Positions 1 through 54,091 of a DNA stretch of 54,091 bases are shown in pieces. The first letter of the stretch is position 1; the number at the start of each line of letters is the position of its first letter. The notes under the pieces are model-generated. The model made no database searches, was not told the DNA's origin, and was given only the letters and a program-made list of their open reading frames with translations. Source of the stretch: Syntrophobacterales bacterium. Its GTDB lineage: Bacteria > Desulfobacterota > BSN033 > WVXP01 > G020346125. The stretch lies in contig CP070774.1 in NCBI GenBank assembly GCA_020346125.1, positions 2,006,290 to 2,060,380 of the forward strand. Direction: 5' to 3'. Both the position numbers and the translations under genes were made by a program.

Positions 1-149
1 CCAAAAGAAAAGTTCCCATCTCCCACCAAGTAATCATCATACTTCTCTTTTCCCTTGGAATGGGATTGATAACCAATGCGCTTCGATCACCCCCCCTTCC
101 CTTAATTGGAAAGTGGTTTCAAGGGGCTTTATCGTTAAAAAGGGATTGA
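1..149 (+). pseudogene. Truncated duplicate of the rhodanese gene 5' end
   Basis: This stretch repeats the start of the rhodanese gene at 2037-2534. From about base 26 to 113 it matches 2068-2155 with no difference that I can see, then similarity fades until about base 140. The reading frame gives the same membrane-anchor segment and stops at 147-149. The window begins inside it, so the first codons are missing. The copy breaks where cysE-like sequence begins, at about 140. The near identity implies a recent duplication of the rhodanese locus followed by deletion. An assembly join between two copies is the main alternative. Confidence 0.8.
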
Positions 150-436
150 GATTCATCCGGGGGCGACAATTGGCCGCCGCTTCTTCATCGATCATGAAAT
201 GAGGGTGGTGATCGGTGAGACGACCGAAATTGGAGACGATTGTTTGATCTATACGGGAAGCGGGGAGAAGGAGAAACGCCATCCTATGCTGGGAAACCGA
301 GTTGTGATCGGTTCCAACAGCACTGTCCTCGGGGCTATTACCAGAGGAGACGGGGCCAAAATTGGTTCGGGATCCGTGAATATATATGGATGTCTCCCCT
401 AGTGCTAGCGTTGTGGGAGTGCCAGGAAGGGTGGCG
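142..436 (+). pseudogene. cysE: Decayed serine O-acetyltransferase fragment
   Basis: The frame from 142 reads as the hexapeptide-repeat (left-handed beta-helix) half of CysE: IHPGATIG, then [23 protein letters not shown] and [11 protein letters not shown]. CysE makes O-acetylserine from serine and acetyl-CoA for cysteine synthesis. The N-terminal half is absent. A few residues are missing before the RHP motif compared with normal CysE. The frame ends at 400-402, but the expected tail (VVGVPGRV) continues in another frame at about 389-436, so a frameshift lies near 385-395. It is broken at both ends and cannot make an active enzyme. Confidence 0.75.
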
Positions 437-696
437 GATTCGGATGCGGCGCTGCCAGTACGACGAGCTCCATTATCACCGAAAAGATCAAGGGAAGGGA
501 CATTGAGGAAGCCTTAAGGATTTCAGGTGAAACGGCCAAGGACATATTGAGCCAATCGCCCAAGGATAAGGTTACCTGCTTCACCTTAGCCGCCAATGCA
601 TTGAGGCTGGCCATAGAGGAATACCGCTGCAACAAACAAGAAATCCATGAGAAGGGGGGGATGAGTTCGGAGGATCTGAAAAAAGCCATCTCTTGA
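436..696 (+). pseudogene. NifU/IscU-like Fe-S scaffold, C-terminal fragment
   Basis: The frame from 436 begins with a GFGCGAA segment, continues with a KIKGRDIEEAL stretch and then KVTCFTLAANALRLAIEEY, and ends at a TGA at 694-696. This is the pattern of the second half of a NifU/IscU-like iron-sulfur scaffold protein, with two of its cluster-ligand cysteines (GCGA and the KVTC region). The first half, including its cysteine, is missing, and the fragment starts exactly where the cysE remnant ends. cysE, nifS and nifU genes commonly neighbour each other, so this looks like a deletion-fused remnant of such an operon. Confidence 0.65.
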
Positions 697-778
697 GCTG
701 GAATTTGTTATATAATAGTATTGGTATAGTTTTTGCAAATTAATAGAATCAGAAGTCAGTAACGGAAAGGGAATCTCA

Positions 779-1897
779 ATGAGAAGGATGGTATTGCTGA
801 TCGTTATGTTTGGGCTGTTGGCCCTTTGCCAACCCATGGGAGCGGGTGAATTGACGATCATCTATTCCAATGATACGGGTGGAGTAATTGATCCCTGTCC
901 CACTTGAAGGAACAAGTTTATAGGTGGGCTGGCCCGGCGGGTCACCTTTATAAAGGAGCTCAAAAAAGAAGGAAAAGGGGCCCTCATCCTCGACGCGGGC
1001 AACCTTTTCTTTAAGGGCAAGGGCTCTCCCTCTTCTCCCGATAAGGATAAAGCCATATTGATCGCACGGGCTTATCACCGCATGGGATATCAGGTCGTCA
1101 ATATCGGCTCTGATGACCTTTCGGCCGGAATTGAATTCCTGAGGGAATTACAGAGGGAGATTCATGTACCCCTCATATCTGCCAACCTCCTGGATCAACA
1201 GGATGGAAAGCCGATCTTCAAATCCCATATGGTATTGGATTTAGGTGGGATAAGAGCCGGCGTTTTCGGCCTGACCTCTGATGTTCGCCACAATAAAGGG
1301 GTTACCCCTAAAGGATATGTTATATCCAATCCGATAACGGCGGCGAAGAGGGTTGTGGCCGAACTTGGGAAGGATTGTGATATCATCGTAGCCTTGAGCA
1401 ACCAGGGCTCTCTTAAGGAATATACCAAGCTCGTTCAACAGATGGAGGAGATTCAGTTCATCTTTGGGAGTGGAGGTAGGGGAACCTATCATCAAACCAT
1501 TCGATCCGATAGAAACTGGAAGGCATTTCTCTTTCGGGCTCGTACAAAAGGGAGGTACCTGGGAAGGATCGACTTGAAAGTACTAAAGGGATCCCGTGAT
1601 TTCGTTGACCTCAGCCGCAAGGCCAATATAGAGGGACAAATCAACATGATCGAAAAGCAATTAGATTCCTACCGAAGGGGAACGGGAAGGGCCAAATCCA
1701 TTCCCCGGGATAAGAGGGAGGAGTATATCAAGAAATTGGAGAAATTTATGAATAGGTCCGAGGCCCGATTAAGTAAGTTGGAGAGGGATGCTAGCTTGAA
1801 TAGCACCTTTACTAATACTATCGTTCCCCTCGATAATAAGGTAAAGGAGGATCCCGAGATGATAGAATGGGTAGATCAGTTCAAGAGGGGCCAATGA
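779..1897 (+). CDS. UshA-like secreted protein, probable selenoprotein (UGA at codon 43)
   Basis: The frame opens at ATG 779 with a hydrophobic signal peptide (residues 1-23) and runs to 1897 (372 residues) with a single in-frame TGA at 905-907. That codon sits in Cys40-Pro-Thr-UGA43, a CxxU pattern where a CxxC redox pair would be expected, followed by the family-like GGLARR segment. Protein-like sequence continues for 329 codons after the UGA. The fold resembles 5'-nucleotidase/UshA metallophosphatases, but the metal motifs are degenerate: SNDTGG for the usual SND-x-HG, and GSDD where GNHE is expected, so phosphatase activity is doubtful. The C-terminus (about 235-330) is helical and charged. 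I recall RefSeq families named UshA-like (seleno)protein, but could not check. The next gene overlaps the stop. A nonsense mutation is the alternative reading. Confidence 0.72.
917..954 (+). promoter_or_regulatory. SECIS-like hairpin downstream of the in-frame UGA
   Basis: Ten bases after the UGA at 905-907 the coding strand can fold. TTTATA (917-922) pairs with TATAAA (949-954) and GGTG (923-926) with CACC (943-946), leaving a two-base bulge at 947-948. An upper stem GCTG/CGGC (928-931 with 935-938) has a GCC apical loop starting with G, about 24 bases from the UGA. Bacterial SECIS elements lie inside the coding region at about this distance, with a G early in the apical loop. I paired it by hand; no energy was computed. 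Confidence 0.6.
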
Positions 1898-2037
1898 ATA
1901 GGCGTGAATGTTACCCCCACGTGGGCTTTATGGAAAGAGCGGACAGCGAAATAATCCTCAAACTATGGGAATATAAGAAACCCATGATTACCTATTTCGG
2001 TTTTTTCAGTGGGATCTTTTCTTCCCTAAACAACTAA
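1894..2037 (+). CDS. 47-residue ORF coupled on both sides
   Basis: This small ORF starts with an ATG that overlaps the stop of the UshA-like gene (ATGA, 1894-1897) and ends with a TAA that overlaps the rhodanese start (TAATG, 2035-2039). Such double overlap suggests translational coupling rather than chance. The product has a charged first half with one cysteine (Cys6) and a hydrophobic aromatic second half (about residues 31-45) too short to be a confident membrane helix. I recognise no family. It could be a real small protein or the remains of one whose frame still serves to carry ribosomes through. Confidence 0.45.
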   Translation: MNRRECYPHVGFMERADSEIILKLWEYKKPMITYFGFFSGIFSSLNN

Positions 2038-2534
2038 TGGCTGCAAAAGGGAAAGTTCCAATCTTTCACCAAGTAATCATCATACTTCTCTTTTCCCTTG
2101 GAATGGGATTGATAACCAATGCGCTTCGATCACCCCCCCTTCCCTTAATTGGAAATTGGTTTAAAGGGACTTCGTCATTAAACGTGGGAAGGAATATTTC
2201 CACGGTTTCCATAGAGGAGGCCGTGGTAAAATTTATAACCCAGGATGCCCTTTTTCTCGATGCTCGTTCAAGAGCTGATTACCAATTGGGGCATATAAAA
2301 GGAGCCTTGAATTTACCCGTTCATGATGAGGATTTCGGCGAAAGGCTTCATGAGTTCGTGTTAGAAGTGAATCATGACAGGGAACTAATCGTCTATTGCG
2401 AAGATATCGACCCTACCTTAAGCCCTGAACTTGCCTCCATATTAACAAGCATGGGATACAAGAAGGTTAAAATCCTTGCCAATGGGTGGAGCGAATGGAA
2501 TGTGGCGGCAATGCCTTTCGAAGTGGATAGATAA
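2037..2534 (+). CDS. Membrane-anchored rhodanese-like protein
   Basis: This 165-residue protein has an N-terminal hydrophobic helix at about residues 10-30 (signal anchor) and a single rhodanese domain at about 55-160. Visible rhodanese marks are LFLDARSRADYQLGHIKGALNLP and a putative active-site cysteine in VYCED. Rhodanese domains carry persulfide sulfur or act as sulfur-binding modules. The anchor predicts an extracytoplasmic domain. The start overlaps the stop of the 47-residue ORF, and a MauE/DoxX gene follows 9 bases later, so the module probably works on thiol or sulfur redox in the envelope. Its 5' end is duplicated at 1-149. Confidence 0.85.
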   Translation: MAAKGKVPIFHQVIIILLFSLGMGLITNALRSPPLPLIGNWFKGTSSLNVGRNISTVSIEEAVVKFITQDALFLDARSRADYQLGHIKGALNLPVHDEDFGERLHEFVLEVNHDRELIVYCEDIDPTLSPELASILTSMGYKKVKILANGWSEWNVAAMPFEVDR

Positions 2535-2543
2535 ATAGATAAT

Positions 2544-3029
2544 ATGAAGGGATTGATACGTTCCGTCGTTAACCTTTATACCAGCCCCTATGCTTCCGTC
2601 ATATTCCGCTGGGCCGTGGGCTTGATCTTCATCTATGCCAGCATGGATAAACTACTTCACCCCTCGGCCTTTGCAGTTGCTGTGTATAATTACAAGATCC
2701 TTCCAGGAAGCCTCATTAACCTGGTTGCGATAACGCTCCCCTGGGTGGAGCTGATCTGTGGAATCCTCCTTCTCATCGGTTTGTTTCCCCGAGCAACAGC
2801 CCTTATCCTGAGTATTCTGCTCTTACTCTTCTTCTCCGCTCTCTCGATAAGCCTCTACCGAGGCATCGATATCAGTTGCGGTTGTTTCGCAGTAACTACA
2901 ACTGTGGATAAAATTGGCATCTCCTACATGGTAAGAGACCTTCTTGTCCTGGCGATGAGCGTTCAAATCCTATTCTTCGACGGAAACCTCATGAGCATAG
3001 AACGTCTTCTCCCTACCAGTTACCGTTGA
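2544..3029 (+). CDS. MauE/DoxX family redox-associated membrane protein
   Basis: The 161-residue product has four predicted membrane helices (about residues 18-35, 50-70, 75-98 and 125-145) in the DoxX/MauE arrangement, with a Cys-Gly-Cys motif (SCGCF) in the loop before the last helix. MauE-type proteins pass reducing power across the membrane or support disulfide formation in secreted partners. The gene lies 9 bases after the rhodanese gene and closes the UshA-like/rhodanese/DoxX module. The natural inference is that its cysteine pair exchanges electrons with the CxxU site of the UshA-like protein or with the rhodanese. Confidence 0.8.
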   Translation: MKGLIRSVVNLYTSPYASVIFRWAVGLIFIYASMDKLLHPSAFAVAVYNYKILPGSLINLVAITLPWVELICGILLLIGLFPRATALILSILLLLFFSALSISLYRGIDISCGCFAVTTTVDKIGISYMVRDLLVLAMSVQILFFDGNLMSIERLLPTSYR

Positions 3030-3119
3030 TTGATACAAATTTCTTGAATTTTTTAATGTCTGAAGTTAACCTTTCGCCATGGTATCCGACGGATAATGCT
3101 AATCAGTATGGAGTCAAAC

Positions 3120-3911
3120 ATGAAGGATTTTTTTCGAAAATTAGCGGATATTGAAAAAGAGGGAAGACGGGCAGCCCTTGCCATCGTCGTAAGTACCAAA
3201 GGATCAACCCCGAGAAAGGCCGGGACCAAGATGATCATTATGGAGGATGGGAGTACCTTCGGAACCCTGGGAGGTGGCGGTCTGGAGAAAAAAGTTATCG
3301 AGGAATCCCTCGAGGCCCTGAAAGGGGGAGAAGCGAGACTGACATCCTTTAATCTGGATGGAACGAAGGGAAACCTGGACATGATGTGTGGGGGCGAGAT
3401 TGAGATCTACATCGAGCCAATTCACCAACCGGAGAAACTCATCATATTCGGTGCTGGTCATATTACAAAGGCTTTGGCACCTCTGATGCAGTCAGTTGGC
3501 TTTCGGCTAACCGTGGTAGAAGATAACCCGGAAGTGCTGGGAGAAGATCAGCTTGCGGATATGGAAGGGCTCATTTCGGAAAATATGGAGTCTTATGCAG
3601 AAAGGCTTCCCCCTGAAAGCAACACATATATCGTACTTCTTACCAGAGGCTTTTCAACGGACAGGGCCATTCTTGAACACCTCATCGGAAAGGACTTTCG
3701 CTATGTGGGGATGATCGGAAGCCGGAAAAAGATTAGGACCATCAAGGAGGAGTTGATCTCGAAGGGAATTGAAAAGGAGTATTTCTCCAAACTCTACGCT
3801 CCCATAGGCCTTGATATAGGAGCAGAGACGCCTGAGGAGATTGCCCTCAGTATCGCCGCTGAAATCATCTCTGTTAGAAAAGGCAAGTCCATGTATCGAG
3901 GAAAGGGGTAA
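3120..3911 (+). CDS. xdhC: XdhC/CoxI family molybdenum hydroxylase accessory protein
   Basis: This 263-residue protein has the XdhC N-terminal domain (VVSTKGSTPRKAGTKM, then CGGEIEIYIEP at about 88-98) and the C-terminal Rossmann domain (about 104-250: IIFGAGHITKAL, then YVGMIGSRKK). XdhC proteins bind molybdenum cofactor and help insert its sulfido ligand into xanthine dehydrogenase-type enzymes. I chose ATG 3120 because GGAG lies six bases upstream and the family starts there; an in-frame ATG at 3096 has no good ribosome site. No molybdenum hydroxylase is in the window, so it is unpartnered here. lgt follows after 10 bases. Confidence 0.88.
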   Translation: MKDFFRKLADIEKEGRRAALAIVVSTKGSTPRKAGTKMIIMEDGSTFGTLGGGGLEKKVIEESLEALKGGEARLTSFNLDGTKGNLDMMCGGEIEIYIEPIHQPEKLIIFGAGHITKALAPLMQSVGFRLTVVEDNPEVLGEDQLADMEGLISENMESYAERLPPESNTYIVLLTRGFSTDRAILEHLIGKDFRYVGMIGSRKKIRTIKEELISKGIEKEYFSKLYAPIGLDIGAETPEEIALSIAAEIISVRKGKSMYRGKG

Positions 3912-3921
3912 ATTAAACCTT

Positions 3922-4683
3922 ATGAGTCCGGAAATATTCAAAATTGGCCCCATGAGCATCCGATGGTATGGAGTGCTTATCCTTGCCGGGGTGATCCTCG
4001 GACTTTTCCTCGCGGGACGAGAGGCCAAACGACAGGAGATGCGCATCGAGGTAATCTATGATCTATTCTATTATATGCTTATAAGCGCCATTGTAGGAGC
4101 AAGGCTTTACTATGTCATCTTCTCCTGGGACCTGTACAGAAATAATCTGGGAGGGATCATTGCCTTTTGGCACGGGGGACTCGCAATTCATGGGGCAATT
4201 ATCGGAGGAACTTTTTCAGCGCTGATTTATACCCGCCTGAAGGGGATTTCCTTCTGGAAGGTTGCCGATTGCTGCGCCCCAAGCCTTATCCTCGGCCAGG
4301 CCATTGGGCGCTGGGGTAACTTCTTCAACCAGGAAGCTTATGGAAGGCCGACAGATTTGCCTTGGGGAATTTTCATCGATGAGGCCCACCGACCCTTTCG
4401 ATATATCCAACAGACCCACTTTCACCCTACCTTCCTGTATGAGTCCCTCTGGGATTTTTGCGTATTCCTCTTCTTACTGTGGGGCAGACGGAAAAAGGGC
4501 ATAATCCCGGGCGATGTATTTCTCGCCTATCTCATGCTGTATTCCCTCGGTAGATTCTGGATTGAAGGCCTCAGGATGGATAGCCTGATGTTCGCCGGGT
4601 TTAGAGTCGCCCAGATCGTAAGCCTTTTTCTCATTCTCTGCTCCTCAATAATCTTGATTCAACACCGTAGGGGAAGACAATAA
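3922..4683 (+). CDS. lgt: Prolipoprotein diacylglyceryl transferase
   Basis: Lgt moves diacylglycerol from phosphatidylglycerol to the lipobox cysteine of prolipoproteins in the inner membrane. The 253-residue product has about seven membrane helices and family motifs: SIRWYG near the N-terminus, FWHGGLAIHGAIIGG at about 78-92, and the signature AIGRWGNFFNQEAYGRP at about 127-143, followed by HPTFLYES. The start at 3922 begins MSPEIFKIGP, as is usual for Lgt. It probably shares a transcript with xdhC just upstream. Length is normal and nothing looks damaged. Confidence 0.97.
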   Translation: MSPEIFKIGPMSIRWYGVLILAGVILGLFLAGREAKRQEMRIEVIYDLFYYMLISAIVGARLYYVIFSWDLYRNNLGGIIAFWHGGLAIHGAIIGGTFSALIYTRLKGISFWKVADCCAPSLILGQAIGRWGNFFNQEAYGRPTDLPWGIFIDEAHRPFRYIQQTHFHPTFLYESLWDFCVFLFLLWGRRKKGIIPGDVFLAYLMLYSLGRFWIEGLRMDSLMFAGFRVAQIVSLFLILCSSIILIQHRRGRQ

Positions 4684-5189
4684 CCTTGCAATCATCACCT
4701 ACATGCTCGAATCGTTTCCAGCATTGCCTTAGCACATAAGACTTTTATATGGAGGAGGAAAAATCGTCCGGATGGATATCCTTTTCCACCATCCTCACTC
4801 TCGGCATGATTTCATCTTTATCTTCGTATTAGATCCTCATCTTCCAAAAATCCTACCTCGAGTATACAGAAGGGAACATCTCATATAAACTCAAGATTCA
4901 GGGCCTGGTGTATCTTAATATCTTAAAATAATACATATTTGTATAGGCCTCTATTGATTGTGGTGGAATTATACAGGAGGCGATCTCGGGGACTCTGGCG
5001 AAAGGTGAATATTCGTTGAGCAGACTCTCTGAAGACTAGATATGAGCAGCCGTAAAGGGTGATTAGATCTCTTAAATTGACTCATAAATTGAAATATATT
5101 ATAGTCTACATCACTTTCCTACCCATTGATGAGTGAGAAAAGCGGGTGAAAATAACTCGAAAGTGTAGACCACCAGTATTAGGGTAAGT
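4684..5189. other. 506-base gap with a possible broken small ORF
   Basis: There is no intact gene here. On the plus strand a frame from ATG 4749 to TAA 4929-4931 (60 codons) is interrupted once by TAG at 4830-4832. It reads as an acidic start, a hydrophobic stretch and a further 33 codons after the stop, so it may be a decayed small membrane protein. I recognise no family. Near the right end there is an inverted repeat at 5104-5118 and 5159-5170, listed separately. Confidence 0.4.
5104..5170. repeat. Inverted repeat upstream of the GT39 gene
   Basis: GTCTACATCACTTTC at 5104-5118 and GAAAGTGTAGAC at 5159-5170 are complementary apart from three extra bases in the left arm. Within the 40-base loop ACCC and GGGT can pair again. 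It lies 19 bases before the glycosyltransferase start, where it could act in the 5' leader or mark the end of a small insertion. No T-run follows, so it is not a standard terminator. Confidence 0.5.
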
Positions 5190-6851
5190 ATGAGATATCT
5201 ATTATTGAAAATGAGATACCTTGGGTATCATGAGCGAATGGTTATCTTTGTTGTAGGTATTTTGTTACTGCTCCCTTGCATCTGGTCTGAGATGAGCGTT
5301 ACCGGCCAGGATGAATACTTGCTTTCTCTCCGTACGCCCATGGAAACGCTGGAACGCGGCAGTTGGTTTGTGCCATGGGTGAATGGTGAGCCGCGTCTTA
5401 AGAAACCACCTCTGGTTTATTGGGTAATTCTTCTGAGCTACAAGTTGTTCGGAATTAATCTCATTGCCGCAAGACTCGTGGGGGTGCTGTCAGGTGCTGG
5501 GCTTGCTCTGTGCTCTTGTCTTTTATATCGAGAACTTTTTAAGAAAAGTGGCATGCTCGCAGGATTAATCACTTTAGCAACCGTAGCAGTTGCCATTGAG
5601 GGACGCAGGGCTATGCTTGATCTTCCCCTCGCTTTCTTCACATCTATGGCCGTATATTTTGCCCTTAGATGGGGAAAATCGGGGCGCTTGGATTGGATTT
5701 TGTTATCAGCCTTTTCCCTGGGGCTCTCGTTTCTGGTCAAGGGACCTGTAGGATTCATTTTTTTTGGAGCTGCGGCTATTACCGCATTGTTTGTGTTCAG
5801 GAAATGGCGTTTCGCCTTTTCACATTGGTCACAAATAGTGTGGGCGCTCGTTTTACTATTGGCCGTCTGTGCCCCCTGGCCACTAATAATGGCCCATCTT
5901 TGGCCGAACTTCCTTAGCGTTGTCGGTGGGGAAATAGCTGCCAGACGCTTTGGAAACATACGGGTTGGCTCCCCTCTTTCTACTGTGGGCGCAGCGTTAC
6001 TTCTTGTTTTTCCCTGGTCGGTAGTATTGATTGCAGCAGTAGTACGTTCAGTGTACTATGCTCAGCAGACCCCGGCCCGTAAAAATCTCTGGCTTGTGGC
6101 TTGGTTTCTGGGAAGCATAATTCCGTTCTTCTTCATGAAATCATTCGAGCGGTATTTGATGCCGATTATTCCTGCTGCAAGTGTGTTATGTGCTAACTGG
6201 CTTGATGAAGTTGAGGGGATATTGAAAACGAGCCTCTTGCGGATATCCATAACTCTGATTGCATTAGTCGCGGTATTCTTCTGCCTTGCCTTCATATGGT
6301 TTGCTCATGGGCTCCCTATCACATTAATGTGTCTGTTCTTCGTGGGTTTGATGTTTTGGGTCACCTTTGCCAGGGGTGATACACACATGGCCGTTGGCGC
6401 CGTGGCAGTATTACTTGCTTTGATAATGGGAGGTTTATATCCATTCATGGGAATAAATGCTATGCCACGCGATCTCGAGAAGATCGTAGGGCATTCCCCA
6501 GTAGTTGCTTACAATAGCCCACAACCATCCATGCTCTCCATCCGCCTGAAACGAAGCGTCGTTCGAATCCATAAAAAGGATATTCATCTGCTTAAGCACT
6601 TCGACGGTTTTGTTTTTATGAGAGAAATTGATGCTGAAGGATTCGAGGCTCTCGCCAGGGAATTAGATATTCATTACGAGAAGACAGGTCAATTCAAGAC
6701 CTTTTACGCGCGAAAGACATGGGTACGATTTGCCCGTGAGGATGCTACTCTCGATGACTGGAAAAAAGCCATAAAAATGCGATCTATGGAGGATTTGCAG
6801 CCCAGCATCTATTACTATCGCGTGTATCCTAAGATACATCCCGATGAATAG
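5190..6851 (+). CDS. GT39-like membrane glycosyltransferase (ArnT type)
   Basis: This 553-residue protein has many membrane helices in the first 420 residues and a soluble C-terminal part, as in ArnT/PMT-type transferases that move a sugar from a polyprenyl phosphate carrier to lipid A, glycan or protein outside the membrane. Visible marks are an acidic Gln-Asp-Glu early in the first periplasmic loop, a WFVPWVNGEPRLKKPPLVYW segment, and RRAMLDLPLAFF after it. Acceptor and sugar cannot be told. The matching polyprenyl-phosphate sugar synthase (GT2) is at 7441. The ribosome site is weak (GGGTAAG), so the second ATG eight codons in is possible. Base composition and codon use look less purine-rich than neighbouring housekeeping genes. 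Confidence 0.85.
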   Translation: MRYLLLKMRYLGYHERMVIFVVGILLLLPCIWSEMSVTGQDEYLLSLRTPMETLERGSWFVPWVNGEPRLKKPPLVYWVILLSYKLFGINLIAARLVGVLSGAGLALCSCLLYRELFKKSGMLAGLITLATVAVAIEGRRAMLDLPLAFFTSMAVYFALRWGKSGRLDWILLSAFSLGLSFLVKGPVGFIFFGAAAITALFVFRKWRFAFSHWSQIVWALVLLLAVCAPWPLIMAHLWPNFLSVVGGEIAARRFGNIRVGSPLSTVGAALLLVFPWSVVLIAAVVRSVYYAQQTPARKNLWLVAWFLGSIIPFFFMKSFERYLMPIIPAASVLCANWLDEVEGILKTSLLRISITLIALVAVFFCLAFIWFAHGLPITLMCLFFVGLMFWVTFARGDTHMAVGAVAVLLALIMGGLYPFMGINAMPRDLEKIVGHSPVVAYNSPQPSMLSIRLKRSVVRIHKKDIHLLKHFDGFVFMREIDAEGFEALARELDIHYEKTGQFKTFYARKTWVRFAREDATLDDWKKAIKMRSMEDLQPSIYYYRVYPKIHPDE

Positions 6852-7335
6852 ATGGGCTGTCATAATTCTCTCTTTTGCCAGTTTCCCTTTGTATGCTTGG
6901 AAGATGGGGCGTTGGCTTTCCACTGTTAACCAGGAGCCAGTTAAATTTGCCGCTTATTCACCATTCATTCGGGTCGATAATGATCCTCGCACATGACCGT
7001 GGAGTTCATAATCTCTGATTCTGGATTGGGAACGGTCCGTGTGGGTTCAATCTGATTATGTGATGCTAATTTACCATGAATGCTCGGGGAAATTTCCAGA
7101 AATGCTATGCATTCGGGAGGACCAGGCAAATTGGGGGATTATTTTCCGACGGACTAATCTGCATCATCTCTCCGTGCGCAGGAAACGCGTAAAGCATGTG
7201 GTATTTAATGAAAATTGGATCAACCCCCAAGCAAAAACGCCTCAAAATGATTCCGTTCGCCCCCTCGTCTTCTTTCCTATTTTTGCTCGTTATGGTGGCA
7301 TGCGACTCGAAGAAAGGACGCTTGAAAAACATGAG
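6844..7335 (+). pseudogene. Decayed phosphatase-like gene (purple acid phosphatase N-terminus)
   Basis: ATG 6844 overlaps the stop of the GT39 gene and opens a 50-codon frame with a signal-like helix that ends at 6996. Coding sense seems to continue in other frames: MTVEF-like sequence at 6993-7050, then RRTNLHHL around 7150, then IPFAPSSSFLFL and CDSKKGRLKN around 7250-7330. Together these resemble the order signal peptide, FnIII-like domain (the MTV-W and L-L-P-G-Y pattern) and first strand of a purple acid phosphatase-type metallophosphoesterase. At least two frameshifts are needed and the catalytic domain is missing. The family call is tentative. Confidence 0.4.
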
Positions 7336-7440
7336 TAGAGTACACCTACCACGACCCGAGCAAGAAGAATCTTTCAGGAGGGCTAGCGGATTTGTAATCC
7401 CGTTAACGAAAATGATTCTCCTTTCCGAACGAGGCAGTCT

Positions 7441-8397
7441 ATGAGTGCACCTCTATCCCCCGAAATTTCCATAATCGTCCCTATTTACAATGAGGCGCCG
7501 AATCTCCAGTTGCTTATTGAAAGCATTCTGGATGTCATGCGTCCCATGGGACGTCCCTTTGAACTTATTTTGGTCGACGACGGAAGCACCGATGGCGGTC
7601 AGCAGATGCTCCGCGCTATGAAAACCGATATTTCTGAATTGCGCGTTATTTTCCTACGACGCAACTTTGGCCAGAGCGCAGCTATAACTGCCGGCTTTGA
7701 CTATGCGCGAGGTGAGCTCATTATTACAATGGATGGAGACCTTCAGAACGACCCCCGAAATATCCCTCAGATGATTGCCAAATTGGAGGAGGGATATGAT
7801 TTAGTCAGTGGATGGCGCCATAAACGCCAGGACCCTTTCTTCTCAAAACGATTCCCCTCGATGTTAGCTAACTGGCTCATAGGGAAAGTCACGGGGGTTA
7901 AGCTTCACGATTACGGCTGCTCCCTTAAGGTCTATCGAAGCGATGTGGCCAAGGGTCTCCTTCTCTACGGGGAACTGCACCGTTTTATCCCCGTCCTCGC
8001 CAACCTATACGGGGCCAGAATCACCGAGGTGGTGGTAACCCATCACCCCCGAAGAATGGGGAAAAGCAAGTATGGTATCAGCCGCGCATATCGGGTTCTC
8101 ATAGACTTACTTCTAATGTTATTCTTCCAGAATTTTTCCACTCGGCCGCTTCAGTTCTTTGGCCTGAACGGAGGACTCCTCTTCGGCATTGGATTGGTGA
8201 TTGAAATCTATTTGACATGGTTGAAGCTCTGGGGAGGTAAGGATATAGGTGGGCGGCCTCTCCTGCTATTGGGTGCTATATTGATAATCACAGGAATCGT
8301 TCTGGGAGGTTTAGGCCTGTTGGGTGAACTAGTGGTCCGGACCTATTACGAATCCTCTGGAAAACGGGTCTATACCGTGCGTGAGGTTTTGGAGTGA
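7441..8397 (+). CDS. GT2 polyprenyl-phosphate glycosyltransferase (DPM1/ArnC/GtrB type)
   Basis: The 318-residue protein has a GT-A domain at residues 1-225: SIIVPIYNEAPNL, LVDDGSTDGG, and the metal-binding MDGDLQNDP. Two C-terminal membrane helices follow (about 238-260 and 275-300). Such enzymes join a nucleotide sugar to undecaprenyl phosphate on the cytoplasmic face and supply carriers to GT39-type enzymes like the one at 5190. GAGG stands eight bases before the ATG. The gene is intact, although the DNA on both sides is decayed. The sugar cannot be predicted. Confidence 0.92.
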   Translation: MSAPLSPEISIIVPIYNEAPNLQLLIESILDVMRPMGRPFELILVDDGSTDGGQQMLRAMKTDISELRVIFLRRNFGQSAAITAGFDYARGELIITMDGDLQNDPRNIPQMIAKLEEGYDLVSGWRHKRQDPFFSKRFPSMLANWLIGKVTGVKLHDYGCSLKVYRSDVAKGLLLYGELHRFIPVLANLYGARITEVVVTHHPRRMGKSKYGISRAYRVLIDLLLMLFFQNFSTRPLQFFGLNGGLLFGIGLVIEIYLTWLKLWGGKDIGGRPLLLLGAILIITGIVLGGLGLLGELVVRTYYESSGKRVYTVREVLE

Positions 8398-8720
8398 GCA
8401 ACGATGTAAATCGATGGGGAGGATGGCTGATCTGGATTGGCGTCAGTGTGGGGTTTCTTTTGTGACGTTTCTCCTGGTTCGATAGAGAGGGCATCTTGAG
8501 GTTAAGAAGTTTATACTAAATTACACTCCCCTACAATGAGAACCCCGATATTCAATGGAATTCTCTCCCTCTGCTAACACCTTGTGGGTTACTTCGAAAA
8601 CCGAATGACTTGGTGTCCCTCCAGCAGCCCATGCATATCATCATGCCATGCAGCGTAATTCAATGTAACGGTGAATCCAAAAGTTCAGAAACAGGGAGCG
8701 TTTCGTCGTACAATCAGTAA
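8394..8720 (+). pseudogene. Possible decayed membrane-protein gene after GT2
   Basis: A GTG at 8394 overlaps the GT2 stop and opens a frame with a tryptophan-rich membrane helix. It has stops at 8463-8465 (TGA, after 23 codons) and 8517-8519 (TAA), then stays open to TAA 8718-8720. Only two internal stops in 108 codons suggest a decayed coupled gene, but I recognise no family and chance is possible. Confidence 0.3.
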
Positions 8721-8970
8721 ATGCAATATATGGCCGTCGGAGGATGGGGTGACATCCAGTGCACCTGGAGTCGTTCGACAAATAGTGACAATGCACTTAC
8801 AATCGGGTTAACCATAGAAGAGGAAAGTATTAAAGGCTTCCTCATAAATTGACATTGGCTATAATGAGCGGTCCCTTTGGCACATCGACATCAAGGGTAT
8901 CTTCTTAATTTTCAATAATTTAGCTCACCATAACCTAAAATTTTGCGAAACTCCACAAATGCAAATGCTA
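8721..8970. other. Noncoding stretch before the DksA/TraR gene
   Basis: No coding frame, tRNA or clear repeat is visible here. The right half is AT-rich and leads into the promoter at 8971-9000. Confidence 0.5.
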
Positions 8971-9000
8971 TTGACTTTTTGCAAACATTTATACTATATT
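8971..9000 (+). promoter_or_regulatory. Sigma-70-type promoter for the DksA/TraR gene
   Basis: TTGACT at 8971-8976 and TATATT at 8995-9000 are spaced by 18 bases in AT-rich sequence 67 bases before the ATG at 9067. A second possible -10 (TACTAT, 8992-8997) overlaps it. This is read by eye. Confidence 0.55.
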
Positions 9001-9066
9001 TCAATTTCCATAATTCTCTTTTTACGTCAATAGATTCAATAAGGGCCTGATTATCAGGGGGCTTTA

Positions 9067-9432
9067 ATGGATGAAGATAAGCGTTTGTACTTTAAAAGTC
9101 TTTTAGTAGAGAGATTAAACGCCTTATTAGAGGGAGCAGAGAAAACCGTCACCGGCATGTCCAATGATTACAAAGAGGAACTTCTAGACCCAACCGACAG
9201 GGCATCCCTTGAATCGGATCGCAATTTCACCCTTAGAATACGCGACAGAGAGAGAAGACTCATTCAAAAGTTAAACGAAGCCCTGGAAAGGATCGAAGAG
9301 GGTACCTTCGGCATCTGTGAGATGTGCGGCAAGAAGATCTCGGAAAAGAGGCTTATGGCAAGGCCCGTAACCACCTTGTGTATCGAGTGTAAAACCGAGC
9401 AGGAAAAAAGGGAGAAGATGAGGGGCGAATGA
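9067..9432 (+). CDS. DksA/TraR family zinc-finger protein
   Basis: The 121-residue protein has the DksA layout: an N-terminal coiled-coil (about 1-80) and a C-terminal C4 zinc finger, CEMCGKK then CIEC (about 88-115). DksA-like proteins enter the RNA polymerase secondary channel and adjust initiation, often with ppGpp. The coiled-coil tip has no clear DxxDxA signature (DPTDRAS is the nearest match), so it may be a paralogue rather than true DksA. CAGGGGG lies six bases before the ATG. galT follows after 30 bases. Confidence 0.88.
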   Translation: MDEDKRLYFKSLLVERLNALLEGAEKTVTGMSNDYKEELLDPTDRASLESDRNFTLRIRDRERRLIQKLNEALERIEEGTFGICEMCGKKISEKRLMARPVTTLCIECKTEQEKREKMRGE

Positions 9433-9462
9433 AATCGCTCCCTTATTGGACTACAAAAAGAA

Positions 9463-10476
9463 ATGCCTGAATTAAGGAAAGATCCCATTATCGGCCGGTG
9501 GGTCATCATCTCCACCGAAAGGGGGAGAAGGCCATCGGAATTTTTCTCCGATGAAATTGAGGTGAAAGATGGCTTTTGCCCGCTATGCGAGGGCAATGAA
9601 GACAAAACCCCTCCTGAGGTATTCGCCATTCGAGAAAATGGATCTCCACCTGACTCCCCTGGATGGACGTTGAGGGTCGTTTCCAATAAATTCCCCGCCC
9701 TTAGAGTTGAAGGTAATCTAAACCGGCAAGGGGAAGGGCTTTACGACAAGATGAACGGAGTGGGTGCCCATGAGGTCGTCATCGAGACGCCCGAACATGA
9801 TGAGACCTTGACCACGCTTCCCATCCACAAGGTCATGAAGGTACTCACAGCCTATCGGGAGAGGATTTCTGACCTTAATCGGGACCCGCGGGTAAGGTAC
9901 GTCCTCGTCTTTAAGAATCAGGGTGCAGCTGCCGGGGCCTCCCTCGAACACTCCCATTCCCAGATAATCGCCTTACCCGTTGTGCCCAAAAGGGTAAGCG
10001 AGGAGATCGATGGTGCCAAGGCCTATTATAAGTATAAGGATAGGTGCGTATTCTGTGACATCATCCGGCAGGAGATTGGCCATAAAGCCCGGATAATCGA
10101 GGAAAATACGGCAGCCATTGCTCTAGCCCCCTTTGCCTCTCGTTTTCCCTTTGAGACCTGGATTCTCCCGAAGGACCATAGCGCTTATTTCCATCACACC
10201 GAAGCAGCACAATTCGAAGACATGGCTTCTCTCTTGTCTGATGCCCTAAGAAGAATAGATAGCACGCTGCCCAGTTCTCCATATAATTTTATGCTCCATA
10301 CCGCTCCTTCCAACAAAAATGCTGAAGAATTTTATCACTGGCATATCGAGATTATCCCGAAATTAACAAAGGTGGCTGGATTCGAGTGGGGAACAGGATT
10401 TTACATCAACCCAACCCCCCCGGAAGAAGCTGCAAAGTACCTCCGGGAGGCACGGCCCCAAGGAAACCGCGGTTGA
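9463..10476 (+). CDS. galT: Galactose-1-phosphate uridylyltransferase
   Basis: GalT exchanges UMP between UDP-glucose and galactose-1-phosphate in the Leloir pathway. The 337-residue product has an N-terminal PELRKDPIIGRWVIIS segment, Zn-type CPLCEGNE at about 44-51, and the nucleophile region EHSHSQIIALP (about 163-173; the His-x-His pair carries the uridylyl group). A second HIT-like half has CVFCDI and HWHIEIIP (about 289-296). Length is normal. No galK or galE is nearby. The ribosome site is weak. Confidence 0.93.
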   Translation: MPELRKDPIIGRWVIISTERGRRPSEFFSDEIEVKDGFCPLCEGNEDKTPPEVFAIRENGSPPDSPGWTLRVVSNKFPALRVEGNLNRQGEGLYDKMNGVGAHEVVIETPEHDETLTTLPIHKVMKVLTAYRERISDLNRDPRVRYVLVFKNQGAAAGASLEHSHSQIIALPVVPKRVSEEIDGAKAYYKYKDRCVFCDIIRQEIGHKARIIEENTAAIALAPFASRFPFETWILPKDHSAYFHHTEAAQFEDMASLLSDALRRIDSTLPSSPYNFMLHTAPSNKNAEEFYHWHIEIIPKLTKVAGFEWGTGFYINPTPPEEAAKYLREARPQGNRG

Positions 10477-10481
10477 AATAG

Positions 10482-12401
10482 ATGAACTCCTTTGTCCAAA
10501 GGGAATGCGAAATTCTGGGAAAGATCATTCGGGTTTCCTATTCCACCCTTGAATTCGATGCATGCCTAAGCCGAATCGTTGGGATTCTCGCGGAGGCTTT
10601 TTCAACAGATCTCTGTGCCCTCTACGCCTTTCACGAGGATTCGAACTCCTTCACCTTAACGGCCTCCAGCTACCGCGACGGTATAGAGGCGGACTCCTCA
10701 GGCAGTTCCCGATGGGGGGGATTGATGGGAAAGGTCGCACGGTCTCATCGAGCCCTATTCCTCGCTGGAGATGATCAACCGGATAGCAACCTGAAGGGAA
10801 TGATGAAGGAGTTAACCGGTCCCTTTAGCCTTGCCCTAATCCCCATCGCCGATGATGGCTTTTTTTATGGAATCCTTCTCCTATACTACTGTCAGCCCAG
10901 GAGATTTGAGGATGAGGAAAGGGAATTTCTCCTGATCGTTGGGAGGGAGATATCTGGTCCATTTCGCAGTTCACAGTTCGCGCGGATCGATGCCACGAGG
11001 CTTGCAGAGGAGAAGGATCGCCAAGCTAACCAGCTCTCCCTATTGTACGAGATCAACAACGCCCTTTTATCCACGATGAAGTTCGAACAGATCCTCCACA
11101 TTATCCTCACCGCCATCACTATTGGGGATGGGATGGGGTTCAATAGGGCGATGCTATTCCTATCCGACGAGAGGAGAAATTGCCTCACGGGAATGATGGG
11201 GGTTGGGCCCGACAACGCCGAGGAGGCGGGAAATATCTGGAAAAAATTCGAGGGTAAACGGGATAAGCTTTCCGAAATGCTCTCCTCCTTATCCCATAAC
11301 TACTCCCCCAAGGGAACAAACCTGGATGAGAGGGTAAGAAGGGTAAGCATCCCCCTTGAGAAGGAGGGGTGTATCCTCGTCCGGACCGTAAGGGAACAAA
11401 AACCCTTCAATGTCGATTATGGACGAGATGGATTGACGTGCCGTGAGGATTGCGAACTCAACAAGGAGATCAATTGCATTTTAGGGTCAGAATCGAAGGT
11501 GGACCTTGTGTCCTATCGATTTGCCACGGTTCCCTTATGGGGCCGTGAAGGTACTATCGGGGTCATCGTTGTGGATAACCTCTATAACCAGCGTCCCATT
11601 ACGGAGGACGACATACAACTGTTGACCATGTTTACGAGACAGGCAGGCCTGGCCATCGAGAATTGCATCCTCTACAAATATCTAACGGATGCCCATTTGG
11701 AATTGAAGGCGACCCAAGAAACCCTCCTTCAGAGTGAGAAATTGGCGGCCTTGGGCGAAATGGCCGCTAGTGTGGCCCACGAGATTAAGAACCCACTGGT
11801 CTCCATCGGTGGTTTCACGAGGAGGCTCTATAAAAAGCTGGACAATGGCCTTTACGAAAAAGGTTATGCGGAGGTCATCATCAAAGAGGTGAATCGCTTG
11901 GAGGGTATTCTCAACGATATCCTCAGCTTTTCCAATGCTTCTAAAGTAGTGTTCGAAAAATTCGATCTGAATCGAATCATAGAGGAGACCTTGATTGGAA
12001 TGGAGGATGAACTGAAGTCCCAAGGGATTGAGGTTGAACAGTCCCTCGACAGTAATCTACCGGAGATCCCTTGCGACTACCGGCAAATTAAGCAGGTATT
12101 CATCAATCTTTGTTCCAATTCAAGGGATGCCATGGCAGGCGGAGGACGGTTGACGGTAAAGAGCTTTCCCCTCTCTCAAGAGGGACGGGATTACATCGGC
12201 ATCGAGATAGGGGATACGGGAGGGGGAATTCCCTTCGAGGTGCTCCATAACATTTTCAATCCTTTTTTTACTACCAAGGGGTGGGGTACAGGCCTGGGCT
12301 TAGCCATTTGCCATCGGATTGTAGATGGACATCGCGGTGTCATCGAGGTCGATAATGACCCGGGCCGAGGTGTAACCTTCATCGTCAAATTGCCTGTTTA
12401 G
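10482..12401 (+). CDS. Cytosolic GAF-domain sensor histidine kinase
   Basis: This 639-residue kinase has no membrane helix. Two GAF-like sensor domains lie at about 15-165 and 190-395, a coiled-coil linker follows, then a HisKA domain with phospho-acceptor VAHEIKNPLVSIGG (about 433-446) and an ATPase domain with the N box (NLCSNSRDA), GDTGGGIP and GWGTGLGLAI motifs. The second GAF holds a cysteine cluster (Cys at about 322, 326, 332, all within 11 residues), which might bind metal or sense redox; this is inference. The receiver protein at 12455 is its probable partner. The start lies 5 bases after galT. Confidence 0.92.
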   Translation: MNSFVQRECEILGKIIRVSYSTLEFDACLSRIVGILAEAFSTDLCALYAFHEDSNSFTLTASSYRDGIEADSSGSSRWGGLMGKVARSHRALFLAGDDQPDSNLKGMMKELTGPFSLALIPIADDGFFYGILLLYYCQPRRFEDEEREFLLIVGREISGPFRSSQFARIDATRLAEEKDRQANQLSLLYEINNALLSTMKFEQILHIILTAITIGDGMGFNRAMLFLSDERRNCLTGMMGVGPDNAEEAGNIWKKFEGKRDKLSEMLSSLSHNYSPKGTNLDERVRRVSIPLEKEGCILVRTVREQKPFNVDYGRDGLTCREDCELNKEINCILGSESKVDLVSYRFATVPLWGREGTIGVIVVDNLYNQRPITEDDIQLLTMFTRQAGLAIENCILYKYLTDAHLELKATQETLLQSEKLAALGEMAASVAHEIKNPLVSIGGFTRRLYKKLDNGLYEKGYAEVIIKEVNRLEGILNDILSFSNASKVVFEKFDLNRIIEETLIGMEDELKSQGIEVEQSLDSNLPEIPCDYRQIKQVFINLCSNSRDAMAGGGRLTVKSFPLSQEGRDYIGIEIGDTGGGIPFEVLHNIFNPFFTTKGWGTGLGLAICHRIVDGHRGVIEVDNDPGRGVTFIVKLPV

Positions 12402-12454
12402 GCATCGTATCGTACTTCGTACCTTGCCAGACGCCGGTGGAAATGAGGGGATCG

Positions 12455-12811
12455 ATGAAGAAGATACTGGTGGTTGACGATGAGGAAAACATCCGACTCC
12501 TCTATAAAGAGGAATTAGAGGAAGAGGGATATACTGTTGATGTGGCCATCAATGGCCAAGAGGCCTTGGATAAAATGAATACCTTTAAGCCCGACCTCAT
12601 CACCCTGGATATCAAGATGCCCGGAATGGATGGAGTCGAAACATTGCGGAGGATCAGGGAGGTCCAACGGAATCTGCCGGTCATATTGTGCTCTGCATAT
12701 GGCGAATATAAACAGGATCTCACAACATGGGCATCCGATGCCTATGTGATCAAGACATCGGATCTGAATGAATTAAAGGGTACAATAAGGATATTATTAT
12801 TAAATGATTGA
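12455..12811 (+). CDS. Single-domain response regulator
   Basis: The 118-residue product is a stand-alone receiver: KKILVVDDEENIR at the N-terminus gives the acidic pocket, LDIKMPG holds the phospho-acceptor Asp (about 53), and the Ser/Thr and Lys positions follow (CSA near 83, VIKTSD near 104). There is no output domain, so it probably relays phosphate from the kinase just upstream to another protein. I chose ATG 12455 because GAGGGG stands four bases upstream; a GTG at 12437 is possible. Confidence 0.92.
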   Translation: MKKILVVDDEENIRLLYKEELEEEGYTVDVAINGQEALDKMNTFKPDLITLDIKMPGMDGVETLRRIREVQRNLPVILCSAYGEYKQDLTTWASDAYVIKTSDLNELKGTIRILLLND

Positions 12812-12903
12812 TTTCCAGGTTCGATGTCATGGCAGAATTCGCTCAGAAGCATCCCGAACTTGTGCGGTCCGGATCTATTGGGAAAATTACACGATAAAAT
12901 GGA

Positions 12904-12978
12904 GGGGATGTAGCTCAGCGGGAGAGCATCGCGTTCGCAACGCGGGGGTCGGGGGTTCGAATCCCCTCATCTCCACCA
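12904..12978 (+). tRNA. tRNA-Ala (anticodon CGC)
   Basis: The acceptor stem GGGGATG (12904-12910) pairs with CATCTCC (12968-12974), and the D-arm GCTC/GAGC is present. The anticodon loop TTCGCAA gives CGC, which reads GCG (alanine). The T-arm has GGTTCGAATCC. The 3' ACCA is encoded (12975-12978). Confidence 0.96.
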
Positions 12979-13010
12979 TAATACCTTGAATCCCAAGGAA
13001 ATAGAGGCCA

Positions 13011-13145
13011 ATGTTAAAAGACAAAAAGGTCGGCGTTATCGGAACGGTAGAGGGGATCTTATGGTGGTATAAGGGCTACACAAGCAATTGCAAGAGTTTG
13101 CGGTTAAGTTTGGTTACGAAGACGATAACCTTCGCGCCTTGGTAA
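13011..13145 (+). CDS. Small ORF or gene remnant after tRNA-Ala
   Basis: ATG 13011, with AGAGG close upstream, opens a 44-codon frame whose first residues (KDKKVGVIGT) look like the start of a Rossmann-fold NAD(P) enzyme. The pattern is lost after residue 12. A neighbouring frame from about 13084 to 13216 reads as a charged stretch and a hydrophobic helix without a start codon. This may be a decayed gene start with a frameshift, or chance. I assign no function. Confidence 0.25.
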   Translation: MLKDKKVGVIGTVEGILWWYKGYTSNCKSLRLSLVTKTITFAPW

Positions 13146-13194
13146 GGATTTTCATCGCTGGTATTTTAATGATCATATATATACCGTCAATACT

Positions 13195-13623
13195 TCAGGC
13201 TTCTATGGGTATTTGAGCCTTTTCGCCCAAGGATAAAAGCACCTTATTCCATATCGAACGATCATCCCTGTTCAGCCCTATGAAATGCATTCTAATCCTG
13301 AGATGGTTTTCCCCTTGCCTCTTAAACCACTCAATTTCACCGATGGCCTTGAAATTTACTCCCCCGGCTATGAGTTCAACGGCGACATCTACTCCAATCT
13401 TGTTCATCGCGGCTTCGACAAGGGAGGTAATATCGATATAATCATATAACCCCAGCTTGATACACCTCCCATCCAACGAGATACTAACCGTTTCCCCACT
13501 GATGAGGGTAGTTATGATTCCGGTTCTTCCCCGCACATAGAGCTTGAGCATAACGGGAAATGTAGTATTGAGTCGAAAGAATTGCCTTTTTTCTGGGCCC
13601 TTATCGATATTTGTCTCTTCCAT
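13195..13623 (-). CDS. PilZ domain protein
   Basis: The 142-residue protein has the two c-di-GMP binding marks of PilZ: an arginine-rich KRQFFRLN near residue 12-19 and a SISLDGRCI segment (the D/N-x-S-x-x-G motif) near 47-55. A beta-barrel-like pattern and EIEWFKRQGE follow. PilZ proteins change motility, secretion or polysaccharide output when c-di-GMP binds. A GGDEF protein that could make the signal lies at 16608 on the same strand. It stands alone between tRNA-Ala and polA. Confidence 0.8.
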   Translation of the reverse strand: MEETNIDKGPEKRQFFRLNTTFPVMLKLYVRGRTGIITTLISGETVSISLDGRCIKLGLYDYIDITSLVEAAMNKIGVDVAVELIAGGVNFKAIGEIEWFKRQGENHLRIRMHFIGLNRDDRSIWNKVLLSLGEKAQIPIEA

Positions 13624-13856
13624 CTTTCACCCATTATTTACAGTCTCAAATTAAACAATTTCAGTGCCAATGAATTAGTATGTGGGTGGTCACCTGGGTT
13701 CTCTTTGATGGAAGTTGGAGGACCTTACGGCATGGAAAATTTCTTATAACCCGCGAGCTTCGGAGGCATTTTTCAATAAGGGATAGGTATGAATTAGATG
13801 GTGGATCGGGAGGCGCTAGAGCTCATGAGTGTGCTACGACACAGAACATGATATCC

Positions 13857-16526
13857 TTAATGGGCCTCGTCCCAATTCCTCCCACAAGCGATGGAGACTT
13901 TCAAGGGGACTGAACACTTCATCACGCCTTCCATCCCTTCTCGAATAATCTGACTCGCCCGCTTCAACTCGCCCTCCGGGCATTCGAAGACCAATTCGTC
14001 GTGGACTTGCATGATCATCTTGGCGGAGAGGTTCAGGTCTTTGAGCCGCCTATGGATTTTGATCATAGCGCCCTTTATCAAATCGGCCGCAGTCCCTTGA
14101 ATCGGGGTGTTAATAGCCGTCCGCTCAGCGGCACTTCTCGCCATCTGATTCGAGCTGTTGATCTCGGGAAGATAACGCCTCCGTCCAAGAATGGTGGTTA
14201 CATACCCCTTTTCCCTCGCATCCCTTAGGGAGAAGTCGATGTAGTCCTTCACCCCCTGATATTTTTGGAAATACCCCTCGATATATGCTGAGGCCACCTT
14301 TGGTTCGATATCCAACTCCTTCCCCAGGCCGAAGGCACTCATACCATAGATGATCCCGAAGTTGATGACCTTAGCCTGTCTTCTCATCTCCAGAGTGACA
14401 TCTTTTAGGTGGACTCCAAAGATACTCGAGGCCGTTCGCGCGTGGATGTCCTCATCCCTATGAAAGGCTTCACAGAGGGTATCATCCCTTGTAAGATGGG
14501 CCAAAATCCTCAATTCGATTTGCGAATAATCCGCCGAGAGCATCAACCAGCCCTCTGCAGGGATAAAGGCTTGGCGGATCCTCTTCCCCTCCTCAGATCG
14601 AATGGGGATATTCTGGAGATTGGGATCGCTTGAACTCAGCCTTCCCGTTGCCGTAACCGTTTGATTATAGGAGGTATGTACCCTTCCAGTCCGAGGATTG
14701 ATCAACTTTGGAAGGGCATCGATATATGTTGATTTCAGCTTGGAAAGGCTGCGATATGCCAGCAACTCCAGGGGAAGATCATGCTGTTGAGCCAACTTAG
14801 TCAGGACCTCCGTATCCGTTGAAGCCCCCGTCTTGGTTCTCTTAATCTCTGGAAGCTGCAATTTTTCGAAGAGGATCTTGCCCAACTGCTGGGAAGAGTT
14901 AATGTTGAATTGCTCCCCGGCCAATCGGTAAATTCGATCCGCTACGAAGGCAAGTTGACTTTCGAACTCATTGGACATCTCCTCCAGCAGGGATCGATCG
15001 ATTTTGACCCCGTTCATCTCCATGTGGGCCAAGACCTCGATCAGGGGAATCTCTACCTCGTCGAAGAGGTCCTCAAGGCCCTCATCGGCCAACTTGGGAA
15101 GGAGGATGTGGCTCACGAGGAAGGTGACGTCGGAATCCTCGCACGAATAATTCTTCGCCGTGTTCAGGTCTACTTGATCAAAGGTCACTTCCCTTTTACC
15201 CGATCCCACCACGTCCTTGTAGCTGATCATCCGATGATCCAGATATTCCCGGGCTATTTCCTCCAGGTTGTGATTATGCTTTGTGGGGTTCAAGAGATAG
15301 GATGCCACCATGGTGTCGCACCCTATTCCCCTCAACTCGATGCCGTTCCGTTTGAGCAACACATATTCGTATTTGATATTTTGACCGTTTTTTTTGAGCT
15401 TCTCATCCTCGAAGAGGGGTTTCAACTGGCTGAGGACAAGCTCCTTATCCAATTGTCTCGGAACCCCCCGGTATCGATGTCCCAGGGGGATATAATATGC
15501 TTGATGGGGATTGAAGGAGAAGGAGAGTCCAACGAGCTCAGCCAACATGGGGTTCCTGGAGGTGGTCTCGAAATCAAAGGTAAATCCTTGGCACCCTTTT
15601 AACTCCCCTACCAAATTCGAAAATTGATCTTCCTCGGTGACTATGTGATAGTCTTCCATAGATAGGGTTCCGCTCGTTATCTCCTTGAGAAATTTGCTGA
15701 ATTCCAGCTCCCGGAAAAGCTCCTTGAGCATCTCCATATCGGGCTCGGATAAGACGAAATCCTCGAGGTTATATACAAGGGGAACATCCGTTGAAATCGT
15801 TGCCAGGCGTTTGCTCAACTTGGCCTGTTCCCCAAACTCGATAAGGGCTTCAATCAACTTCTTCTTGGGCACCCTCTCCCTGTTGGCGAGAAGGTTTTCG
15901 AGGGTCTTATACTGCTTTATCAACGTGACGGCCGTCTTCTCTCCTATCCCTGGAACCCCGGGGATGTTGTCTGTCGAATCTCCCATGAGGGCCATGATAT
16001 CCGTCATCTGCTCCGGCTTGACGGCATATCGCTCGACCACCTCCTCTGCTCCAAAGAAGCGACCCTTCATGGTGTCCAGGGTGCGAATATGCTCACCCAC
16101 CAACTGCAACATATCCTTGTCACCCGTCACGATGACGACATCCACTCCCTTTTTTGCCGTTTCCTTTGCGATGGTCCCTATGATATCATCGGCCTCGTAA
16201 CCTTCTTTCTCGATGACCGGAATACTATAGGCCTCGATGATTCGTTTAATATAAGGAATCTGATGCTCTAATCCCTCCGGCATGCCGGGACGGTTGGCCT
16301 TATAATCGGAATAGATCTCGTCCCGGAAGGTCGGGCCCTTGGCATCGAAGACCACTGCGACATATTCGGGCTTCATCTCTCTAAGGATCTTAAGCAGCAT
16401 GGAGGTAAAACCGAAGATGGCATTGGTAGGAAAGCCTTTAGATGTAGACAATTGGCCGATAGCATAGAAAGCCCTGTATATATATGAACTCCCATCAATG
16501 AGGAAAAGGCGCGGTATCTCGGGCAT
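13857..16526 (-). CDS. polA: DNA polymerase I
   Basis: The 889-residue enzyme has all three Pol I parts. The 5' nuclease (about 1-290) shows FLIDGSSYIYRAFYA, YEADDIIGT and VTGDKDMLQ. The 3'-5' exonuclease (about 295-480) retains FDFETTS and a later NYSCEDSDVT. The polymerase (about 520-889) has DYSQIELRILAHL, RRQAKVINFGIIYG and QVHDELVFE. Proofreading residues therefore look intact. The function is primer removal, gap filling and repair. The gene follows the GGDEF regulator on the minus strand with an 81-base gap. Length is usual for the family. Confidence 0.98.
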   Translation of the reverse strand: MPEIPRLFLIDGSSYIYRAFYAIGQLSTSKGFPTNAIFGFTSMLLKILREMKPEYVAVVFDAKGPTFRDEIYSDYKANRPGMPEGLEHQIPYIKRIIEAYSIPVIEKEGYEADDIIGTIAKETAKKGVDVVIVTGDKDMLQLVGEHIRTLDTMKGRFFGAEEVVERYAVKPEQMTDIMALMGDSTDNIPGVPGIGEKTAVTLIKQYKTLENLLANRERVPKKKLIEALIEFGEQAKLSKRLATISTDVPLVYNLEDFVLSEPDMEMLKELFRELEFSKFLKEITSGTLSMEDYHIVTEEDQFSNLVGELKGCQGFTFDFETTSRNPMLAELVGLSFSFNPHQAYYIPLGHRYRGVPRQLDKELVLSQLKPLFEDEKLKKNGQNIKYEYVLLKRNGIELRGIGCDTMVASYLLNPTKHNHNLEEIAREYLDHRMISYKDVVGSGKREVTFDQVDLNTAKNYSCEDSDVTFLVSHILLPKLADEGLEDLFDEVEIPLIEVLAHMEMNGVKIDRSLLEEMSNEFESQLAFVADRIYRLAGEQFNINSSQQLGKILFEKLQLPEIKRTKTGASTDTEVLTKLAQQHDLPLELLAYRSLSKLKSTYIDALPKLINPRTGRVHTSYNQTVTATGRLSSSDPNLQNIPIRSEEGKRIRQAFIPAEGWLMLSADYSQIELRILAHLTRDDTLCEAFHRDEDIHARTASSIFGVHLKDVTLEMRRQAKVINFGIIYGMSAFGLGKELDIEPKVASAYIEGYFQKYQGVKDYIDFSLRDAREKGYVTTILGRRRYLPEINSSNQMARSAAERTAINTPIQGTAADLIKGAMIKIHRRLKDLNLSAKMIMQVHDELVFECPEGELKRASQIIREGMEGVMKCSVPLKVSIACGRNWDEAH

Positions 16527-16607
16527 ATCAAACCATTCCCGTGGGTTTGGCGAAAAGGGGCGAGGAAGACAGACGGGAGAAGAATCCTTCCTTCAGCGGA
16601 ATCCTCA

Positions 16608-17528
16608 TCATTTCATCCCAGCAAGGGTGTATATACGCATTCGATTTCCCCCTTGGCTTTTTGCCATATACATGGCATCATCAACGGATTTTACGAAATG
16701 CTTGATATCGCTATCGGAGTTATATTCGGCCAAGCCTATGCTGATGGTAACGTTCCCGAGCTTTGCCTTCTCCACTAACCCCCTTATCCTTTCGGCTATC
16801 TCAGAGGCGCGATCCGCCTCCACCCCGATGAGAATGACGGCAAACTCATCACCTCCGTATCGATAGCCCGAATCGACCTTCTGCCTGATGCATTGGTCAA
16901 CGATTTTCCCAATCGTCTCCAGTACCTTATCACCTTCGATATGGCCTCGGGTATCGTTGTATTTCTTGAAATTATCCACATCGAACATCATGAGCGAGAG
17001 GGGGATGTTTTGGCGTTGGGCCCGTATCGTCTCCTCCTCCAATTTTTTGTAGAAATACCTGTGGTTATAGAGTCCCGTCAGATCATCGGTAATGGAAAGC
17101 CTTCTCACCTCCTCCTCAAGGCGTTCCTTTTCCCTTACTATCCGGGTTTTTTCGATACATCGGTTAACGATATGGACCAGATGGTCCATCTCGAAGGGCT
17201 TTTTAACAAAATCTGAGGCCCCTTCTTTCAGGGCCTGAATGGCGTTATCCAAAGTCGCATATGCGGTCAGCATCACCACGGATTGACCCGGGGTTTCCCT
17301 CTTAATCTTTCGGAGTGCCATGTTCCCATCGATACCGGGAAGGTTGATATCCAAGAGGATGACATCGGGCTTTATCTGGGTTGCCCTCCGAACCCCTTCC
17401 TCTCCTGTGGACGCCGTGAATACCGCGTGTCCCTCGGATTTAAATAGTTTCTTGACGATATCGACGGTGTCCGGGATATCATCGATGATGAGGATCTTCG
17501 CTTTTTCACCCTTTTTTGACTTTTCCAT
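16608..17528 (-). CDS. Receiver-GGDEF response regulator (putative diguanylate cyclase)
   Basis: The 306-residue protein has a receiver domain (about 10-125; phospho-acceptor in ILLDINLPG) and a GGDEF domain (about 145-306) with an intact YGGDEFAVIL catalytic motif. It should make c-di-GMP when phosphorylated. At the inhibitory I-site position (RxxD five residues before GGDEF) I read QKVD, so the arginine is lost and feedback inhibition may be weak. I chose ATG 17528 because GAGGG lies four bases upstream; the ATG at 17546 would overlap the kinase end. The kinase at 17536 is its evident partner. Confidence 0.93.
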   Translation of the reverse strand: MEKSKKGEKAKILIIDDIPDTVDIVKKLFKSEGHAVFTASTGEEGVRRATQIKPDVILLDINLPGIDGNMALRKIKRETPGQSVVMLTAYATLDNAIQALKEGASDFVKKPFEMDHLVHIVNRCIEKTRIVREKERLEEEVRRLSITDDLTGLYNHRYFYKKLEEETIRAQRQNIPLSLMMFDVDNFKKYNDTRGHIEGDKVLETIGKIVDQCIRQKVDSGYRYGGDEFAVILIGVEADRASEIAERIRGLVEKAKLGNVTISIGLAEYNSDSDIKHFVKSVDDAMYMAKSQGGNRMRIYTLAGMK

Positions 17529-17535
17529 TGTCCCT

Positions 17536-19203
17536 CTACCTAGCAAGTGGGACGGTGAAGTAGAAGGTGCTTCCCCTTCCGACCTCGGAATCTACCCAAA
17601 TCTTTCCCCCATGTTCCTCGACAATTCCCTTCACGATGGTCAAACCCAATCCCGTTCCGCCATATCGTTTCCGGTCGACCTGGTAAAATTCATCGAATAC
17701 CTTCTCGCGTTGATCCTCTGGGATTCCAACCCCGCTGTCGGAGACCTCTGCTAAAACCACATCGTTATCTCGCCGGGCCCCAATCTTCACCTCCCCACCT
17801 GGCGAAGTGAATCTAAAGGCGTTGGATAAGAGGTTGATATAGATATCGTGGAGCCGATTTTTATCCACTTCAACATGGATATCCCTGGGAATTTTAATCT
17901 TTATATCGATCCGCTTTTCAACGGGCTTGATCTCCTTTACGTACTCCTTGACCGCCTTCAGGAGATTTACCCTCTCCACGAGAAGGTCTATCTTTCCGGC
18001 TTTGATTCTGGCCATATCCAGCATCTTCTCCATGATCTCCTGGATTCGATTGGTATTTCTCTGAATGGTAACGAGGTACTGCCGAAAGTTCCTCGGCATT
18101 GGTCCTTCCCTTCCGCTGAGGATGAAATCGACGTTGGCCTTGATTGCGGTCAAGGGAGTTTTAAGCTCATGGGACGCGGTACCCAGGAACTTGGATTTCA
18201 TCTCATCCATTTCTATCAACTCCCTATTGGCCTTCTCCAACTCCTTCTTGGCCTCATTGATATCCTCCAAGATATTGAGCGTGGCCATTCGGGCCTCGGA
18301 CAATTCCGTCACATTGTGCTCCAGTTCCGTTGTCCTTTCCTCAACCTTCCTCTCCAGAGTAATGCTGTAATCCTCCAACTCCTTCCTCGAATCCTCCAAT
18401 TGTCTCACCATTTGGTTGAAAGACCTGGCCAGATCCCCGATTTCGTCGTTTGTGCTGATGGCCACGGGATGGCTCAAATCCCCCCTTGTGATCCTCCGCG
18501 TCGCCGATACCAACTGGCCTATGGGGTTGACGATAATATCCACGAGCAAGATGGTGATAAGAATTCCAATCCCCACCACCACAAGGATCAGAATTCCGAC
18601 ATTTCTCTTGACCTCAGCCAGTTCTCTATCCATCCGGTGCAGCGAAAGCCCCAAGTGAGCGACTCCGACCGCATTTTTAGCCACAGGCTTCCCTATCAGC
18701 CCTTGCCAAAGATTAGATAGCGGGTCTATTTCTACCCTTGAATCCCGGAAGGAGACGGGGTCTTTCTGTTGAGCAATCTCATCGCCCTCCAGCAATATGG
18801 TGTGAATGAAACTTGAGCAGACTAAAAGGTGAAGTTCCCTTTTCTTTCCTGCATTGGCCGCTGAATATGATTTGGCCAGCACGCCTCCTTGGGCATCTTG
18901 GATCAAACAGAATACCACTTCCTCCTCTCTTATGGCCCCCCTGACGAGGGTTTTTAGCATTTCTTGGTTATTAGTTATAACGGAATAGAGGCTGCTATTG
19001 GCCAGGGTACGGACCAGCGTCTCGCCCTTATGTCTCAGATTGGCCTGAATGAGATTGACCTCCCGTGTGATGAAAAACCAACTCATGGTGGTAGAGGTCA
19101 GCAAGATCAGAAGGACGGTTACCAATATGAACTTTAAATGGATGCCGAAACGTATCCTTCTTCTCAATACATCCGGTACTATTACTGAGAGCCCTTTCAC
19201 CAA
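17536..19203 (-). CDS. Membrane sensor histidine kinase with HAMP domain
   Basis: The 555-residue kinase has two membrane helices (about 21-45 and 195-220) around a periplasmic sensor of about 150 residues with one HLLVCSS segment, then HAMP (about 220-275), a coiled-coil (275-330), HisKA with TASHELKTPLTAIKAN (about 335-350) and an ATPase domain with NLLSNAFRF, DSGVGIP and GGTGLGLTIV. It is followed 7 bases later by the receiver-GGDEF gene. It lies 86 bases after ahbD on the same strand, so it may be cotranscribed with the heme genes; whether it senses a heme or redox signal is unknown. Confidence 0.93.
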   Translation of the reverse strand: MVKGLSVIVPDVLRRRIRFGIHLKFILVTVLLILLTSTTMSWFFITREVNLIQANLRHKGETLVRTLANSSLYSVITNNQEMLKTLVRGAIREEEVVFCLIQDAQGGVLAKSYSAANAGKKRELHLLVCSSFIHTILLEGDEIAQQKDPVSFRDSRVEIDPLSNLWQGLIGKPVAKNAVGVAHLGLSLHRMDRELAEVKRNVGILILVVVGIGILITILLVDIIVNPIGQLVSATRRITRGDLSHPVAISTNDEIGDLARSFNQMVRQLEDSRKELEDYSITLERKVEERTTELEHNVTELSEARMATLNILEDINEAKKELEKANRELIEMDEMKSKFLGTASHELKTPLTAIKANVDFILSGREGPMPRNFRQYLVTIQRNTNRIQEIMEKMLDMARIKAGKIDLLVERVNLLKAVKEYVKEIKPVEKRIDIKIKIPRDIHVEVDKNRLHDIYINLLSNAFRFTSPGGEVKIGARRDNDVVLAEVSDSGVGIPEDQREKVFDEFYQVDRKRYGGTGLGLTIVKGIVEEHGGKIWVDSEVGRGSTFYFTVPLAR

Positions 19204-19289
19204 ATCTCCTCCAAATCCCTATTGCCTTCTCACCCATTTCATTATAGGGGAAGAACCACCTTCCTCCTGAAACAACATATCCCAATGAT

Positions 19290-21337
<2,048 letters not shown>

Positions 21338-21422
21338 CTATCCCTCCCGAAGGGCCTTTAAGGCGCAACACTATATTTATAGCCCATTTTGACCATATTG
21401 TCCAGTGAAATTAATGAGATAG

Positions 21423-22217
21423 CTAACCACTCGTTGTCCCCGTGACATAATCAACGATAGCTTTGGTAAGGGCCTGTATGGTGAATGATTGGGGCATAAT
21501 ATCGGGGGTTATTCCATATCCCCGGAGAGTATCAGCAGTAATGGGACCAATAGCCGCTATGGCCACTCCAGCCAATGGGGGTTTTAATCCCACCCTTTCC
21601 TCATACATTTGGAAAAAGTGGTTCACCGTTGATGAACTGGTGAAGGTGATGAGATCAATTCTATCCCCCTTGAATATCCTTTCCAACTCGCTTTTGCTGA
21701 TAGTGGGCATTATCGCTTGATAGACCTCAATCACATCCACAACCGCCCCTAATTTGCGTAATTCCCTTGGAAGGAGGTCTCGTGCCCTCTTTGCCCTGGC
21801 CAACAATATTCGCCTTCCCTCCAGTTCCTCAATCCCCAATCTTTGAACCAAGGCCTCGGCACAATACTGGTCCGGAACCAAATCCACTTTCACCCCTGCA
21901 TTCTCGATCTCCTGAGCCGTTCTCGGTCCGATGGCACAGAACCGGAGACTCCTGAACTCCTTCAATCGCCGCTTTTTCAGTTTCAACCGTCTGAGGAAAA
22001 ATTTGACCCCGTTTCTGCTCGTGAAAATGATCCAATGGTAAGCTTCAAGGTTGCCTATTGCTTTGTCTGCGGGGTACCAGCTCTCGGGGGGGACGATCTT
22101 TATGGTCGGAAGTTCGACTACGTAGGCCCCATATCCCTTGAGCAACCGGGAGAGTTCCCCCGCCTGCTCTCGGGCCCTCGTGATAACTATCCTCCTTCCC
22201 AGCAGGGGTTTCTCCAT
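21423..22217 (-). CDS. hemD: Uroporphyrinogen-III synthase
   Basis: HemD cyclises hydroxymethylbilane with inversion of ring D. The 264-residue product has the two-lobed pattern: GRRIVITRAREQAGEL at the N-terminus, IIFTSRNGVKFFL at about 63-75, LLARAKRARDLLP at mid-length and TFTSSSTVNHF, then AIGPITADTLRGYG near the C-terminus. In many Desulfobacterota it is fused to uroporphyrinogen methyltransferase; here it is free-standing. hemC ends 13 bases upstream. Sequence in this family diverges widely, so context supports the call. Confidence 0.93.
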   Translation of the reverse strand: MEKPLLGRRIVITRAREQAGELSRLLKGYGAYVVELPTIKIVPPESWYPADKAIGNLEAYHWIIFTSRNGVKFFLRRLKLKKRRLKEFRSLRFCAIGPRTAQEIENAGVKVDLVPDQYCAEALVQRLGIEELEGRRILLARAKRARDLLPRELRKLGAVVDVIEVYQAIMPTISKSELERIFKGDRIDLITFTSSSTVNHFFQMYEERVGLKPPLAGVAIAAIGPITADTLRGYGITPDIMPQSFTIQALTKAIVDYVTGTTSG

Positions 22218-22230
22218 ACTCCCTCTTCAC

Positions 22231-23175
22231 CTACAATGCGCGGGCGATTTCCCTTTCGTAAATCTCCCGCAATACCTCATCGGCTCCCTGCGAGAGAAGG
22301 CTTTCGGCTAAGTCCATCCCCAACTCCTCGGCCTTCTCAATTTCCCCCTCAATCCCGCCCTTGATCAACTTCCTCCCATCGAGGGTCCCCACGAGTCCCT
22401 TTAGCATCAACATCCCCCTATCCGATACCCCTCCCAAAGCGGCGACGGGAACTTGACACCCCCCCTCAAGCCTCCTCAAGAAGGCCCTTTCCGCTATGAC
22501 CGACATATGGGTGGCCTCGTGATCGAGGATACCGAGGTACTGATTAACCTCTTCATCGGCGATTCGGGTTTCAATCCCCAAGGCGCCCTGCCCAATGGCG
22601 GGAAGGCAGACTTCCGGCGAAATTGATTGAGAAATGCTCCCCTCCAATCTCATCCTCTTTACCCCAGCGGCAGCCAAGACAATGCCATCCAGACCCATCG
22701 AATCCAATTTCCTCAACCGGGTATCCACGTTCCCCCTCAGAGGGACGATATGAAAATCGGGGCGATAGGACAAGAGCTGAGCCTTTCTCCTGAGACTGCT
22801 CGTGCCGATTTTGGCCCCCAAGGGGAGCTCCTCTAAAGTGAGATGATCCCTGGAGATGAGAACATCTCCTGGATCCTCCCTCCGAGGAATGGATCGAATG
22901 TGGAGCCCTTTCGGTAATTGAACGGGAACATCCTTCATGCTGTGGACGGCCAGATCGATCTGCCCCCCCAGCAGCTCCTCTTCAATCTCCTTGACGAAAA
23001 GGCCTTTTCCTCCAACCTTTTCTAGATTGACATCGATGAGTTTATCACCCTTAGTTTTTATCTTGATGAGGGATATATTCAGTCGAGGATGGGCCTGGGT
23101 CAACCTCTCCTGCACCCAATTGGCTTGCCATACGGCCAGCGGAGATCCCCTCGTACCGATCCTAATCACCATCAT
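22231..23175 (-). CDS. hemC: Hydroxymethylbilane synthase (porphobilinogen deaminase)
   Basis: HemC polymerises four porphobilinogens on a dipyrromethane cofactor. The product (about 314 residues) has IRIGTRGSPLAVWQANWV at the start, LFVKEIEEELL, AVHSMKDVP, GTSSLRRKAQL and the cofactor cysteine in RRLEGGCQVPVAAL (about 245). I place the start at ATG 23175, where the frame begins MMVIRIGTRGS; a longer frame reaches back to 23241 inside hemA but its first 22 residues are not family-like. It overlaps the end of hemA by 14 bases. Confidence 0.97.
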   Translation of the reverse strand: MMVIRIGTRGSPLAVWQANWVQERLTQAHPRLNISLIKIKTKGDKLIDVNLEKVGGKGLFVKEIEEELLGGQIDLAVHSMKDVPVQLPKGLHIRSIPRREDPGDVLISRDHLTLEELPLGAKIGTSSLRRKAQLLSYRPDFHIVPLRGNVDTRLRKLDSMGLDGIVLAAAGVKRMRLEGSISQSISPEVCLPAIGQGALGIETRIADEEVNQYLGILDHEATHMSVIAERAFLRRLEGGCQVPVAALGGVSDRGMLMLKGLVGTLDGRKLIKGGIEGEIEKAEELGMDLAESLLSQGADEVLREIYEREIARAL

Positions 23176-24472
23176 CTCCCCCCTGTCTTTTCGCTCCTCC
23201 TCCCTCCTCTCCCTCGAGCCTGAAGAGCTTTCGTACCGCATCTACGTACACGTGGGTATCCATATTGAGGTCCGAACTTTTCAAAACGGTAACGGGATCA
23301 TGGAGGATCTTTTTTATGATGGCTGAGGTGAGTGACTCGAGTGATCTCCTCTCTTTTTCGGTGATTCGGGAAAACGACGAAAGGGCTTTGTCCAACTCCC
23401 TTCTCCTAATCTCCTCCAACTTCTCCTTAAGGGATACGACGGTCGGCACCACGTCCAGGGATTTATGCCAATGGTAAAATTTGAGCACCTCTTCCTCGAC
23501 AATTTCCTCCGCCCTCCTTGCCTCTCGTTCCCGGCGCTCTCTGTTAGTATCGACCACTTCTTGGAGGTCATCGATGTCGTAAAGGTAGACGTTCTCGATC
23601 CCGTTGACTTCTGGATCGATATCCCGGGGAACGGCGATGTCGATGAAGAACATGGGCTTGTATTTTCTGGCTTTTATCACTCCAAGGACATCTTCGGGGC
23701 GAAGGATATAATGGGGAGCCCCCGTGGAGCTGATGACGATATCCACTCCTTCCAATTGCTCATGAAACCCGTCGAACTCGATGGCCTCACCATTGAAGAT
23801 CATGGCAAGATTGACCGCCCTCTGATAGGTGCGACTCGCTACGACCACTCTCTTTGCACCAGCCGTAATCAAGTGCTTAGCCGCCAATTCAGCCATTTCC
23901 CCCGCACCCAGCAGCATAACGGCCTTGTCTTCCAGCGCCCCAAAGATCTTTTTTGCAAGTTCAACCGCTGCATAGCTTATCGAGACCGCGCTGTCGCCGA
24001 TTTTCGTCTCCGTCCTCACCCTCTTGGCTACGTGAAAAGCCCTGTGCAGAAGTTTATTTAAGATGATCCCCGAGGCGTTGTGGTAAGCCGCGATATTATG
24101 GGCCTCTTTGATTTGCCCCAAGATCTGGGGCTCACCCACCACCATGGAATCCAAACTGGAGGCCACTCGAAAGATATGCCTGATGGCAGTCCTTCCCAAA
24201 TGGACATAGAGGCTCTTCTCGAATTCCTCAAGGGAAACTCCATGGTATTCCGCCAGAAAGTTCTTCAAGGCGACAATACCCCTTTCCACATCTCGAGTGG
24301 TGGCATAGATCTCAACCCGGTTACAGGTCGAGAGGATCATGTTTTCCGCGAATTCGGGGAACTCCAACAGCCTGCTCAAAGACCTCCCCAGTTCCTCTCC
24401 TAAGAAGGACAATTTTTCCCTCAGTTCCACGGGGGCTGTTTTATGATTTATGCCAATAACAAGGATATCCAT
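23162..24472 (-). CDS. hemA: Glutamyl-tRNA reductase
   Basis: This enzyme reduces glutamyl-tRNA to glutamate-1-semialdehyde, the first committed step of C5-pathway tetrapyrrole synthesis. The 436-residue protein has GINHKTAPVELREKL, the catalytic cysteine in ILSTCNRVEIYA (about 50), GEPQILGQIKEA, an NADPH-binding GAGEMAELAAKHL and the C-terminal dimerisation helices. The last dozen residues are Gly/Asp-rich and overlap hemC. It is the second gene of the heme run, 60 bases after the ccsA-like gene. Confidence 0.98.
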   Translation of the reverse strand: MDILVIGINHKTAPVELREKLSFLGEELGRSLSRLLEFPEFAENMILSTCNRVEIYATTRDVERGIVALKNFLAEYHGVSLEEFEKSLYVHLGRTAIRHIFRVASSLDSMVVGEPQILGQIKEAHNIAAYHNASGIILNKLLHRAFHVAKRVRTETKIGDSAVSISYAAVELAKKIFGALEDKAVMLLGAGEMAELAAKHLITAGAKRVVVASRTYQRAVNLAMIFNGEAIEFDGFHEQLEGVDIVISSTGAPHYILRPEDVLGVIKARKYKPMFFIDIAVPRDIDPEVNGIENVYLYDIDDLQEVVDTNRERREREARRAEEIVEEEVLKFYHWHKSLDVVPTVVSLKEKLEEIRRRELDKALSSFSRITEKERRSLESLTSAIIKKILHDPVTVLKSSDLNMDTHVYVDAVRKLFRLEGEEGGGAKRQGGDDGD

Positions 24473-24532
24473 CTATGACACACCATCAATGAAAGATTAT
24501 CCCCCAGTTTTCATAACGAAACCTTGGGCCAC

Positions 24533-25354
24533 TCACCAATTCGAATAAGCATGAAACCCCGTCAAGAGGAGATTCACGCCCAAAAAGGTAAAGACGATGG
24601 CCAAAAACCCGATTATTGCCATGATGGCTGCCTTTCTCCCCCGCCAGCCAACGGTCAGCCTCTGATGGAGGAGGGCCGCATAGAGGCACCAGGTGATCAG
24701 AGACCAGGTCTCCTTGGGATCCCAGCTCCAGTAAGATCCCCATGCATATTGAGCCCAGATAGAGCCCGTAATGATCCCAACGGTAAGGAGGGGAAATCCA
24801 AAGGTCAATGCCTTATAGTTGATTTCATCCAGTACTCCCAATGAGGGGAGGCGCCGAGAGAGAACCCCAATGTGTTTGGATTTAACCTGATGCTCTTGGA
24901 TTACATACATAATCCCCGTGCAGAAGGCCAAGGCGAAGACGGCATTGCCCAGAAAAGCGAAAATGACGTGGATGGGAAGCCAGTAACTCCTCAATACGGG
25001 GGCAAGGGGAAGGATCTCTTTGGGCAAGACCATTGCAGGAATCATCAGAATCAGTGCGAGGGTAGAAATGAAAGGGCCCAACACCTTGATTCTATATCTC
25101 CAATAAAAGGCCAGATACACCCCAATGATGGCCCACGCAAAAAAGGAGAGGGATTCATGGAGATTGGTAACGGGGGTATGCCCGGCTTCGAGATACCGGA
25201 GTACAAAGGCGACGCTGTGAAGGATAAATCCTGCAGACACGGAAAGAAAGGCGATTTTGGCCAACAATTCCCTCAACAGGATGATGAAGAGGAGGTATTT
25301 GAGGGTCGCCAATACATAAAGGGCGACGGTAAGGTTGAAAACCCAGACGTTCAC
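24533..25354 (-). CDS. CcsA/ResC-type cytochrome c assembly protein
   Basis: The 273-residue integral membrane protein has about eight helices and the heme-handling tryptophan-rich motif WGSYWSWDPKETW (about 205-217), with conserved histidines in the HTPVTNLHESL segment (about 58-68) and near the C-terminus (LLLTGFHAYS). Proteins of this type export heme and attach it to apocytochromes in system II. In many anaerobes the gene stands just before hemA, as here. No ResB partner is in the window. It is the first gene of the heme run. Confidence 0.92.
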   Translation of the reverse strand: MNVWVFNLTVALYVLATLKYLLFIILLRELLAKIAFLSVSAGFILHSVAFVLRYLEAGHTPVTNLHESLSFFAWAIIGVYLAFYWRYRIKVLGPFISTLALILMIPAMVLPKEILPLAPVLRSYWLPIHVIFAFLGNAVFALAFCTGIMYVIQEHQVKSKHIGVLSRRLPSLGVLDEINYKALTFGFPLLTVGIITGSIWAQYAWGSYWSWDPKETWSLITWCLYAALLHQRLTVGWRGRKAAIMAIIGFLAIVFTFLGVNLLLTGFHAYSNW

Positions 25355-25411
25355 AGAACCGACTCGCTTCGTTCTTCTTTATGGAATGATGGATTATCCA
25401 ATAATATCAAG

Positions 25412-25440
25412 TTTCTATCAGAATTTCATACGAGTGTCAA
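25412..25440 (-). promoter_or_regulatory. Promoter for the heme gene run
   Basis: On the minus strand TTGACA (25440-25435) and TAGAAA (25417-25412) are spaced by 17 bases, 58 bases before the ccsA-like start at 25354. The -35 is perfect and the -10 has four of six consensus bases. No other strong promoter was seen for hemA to ahbD. Confidence 0.55.
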
Positions 25441-25572
25441 TCAATGCGAAGCGAGGGTAAAAAATTTTAAAAAATGAATTGACTTTTATTTATCATTAGG
25501 GTATTGTTTATGTTTATTTAAAAAAAGAAAAATGAATAGCGGTCACTTTTTCAAGGTAAAGAGAAAAAAATA

Positions 25573-25601
25573 TTGACTTTAACGTAAATGTTTATTATAT
25601 T
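25573..25601 (+). promoter_or_regulatory. Sigma-70-type promoter for the sigma factor gene
   Basis: TTGACT (25573-25578) and TATATT (25596-25601) have the ideal 17-base spacing in very AT-rich DNA, 51 bases before the TTG start at 25652. A Fur-like palindrome covers the expected start of transcription. Confidence 0.65.
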
Positions 25602-25607
25602 ACTAGT

Positions 25608-25620
25608 AATGATTATCATT
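25608..25620. promoter_or_regulatory. Fur-box-like palindrome at the sigma gene start site
   Basis: AATGAT-T-ATCATT is a perfect 6-1-6 palindrome. It equals the central 13 bases of the classical 19-base Fur consensus (AATGATAATCATT) except at the middle base. It lies 6 bases after the -10 of the sigma gene promoter, where a bound repressor would block transcription. The flanks do not extend the consensus well. Confidence 0.45.
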
Positions 25621-25651
25621 CTAATTACTACCTTTTAGAGGAGATTGGGAG

Positions 25652-26950
25652 TTGAAAATAAAGAGGGGCAACAAAGGCGTAAAAGGCCTCATCGGCGTGA
25701 AAAAGAGGGGAAGATTTTTATCCTATCATCTGGCCAATTTTATGGGTCTTGATGAATCCGGTCAAGGGCAAGTCAATGAAATGACGGGATTGATCGAATG
25801 TGGAAGCAGCGAACCACAAATGGAGAAGGCCGAAATTTCCTCTGCTCGCGAGGAGGAGCCCCAAGGCGAGAACAGTGCCCCAAGCCTGGAAAATATTACC
25901 CTTGCTTATCTCAAGGAGATGCAAAAAATTTCCCTCCTCACCCGGGATAGGGAGATACAGCTCTCCAAAATGATCAGAGAAGGGGAGGATAGCATTCGCG
26001 ATCTCATCCTCAAGTTTCCCCAAGCGAGGGAAGAACTTGCCTCTCTGGGCGAAAAGGTAGAGGAAGGGAGTATCAAACCCAGAGAGATCATCAAAGCCAA
26101 AGAGGACTATATCCGCAGGATCATTAAGAAATTGGAGGAAACGGCTGAGGGGGAGAACGACTCAAACCCTGCTAAAGGGGAAATGCTCGAAACCCTGAGA
26201 CAAATCAAGAAGGCCGAATCGGTAGCGGGAAGGGCCAAAAGGGAGATGATTCAGTCCAATTTACGGTTGGTAGTAAGCATTGCTAAGGCCTATATGAACC
26301 GTGGGCTGTCTTTTTTGGACCTCATCCAAGAGGGGAATTTGGGACTAATCAAAGCCGTATCTAAATACGATTATACCAAGGGGTACAAATTTAGTACCTA
26401 TGCCTCCTGGTGGATAAGACAGGCAATAACCCGTGCAATCTCCGATAAATCCCGAACCATTAGAATTCCTAATCACCTCCTGGAAAGCAAAAGTAAACTG
26501 GCAAGGGCCTTCAATGTCCTTTCCAAGGAGTTGGAAAGGGATCCTACCCCCAAGGAGATGGCCAAAAAAGCCGGGCTACCCTTAAAGACGGTCAACAAGG
26601 TCATGGGATTGGCCAAAGAGCCCCTATCCCTTGAGACACCCATCGGAGATGATGATGGGCGCCTCCAGGATTTGATTCCCAATGAGGATTCCGAGTTGGC
26701 CTCTGAAAACTTTATCGAAAGCCTTGACCTTTCCAAACAAAGCCAGAGGTTATTATCAACACTAAATCCGAGGGAGGAAAAGATCCTGAGGATGAGGTTT
26801 GGGATAGGGGAAACGACGGATTATACTTTGGAAGAAGTCGGAAAGAGGTTCGGTATCTCCAGGGAAAGGGTACGCCAGATTGAAGAGAGGGCCCTGAGGA
26901 AGCTGAGGCATCCCTTGAAAAACAGGGAAATTCAACAGCGTACCGATTGA
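25652..26950 (+). CDS. Sigma-70 family RNA polymerase sigma factor (RpoD/RpoS-like)
   Basis: The 432-residue protein has region 1.2 (ENITLAYLKEMQKISLLT, about 87-104), region 2 (NLRLVVSIAKAYMNRG to FSTYASWWIRQAITRAI, about 203-262), region 3 (about 280-325) and region 4 with the helix-turn-helix VGKRFGISRERVRQIEERAL near the C-terminus. An unusual charged segment of about 80 residues separates regions 1.2 and 2. The N-terminal 80 residues are not sigma-like and lack region 1.1. The start is a TTG with GAGGAG upstream; ATG 25741 is an alternative. It could be the housekeeping or a group 2 sigma; I cannot decide. Confidence 0.9.
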   Translation: MKIKRGNKGVKGLIGVKKRGRFLSYHLANFMGLDESGQGQVNEMTGLIECGSSEPQMEKAEISSAREEEPQGENSAPSLENITLAYLKEMQKISLLTRDREIQLSKMIREGEDSIRDLILKFPQAREELASLGEKVEEGSIKPREIIKAKEDYIRRIIKKLEETAEGENDSNPAKGEMLETLRQIKKAESVAGRAKREMIQSNLRLVVSIAKAYMNRGLSFLDLIQEGNLGLIKAVSKYDYTKGYKFSTYASWWIRQAITRAISDKSRTIRIPNHLLESKSKLARAFNVLSKELERDPTPKEMAKKAGLPLKTVNKVMGLAKEPLSLETPIGDDDGRLQDLIPNEDSELASENFIESLDLSKQSQRLLSTLNPREEKILRMRFGIGETTDYTLEEVGKRFGISRERVRQIEERALRKLRHPLKNREIQQRTD

Positions 26951-27012
26951 ATTGTCCTCCAAGGCTTTAGCCCTTTAATACAGTAAAATTCCTCGGCAAG
27001 GGGGTTTATTAG

Positions 27013-27032
27013 GGATCTTCGTTGGAAGATCC
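27013..27032 (+). terminator. Perfect hairpin after the sigma gene
   Basis: GGATCTTC and GAAGATCC form a perfect 8-base stem with a GTTG loop, 63 bases after the sigma gene stop. There is no long T-run (TCCGCATTT follows), so it may terminate weakly or protect the 3' end of the mRNA. Confidence 0.4.
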
Positions 27033-27120
27033 TCCGCATTTCACCTACCTTAGAGGGTCTCATCCCACCCGAACAACAGGATTATTAGAGTTGCCGGCTT
27101 CGTAATAAGTCCATCTGCCG

Positions 27121-27196
27121 TTCGACAGGCTCATGGCCCTGAGTAAAGCCGAAGGGCCATTCGACATGCTCACGGCCCTGAGCAAAGCCGAAGGGC
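27121..27196. repeat. Two tandem REP-like palindromic repeats
   Basis: Two 37-base copies (27121-27157 and 27160-27196) differ at only four positions. Each is an imperfect palindrome: TTCG at one end and CGAA near the other, with GCTCA/TGAGC-type pairing around a GGCCC centre. Copies of the form TTCGACAGGCTCA are a common dispersed repeat in several bacterial phyla (from memory). Confidence 0.75.
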
Positions 27197-27217
27197 TGCG
27201 TTGGGCTTTATTCCCTG

Positions 27218-27310
27218 CCCTGTTAAATTGTAGGCAGCCATATCAAGAGATATGGGATATAGAAGCTGCTTGAAAACAGTAACATCAAACAAAGATAATA
27301 TTTAACAGGG
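27218..27310. repeat. Nested inverted-repeat element
   Basis: CCCTGTTAAAT (27218-27228) pairs perfectly with ATTTAACAGGG (27300-27310). Inside, GCAGC (27234-27238) can pair with GCTGC (27265-27269), and CCATATC (27238-27244) with GATATGG (27249-27255) around an AAGA loop; the last two share one base. It could be a structured RNA, a small mobile repeat or paired operators. I know no matching family. Confidence 0.55.
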
Positions 27311-27448
27311 TAAATCATTGCACCGTACTGGTAAGTACGCCTCATTCCTAAAGATTCGCGCGCCTTGCTTCTGGAGCTTTTTACTATGCCGTCTGATTTA
27401 TGACTTTATGGGAGACCAACAGAGTTGAGCCAGCGCTATTTTCTTCCT

Positions 27449-28678
27449 CTAATCCTTTGCTACAATGAATAATCCTTGCTTTGCCCGAGTTACTGCGGTA
27501 TAGAGCCATCTCTTAGTGAATTCGGCATCCCAATACTGAGATCGTTCTTCGAAAAGCAGTACATTATCCCATTCCGATCCTTGGCTCCGATGAACAGAGA
27601 TGGCATATCCAAAATCGAATAGGTCAACTGCAGGGTACCCCGTATCATCCAGGATATACTCTACCTTTTTGAGTGAGACTTCATCATAGTATCCGTTGTA
27701 TTCCTTTTTCCCGAAACAACAGCTGTGTATTAAGGTATGGTAGAGCTCCGGCATACTGTCCATTTCAATGACCCCCCCATAGATGTGAGGGGGTACTTTA
27801 ATATTGATACTCCTGAGAGTCCCCAATTGGCCATTCATCAGTTTCGTGTACCGGTTATTCTTCAAGCAGATTATCCGCTCCCCTTCACAAGGTATCTCAC
27901 CGTAATAGTCAAGCTTTCTCCGGATTTGCCTGTTGAGTTGAACTCTAGTCCAGTTCATCCCGCACAGGGTAATGAAAGTCGGCTGTGAGAAATCAAGGCT
28001 CTCGAACAGATCGTTGAAATCGGAACTCGATTGACGCATCTTATAGATATCCCTCCCAAATTTCCCGAATGGAATTTCGCCTCTTGTTCTCAGCTCGACG
28101 GATAATCTGATTATCGGACTATCCAATGCCTGCCTGTGGATTTCATTGAGAACCATGTGAGGGCGATGGACAATACTGAACCTGTCTCCTATCGGTGGCA
28201 ATTGTCCGTGGTCGCCCGCTGCAATGATGGGGATCCTGTATGATGTCAGATCCCTCCATAGGTCTGAACTCACCATGGAGGCCTCATCCAGAATGATCAG
28301 GTCAAATGGCAATTCTGAACGCTTTTTCCACCCTACGATTTTCTGGCGCCCATTCTCATCCTCTGCTATGATTGGCCGATAGATCATGCCGTGGATGGTG
28401 CCTACGTAATCATCTCTATCCAGGCCTCCAATCGATTCCAATCTTTCCCTCAACACCGAGGATGCTTTCCCCGTGAAGGCACAGAATCCCACACGCATGG
28501 TCCGATTGAGACCTTTTAGCGATACTCTTACGGCGGTGGCCAGATGGGTCTTTCCAGTACCCGCATAACCGCCGACCGTAATATAATTACGATACCCCTC
28601 ATCTTCGTAGTGTTGGAGCCAACTAATAAGGTCATCATGGACTCGCTCCTGTTCGGGGGATAATAAAAAATGGCTCAC
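27449..28678 (-). CDS. RecD/Dda-like superfamily 1 DNA helicase
   Basis: The 409-residue ATPase has a Walker A GYAGTGKTHLA (about 38-48), Walker B LIILDEASMV, a glutamine motif AAGDHGQLPPIG, and the C-terminal SF1 motifs YAISVHRSQGSEWD and LYTAVTRAKQGLFIV. This is the compact layout of Dda and of the RecD2 core: a 5'-3' DNA helicase for repair, replication restart or phage functions. It has no N-terminal RecD domain. The gene stands alone between noncoding repeats and a kinase remnant, which fits a horizontally acquired or phage-derived gene. Confidence 0.85.
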   Translation of the reverse strand: MSHFLLSPEQERVHDDLISWLQHYEDEGYRNYITVGGYAGTGKTHLATAVRVSLKGLNRTMRVGFCAFTGKASSVLRERLESIGGLDRDDYVGTIHGMIYRPIIAEDENGRQKIVGWKKRSELPFDLIILDEASMVSSDLWRDLTSYRIPIIAAGDHGQLPPIGDRFSIVHRPHMVLNEIHRQALDSPIIRLSVELRTRGEIPFGKFGRDIYKMRQSSSDFNDLFESLDFSQPTFITLCGMNWTRVQLNRQIRRKLDYYGEIPCEGERIICLKNNRYTKLMNGQLGTLRSINIKVPPHIYGGVIEMDSMPELYHTLIHSCCFGKKEYNGYYDEVSLKKVEYILDDTGYPAVDLFDFGYAISVHRSQGSEWDNVLLFEERSQYWDAEFTKRWLYTAVTRAKQGLFIVAKD

Positions 28679-28929
28679 AGCCGATATCCTCTCTTCAAAC
28701 GCTCATTGAATAGTTGAACAACCGAATAAATACCATATCTGGGGATGAGAAGCGTAAACGACCTGCTTGATGGAGATAGTATTGGAACCGGCCGTTTGCG
28801 GGTATGGGAGGGATAATAAGAGCTGAAAGATAACAGGGAAAGGAAAGACCCGATAATAACCTTTCTCATAATGTTACACTATTGAGGGAACGAATACAGG
28901 ACTTTGCTTCGGGAGGTGGCTCCATCGTC

Positions 28930-29310
28930 TCAAACGAAAGCAGTATCCCGGCCTACTACTAACCTGAGAATGTCATTGCCATGGACGAGGCCATCCAAAA
29001 AGAGAATTGCAGGACCGAGTGCTGTTCCGTCTTCTGCCATGGGCACCAGGCCGGGTGTAGTCACGGAAAGGGATATGACACCCACAGAGGGAAGAAATTC
29101 CCAAAAGTCCGCGCAGCAATCCCTGAGTGCCTGCCACCATTTCTCTGGTTCAATATCAGCCTTGCCCTGGTCATAGAGATTGATTTGGTAGTCTCGAGAT
29201 GTCTCGGCCCCTTTCTCCAAATTCGGACCGAACACGCCCATCTGAAAAGCCTTTGTGTTGACGTCAAACGCCAGAATGTCTCTCCTTGGAGAATTCCTTC
29301 ATCGAGGAAC
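28930..29310 (-). pseudogene. FGGY-family carbohydrate kinase remnant (xylulokinase-like)
   Basis: On the minus strand, DILAFDVNTKAFQMGVFGPN followed by DIEPEKWWQAL, then SLSVTTPGLVPMAEDG and AILFLDG resemble the first 110 residues of an FGGY kinase. The start codon (about 29302) is in another frame, so a frameshift lies near 29280. The frame ends at 28930 soon after the FLDG motif, where family likeness is lost, leaving out the ATP-binding half. It follows a 2-hydroxyacid dehydrogenase on the same strand, so a sugar-acid catabolic cluster may have decayed here. Confidence 0.65.
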
Positions 29311-29336
29311 AGATCTCTGAGCTCATTCCTGATTCC

Positions 29337-30320
29337 CTATAGACCGGCCCTGCTTCTGCCCACTACCTCCTTGTTCACCACGGAATCGGGAAGCTTTCCC
29401 ATGAATACTGAAGTAACGTTTTCCGCCGTACGCCTTTTCAACTCTGACTTCGACTCCTCAGAATAGAACCCGATGTGAGGAGTGAGAATGACGTCCTCCC
29501 TCCTCATGAGGGGACTCTCCGAATCAGGAGGCTCCGTCTCCAACACATCGAGGCCCGCCCCACCAATCCACCCCTTTTCCAATGCCTCAATGAGAGCCGC
29601 CTCATCTACCACAGCCCCCCTGGCGAGATTCATCACTAAAGGTTTACGCCCCATCATCCGAAACTGATCCCTCCTAAAAAGGTGATGGCTCGATTCTGTC
29701 AGGGAACAGTGAATCGAAATGAAATCTGATTCAGCAAGGAGCCTCTCTAAGGGAACCATCTGAATTCCCGGGGCCTCGGTGAGATAGGGATCGTAGCCGA
29801 TCACCCTCAGGCCGAAAACGGATACTCTTCTGGCTATTCCCTGACCAATCTTTCCGCAGCCCACAATGCCATAGGTCATACCGTTCAGGCGGTGGATGGG
29901 AATAGCGACCCGAAAATCCCAGGTCCCTGATCTAATGGATCGATCCAGTAAAATGACCTTCCTCACTAAACAGAGAAAGAGGGCCAGGGTTTGGTCGGAA
30001 ACCTCGTCCACGCAGTAGTCTAGTACATTTGCAACGATGACCCCGAACTCGGTGGCAGCCTGCAGATCAATGGTATCCACGCCCACGCCGTATCGGGAAA
30101 TAACCTTACACCGAGCAAGGCGTTCCAATACCCCCCTGGTAATGGGGGCATATTGGATGATGAGACCGTCGGCGTCGTAGCATCGGGCCACGATCTCCTC
30201 CTCATTCACCATTTGAGCAAGGTCCAGATCGGCCCCGAATTCACTGAAGACGGCTTTTTCCTCTTCAATCGACCCCTGGTCGCAATCTGTAATGACGACT
30301 TTTGGCCGTTTCACATCCAA
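29337..30320 (-). CDS. D-2-hydroxyacid dehydrogenase (CtBP/SerA-like)
   Basis: The 327-residue NAD-dependent enzyme has the split catalytic domain and a central Rossmann fold: GIVGCGKIGQGIARRV (about 150-165) with a following Asp in GYDPYL (NAD preference). The catalytic arginine is in NLARGAVVDEAAL, the glutamate in ETEPPDSES and the histidine in ILTPHIGFYS. Substrate cannot be fixed; CtBP-like members act on hydroxyacids such as 3-phosphoglycerate or glycerate. A FGGY kinase remnant follows on the same strand. Confidence 0.9.
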   Translation of the reverse strand: MDVKRPKVVITDCDQGSIEEEKAVFSEFGADLDLAQMVNEEEIVARCYDADGLIIQYAPITRGVLERLARCKVISRYGVGVDTIDLQAATEFGVIVANVLDYCVDEVSDQTLALFLCLVRKVILLDRSIRSGTWDFRVAIPIHRLNGMTYGIVGCGKIGQGIARRVSVFGLRVIGYDPYLTEAPGIQMVPLERLLAESDFISIHCSLTESSHHLFRRDQFRMMGRKPLVMNLARGAVVDEAALIEALEKGWIGGAGLDVLETEPPDSESPLMRREDVILTPHIGFYSEESKSELKRRTAENVTSVFMGKLPDSVVNKEVVGRSRAGL

Positions 30321-30769
30321 CCTCCTTAATCCCGAGCAATTGCTCTATAGGAACTATAGCAAATAAACCTATGAGGAAATCATGATGCAGGCTCATTTTC
30401 GCTGTCAAGTCATCCAGCAGGAGTCATCCGATGCACGGTAAAGAAGTGGGTAGGTAATATCTCAAGAGACGCCAATTCTTCCCAAGGTTAATGGGGTAAA
30501 GAACCATCCCCCTGCCATTTTTGGAGTGAGGTAGACCGAATTGATGGGTTTTGTCCCTTTTGCGCCAATGGTAACCAATTTTAGGGAAAAATGCAAATTG
30601 AAGGATAGCGTTTTCCATAGGGGAAGGAGTCACTCATTTGACTCTATGGAAGCACTTACGTTCACAAAAACTCTACAATCTGAAGTAAGTCAATCAGGCA
30701 GAAATCTCGTAAGTTCTCGAAATCCACGGAGCCCATGGATTGATTTGAACCGATGAATACTATCTCTCT
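30321..30769. other. 449-base gap, no gene seen
   Basis: I see no credible coding frame, tRNA or strong repeat between the dehydrogenase start and the DUF362 stop. A 69-codon minus frame at 30424-30633 has no recognisable features. The right-hand part is pale in coding sense on both strands. Confidence 0.5.
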
Positions 30770-31921
30770 TTATGGCTTTCTCTTCTGGAGATACGCAAGT
30801 GCGTCAAGAGGGTGGGGTGGACAACCGGGAATGTATTCTCCTCGATCCCTGTATCGCCTGGTACACAGACCAAAATTCAAGAGTTTCCTTCTGATTGTTT
30901 CGGGAATTTTCACAGTCTGTCCGAATATGAGAGTACGATCTCTGAGGAGATTCACATTGTTTTTTAAATAATCGATAAGCAGAGCCTGTATCACGTGGCG
31001 ACAACCGCTGCATGCCCCCGCTTCATGGATTTCAATTCCCTGTTTCTTGTATGCTGCAAAATCCATTTCAATTCTCTGAAAAGGTCTCCTGACCTCCTCT
31101 ATAGATAGCCCAACCACTTCAATCTGGGAAAGATCCGCACATCCCAGGCCTTGTTCAGCGCCCAATTTGATGTATTCAATTTCCATGGGATCTATTCCCA
31201 TTATGCTCGCAGCTACCGCATCGGCAGCGAGGGTATCGAATGAGGAGACCATGGTTTCGAAGTTGACCGGAGTTCCGTGGCATGGTCCCATACCTTCCAT
31301 CGCGATTGTGCCATCAATGACCGTCAGCTGTGGTAAAACCAATTTGTTCAAATCAACGATCGATTGAGCGAGGCCCCATTTATGGAATCTTTTCTTATCC
31401 TTTTCCTGGATCACCCCTTTCATATTCTTCAATCCCAAGGTAGCAGGAAAAGCATCATGGGTCTTCATTACGGGAACGTTGATGATGACATCGGCCTGCA
31501 TAACAACCTCGGGAATCTCTATTCTATGAAAAATTTTACCATTGGGTATGCCCATGCGGATCGTCTTGGCCTTTTTGAGGTCGACCAGCTCGACGTTCTC
31601 TTCATCGGCAACTGTTGAAATGCCGCTCGCCACAAAGGCCTCATCGGTTTCCGAGCCTACAGCTGATCCCTCTCCTATGAGGAGTGTAGAAGCTCCCACC
31701 TGTTTGGCCGATCGGGATAAAGCTCTTATTACATGGGGATTGGTTACTGCACCTGTCTTATAATGGTAGGCGGAAAGGATATTGGGTTTCATGAGCACTG
31801 TGTCCCCTCGAGAGACCAGTGATTCTATTCCTCCAATGAGATGAAGTGCACTTTCAAGGGCTTTATTAATGCTATCAAAGTCATCGGTCTTGGAACACCT
31901 CACAACAGAAACCAACATCTT
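30770..31921 (-). CDS. DUF362 domain protein
   Basis: The 383-residue protein has the DUF362 core: VLMKPNILSAYHYKTGAVTNP (about 44-64), INVPVMKTHDAFPATLGLKNMKG (about 145-167) and a VIDGTIAMEGMGPCHG segment (about 200-215), followed by a Cys-rich EAGACSGCRH motif near 300 that may bind a metal or cluster. DUF362 proteins are widespread in anaerobes and no biochemical role is settled. I chose ATG 31921, with GGAG about 12 bases upstream; the frame is open to 31981 but that part lies over the promoter. The C-terminus runs past 380 without the classical 4Fe-4S pair. Confidence 0.85.
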   Translation of the reverse strand, partial: KMLVSVVRCSKTDDFDSINKALESALHLIGGIESLVSRGDTVLMKPNILSAYHYKTGAVTNPHVIRALSRSAKQVGASTLLIGEGSAVGSETDEAFVASGISTVADEENVELVDLKKAKTIRMGIPNGKIFHRIEIPEVVMQADVIINVPVMKTHDAFPATLGLKNMKGVIQEKDKKRFHKWGLAQSIVDLNKLVLPQLTVIDGTIAMEGMGPCHGTPVNFETMVSSFDTLAADAVAASIMGIDPMEIEYIKLGAEQGLGCADLSQIEVVGLSIEEVRRPFQRIEMDFAAYKKQGIEIHEAGACSGCRHVIQALLIDYLKNNVNLLRDRTLIFGQTVKIPETIRRKLLNFGLCTRRYRDRGEYIPGCPPHPLDALAYLQKRKP

Positions 31922-31952
31922 CTCTTCTCTCCGTCTGTGATCTATAGGATTT

Positions 31953-31981
31953 ATAATAAAAAAAACCCAGGATCGGATCAA
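31953..31981 (-). promoter_or_regulatory. Promoter overlapping a terminator, upstream of the DUF362 gene
   Basis: On the minus strand TTGATC (31981-31976) and TATTAT (31958-31953) are spaced 17 bases apart, 31 bases before ATG 31921. The -35 lies in the loop of the terminator hairpin and the -10 follows its T-run. Confidence 0.5.
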
Positions 31982-31990
31982 GGCCCTGGG
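31958..31990 (-). terminator. Intrinsic terminator just upstream of the DUF362 gene
   Basis: On the minus strand CCCAGG (31990-31985) pairs with CCTGGG (31971-31966) and eight T bases follow. It would stop transcripts reading in from the tRNA-Thr side and overlaps the DUF362 promoter. Confidence 0.7.
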
Positions 31991-32111
31991 AAATTAAACC
32001 AGGAAGAAAGGGGACGTTCGTGCAGAAATTACATAAATTTTAAATATAGATTTCGTTGTTGGATTCAATCTCTGCCCAGATAGCTCTGGTGAAACCTTAG
32101 GTTCTATCCAA

Positions 32112-32137
32112 TAAAAAAGCCATCCGAAAAGGACAGC
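32112..32137 (-). terminator. Intrinsic terminator of tRNA-Thr
   Basis: On the minus strand GCTGTCC pairs with GGATGGC (two G-U pairs) around a TTTTC loop, and six T bases follow. It begins 17 bases after the tRNA 3' end. Confidence 0.8.
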
Positions 32138-32154
32138 TAACTCTCCAAAATCAT

Positions 32155-32229
32155 TGGAGCCGACGGTCGGATTTGAACCGACAACCTACTGATTACGAAT
32201 CAGTTGCTCTACCACTGAGCTACGTCGGC
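32155..32229 (-). tRNA. tRNA-Thr (anticodon CGT)
   Basis: Read on the minus strand, the acceptor GCCGACG pairs fully with CGTCGGC. The D-arm GCTC/GAGC, the anticodon loop TTCGTAA (CGT, reading ACG, threonine) and a T-arm with GGTTCAAATCC are all present. CCA is encoded after a T discriminator. Confidence 0.96.
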
Positions 32230-32449
32230 CCTATCTGCGCCGCTATACACTCTTTACCACGGGGCATAGGGAAGTGTCAAGGGGGGGGAAGATCCTCCGC
32301 GGGTGTGCGGTGCTGCGGTGTTGCAGTCCCATAGTGTTACGGTCAGATTGGTTAGAAAATAATTCTCTGGTATCACGGTACCGGATAAACTCGCGCTAAG
32401 AGCGCGTTTTCCTCGTCTTACAGAGATCTCAGCCTGAGAAGTTCAATTG

Positions 32450-32471
32450 AAAAAGGCCCTCGGCGAGGGCC
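32450..32471 (-). terminator. Intrinsic terminator of the PxxKW gene
   Basis: On the minus strand GGCCCTC and GAGGGCC form a perfect 7-base stem around a three-base loop, followed by five T bases, 34 bases after the gene's stop. Confidence 0.85.
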
Positions 32472-32504
32472 CTCTCATCAATAATGGATTTGAAATACCC
32501 TTAA

Positions 32505-32792
32505 TTATTTATTTCGACTCTTCCTCTTCGAGGCTTTGAGAGGGTTGAGCTTCTTTTCCTCGGTAGTGCCGTTATTTCTCTTGACGTTAGTCGCAAGGGT
32601 ACAATGTCCTTTAATCCATTTCAGGGCGGGTTCACTGTAAGCCTTACAATAGAGGCCGGTGGGATATTTGGTCACCCGGTCGCAACCATTACAATTGTCG
32701 ACGATTGGGTGACATTTTCCTCCGTTGTAGCTACATCCTCTCTTGCTCATGAAAACACACTCCGTCCCTTCCTTTACCGTTTGACAAACCAT
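32505..32792 (-). CDS. PxxKW family cysteine-rich protein
   Basis: This 95-residue protein has eight cysteines in the first 64 residues (3, 12, 20, 27, 34, 37, 49, 64), including CNGC at 34-37, then the naming motif PALKW (55-59) and HC (63-64). The last 30 residues are Lys/Arg/Asn-rich. I recall the family from Desulfobacterota genomes, where its function is unknown; the cysteines suggest a metal site or Fe-S cluster. It is a single gene with its own terminator. No signal peptide is seen, so it is probably cytoplasmic. Confidence 0.8.
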   Translation of the reverse strand: MVCQTVKEGTECVFMSKRGCSYNGGKCHPIVDNCNGCDRVTKYPTGLYCKAYSEPALKWIKGHCTLATNVKRNNGTTEEKKLNPLKASKRKSRNK

Positions 32793-32837
32793 GGGTATCT
32801 CCTCCCTTCTCTCTTTTATTGATTTGCTTAAAACGTA

Positions 32838-32905
32838 AAAAAAAACCGAGTCCCTCTATATGGTCAGCCGTACATTTCAGAAAGGAACTCGATTTTTCTT
32901 TAAAG
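32838..32905. terminator. Possible bidirectional hairpin
   Basis: An A-run at about 32838-32847 and a T-run at 32893-32898 flank CGAGTCC and GGAACTCG, which pair with one bulged base across a loop of about 40 bases. It may act as a weak terminator on either strand, or in the PxxKW leader. Confidence 0.35.
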
Positions 32906-33096
32906 AAAAAGCTAAGGGATTTTATCCCGAGCTCGAGGTTCCTTCAAATGATTGTCAAATAACTATATCAGTGATTTTTCAAATGTCAAGCGACGATCCG
33001 GAAATTTGAATTTTTTTTATCTCCTGGTGATTCGACCTTGACAGCAGAATCCGAGCAGATATATAAATGATGTATTCCCGAGGAAAAGGGGTATCC

Positions 33097-34185
33097 ATGA
33101 AGAAAGTGCTCTCCATATCGTTTGTGATAATGATTCTGGTCATGAAGGTCGTAGCCTTTTCAGCCGAGCCGAAAAGCAAGCTCTTCGTCTACAACTCCTC
33201 CTATGATCTCATGAAGGGAGATCTCTGGCATTACATAAAAGACCAGCAGATACTCCTGGATTTGGAATTGTACCCCAGGAACTTCGTTGTTGTCGGGTTG
33301 GGAAATACCAACCAAAGCTACTCCATTGGCGAAATGATGGCTATGGGAACGGTTGGACTGCCACGGTTTCTCTGGATCAGTCCCCAATATCCCAATAAGG
33401 CAGTGGAGATCTGGGACAGGGAATTTCCCTTCGCCGCCATCGCCGTATGCAACCCAAAGGAGGTCATCCGGTGGGAGGAAACAGGGGGAGAGATCCACAA
33501 AATACTCTCGGATCGAATTGAGGCGGAGGGAATAAAGGTGGCCGCCTTGAAGCTGAGGGGTACCCTTTTTGACGTCCAGTTCCATGTCTCATCCCATATT
33601 CCAAAAGAGGGGATAGGCATCTCTCGTAGCCCTCGTTTTGAGGGGAAAAGTCGCAAGGCATTCAGGATAGAGGGGCCATCAGAATGGGAGATCAACGGGC
33701 TCTATCTCCATTCCCAGGAATTACAGCTCATGGCCTCCACCGATGGACACCCCGTTCGCCTCCACGGCTATGAGGATAATTCGAGAAAGGGCGGCCATAT
33801 TAACTCCGCGCAGATCGATAGGCTATCCGTCCACGTCTATCCCCTTGAAGATGTAACGCTCTTCCAAAATGATTTACTGATAGAGGACGTGAAATGGAAT
33901 AAGGGGGGAATTGAAATCATCGTTGTCAACAATGGGAGAATGAACGTGAAACACGTTACGGTCAAGGCCTTCTTTCCCGAAATGGAGACGTGGACGGTTA
34001 CCATTGATCGCATAGAATCCATGTCCAAACGGTTCATCGGGTTTACCCCCTCCGTCGATCTCCTGGAAAGGGAAGGCTGGGTCGTGGTTGATCCCAATGA
34101 TGAAATAAAAGAACGCCGAGAGGACAATAACAGATTTCCATGGCCAATGAGAGGTGAGACAGCGACAGGGGAAACGCATCAATGA
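33097..34185 (+). CDS. Secreted acetolactate-decarboxylase-like protein with C-terminal CARDB-like domain
   Basis: The product (362 residues) starts with a signal peptide (about 1-22). Residues 25-240 resemble acetolactate decarboxylase: YSIGEMMAMG, PFAAIAVCNP, KLRGTLFDVQFHVSS and LHGYEDNSRKGGHINSAQ, which recalls the zinc-binding HLH...GGH segment, but with only one of the first two histidines. Residues 250-350 look like a CARDB-type beta domain (DLLIEDVKWNKGGIEI, then VVDPNDEIKERREDNN). A secreted AlsD fused to CARDB is unusual, since AlsD acts in the acetoin pathway. Start 33097 has AAAGGGG upstream. The family call is from sequence pattern only. Confidence 0.5.
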   Translation: MKKVLSISFVIMILVMKVVAFSAEPKSKLFVYNSSYDLMKGDLWHYIKDQQILLDLELYPRNFVVVGLGNTNQSYSIGEMMAMGTVGLPRFLWISPQYPNKAVEIWDREFPFAAIAVCNPKEVIRWEETGGEIHKILSDRIEAEGIKVAALKLRGTLFDVQFHVSSHIPKEGIGISRSPRFEGKSRKAFRIEGPSEWEINGLYLHSQELQLMASTDGHPVRLHGYEDNSRKGGHINSAQIDRLSVHVYPLEDVTLFQNDLLIEDVKWNKGGIEIIVVNNGRMNVKHVTVKAFFPEMETWTVTIDRIESMSKRFIGFTPSVDLLEREGWVVVDPNDEIKERREDNNRFPWPMRGETATGETHQ

Positions 34186-34291
34186 AGATGGTGGATCCAA
34201 GCCCCGAAATCGAAGGCCTCCTCCTTTATCCTCCCCTTCAAAATCCATCATTTTTCCCAATAGCATTACGAATTTCCAGAGTCGAAATCCC

Positions 34292-34321
34292 TTGACAAAT
34301 TAAAGATCTCCATACTATATG
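34292..34321 (+). promoter_or_regulatory. Promoter for proS
   Basis: A perfect TTGACA (34292-34297) and TATATG (34316-34321) are spaced 18 bases apart, about 64 bases before the proS ATG. A TATAAT at about 34329 might form a second start site. Confidence 0.55.
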
Positions 34322-34384
34322 CCATGTAGTATAATAAAGACTTCTCTGCGAGCGGAACGAGTTTCATCGAAAAGGAGTTGATCG

Positions 34385-36118
34385 ATGCGTTATTCCCAGT
34401 TGATGCTACCGACCCTGAAGGAAGATCCCGCGGAAGCGGAGGTGATTAGCCATAGGTTGATGTTTCGGGCGGGAATGATTAGAAAAGTGGCAGCGGGGAT
34501 ATACTCATTTCTGCCCCTGGGATTGAGAGTCATTCAAAAGGTAGAGAGGATTATCAGGGAGGAAATGAATCGGGCGGGAGCTCAGGAGGTCTTGCTCCCC
34601 TGTGTCCAACCCGCCGAGTTATGGATGGAGAGCCACCGCTGGCAGGAATATGGAAAAGATCTCCTTCGCATTGAGGATCGCCATAGCCGGGATTATTGTT
34701 TCGGACCCACCCATGAGGAGGTCATCACTGATATCGCGAGGCGCGAGATCCGGTCATATCGCCAGATGCCGCTGAACTTCTATCAAATCCAGACCAAGTT
34801 TCGGGATGAAATCCGTCCCCGATTTGGGGTAATGAGGTGCAGGGAATTTATCATGAAGGACGCCTATAGCTTCGATACCGACGAGGTCGGCTTGGGGAAA
34901 AGCTACCAGAAGATGTATGAGGCCTATACGAGGATCTTCACCAGGTGCGGTCTGACCTTCGAGGTCGTCGAGGCGGAAACAGGCCTCATCGGGGGAACCG
35001 CCTCCCACGAGTTTATGGTGTTGGCCGAAACGGGGGAGGAGACCATCGTCAGCTGTCAATCCTGTAATTATGCGGCTAATATTCAAAAAGCGGAGGCCAA
35101 AAGGACCCGGCTTCGGGCTCGGTCAGCGAAAAAGATCATAAACCCCCTTAAAAAAGTGGAAACACCCGATAAGAAAACGGTTGAGGAGGTAACCAAGTTC
35201 CTGAAGGTGATGCCTGAGGATTTGGTAAAAACGCTCATCTTCGAGACAGAACAAGGGGTTGTTGCGACCTTAATACAGGGGGACCATGAGATCAACGAAT
35301 CGAAGCTCGGAAACCTCCTGGGTTGTGATGAGGTAAAACTCGCCTCGGATGATCTAGTTCTCGAGGTGACCGGAGCTCCCAAAGGGTATGCGGGGCCAAT
35401 AGGGCTTTCCGTTAAGGTCATCGGCGATTATGCCGTCGAATCAATGGTCAATTTCGTCACTGGGGCCAATGAGCAGGATGCCCATTATATCAACGTCAAC
35501 CTTGGCCGGGATGTCAAAGTCGATCAATTCGCGGACTTACGGATGGTAAAAGAGGGAGATCTCTGCCCCCGGTGCGGGAAATCATTGAACTTCTCCAGGG
35601 GGATTGAGGTTGGCCACATCTTCAAATTGGGGACGAAATACAGCAAGGCCCTAAGGGCAACATATCTTGATGAAAATGGTCGAGAGAGGGAGATTGTGAT
35701 GGGGTGTTACGGTATCGGTGTCGCGAGAACTGCTGCTGCCGCCATCGAACAGTATCATGACGAAGATGGGATCATCTGGCCAATGCCCATCGCCCCCTTT
35801 CAGGTCATCGTCGTTCCGGTAAATAGTAAAATCGAAGCGCTTATGGAAACGGCCGAGGAGATATACCGTCTTCTCGTGAATAATGCGGTGGAGGTATTGT
35901 TGGATGATCGTGACTCCAGCCCAGGGGTGAAATTCAAGGATGCCGATCTGATCGGCGTCCCCTTGCGGGTAACCATCGGGGAGAAGAACCTAAAAAAGGG
36001 ACTCGTTGAAATCAGGCGTCGAAAAAACGGGGAAACGACTGTAATAGAAAAGGATAGAATTGTGGAGGCCATTTCGGCCTTAATACATGAGGAGGTGAAG
36101 GGCTCATTGCATGCCTGA
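34385..36118 (+). CDS. proS: Prolyl-tRNA synthetase (bacterial type, with editing domain)
   Basis: The 577-residue class II synthetase charges tRNA-Pro. Motif 1 lies in the KVERIIREEMNRAGAQEV region, motif 2 in NFYQIQTKFRDEIRPRFGVMR (about 135-155), and motif 3 in CYGIGVARTAAAAIEQ (about 440-455). An editing (INS) domain at about 225-400 carries the usual conserved lysine and GxxxHE-type pattern, and the anticodon-binding domain is at 470-565. GGAG lies about eight bases before the ATG. Length is normal and it appears intact. Its last 15 bases overlap a small minus-strand gene. Confidence 0.98.
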   Translation: MRYSQLMLPTLKEDPAEAEVISHRLMFRAGMIRKVAAGIYSFLPLGLRVIQKVERIIREEMNRAGAQEVLLPCVQPAELWMESHRWQEYGKDLLRIEDRHSRDYCFGPTHEEVITDIARREIRSYRQMPLNFYQIQTKFRDEIRPRFGVMRCREFIMKDAYSFDTDEVGLGKSYQKMYEAYTRIFTRCGLTFEVVEAETGLIGGTASHEFMVLAETGEETIVSCQSCNYAANIQKAEAKRTRLRARSAKKIINPLKKVETPDKKTVEEVTKFLKVMPEDLVKTLIFETEQGVVATLIQGDHEINESKLGNLLGCDEVKLASDDLVLEVTGAPKGYAGPIGLSVKVIGDYAVESMVNFVTGANEQDAHYINVNLGRDVKVDQFADLRMVKEGDLCPRCGKSLNFSRGIEVGHIFKLGTKYSKALRATYLDENGREREIVMGCYGIGVARTAAAAIEQYHDEDGIIWPMPIAPFQVIVVPVNSKIEALMETAEEIYRLLVNNAVEVLLDDRDSSPGVKFKDADLIGVPLRVTIGEKNLKKGLVEIRRRKNGETTVIEKDRIVEAISALIHEEVKGSLHA

Positions 36119-36376
36119 TGGACCGTACTTCTCCGTAAGTATCCTCCGAAACCTGGGGCGGTAGATCAGTTCAAAGGTTTCCTCCTTTCCGGGGAAAAGG
36201 CGGCATGCGTGACCCTTAACCCCTTCAACTACCTTGAGGGCCTCTTCATAAGGGAGATCGCCCTGGAGGATGAGATGCATGGAGAAATCCACCAATATCC
36301 TCAGGAACCTGATCCTCTTATTCTCTTCGGCTATCTCCTCCGGGGAAGCCATTGGGTTCATTTCCTTGTGATTCAA
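36104..36376 (-). CDS. Small conserved-looking protein of unknown function
   Basis: The 90-residue product is charged and predicted helical, with an EEIAEENKRIRFLRILVDF stretch (about 14-32), DLPYEEAL and a C-terminal FELIYRPRFRRIL segment. It has no signal peptide or membrane helix. I do not recognise a family. The gene converges on proS and overlaps its last 15 bases. Codon use and amino acid pattern look real. The start may be the ATG at residue 9 rather than the first one. Confidence 0.55.
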   Translation of the reverse strand: MNHKEMNPMASPEEIAEENKRIRFLRILVDFSMHLILQGDLPYEEALKVVEGVKGHACRLFPGKEETFELIYRPRFRRILTEKYGPSGMQ

Positions 36377-36469
36377 TATGATGTTCGCTGAATCAATTCA
36401 TCGGCTTTGAAGCCTATAAAAAAACTATACCAGGGGAAGAAGGGGTTGTCAAAGGAGGATTAGAATACC

Positions 36470-36600
36470 AGTTGGAATAGTGGAGTAATGGAATACTGGA
36501 ATGATGGGTAGAGAGGAATGAAAACAATAGATCCGTTTTTTCCGCTTTTTATTCCCCAATATTCCATTATTTCAACATTCCATTCATTCCAATTCTCTGA
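36470..36600. repeat. TGGAATA foldback element, copy A
   Basis: The left arm (about 36473-36510) is a run of TGGAATA-like units (TGGAATAGTGGAGTAATGG and so on) and the right arm (about 36548-36595) has the complementary ATTCCA units, so the DNA folds back. The core holds GAATGAAAACAAT and a T-rich run. A related copy lies at 44405-44605 in inverted orientation. Confidence 0.6.
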
Positions 36601-36772
36601 AAAATAACGCTCAGGGACAACGGTGTTCCCCAGAGCCTCAGGAAACCTCCCTCTCAGATGGGGTTGACTCTGGATCCGAGTTTCTAATATTAGGATGATA
36701 CCTCCGTGCAAATAGATTCCAAAGAGATTCGTTCCATGATTTTCTTCACCTTCGAAAAGACGGAGTGTGCTG

Positions 36773-37486
36773 ATGATGGAACCGCGGGAGAGGCTCATAT
36801 TTGCCCTTGATGTCGAACGTTTTGGCGATGCCCAAAAGCTTGCCGGCCTTTTGAAGGGCCATGTTGGCCTCTTCAAAGTAGGGAAACAGCTCTTTACCCA
36901 CGCAGGACCGAAAGTCATCGACATGATTCGAAATAAGGGGGAGCGGATCTTCCTGGACCTTAAGTTTCATGACATCCCCAATACGGTGGCAAAAGCGGCT
37001 GAGGAGGCGACCAAGCTCGGCTCAGCAATGTTTACCGTTCATTCCATGGGTGGATATGAGATGATGAAACGGGCGGTGGAATCCTCTAGAAATATTGCCA
37101 AACACCTCAATATACCAAGGCCCCTCATTTTGGCGGTGACCATCCTTACCAGCATGGATGAGGTGATCCTTGAAGAGGTGGGTATAAAGACCCCTTTAAA
37201 ACAACAGGTCGTGCGCCTCGCAACATTGGCCAAAAGGGCGGGAGTGAATGGAGTTATTGCCTCCCCGCGGGAAATCAGGCTTATACGCGATCATTGCGGG
37301 GCACATTTCCTCATCGTAACTCCAGGAGTGAGACCTGCCTCAGCGACCAAGGACGACCAGAAAAGGACCCTAACCCCTGGGGAAGCGGTCAGGGCAGGGG
37401 CAGACTATATTGTCGTGGGCCGACCCATTAAGGAGGCCGACGACCCCGTAAAGGCGGCGGACGAAATCGTCGAGGAAATATCGTGA
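36773..37486 (+). CDS. pyrF: Orotidine-5'-phosphate decarboxylase
   Basis: PyrF makes UMP by decarboxylating OMP. The 237-residue product has the LIFALDV start, the active-site signature DLKFHDIPNTV (about 64-74, with the catalytic Lys and Asp), a TVHSMGGYEM turn and the phosphate-binding VTPGVRP and IVVGRPI loops near the C-terminus. I chose ATG 36773 with CGGAG seven bases upstream; a GTG at 36767 is in frame. The stop overlaps the start of rlmB (GTGA). Confidence 0.97.
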   Translation: MMEPRERLIFALDVERFGDAQKLAGLLKGHVGLFKVGKQLFTHAGPKVIDMIRNKGERIFLDLKFHDIPNTVAKAAEEATKLGSAMFTVHSMGGYEMMKRAVESSRNIAKHLNIPRPLILAVTILTSMDEVILEEVGIKTPLKQQVVRLATLAKRAGVNGVIASPREIRLIRDHCGAHFLIVTPGVRPASATKDDQKRTLTPGEAVRAGADYIVVGRPIKEADDPVKAADEIVEEIS

Positions 37487-38238
37487 CCCACATTATCCAC
37501 GGGCTTCACCCTATCTACCAAGCCCTCAAAGCCCACCGAAACCCCGTTAAAAAGATCATCATTTCCCGAGGAAACACACGGAGACCTCTGAAGGAAATCC
37601 TGCGATTGGCCGCGGAAAGGGGAATTTCCATCCAATGGGCTGGCAGGGATAATCTAACGCGTATGGCCAAAACCACATCTCATCAAGGTATTGTGGCCCA
37701 AATGGATGAATTCAAATACGTTGAGGTCTCTGACATCGTCCAGAGGTGGGAGGCAAGGGGAGACAAGGCCTTTCTCCTCATCGTCGATGGCGTTGAGGAT
37801 CCGCAAAATCTCGGGGGATTAATTCGAACGGCACATGCCTTCGGCGTTCATGGGATCGTTATCCCCAAGGATAGGGCAACCCCCATTACCCCCACCGTCA
37901 TAAAGGCATCTGTTGGGGCGGCCTTCCATACCCCCATCGCCCGGGTTACCAATATCGCCTCCTGCCTCGAATTTCTGAAAAAAAGGGGAATTTGGATCTT
38001 GGGCGCTGAGGGGGGATCTGAACGTCCCATCTATGATTGTGATTTGGATTTAGATTTGGCCGTCGTCATCGGAAGTGAGGGAAGGGGGATCCGGCCTCTG
38101 GTCAAAAAAAAGTGCGATTTCCTCGCCTCCATTCCCCTCCACGGAGAGATTACCTCCCTCAACGCCTCTGTCGCTGGAGCGCTGGTGATGTATGAGGTCT
38201 TAAGAGGGCGATTGCCGGTGAAGGGAACCCATGATTAG
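37483..38238 (+). CDS. rlmB: 23S rRNA 2'-O-methyltransferase (RlmB/TrmH family)
   Basis: The 251-residue SPOUT methyltransferase probably methylates G2251 of 23S rRNA. The N-terminal substrate-binding domain (1-75) has ITHGLHP-like sequence and KTTSHQGIVAQ. The knotted SAM domain has VEDPQNLGGLIRTA (about 104-117), VIGSEGRGIRP (about 186-196) and the SLNASVAGALVMYE motif (about 224-237). The start is a GTG overlapping the pyrF stop. A decayed HAD gene overlaps its end by 8 bases. Confidence 0.95.
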   Translation: MTHIIHGLHPIYQALKAHRNPVKKIIISRGNTRRPLKEILRLAAERGISIQWAGRDNLTRMAKTTSHQGIVAQMDEFKYVEVSDIVQRWEARGDKAFLLIVDGVEDPQNLGGLIRTAHAFGVHGIVIPKDRATPITPTVIKASVGAAFHTPIARVTNIASCLEFLKKRGIWILGAEGGSERPIYDCDLDLDLAVVIGSEGRGIRPLVKKKCDFLASIPLHGEITSLNASVAGALVMYEVLRGRLPVKGTHD

Positions 38239-38473
38239 ATTGGACATCCCGGGAAGAGAGGCTTTTCGATTCGAGAACATCGTCCTCGATCTCAATAGAA
38301 CCCTCTCGTTCGACGGGAAAATCCAGCATAAGGCAAGGGGCAAAAATACCGCACTAACCGCTGACACCAGAGGCGGGGCAGAACAAATCCTGGGCAAACT
38401 CCAAACGGAGATTGTACTGCTTTCAGGCGACAATACATCTCGGGAGAAGGCGAAGGCGACGCTAAGGCGGTAA
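38231..38473 (+). pseudogene. HAD-like phosphatase remnant
   Basis: This 80-codon frame overlaps the rlmB end. The start IRLDIPGREAFRFENIVLD resembles the soluble P-type-ATPase-like HAD proteins, whose motif 1 is D-x-N-G-T; here it reads DLNRT, so the glycine is an arginine. About 15 residues before ALTADTRGGAEQIL seem to be deleted, and the C-terminal catalytic half is missing. It is too short and lacks motif residues to be active. Confidence 0.6.
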
Positions 38474-38516
38474 TATGCTTATTCATGTCCGCACGGTATG
38501 TCTCATGATGATCGAT

Positions 38517-39821
38517 TCAGGAACGGTAGTGGGCGTTAATCTTTACATAATCGGTGGAAAGGTCGCAGGTAAAAATAGAGGTATGTGCATTTCCCTGGTG
38601 GAGGCGGATGGTAAGCGTAACCGTATTCCCCTTGAGCACCTGATCGGCCTCTTTCTGTAATGCCCCATTTGTCCCCATCCCACCTAAGGCAACGGGGACG
38701 TGGTTCAAGAGAATATCGAAGGTATTGGGGTTGATGGCAACGCCCGAGCGCCCGATGGCAGCGGCGATCCTTCCCCAATTGGCATCCCCGCCGAAGAAGG
38801 CCGTTTTAACGAGATTCGAGTTGGCTACGCTCAATGCCACTTTCTTTGCATCGGCTTCGCTCCTCGCCCCCTCCACCCTCACCTCAATGAATTTCGTGGC
38901 CCCCTCCCCATCCCTGATGATCATCTTGGCTAATTCATGCAAAACTGCGGTAAAGCGGTCCCTGAAGAGGGAATAGTCAGCGGATTTCAGTGATATTACC
39001 CGATTTTTTGCCATTCCATTGGCCAAAACCAAGACGGTATCGTTGGTGCTGGTATCCCCATCCACCGTGATCCGGTTAAAGGTGAGCTCTTGAACATCGG
39101 TAAGTGCCTTTTGGAGTGATGCCCCTTCAATGGCCGCGTCGGTCATCACAAAGCAGAGCATCGTCGCCATACGGGGCATGATCATACCGGCTCCCTTTGC
39201 CACCCCACATATTCTGATTTCCCTTTGGCCTATCGAGCACCTCTCCATTTTCACCTTGGGGAACGTATCGGTGGTCATAATGGCCTCGGCCGCATCCAAA
39301 AGGGTATGGGAGGAGAGATTGCCGATGAGGCGCGGGATTCGGGAGAGGATTTTATCGATAGGCAGTGGTCTTCCAATCACACCCGTAGAGGAAACCAACA
39401 CCAGTTGCCTTGGGATCCGAAGAGCCTTTGCTGTCGAATCGGCCATGGCCCTTGCATCCCGCATCCCTTTTTCCCCAGTGCAGGCATTGGCGTTTCCGCT
39501 GTTGGCGACGATCGCCTGACACCTACCCTTCCTCATCCTCACCCGATCCAGTAAGACCGGTGCCGCCTTCACCCTATTGGTAGTGAATACCCCCGCGACT
39601 GTGGCTGGAATCACGGAATAAAAAAGGGCGAGATCCCTCTGTTCGCCCTCCTTGATGCCCGCAGAGATTCCGGAAAACATAAACCCTGGAATGGAAAAGT
39701 CCCCACCCTGTTTCTCTCCAATACCGTTGCTCACCGTTCCCTCTCTATCGCCCTCCCTCTCCGATTTACCGGCCGCAGCACTTTTTATATTTTCTCCCGC
39801 TGCCGCATGGGCATGGTTCAT
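38517..39821 (-). CDS. argJ: Bifunctional ornithine acetyltransferase/N-acetylglutamate synthase
   Basis: ArgJ recycles the acetyl group between N-acetylornithine and glutamate. The 434-residue product has [22 protein letters not shown] (about 143-153), and the self-cleavage site in [13 protein letters not shown], where the threonine before MLC is the nucleophile. [14 protein letters not shown] segment lies near the C-terminus. Start is uncertain: the ATG at 39821 overlaps secA by 56 bases, and a GTG at 39734 with GAGAGGGA upstream gives the usual family length. The first 30 residues of the long form are not conserved-looking. Confidence 0.96.
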
Positions 39822-42774
39822 TTCGACCGATCTTCCTCCCTTCCCTCCTGAAGGTTACCACCTTTCCCCCCTCGGCCTCGGGCATTGCCATGGGGGCATC
39901 TTGCATCACTGGCATCTCACCCTCAAGGGGTGGCGAAAGCATCTCCCCCCGAGTGAGGACAAGCCGTTGTGGTCTCTCTCTGCTCCGACCCTTTGCCTCC
40001 CTTTCTGCCGCCAGTCGTATCGCGAAAAGCTGACGAATCGTATCCTCCCTGATCTCAGCCAACATATCCAAAAACATCTCGGACCCCTCTATTCTGAACT
40101 CCGTCAAGGGGTCCTTCTGGCCGTATCCTCGGAGTCCAATCCCCTCTTTCAAATAATCTATGCTGAGAAGATGTTCCCTCCAGTGTGTATCGATGGATTG
40201 CAATAAAATGACCTTCTCAAGATGGCGCACTATCTCTTGGCCGAGTTCCTGTTCCTTTATTGCATAAGCCTTCCGTACTCCATCGAGGATTTGTTCCCTC
40301 AATGCATCTTGGTCTAAACCGTCGGATTTCTCCTCTTCGATATCGAAATGGATCGAAAAATTCCTGAATAGTTCATCCTGGAGTCCCCTCAAGTTCCACT
40401 CCTCGGGGTAGGTCTTTCTATCGGTGTGGATATCTAAGATCTCCTCCACCAGTTCCTCCGCCATCTCCATAACCCGATCGCTCACGTTATCATTGCCTAA
40501 AACCTCCCTTCTCCGCCGGTAGATCTCCTCCCTCTGTCTATTCATCACATCATCGTATTCCAGCAGATGCTTTCTGATATCGAAGTTATGCCCCTCTACC
40601 CTCCGTTGAGCATTCTCTATGGCCTTCGTGATTAAGTTATGTTCGATGGGCTGATCCTCCTCAATACCCAATTTCGTCATCACAGTGGATATCCTCTCAG
40701 ACCCGAATAAACGCATCAAATCGTCCTCCAGGGAGAGGTAAAATCTCGATGACCCGGGATCTCCCTGTCTACCCGCCCTGCCCCTCAATTGATTGTCAAT
40801 ACGTCTCGCCTCATGCCGCTCGGTGCCGATGACGTGTAATCCCCCGTGGGTCAGGACCTCTTCCTTCTCCTTGACCGCAGTGGCACGGGTCCTTTCGTAG
40901 GCCTTCCGCTCCTCTTTCTCCGATGCCCCATCATCAACCATGGCCTTTGCCAAGAATTTCGGATTCCCTCCCAGGAGGATATCCGTGCCCCTTCCGGCCA
41001 TATTGGTGGATATAGTAACGGCACCCTTTCTTCCCGCCTGGGCAATGACCTCGGCCTCCCGCTCATGATTCTTGGCATTGAGGACGTGGTGTTTAATCCC
41101 ATTCCGCTTCAGCAGCCGACTTAACCTCTCCGATTTCTCAACGGATACGGTTCCAACCAGGACCGGGTGACCCTCCCCGTGTAATTGGGAGATATCCCTG
41201 AGAACGGCATTGAACTTCTCCCTCTCGGATTTGTAAATAACGTCGGGGTATTCCGTTCTGATCAAGGGCATGTTTGTGGGGATGACCGTGACCTCTAAAC
41301 CGTAAGTCTTATGGAATTCCATCTCCTCGGTATAAGCGGTACCCGTCATTCCCGCAAGCTTCTCGTACATCCGAAAATAATTCTGGAAGGTAATGGTTGC
41401 GAGGGTTTGATTCTCCCTCTCAATGGTCACCCCCTCCTTCGCCTCCAAGGCCTGGTGCAGTCCATCGCTATACCGCCGTCCGGGCATAAGCCTCCCCGTG
41501 AATTCATCGACGATGACCACCTGTCCGTTGCTCACCACATACGCCACATCCCTTTCGAATAGGGAATACGCCCTCAACAATTGCGACACATTGTGGATCT
41601 TCTCCGTCTTCTCGGAATATTCCGCCTCCAATTTCATCCTCAGCTGGGCCCTTTCTTGGGGATCAAGATCGGGGTCGGCATCTATCGAGCTCAAGTCCGG
41701 GAGCACGAAGAAATCGGGATCTTGGGGTGACAAAACCTTCCTCCCCCTTTCGGTCAAATCCGCTACGTTCGATTTCTCATCGATGACGAAAGAGAGGTCC
41801 TTATCGAGGAGATCCCAATTCTTATCCCTGAAGAAATCCAACTCCACACTATCTAGCAACTTCCTATATTTCCCATCCTCGAGAATTCTCAAGAGGTGTT
41901 TATGTTTAGGGACCCCCCTTTTGGCCTGAAGCAATTTGATGCCCGCCTCGTAATCCTCTCCCTCCCGGAGCAGCTCCTCGGCCTCACTCAGAGTCCGATT
42001 AATCGTCCTCGTCTGGCCTTGAAAGAGCCTCTCGACGGGACCCTTGAGTTCGTGGAATTTGTGTGTTGAACGCTCCACCGGCCCCGATATGATCAGGGGG
42101 GTCCTGGCCTCATCGATGAGGATGCTATCTACCTCATCCACGATGCCGTAGTGGAGTTCTCTTTGCACACATTCATCCAGGCTGAATTTCATATGATCCC
42201 TGAGATAATCGAACCCGAACTCGTTGTTGGTCCCGTAGGTGATATCGGCCCTGTAAGCCTTCTGCCTATCGAGATCATCCATTTCATGAACGATGACACC
42301 CACCGATAAGCCCAGGAATTGATAAATCGCGCCCATCCAATCCCGATCCCGTTTGGCCAAATAGTCGTTCACCGTGATAATATGAACACCCTTACTGGTA
42401 AGAGCGTTTAGATAGGCGGGCAGAGTTGCCACAAGGGTCTTCCCCTCTCCCGTGGCCATCTCAGCGATCTTTCCCTCGTGGAGTACAATTCCCCCCATCA
42501 GTTGAACGTCGAAGGGACGCTCTCCTAATGTCCTCTTGGAAGCCTCCCTCACGGCGGCGAAAGCCTCCGGAAGCAGGCTATCCAAATTCTCACCCCGATC
42601 GACCCTTTCCTTGAAATGGGTCGTCTTCGACCTCAAATCGGCGTCGCTCAATTTCTGAAACTCCGGCTCCATGTGATTGATTCGCTCCACCATGGGTTGG
42701 AGGCGGTTCAGTACCCTCTCGTTTTTCGTCCCCAGAATTTTGATGGCGGTCTTTTTGACGATAGAGCCAATCAT
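39766..42774 (-). CDS. secA: Preprotein translocase ATPase SecA
   Basis: SecA drives protein export through SecYEG. The 1002-residue product has [16 protein letters not shown] (Walker A, about 101-116), [58 protein letters not shown], and a C-terminal zinc-binding SEC-C motif, [13 protein letters not shown]. It is longer than E. coli SecA by about 100 residues, with extra sequence around 240-390. It follows the M23 peptidase gene but a terminator lies between, so it has its own promoter. Confidence 0.98.
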
Positions 42775-42884
42775 TTTTGAGCCCCCAGTTCTATAAGTAC
42801 CCTCTTTCTTAGATTATTTTACAGTCTCGGGGTGAAGAATTCAAGCTATTCCTCGGCTTGTCCTGATCTCGGCCTGGGGAAGGG

Positions 42885-42920
42885 ACAAAAAAACCCGATA
42901 GAACTTCTTCATCTATCGGG
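42885..42920 (-). terminator. Strong intrinsic terminator after the M23 peptidase gene
   Basis: On the minus strand ACCCGATAGA and TCTATCGGGT form a perfect 10-base stem with a 9-base loop, followed by a seven-T run. It lies 35 bases after the peptidase stop and separates that gene from secA. Confidence 0.92.
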
Positions 42921-42954
42921 TATCTGGATATTCCGGATAAAAAGGCGAATCTTC

Positions 42955-43866
42955 TTAATTTAAGATATATTTCATGGGGTTTACGGGAACCCCGTTCTCC
43001 CTTACCTCATAATGGAGATGAGGGCCTGTGGACTTTCCCGAACTCCCAACCTCCGCGATCTTCTGTCCCCTCTTCACCTTTTGGCCGATCTTAACGTTTA
43101 TCTTATGCAAGTGTCCGTAACGGGTGGAGAACCCGAATCCATGGCTGATAACCAAAATCTTGCCAAAACCCCACTCCCTGCCGATATTAGTGACCAACCC
43201 GTCCGCAGGGGCGAAGATGGGCGTGCCGGTACGGTTTGATATATCGATCCCCTCATGCATTTGTCGCAATCCCGTAAAGGGGGAAATTCGATATCCAAAA
43301 CCAGAGGTAAACCATCCCCTTGCCGGCCAAATAGATGGGGTATGGGTCAACTGAACCCTTTTGTTTTGCAGGAGGCTTTCCAGTTCCTTGAGGCTGCTCC
43401 CTTCCGCGGTAGCCTCCTCATCCAACCGTTCCAAGTCGTGCCTCATCTGTTTCATCAACTCCTCCTCATTCCTCTGGAGGAGCAAGGTCTCTCGAATATC
43501 CTCAGGTGAAGGCCCCCCAATTCCAAAGAACCGTCTGGTACTTCCCTCCGAAGCCTCGAGGTTGGCCAGAATCCTCAGCCTTCTATCAAATTCCCTCATC
43601 CCCGCGATCTTTCTCTCCAACTCCCCGATTTTCTCGCAGAAAAAATGAACCTGGGACCGCTGAAGCTGGGTTTCCTCCCGTAATCGGCTCAGTTCCATGA
43701 CCTTCTGCCTCATAATTACGTAATCAAAGCTAAAATACCCGAGGAGGATGAAGAAGATAGGAATGGCGAAACAGATCAATTTGGCTAAGAGTCGGGGCAA
43801 TCTGTATCTTCTGATTGCGGAAGCCTTCTTAGAGAAAATGAGGATATTGTAAAAGTTCCCTCCCAA
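42955..43866 (-). CDS. M23 family metallopeptidase (LytM-like), membrane-anchored
   Basis: The 303-residue protein has one membrane helix (about 28-48), a coiled-coil (about 55-165) and a LytM domain (about 185-303) with HEGIDISNRTGTPI (first zinc His and Asp), and HLHYEVRENG (the HxH motif). An HG-rich VISHGFGFSTRYGHLHKI segment lies between. The zinc ligands look complete, so it may cut peptidoglycan cross-links, or act as a regulator in division. It lies upstream of secA behind a terminator. Confidence 0.92.
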   Translation of the reverse strand: MGGNFYNILIFSKKASAIRRYRLPRLLAKLICFAIPIFFILLGYFSFDYVIMRQKVMELSRLREETQLQRSQVHFFCEKIGELERKIAGMREFDRRLRILANLEASEGSTRRFFGIGGPSPEDIRETLLLQRNEEELMKQMRHDLERLDEEATAEGSSLKELESLLQNKRVQLTHTPSIWPARGWFTSGFGYRISPFTGLRQMHEGIDISNRTGTPIFAPADGLVTNIGREWGFGKILVISHGFGFSTRYGHLHKINVKIGQKVKRGQKIAEVGSSGKSTGPHLHYEVRENGVPVNPMKYILN

Positions 43867-44694
43867 AAATTACCCCCTTTCACCTACCAAACGAACTACT
43901 CACCTGCTCAAATATCAAAAAGAAATTGAGATGTCAAGAATTTTTTTCATTAAACTCGTTCAGCGAGCACCGTTGTCATACTTGCTCATGAGGGCCCAAC
44001 TAAGGTGAATATATACCAGTACCCCCTTTTTGATCGGGACTAAATAGAAGCAAAACCCATACCAAAGAGATGTACTCATAGGAGCGTAAGCCTCACATTT
44101 CATCGATATTATGTTGCATATCCTATCGAAAAAACAGAAAAAATAGGAAATATGAAGATCAAAGGAAGAGTAATTCCCAGGCACGCTCTGTCCATCCTTG
44201 AATCTCATAATATCGCGATGTGTTATCTAACCTTTTTTCATAGATAGTACATTTTTTGCGCAGCCTTCATGTTACGAGGATCTTATCAAATCAATCTAGT
44301 GACAATCCTCTGAAAAATTGGCAAAAAGAGCTCTGAGCGCACATTAAACGTTCCGAATTATTGCAATATTGAAATCATAGGTTTTTTGTAACGACCGATT
44401 TGTGCTATTCACATGGAATGATGGAATAGACCATATGGAATATTAGAATGCTGGATTATTGGAATAGTGGGGGAAAATGCAATAACCATTCTCAATTGTT
44501 TTCATCCTTCTGGACCCATTATTCCACTATTCCAGTATTTCCCATCGTTCCATTATTCCAATCTTCCAATAATCCAGTTCGGTTATTCCAATATTCTGGC
44601 TAGGGCGAAGCCCCTGAATTCATATAATCGTCAGAAAATTATGACCATCCCTTGGAGGGAGCCAGCCCACGGTAGTTCGTTACTGGGCGAGGGA
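43867..44694. other. 828-base gap with a foldback repeat
   Basis: I find no gene between the M23 start and the tldE stop. The 43867-44400 part is AT-rich with no convincing frame; an 82-codon minus frame at 43960-44208 lacks any recognisable feature. The right part holds the TGGAATA foldback element (44405-44605). Confidence 0.6.
44405..44605. repeat. TGGAATA foldback element, copy B
   Basis: Runs of TGGAATA-type units (about 44412-44470) are matched by complementary ATTCCA units (about 44518-44600). The core carries ATTGTTTTCATCC, the reverse complement of GGATGAAAACAAT, close to the GAATGAAAACAAT in copy A (36470-36600), so the two copies lie in opposite orientation. Similar TGGAATA tracts may recur elsewhere in the genome. 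Confidence 0.65.
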
Positions 44695-46053
44695 TCAACG
44701 GCCACTTATGGCGAGCTTGCTTGTTCTGAGGCTTGGGGACCCGAGTTTCCCCGTGAAACGAAAATCTGACCCCACCTCCTCGATGTTCTTAAATAGATCC
44801 AGGACGTTTCCTGAAATGGCGATCCCCTTCACCGGATGGATGGGCCTCCCACTTTCGATCCACGAACCAGCCGCCCCAAGAGAAAAATCGCCGGAGATGG
44901 GGTTTGCGGTATGGATCCCCATTACTTCCTCGATCACGATACCATTTTGGAGGCCTCCCAGAAGATCGCTAAAGGACCTATCCCCCCTCTCAATATAGAG
45001 ATTGGAAATGCCGAGCGATGGAGGGACCTTTATTCCTTCCCGGATGCAATTGCCCGTTGACCGTCCTTCCTCTCGGCTTGCCCAATAGAAATCGAACAGG
45101 AAGCCCGTGATCCTCCCGGAAATAACTACCGGCGTTCTTTGACTCTCGACTCCTTCGCCATCGAAAGGGGAGGTAACCATCCCCTGGGGATGTAACCCAT
45201 CATCATAAATATTTAGCTTTGAAGAGAATGCCCTTGAGCCTAACCCATCGGAAAACAATGACTTCCCCTTTCGAACGTTTTCTACCGCAAAGGAGGGAGC
45301 CAGGATCGATAGAAACTCACAGGCGATCTGATTTCTGATCAGGGTGGGATAGAAGGCGGTTTTAAGGGGCCGAGCCCCTAATTTCTCCCTCGCTTTTCGA
45401 GCCGCTTCCCTACCGATTCGAGCCACATCGAGCCCTTCGAACGAATGGTGGAAATCAAAATCCCATCCCATCTCTGATTCCGAGCCCTCTTCTGCGACTG
45501 CCATCACGCTCCCCATAAAGATTGAGGAGGTAAAGCCCTCCTCAACTCCCTCCGAATTCACGAGAAATACCATTCTCTCAGCATCCTCATAAATCGCCTT
45601 CCCCACCCTCTTTACCCGCTTGGGATCGGAGGCAAGGGCCATAGCTTCCAAGGCCATCGCCTTCTCTATTCTCTCTTGGGCGGAAATGCGCCTTATTCGC
45701 CCATCATAGATACCGGGGATGGGATTAAAATCCCTCGGAGGTGCGGGGAATCCATAAAATGGATCTGCCGAGAGGTTTGCTGCTCCATCTATGGCGGCTT
45801 CTATCATCCTCGCGATCTCAACCGCATCAAAGCTGGTGCAATAGGAGAAGCCGAGCCTCTGGCCCTTAATAATCCGGAGTCCGAGTCCCATTGACTGAGC
45901 CTTCTTAAAGGACTCCAACTCTCCATCCCGCACTTCGATGCTCGTTGAGACGGATTGGGAGAGATAGATCTCATATCCATCGACTCGTCGCTTTTTAATC
46001 CCTTGGACGCATTCGGCGGCAATCTCCCGGGGATTAAAGCGGTCATCAAACAT
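44695..46053 (-). CDS. PmbA/TldE-type peptidase subunit
   Basis: The 452-residue protein has the TldD/PmbA N-terminal domain (about 1-210, with QSMGLGLRIIKGQRLGFSYC) and C-terminal domain with SPFDGEGVESQRTPVVISG and GIHTANPISGDFSLGAAGSW. There is no HExxxH zinc motif, so it is the PmbA/TldE partner type rather than catalytic TldD. TldD/TldE heterodimers cut small peptides and process modified peptides or antitoxins; no tldD is in the window. It follows fabH by 67 bases on the minus strand. Confidence 0.93.
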   Translation of the reverse strand: MFDDRFNPREIAAECVQGIKKRRVDGYEIYLSQSVSTSIEVRDGELESFKKAQSMGLGLRIIKGQRLGFSYCTSFDAVEIARMIEAAIDGAANLSADPFYGFPAPPRDFNPIPGIYDGRIRRISAQERIEKAMALEAMALASDPKRVKRVGKAIYEDAERMVFLVNSEGVEEGFTSSIFMGSVMAVAEEGSESEMGWDFDFHHSFEGLDVARIGREAARKAREKLGARPLKTAFYPTLIRNQIACEFLSILAPSFAVENVRKGKSLFSDGLGSRAFSSKLNIYDDGLHPQGMVTSPFDGEGVESQRTPVVISGRITGFLFDFYWASREEGRSTGNCIREGIKVPPSLGISNLYIERGDRSFSDLLGGLQNGIVIEEVMGIHTANPISGDFSLGAAGSWIESGRPIHPVKGIAISGNVLDLFKNIEEVGSDFRFTGKLGSPSLRTSKLAISGR

Positions 46054-46120
46054 CTTTTTTAAATCCTTGAACTGAGTCCCTAATCCCGCTGAGGAAGGTC
46101 CAATAAGGATAACCCCTCTT

Positions 46121-47116
46121 TTACCATCTGATCAATGAGCTTGCCCAGGTGAGACCGCCTCCAAAGGCCGTAAGGCAAAGCAAGTCTCCTGCTTGTATAC
46201 TTCCATCTCGCAAGGCCGAATCGAGGGTAATGGGAACGGTGGCCGATGAGATATTGGCGAATTTCTCGATAGTCAAATAAACCCTTTCCATGGGGACATT
46301 CAATCGCTTTGCCATTGACTGGAGGATTCTAATGTTGGCTTGATGGGGGATGATCCATTTGACATCTGAGATACTATAGCCATTATATGACACTGCTTCC
46401 TCACATGCCTCGGCGAAATATTTTACGGCAATTCGAACCGACTCGTTTGCCTTAATCATCTTCAAATAGTGGAGTTTCTTGTCCACGCTCTCATATGAGA
46501 TAGGTGTTGTCCTCGAACCCCCGCCTGGCAAGAGGAGATTTTCTCCTCCTGCGCCATCGGTATTGATGTGAGTCGATAAGATCTCATGGATATCTTCATC
46601 GGAATCAACCGCCTCCAATACTACGGCTCCTGCCCCATCTCCCCAAAGGATGCAGCTCTCCCTGTCCGTCCAATCGAGAGTTCGGCTCATGATCTCCGAG
46701 GCAACGATCAAGGCATTTCTATAGATCCCCCTTCGCAAATACTGCTCGGCTACCGATAAGGCAAAGATGAATCCGGAACAGGCCGCCAAGATATCGAATG
46801 ATACGGCCCGGTGTGCCCCCAATTTCGCCTCAAGCCAGTTGGACCCCGCTGGACATGCTGTATCTGGTGTCATCGTTGCCATGATGATGAGATCCAGGTC
46901 TTCAGCGGAATAACCACCCATCTCCATTGCTTTAAGGGATGCATCCTTGGCTAAATCCGAGGCGTCCACATCCGGAGCTGCGATCCGCCTTTCCTTGATT
47001 CCAGTCCTCTTGAAAACCCATTCATCATTGGTATCCAAGACCTTCCCGAGGTCAAAATTGGTCATCACTTTCTCGGGCAAATATGAACCCGTTCCCCGTA
47101 TGGCTATCCTCTTCAT
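46121..47116 (-). CDS. fabH: 3-oxoacyl-ACP synthase III (KAS III)
   Basis: FabH starts fatty-acid synthesis by condensing acetyl-CoA with malonyl-ACP. The 331-residue product has the catalytic triad: Cys in DILAACSGFIFAL (about 112), His in WIIPHQANIRIL (about 254) and Asn in EKFANISSATVPI (about 284). It begins IRGTGSYLPEKVMTN, as usual. Length is normal. It follows the WPF-repeat gene on the same strand with a 90-base gap. No other fab gene is near. Confidence 0.95.
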   Translation of the reverse strand: MKRIAIRGTGSYLPEKVMTNFDLGKVLDTNDEWVFKRTGIKERRIAAPDVDASDLAKDASLKAMEMGGYSAEDLDLIIMATMTPDTACPAGSNWLEAKLGAHRAVSFDILAACSGFIFALSVAEQYLRRGIYRNALIVASEIMSRTLDWTDRESCILWGDGAGAVVLEAVDSDEDIHEILSTHINTDGAGGENLLLPGGGSRTTPISYESVDKKLHYLKMIKANESVRIAVKYFAEACEEAVSYNGYSISDVKWIIPHQANIRILQSMAKRLNVPMERVYLTIEKFANISSATVPITLDSALRDGSIQAGDLLCLTAFGGGLTWASSLIRW

Positions 47117-47206
47117 TTCCGACTCCGCCCTCCACTGCTATTCTGAGATCTTATCCTTCTTGTTGCCATATTGTCCCGCCCTTTCAACGAGTTCTCCTCC
47201 CCTTGA

Positions 47207-48502
47207 TCAATCCCATGGATCTCCCTTTTCATATAATCCCCACAGAATATCGCACCTCTTCCCCGAAGCGTTACGTCCATATCGATATATCCTGTAAAGG
47301 GGAACCCAATTCCTCTCAAACCCCTCATCCTCAAAGGGGATCAAGTGGAGAAGAGAGAGGCTTACCTTATCTTCCGCCCTGGAGTATTTGAAAAAGGGCC
47401 AAATCGATACATGCTTCGATATCTCCTCCCCTTTACGGTTGAATACAGTCTTTGTTCGATTGATGAGGAGAAACCGACGAACCACCTCCCGCTGATCTCC
47501 GAAGAAATCCTCCTCACATTGATAGAGAGGCCATAAGATCCAGCGGCTTCGAGAATCCGGTGTCTCCTTACAACGATAAAAAGGGAATATTCTGAATTCC
47601 CGAACCTTATCCCCACGAGCAAAGCAGAGAAAAGGCCAGGGCACTTCCCACCTGCTCAATCGGTCCCGTTCATCCACCGTATGGGAAAAAAAGGGCCACA
47701 ATACCGTTACGTGCCTTCTCCTTTTCGACCGGACATCCCGATACAGGGGGAACACGATGCGCTCCCTTTCGGGATCCTCAGTATCTAAATCCCGAACCCC
47801 CTTAACGAAAAATGGCCAAAGGGCGAAATCGACCCTGGAGACTCCCTCCTCTTCCTTATAGCCCCATAAGGGCCAAAGGCGAAAACCCTTCTTCCCCCCG
47901 CCGCTCGTTGCCGAGAGGATAGGCCAAAGGAAATTCCAGGTATAAGCCCCTTCTTCACTCCAATCCGAATAGATGGGCCAAAGGTAAAAACGAATACGAT
48001 CCCGGCCGAATCGATCCACGAGTTGTCCGAAGAATGGAAAAATTCCCCAATATCGTTCACCCATCTCCGTTTGCCCCTTAAAGAAGGGAAAGAGGGCAAA
48101 GTCCTTCGACCGCCTCCCCTCACCCCATGCCTCGTCCCTCGATAAGAACAGGGGTACGAGGTAGTGTTTGGTCTCCCCCCCCTCCCGCCTGAATTTTCCG
48201 AGGGGGTAAAGGTATTCAACCCGAAGGAAGTTTTCTCTATCATTTTTTGTCCAATAAAACAAGGGACGAACGGCAAATTCTACTTCCTCAATCCCTCTTT
48301 CCCTATAAATCAGGGGCCCAAAGATCCTAAGCTTGCTCCTGGCCATTTCCGTATCGCTCCAATAGTGAAAGCAGGGCCACAACTTACGGACGAATCCCTT
48401 CCTTTCGCTGCATTTCGCACTTGGGATCGAAAAGAGAGAAAATAGAATAATTCCGGCGAGAATTAAACGTCCCGTCTCCAGCCCCTTTGAAAGATCTCTC
48501 AA
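47207..48502 (-). CDS. WPF-repeat protein of unknown function in the mla cluster
   Basis: The 431-residue product has a signal-like N-terminus (about 10-32, ending near SIPSAKC; no proper lipobox) and then about 15 short repeats of the type hydrophobic-Trp-Pro-Phe/Leu-Phe (LWPFF, LWPIY, LWPLW, WPFF, FPFYR, LWPLYQ) spaced by 20-30 charged residues. The pattern suggests short beta strand pairs, as in a beta-barrel or propeller, possibly in the periplasm or outer membrane. I recognise no family. It is 35 bases after mlaD, so a role with the lipid transporter is plausible but unproven. The start is a TTG. Confidence 0.75.
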   Translation of the reverse strand: MRDLSKGLETGRLILAGIILFSLFSIPSAKCSERKGFVRKLWPCFHYWSDTEMARSKLRIFGPLIYRERGIEEVEFAVRPLFYWTKNDRENFLRVEYLYPLGKFRREGGETKHYLVPLFLSRDEAWGEGRRSKDFALFPFFKGQTEMGERYWGIFPFFGQLVDRFGRDRIRFYLWPIYSDWSEEGAYTWNFLWPILSATSGGGKKGFRLWPLWGYKEEEGVSRVDFALWPFFVKGVRDLDTEDPERERIVFPLYRDVRSKRRRHVTVLWPFFSHTVDERDRLSRWEVPWPFLCFARGDKVREFRIFPFYRCKETPDSRSRWILWPLYQCEEDFFGDQREVVRRFLLINRTKTVFNRKGEEISKHVSIWPFFKYSRAEDKVSLSLLHLIPFEDEGFERNWVPLYRIYRYGRNASGKRCDILWGLYEKGDPWD

Positions 48503-48537
48503 CTTTTACCGGTTTCCCCTTCCATCCTGAAGGACCT

Positions 48538-49608
48538 TTAAAAAATCAAGCCCATCAACGTTCCCAATACCGTGATCGGTGTCTGTTCCCGCAACCCCTC
48601 CGCACCCTTTTGGACCTTCTTCAGGGTTTTCTCCGCCTCCTTTATTAGGTGATCATCCGTGAGAAGTTTTCCAACGGTCCCCTCTCCACTGTCCAGCTTT
48701 TCCGAGAAGCTTTTAAAGTTGGCCAGGGTGGCCCTGGCGTCCAGGTAAGCCTCTTCCTCGTTGATGAGCTTACCAAGGGTCCCCTCTCCCCTCTGAAGCT
48801 TCTCAGTCATCTCCCTCAAGGCCACCAGCGTCTCTCTGGCGTCCCGATAAGCCCCGTCATCATTGATGAGCTTGCCAAGGGTCCCCTCTCCCCTCTGAAG
48901 CTTCTCAGTCATCTCCCTCAAGGCCACCAGCGTCTCTCTGGCGTCCCAATAAGCCCCGTCATCATTGATGAGCTTGCCAAGGGTCCCCTCTCCCCTCTGA
49001 AGCTTGGTGCTGATGTTTCTAAAATTGCCAAACATCTCCCTTGCATCTGCTATCAATTGTGGAAAATCCCCGGAAAAGGTCTCGAAATTGGAGACCACAT
49101 TCCCCACCTTTTCGGGGTCGACCCCTTCAAGGATTTGACTGAGCGGCACAAGAACGCCCTTAATATCCTCCCCGATTCCGCTTAGACGGGAGAGGACCTG
49201 TTCGAGGCTGACAGGAGAGGCCCCCTGTTGTATCATGCCCTCCTCTTTTATTCTCGGCTTCTCCTCGGACCCCGGGAAAATCTCGATATATCTCTCCCCC
49301 AATAACCCCTCCGACCTCAAATAGGCCCTCGCATCCTCATAGAATTGAATATTGGGCGGGATTCGAAGGGCGAGCTTCGCCTTTCCCCGTTCAAGGGAAA
49401 TCCTCTCCACCGTGCCGACATTGACGCCGGCTATCCGGACAGGCGAGTTCCGGTTTACCCCTGCAGCGGAATCGAAGAGGGCATAAACCCTGTAGCCCGC
49501 CTCCTTACCCAGATGAAACTTCCCCACAGTTAGCGTCAAAAAGGCCAAAACGATGATGCCCAAAAGCACAAAGATACCTACCTTGGTCTCCGTCTCCATT
49601 TTTTTCAT
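48538..49608 (-). CDS. mlaD: MlaD/MCE-family lipid transport protein with tandem repeats
   Basis: The 356-residue protein has a membrane helix (about 10-30), an MCE domain (about 33-115: LFDSAAGVNRNSPVRIAGV, GLLGERYIEIFPG) and a long helical tail. The tail holds four GEGTxGKL units in about 34-residue repeats. MCE proteins form hexameric lipid-binding rings in the periplasm. I chose ATG 49608 with AAGGAGG seven bases upstream; a TTG at 49614 is possible. It is 22 bases after mlaF in the set mlaE-mlaF-mlaD, so the set probably works as one transporter. Confidence 0.92.
   Translation of the reverse strand: MKKMETETKVGIFVLLGIIVLAFLTLTVGKFHLGKEAGYRVYALFDSAAGVNRNSPVRIAGVNVGTVERISLERGKAKLALRIPPNIQFYEDARAYLRSEGLLGERYIEIFPGSEEKPRIKEEGMIQQGASPVSLEQVLSRLSGIGEDIKGVLVPLSQILEGVDPEKVGNVVSNFETFSGDFPQLIADAREMFGNFRNISTKLQRGEGTLGKLINDDGAYWDARETLVALREMTEKLQRGEGTLGKLINDDGAYRDARETLVALREMTEKLQRGEGTLGKLINEEEAYLDARATLANFKSFSEKLDSGEGTVGKLLTDDHLIKEAEKTLKKVQKGAEGLREQTPITVLGTLMGLIF
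48761..49007 (-). repeat. 102-base tandem repeat inside mlaD
   Basis: Two full units (48761-48862 and 48863-48964) and one partial unit (48965-49007) have a 102-base period and differ at few positions, coding 34 residues each (KLQRGEGTLGKLINDDGAY and an ARETLVALREMTE end). A more divergent fourth GEGT unit lies at the C-terminal side. Such fresh repeats can gain or lose copies by slippage. Confidence 0.9.
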
Positions 49609-49630
49609 TCCCAACCTCCTTAAAAGATCC

Positions 49631-50398
49631 TCATCTTGCCTTGATTGGCCCTTCGGCCTTTCCTTGAATGAATTGCTGGACTATAGCATTGCTCGATTCC
49701 CTGATCTGTTTCGGAGTTCCGACCTCGATAATCTTCCCCTCATATAACATGGCGATTCGATCGGCGATCTTGTAAGCGCTGACCATATCGTGGGTAATGG
49801 CGATGGAGGTGACCTCCAGCTTCTTGCGCATCTGGACGATCAAATCGTTAATGGCATCGGCCATAATGGGATCGAGGCCCGTTGTGGGCTCATCATAAAG
49901 CAGTATCTCCGGCTCCATGGCAATGGCCCTTGCCAGGCTCACCCTCTTTCTCATTCCTCCGCTCAACTCCGATGGCATGAGATCCTCGACACTCCTCAAC
50001 CCCAATAGCCCTAACTTCTCAACGGCTATCGCCTTTATCTCCCCATCACCCAGGGAAGTATGGTGTTTCAAACCGAAGCCGACATTTTCCCAAACCGATA
50101 GCGAATCGAACAGGGCACCGGCCTGAAAGAGCATGCCGAACTTCTTTCTGATCTCATTGAGGGACCCTTCCTTTAGGGAGGTGATCTCTTGTCCATCGAT
50201 ACCTATGCTTCCGCTGTCGGGCTTGATCAATCCGATAACGCACTTGATCAGGACGCTCTTTCCCACCCCACTTCCCCCTATCACCACCATGCTCTCGCCC
50301 TTGTTTACCGTCAAATTTATTCCTCTGAGGACGTAGTTTTTGCCAAAAGACTTGTGAAGATCTACTACTTTGATTTTAACAGATGTATCCCCGATCAT
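49631..50398 (-). CDS. mlaF: MlaF-type ABC transporter ATP-binding protein
   Basis: The 255-residue ATPase has Walker A GGSGVGKSVLIK (about 42-53), the Q-loop near GMLFQAGALF, signature LSGGMRKRVSLARA (about 145-158), Walker B ILLYDEPTTGLDP and switch His in AITHD. It drives MlaE/MlaD phospholipid transport. It follows mlaE by 29 bases. The C-terminal part has the MlaF-typical IREVGTPKQI-like end. All ATPase motifs look intact. Confidence 0.96.
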   Translation of the reverse strand: MIGDTSVKIKVVDLHKSFGKNYVLRGINLTVNKGESMVVIGGSGVGKSVLIKCVIGLIKPDSGSIGIDGQEITSLKEGSLNEIRKKFGMLFQAGALFDSLSVWENVGFGLKHHTSLGDGEIKAIAVEKLGLLGLRSVEDLMPSELSGGMRKRVSLARAIAMEPEILLYDEPTTGLDPIMADAINDLIVQMRKKLEVTSIAITHDMVSAYKIADRIAMLYEGKIIEVGTPKQIRESSNAIVQQFIQGKAEGPIKAR

Positions 50399-50427
50399 AA
50401 ATCCCTTGATGGCAACAGTCCAAGGAT

Positions 50428-51198
50428 TTAAAACAAAATGGCCGTTATGAAGTAGTTGGAGATCAGGATGACCAGACAGGAGAGGACAACGGCCCTCGTC
50501 GTCGCCTTCCCCACCCCCTCAGCGCCCCCTTCTGTATAGAACCCCTGGTAACAGCTGATAATAGCCATGATCATCCCAAATATGCAGGCCTTTAATAGGC
50601 CGCTATAAATGTCGCTCAACTCCATATAATCCCACGTCCTCCTAATATATACCGTGGGATTGGTCCCCAGAACCTTTACGCTCACGAAGTATCCGCCCAT
50701 GATGCCGATGACATCCGCAAATACTACCAAAACGGGGACCATGACTAACGAGGCGAGAAATCGGGGCACAACCAGATATTTAACGGGATTAGTGGCCAAG
50801 GTATAGAGGGCATCTATCTGTTCCGTCACTCGCATTGTCCCCAATTCCGCGGCCATTGCCGATCCGACCCGTCCCGAGACCATCAATCCCGTCAGTACGG
50901 GCCCCAATTCCCTTGTCACCGATAGGGCGACCACCGTTCCGACAAGCGTCTCCGCATTAAACCGTTTGAATCCCGTGAAAGTCTGCAGGGCCAGCACCAT
51001 TCCCGTAAAGGCGGAAGTAATAACCACCACGGGAATGGAACGCACGCCGATCTCCTCCATCTGACTTAATGCCTCTCGTATATTGAATGGGGGACGAAAG
51101 ATCAAAAAAATGGTTTGACCGAAGAGAATGCTGATTCTTCCGGATTCGTGTAAAAAGCGGAGAAAATAAACCCCTATATACCCGAAAACCGCATTCAT
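50428..51198 (-). CDS. mlaE: MlaE-type ABC transporter permease
   Basis: The permease (256 residues from ATG 51198) has about five membrane helices and the MlaE core: LPVVVITSAFTGMVLALQ-like and SRELGPVLTGLMVSGRVGSAMAAELGTMRVTEQIDAL (about 115-155 of the long frame), then FFVSVKVLGTNP. I chose ATG 51198, which overlaps the alr stop (TGATG) with GAGG upstream; the frame extends to 51270 inside alr. It moves lipid between the inner and outer membrane with MlaF and MlaD. Confidence 0.95.
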   Translation of the reverse strand: MNAVFGYIGVYFLRFLHESGRISILFGQTIFLIFRPPFNIREALSQMEEIGVRSIPVVVITSAFTGMVLALQTFTGFKRFNAETLVGTVVALSVTRELGPVLTGLMVSGRVGSAMAAELGTMRVTEQIDALYTLATNPVKYLVVPRFLASLVMVPVLVVFADVIGIMGGYFVSVKVLGTNPTVYIRRTWDYMELSDIYSGLLKACIFGMIMAIISCYQGFYTEGGAEGVGKATTRAVVLSCLVILISNYFITAILF

Positions 51199-52372
51199 CA
51201 ATAACCTCGTTGCCCCATCTCCCTTCGCACGTAAACTTCCGCTTCGAAGGGCTTCCCATCTCTCATACATACCCGTGGAACCCTTTTCCCGACCATACAG
51301 AGGACTTCATAGGAAATAGTCCCTATTTTTTCCGCTATCTCCTCAGCCGTTATTTCATCCCCTCCTTGTTTCCCCATCAAGACCACCTCATCCCCGGGGG
51401 CGACATCCCCCACTCCCGTTACATCAACCATTGTATGATCCATGCTTATTCTACCCACTACTGGAACCCGCTTGGACTTCAGGAGGGCTTCTCCCCTATT
51501 GGAAAGAGTCGGTTGTAACCATCACCATACCCTATGGGCAGTGTGGCAATAAGGCTCTCCCTTTGCGTGGCATACGTTCCCTTGTAGCTAATTCTCGTTC
51601 CCGCCGGGACCCTTTTAAAAAGCCGATTGCCGTCCTTAAGCGCATCACTGGTCTCAATGCAATGCGGCTGATATATTCCCTGTTGGGGTATGAGCCGTAG
51701 ATCATAATCCCCCGGCCGAATGAGATTGAACCAGGAATCGGGGAAATCTATCATGGGCGCGCTACTGCTGATGTGCCAGTAGGTTGGCCTGATTCCCTCC
51801 CCACGGAAGAGCTCCTCCACCCCCTTGAATGCCTTCATTTGAGCACGGGTATACGTCTCATCGGCCATGGAGAAATGGGATGCAACTCCGTCGATGACAA
51901 GGTTGGGAAATTCCTTCATGTGCTCAAGGAACTTCCGGGCCCCTTCAACGGGAGCTCCCAACCGGCCCATTCCCGTATCGAACTTAAGGTGAAGCTTCAC
52001 CCGCCTATTTCGTCTCTTTGCCTGTTCGGAAAGGGATTTTCCAATCTCCTCATCGAAGACCATGGGAATGAGGTCATATTCAATAACGTTATCGATCTCC
52101 TCCTCGTATATTCCGGAAAGGACCAGGATGGACTTCTTAATTCCCCCCTCCCTCAGCTCGACTCCTTCGTCGGCAAACGCAACCCCGATCAGGTCGACTC
52201 CCAATCGCTCCAATTCCCTGGCTATAATGACCGCCCCATGGCCATAAGCGTTATCCTTTAGGACGGCAAGTATCTTAACCCCATGGTGAACTCGGCTCCG
52301 AATTTGATGGTAATTGTGGGCCAAGGAATCAAGATCGATCTCGGCAATGGTGGGACGTAAAAAGGGAAACAT
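51198..52372 (-). pseudogene. alr: Alanine racemase gene with a frameshift
   Basis: The 5' part (52372-51479) has the alanine racemase PLP-lysine region AVLKDNAYGHGAVI (about 37-50) and goes on to LIATLPIGYGDGYNRL. Then the frame stops, and the C-terminal part (51458-51198) resumes in another frame with GRISMDHTMVDVTG, which normally follows directly. Adding one A in the run near 51493-51502 (minus strand CCAATAGGGG) restores PNRGEALLKSKRVPVVGRIS. So a one-base loss explains it; true pseudogene, sequencing error or programmed shift cannot be told apart. Alr makes D-alanine for peptidoglycan. The start is chosen at MFPFLRPTIAEIDLD. Confidence 0.85.
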
Positions 52373-52392
52373 CGTTTTCCAAGTGTTTGTTA

Positions 52393-52423
52393 AATATAGC
52401 ACATTATATACGGTAAAAGTCAA
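52393..52423 (-). promoter_or_regulatory. Possible promoter for alr and the mla run
   Basis: On the minus strand TTGACT (52423-52418) and TATATT (52398-52393) are spaced 19 bases, which is longer than ideal; a TATAAT lies between. It is just before the alr start at 52372. Confidence 0.35.
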
Positions 52424-52503
52424 TAGAAACCTATCCTGGAGTTTCCGGAGTTTTTGGAAAACACCGTTGTTCCTGGGCGTATTCTGAGGGAAAAGGGTCA
52501 TCT

Positions 52504-52867
52504 ATGAGGAGAAATCCAAAAACACTGTTCACTCACCCTGCCTCCCCCCTCCTTCTGCCTCATATCCCTATCCTAATCCTTGCTTCCTTCCGACCGCAGC
52601 ACAGCAGCACTGCAACACCACAGCACTTGTATTTCGCTGCAGCACCGCACAACGGCAGCACCCAAACTCGGCAGGAAGGGGAAAGTATTCCCCACCTACG
52701 AACCCCGAAAGGATCACCTTGGAAGGACTGAAGAGAAGGGATGAGGGTGTTCACCTATCAAAAAAATACGCAATAAATTCAATAACTTCCTAATCATTGT
52801 CAATAAAAGCCAGCAAACTCCAGAAATCCATCCCATTGCCCTAATGCGTTATGGTTGACAAACCGCA
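52504..52867. other. 364-base gap with a CAGCAC-rich stretch
   Basis: No gene was found. The 52595-52690 region carries short CAGCAC/CTGC microrepeats; a related TGCGGTGCTGCGG stretch occurs on the other strand at about 32303-32335. A weak frame across 52504-52731 is low-complexity and not credible. Confidence 0.5.
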
Positions 52868-52906
52868 TTGATCTCTATTAGTTTAATAGAAAGGAGGCTA
52901 TTCGCG

Positions 52907-53095
52907 ATGTGTCAATCCACGGCCTATATCGTAAAGGAGGGCAAGGAGCAGGTGATTTTGTCCGACATCATCTCCGTAAAACCCACGGGAACTCACCTTC
53001 GCCTCATCAACCTCTTCGGCGAAGAGGCAACCGTCGAAGCCTCCATAGAGGAGGTGGATCTCCTTAATCACAGGATCAAGCTTAGGCCCCGCTGA
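52907..53095 (+). CDS. CooT-like nickel-binding small protein
   Basis: The 62-residue protein starts MCQSTAYIV and goes on with a short beta-rich pattern (KPTGTHLRLINLFGEEATVEASIEEVDLLNHRI), which matches CooT, a small nickel-binding protein first known from CO dehydrogenase maturation; the N-terminal Cys2 is a nickel ligand there. I chose ATG 52907 with AAAGGAGG nine bases upstream; a frame start at 52868 is not needed. ThiF-like follows 14 bases later. No CO dehydrogenase is in the window. Confidence 0.8.
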   Translation: MCQSTAYIVKEGKEQVILSDIISVKPTGTHLRLINLFGEEATVEASIEEVDLLNHRIKLRPR

Positions 53096-53109
53096 TCATC
53101 CGAGATTCC

Positions 53110-53940
53110 ATGGCGGAAAAAATCGACTCCATCACCATCAAGGTAAATGAAAGGGAGCACCAAGTCCCCCCTGATACGAGACTTTTGGATCTCAAAGGGA
53201 TACTTTATCCCGCTGCAGATCTAATCATCTACAATGGCTTCCCCATTTCCGAAAATATCTCCCTCAATGATGGCGATGAAGTTGTCTTCGCGGAAAGGGG
53301 GAAAATCCCTGATGAAAAGGAGTTGGAATGCCTGATGGTTGCCAGACACAGCCCAGGGGTCCACAGAAGGGTGAAGAGGAGCACGGTAGGGGTAGCCGGC
53401 CTGGGAGGATTGGGATCCCATGTAGCCATCGCCTTGGCCAGGATTGGGGTTGGCACCCTCATCCTTGCCGACTACGATCTCGTGGAACCCAGTAACCTCA
53501 ACCGCCAACAGTATTTTATCCAACAGATTGGGATACCAAAAGTCGATGCCATGAGGGAAAACCTTGAAAAGATCAATCCATACGTTCGGGTCATTACCCA
53601 CCGCATGGTCATAAGTCCTCAAAACGTACAAAGCATATTCGGTAACGCCGATATTATTGTTGAGGCCTTCGACAAGGCCGATGAAAAGGCCATGCTCATC
53701 AATGCGATATCGGATTCGATGCCGGATAAATATATCGTGGCTACCTCCGGGGTGGCGGGCTACGAGGATAGCAATGCGATTAGGACGACGAAATTCTCAT
53801 CCAAGATCTTCATCGTGGGTGATCAAAGGAGTGCCGCGGCCCCAGGAATTGGCCTCATGGCCCCCAGGGTAGGCATTGCTGCCCATCACCAGGCAAATAT
53901 GGTCCTCAGGCTCATACTGGGGGAAGAAGGGGAGTTATAG
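53110..53940 (+). CDS. ThiF-like adenylyltransferase with N-terminal ThiS-like domain
   Basis: The 276-residue protein has an N-terminal beta-grasp (ThiS/MoaD-like) part (about 1-65, no C-terminal Gly-Gly) joined to an E1-type ThiF domain: VGVAGLGGLGSHVAIALARIG (ATP binding, about 92-112), DYDLVEPSNLNRQQ and a conserved pattern up to NMVLRLILG. No CxxC zinc pair is seen. Such short ThiF proteins adenylate a sulfur-carrier C-terminus for thiazole or cofactor sulfur transfer. The sulfur carrier substrate is unknown; a fused ThiS-like part may only serve recognition. Confidence 0.85.
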   Translation: MAEKIDSITIKVNEREHQVPPDTRLLDLKGILYPAADLIIYNGFPISENISLNDGDEVVFAERGKIPDEKELECLMVARHSPGVHRRVKRSTVGVAGLGGLGSHVAIALARIGVGTLILADYDLVEPSNLNRQQYFIQQIGIPKVDAMRENLEKINPYVRVITHRMVISPQNVQSIFGNADIIVEAFDKADEKAMLINAISDSMPDKYIVATSGVAGYEDSNAIRTTKFSSKIFIVGDQRSAAAPGIGLMAPRVGIAAHHQANMVLRLILGEEGEL

Positions 53941-54091
53941 AGGTCGGAGGCAGAAGGAGAAATGTCAAATGACAAAGGTGAAAGGCTAAGGTTAAGGTTG
54001 AGAGTAGGGGGTAAGGAGTAGGCAGTAAGCAGTAGGCAGCGCGTTGCAGGTGCTCGGGGCTACGGGCCAGGTAATGTCTGAGGTTGGAGGC
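53941..54091. other. End of window: purine-rich low-complexity sequence
   Basis: After the ThiF-like gene the sequence is rich in AGG/AGTAGGCAGTA-type microrepeats with no gene visible. The window ends here. Confidence 0.6.

Follow-up and report, generated by a model that had tools for sequence, protein, structure and literature searches.

UshA-like proteins are one of the few selenoprotein families that do not belong to the usual thiol-oxidoreductase folds. They were listed as COG0737 proteins with a CxU motif in the 2008 GOS survey, whose family overview names UshA-like proteins, SelD, and FdhA as exceptions among the major families, without a conserved Cys-based redox motif (PMC2398784). 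The family reappears in two later reviews (PMC9312934, PMC13188914), with no function in the entries given to it there, and the second of them lists both NF041198 (CxU) and NF049981 (CxxU). A first-pass annotation of the window, i.e., the whole 54,091-nucleotide stretch of Syntrophobacterales DNA analyzed here, had flagged the gene at 779–1897 as a probable UshA-like selenoprotein and as an underexplored system; the latter description does not stand, as such selenoproteins had already been catalogued in these sources and by the two profiles.

The product of 779–1897 resembles each described group only in part. It is homologous over the whole protein to NF041198, the UshA-like (seleno)protein PCGU (225.1 bits, E 1.4e-66), and the two share the position of selenocysteine (Sec), with GG[LVI]A[RK] after it, and degraded metal motifs. 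However, the window protein scores under the 275-bit cut-off, has CPTU (CxxU) instead of PCGU (CxU), is 372 residues long compared to ~519, and has different gene neighbors. With NF049981, the UshA-like (seleno)protein family 2, it shares CxxU followed by GG[LM]ARR (E 5.8e-31), but the match is strong at profile positions 1–90 only, its 107.9 bits fall under the cut-off of 140, and the members above the cut-off belong to another family. The N-terminal metallophosphatase domain fold is common to the window protein, the periplasmic UshA/5'-nucleotidases, and SoxB, whereas the metal ligands, the catalytic histidine, and the C-terminal substrate domain are missing from the window protein, which has gained the Cys/Sec pair. 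In the tree, it groups with its congeners in a clade of their own (support 1.0), whose place among the other clades is poorly supported. Because of the separate clade and the scores under both NCBIfam cut-offs, the window protein and its congeners are an unnamed subfamily of the known UshA-like selenoproteins. The same scores make it likely that automatic annotation handles the product wrongly, either truncating it or starting it 3' of the TGA. The features of the locus are collected in Table 1.

Table 1. Features of the UshA-like locus, in window positions
Feature	Position	Strand	Remarks
Remnants of cysE and a nifU-like gene	142..697	+	broken; both intact upstream in congeners
UshA-like selenoprotein gene	779..1897	+	372 codons; TGA codon 43, almost certainly read as Sec; TGA terminator
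Probable signal peptide, residues 1-22	779..844	+	by eye from sequence; AlphaFold helix 2-16
Cys40-Pro-Thr-Sec43 motif	896..907	+	TGT CCC ACT TGA
Possible SECIS-like hairpin	917..954	+	just 3' of the TGA
Rhodanese domain protein (PF00581)	2037..2534	+	N-terminal membrane anchor
MauE/DoxX family membrane protein (PF07291)	2544..3029	+	CGC motif
XdhC family protein	3120..3911	+	conserved next gene in congeners; part in the system uncertain

Conservation of the in-frame TGA

The reading frame continues as protein-coding sequence across its single internal TGA. This codon (905–907) lies in the context DPCPT-TGA-RNKFIGGLARR, and the frame closes with a second TGA at 1895–1897; here the first-pass annotation is right in coordinates, codon number, and motif. 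By simple arithmetic with 3 stops per 64 codons, the chance of finding 329 open codons after a random stop is ~1e-7. The family-like sequence reported for these 329 codons holds in comparison with three congeners, which are 67–70% identical to the window protein up to its end. 3' of the TGA, the window diverges from the congeners by ~0.20, 0.15, and 0.33 at codon positions 1, 2, and 3, respectively; with position 2 lowest and position 3 highest, the part after the TGA is therefore under constraint at the protein level. The window also contains other frames in which an internal TGA lies close to a Cys codon.

Relatives generally retain either TGA or Cys at the equivalent of codon 43. A homology search of 23 genomes of the class recovered them in 21; the single protein as query gave no match against the genome contigs, compared to 19 loci with an alignment as query. 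The codon is TGA in all three congeners. Distant relatives show PCP[TSVG]-TGA or PCG-TGA, and the few CxxC forms without TGA show PCQTC, PCSTC, or PCGTC, with Cys at the Sec site; the homologue comparison proposed at first pass thus came out in favor of Sec. A CxxC copy and a CxxU copy occur on the same contig at two loci (L076 and L081), and one locus has CGC at the motif (L101). Of the 395 genomes sampled from the phylum, 167 contain a relative at E <= 1e-30, and among the matches listed most contain exactly one TGA. In a paralogue of the PCGU type (L028, 4–1548), the motif reads PSGR: both Cys and Sec are lost, with Arg at the Sec site, and the rest of the protein is intact.

Given the TGA in all three congeners, the coding constraint downstream, and the TGA or Cys in distant relatives, UGA codon 43 almost certainly encodes selenocysteine on this comparative evidence. 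The alternative is that the TGA is an ordinary stop, created by pseudogene decay or by a sequencing error. The gene does lie close to a contig end, and upstream of it neither cysE nor the nifU-like gene is intact in this species. Against this, the TGA recurs at precisely this codon in the three congeneric species and in many distant relatives, the protein sequence is conserved on both sides of it, Cys is the alternative residue, and the genome has the machinery for Sec insertion. An ordinary stop is thus extremely improbable, and conservation led us to reject the pseudogene reading.

Selenocysteine machinery and a possible SECIS element

All four components of the Sec system, selA, selB, selC, and selD, which the first-pass annotation had asked to be looked for, are present in the genome, with selD and the tRNA-Sec gene as copies truncated at gaps. 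The matches to selA and selB score 644 bits (cut-off 268) and 376 bits (cut-off 242), respectively. The best selD match (L063, genome positions 1447933–1448172) covers the 5' part only and ends at a 100-N scaffold join. It carries an in-frame TGA of its own (AKAAG-TGA-AAK), at the position of the catalytic Cys or Sec in SelD proteins; SelD of this genome is probably a selenoprotein itself. A tRNA with a UCA anticodon and a long variable arm (genome positions 1995159–1995231) is likewise interrupted by a 100-N join. When the sequence as far as this join is searched, its best Rfam family is tRNA-Sec (43.9 bits, E 6e-8, 5'-truncated), below the gathering score of 47. The highest-scoring Rfam match to tRNA-Sec (L001) was rejected, as ARAGORN identifies it as tRNA-Leu; the true tRNA-Sec is a lower match. 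One 73-base query and one exact pattern did not find tRNA-Sec in the three congeners, whose assemblies consist of 280–480 contigs, and this is weak negative evidence because the assemblies are fragmented and the queries narrow.

A possible SECIS-like hairpin just after the TGA finds more support across the family than in the single gene. In this gene alone, the structure is indistinct from dinucleotide shuffles (z -0.81 over 51 nt), and synonymous-codon shuffling gives z -1.57. Across 28 family members, synonymous-codon shuffles give a mean z of -0.75, compared to -0.06 for control stretches from elsewhere in these genes. Since the 28 sequences are interrelated, this comparison lends the predicted hairpin moderate support.

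Loss of the metallophosphatase active site

The product of 779–1897 is assigned to the UshA/5'-nucleotidase metallophosphatase fold, of which it has the N-terminal domain only, by sequence matching and by a predicted structure. The best phmmer match is 2z1a (E 6e-14), covering query residues 11–231 only; the AlphaFold model (pLDDT 85, pTM 0.82) has 1oie as its best Foldseek match (E 8.7e-22). Both approaches bear out the UshA-like assignment made at first pass. A helical C-terminal extension follows the metallophosphatase domain and completes the 372 residues. The C-terminal nucleotide-binding domain is absent from both the phmmer span and the predicted structure, and a Pfam search gave no match.

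The metal site of the parent fold has been lost in the window protein. The first-pass annotation had pointed to SNDTGG and GSDD, and the remaining motifs extend this observation: D-x-G stands for D-x-H, AGN for GD, GSDD for GNHE, SNQG for SHxG, and GSGG for GH-x-H/Q. The histidine of GNHE is gone in nearly all relatives read, with one exception (GVHD in L100), and the histidines of the last two motifs, SHxG and GH-x-H/Q, are kept in the CxxU relatives of family f3 and lost in the genus of the window. Such a gradation in metal-ligand loss among relatives suggests a route from a hydrolase fold to selenium chemistry. By sequence alignment, Cys-x-x-Sec belongs to the loop that follows strand 1 and neighbors the first metal motif, which would place Cys40 and Sec43 near the former metal site in space.

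Without a di-metal site and without the C-terminal domain for nucleotide binding, the product is very probably no longer a nucleotidase; Sec insertion and loss of the nucleotidase role, taken jointly, are highly probable. The protein could instead have remained a hydrolase similar to 5'-nucleotidase or SoxB, the Cys/Sec pair standing in for lost ligands of an unusual metal site. The fold is unchanged, the profiles of UshA and SoxB still match, the pair adjoins the first metal motif in sequence, and the f3 relatives keep two histidines. Nevertheless, every other motif has changed in the window protein, which also lacks the substrate domain, and we consider continued hydrolase activity very improbable. 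Because Cys40-x-x-Sec43 adjoins the parent enzyme's first metal motif, what was the catalytic pocket has probably turned into a selenol/thiol site. The earlier proposal of a redox protein rather than a phosphatase holds for the loss of the metal motifs, and its redox part stays conjectural, as some relatives lack the Cys. In six loci (L123, L125, and L127–L130), the motif is P[SA]GU or xSGU, with Sec retained and the partner Cys gone; a CxxC-type cycle therefore cannot hold across the whole superfamily, and in some branches, to judge from these sequences, the essential chemistry may depend on Sec alone.

Gene neighborhood and proposed function

The selenoprotein gene precedes a rhodanese gene and a MauE/DoxX gene in its genus. 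As far as the contigs reach, the order in congeners is cysE, the nifU-like gene, the selenoprotein gene, rhodanese, MauE, XdhC, and Lgt. The UshA-rhodanese-MauE order was traced in four genomes of the genus, in three of which all or part of the triple lies on one contig; in the fourth, rhodanese adjoins the UshA-like gene. An UshA-like CxxU gene also stands before rhodanese-MauE in one genome of another family (L131/L157). This shared order turns the locus into a concrete hypothesis with candidate partner genes. In L131 (1647–6538), the triple directly follows genes for an Acr3 arsenite exporter, a thioredoxin-domain protein, and a DsbD-type membrane protein, neighbors that may point to a connection with arsenic or thiol stress. 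The TsoB profile of the Tso selenoproteins resembles the rhodanese of the locus.

We propose the following mechanism. The cell's SelA/SelB/SelD/tRNA-Sec system almost certainly reads UGA codon 43 as Sec, and the product, a single UshA-type domain with its helical extension, would be exported by way of the probable signal peptide. The former catalytic pocket would serve as a selenol/thiol site. Judging from the gene order, the protein would most likely form a periplasmic thiol-redox or sulfur-transfer module with the anchored rhodanese and the MauE/DoxX protein. Sec43 would attack a persulfide or disulfide, Cys40 would resolve the selenenyl-sulfide, and electrons would pass via the MauE/DoxX membrane protein. 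A redox or sulfur-transfer role with rhodanese and MauE is a tentative assignment, to which we give somewhat less than even chances. The full proposal, i.e., that the dead metallophosphatase pocket of a third, undescribed short CxxU subfamily acts as a periplasmic persulfide/disulfide reductase coupled to the membrane through rhodanese and MauE/DoxX, is doubtful. Several observations count against the module: the rhodanese-MauE pair, which is common in the phylum (a rhodanese match shares the stretch with MauE in 26 of the 30 best MauE loci), usually occurs without an UshA gene; the CxxU gene of family f3 has other neighbors, including selA; and some relatives have Sec without the Cys.

These f3 neighborhoods raise the alternative that the selenoprotein serves selenium metabolism, e.g., as a periplasmic selenium-binding or selenite-reducing protein feeding Sec synthesis. 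In five loci of class relatives (L052, L054, L057, L058, and L059), the UshA-like CxxU gene is directly followed by a B12-binding radical SAM gene (TIGR04190) and selA, and L058 has yedF and selD close by, together with a gene of the cysteine desulfurase family. However, in the genus of the window, the radical SAM-selA pair stands apart from the UshA gene, which adjoins rhodanese-MauE instead, and a search of the window's own genome for a second UshA-like gene beside selA found none. Other relatives lie near multihaem cytochromes, FdhA (L144 and L147, in genomes G031 and G068 of relatives without the partner Cys), or unrelated genes, and the proximity of selenoprotein genes to selA may be regulatory only. 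A role in selenium metabolism is thus unlikely for the window protein, and the module with rhodanese and MauE remains our preferred reading.

Two further observations concern the start of the window. The upstream cysE and nifU-like genes are frameshifted and fused by a ~350 bp deletion. The 5' end of the rhodanese gene is present twice, as a 137-bp direct repeat at 3–139 and 2046–2182 (92% identical). The first copy opens the contig immediately behind a scaffold join of 100 N, so the repeat may reflect either a genuine partial duplication or misassembly at the contig end.
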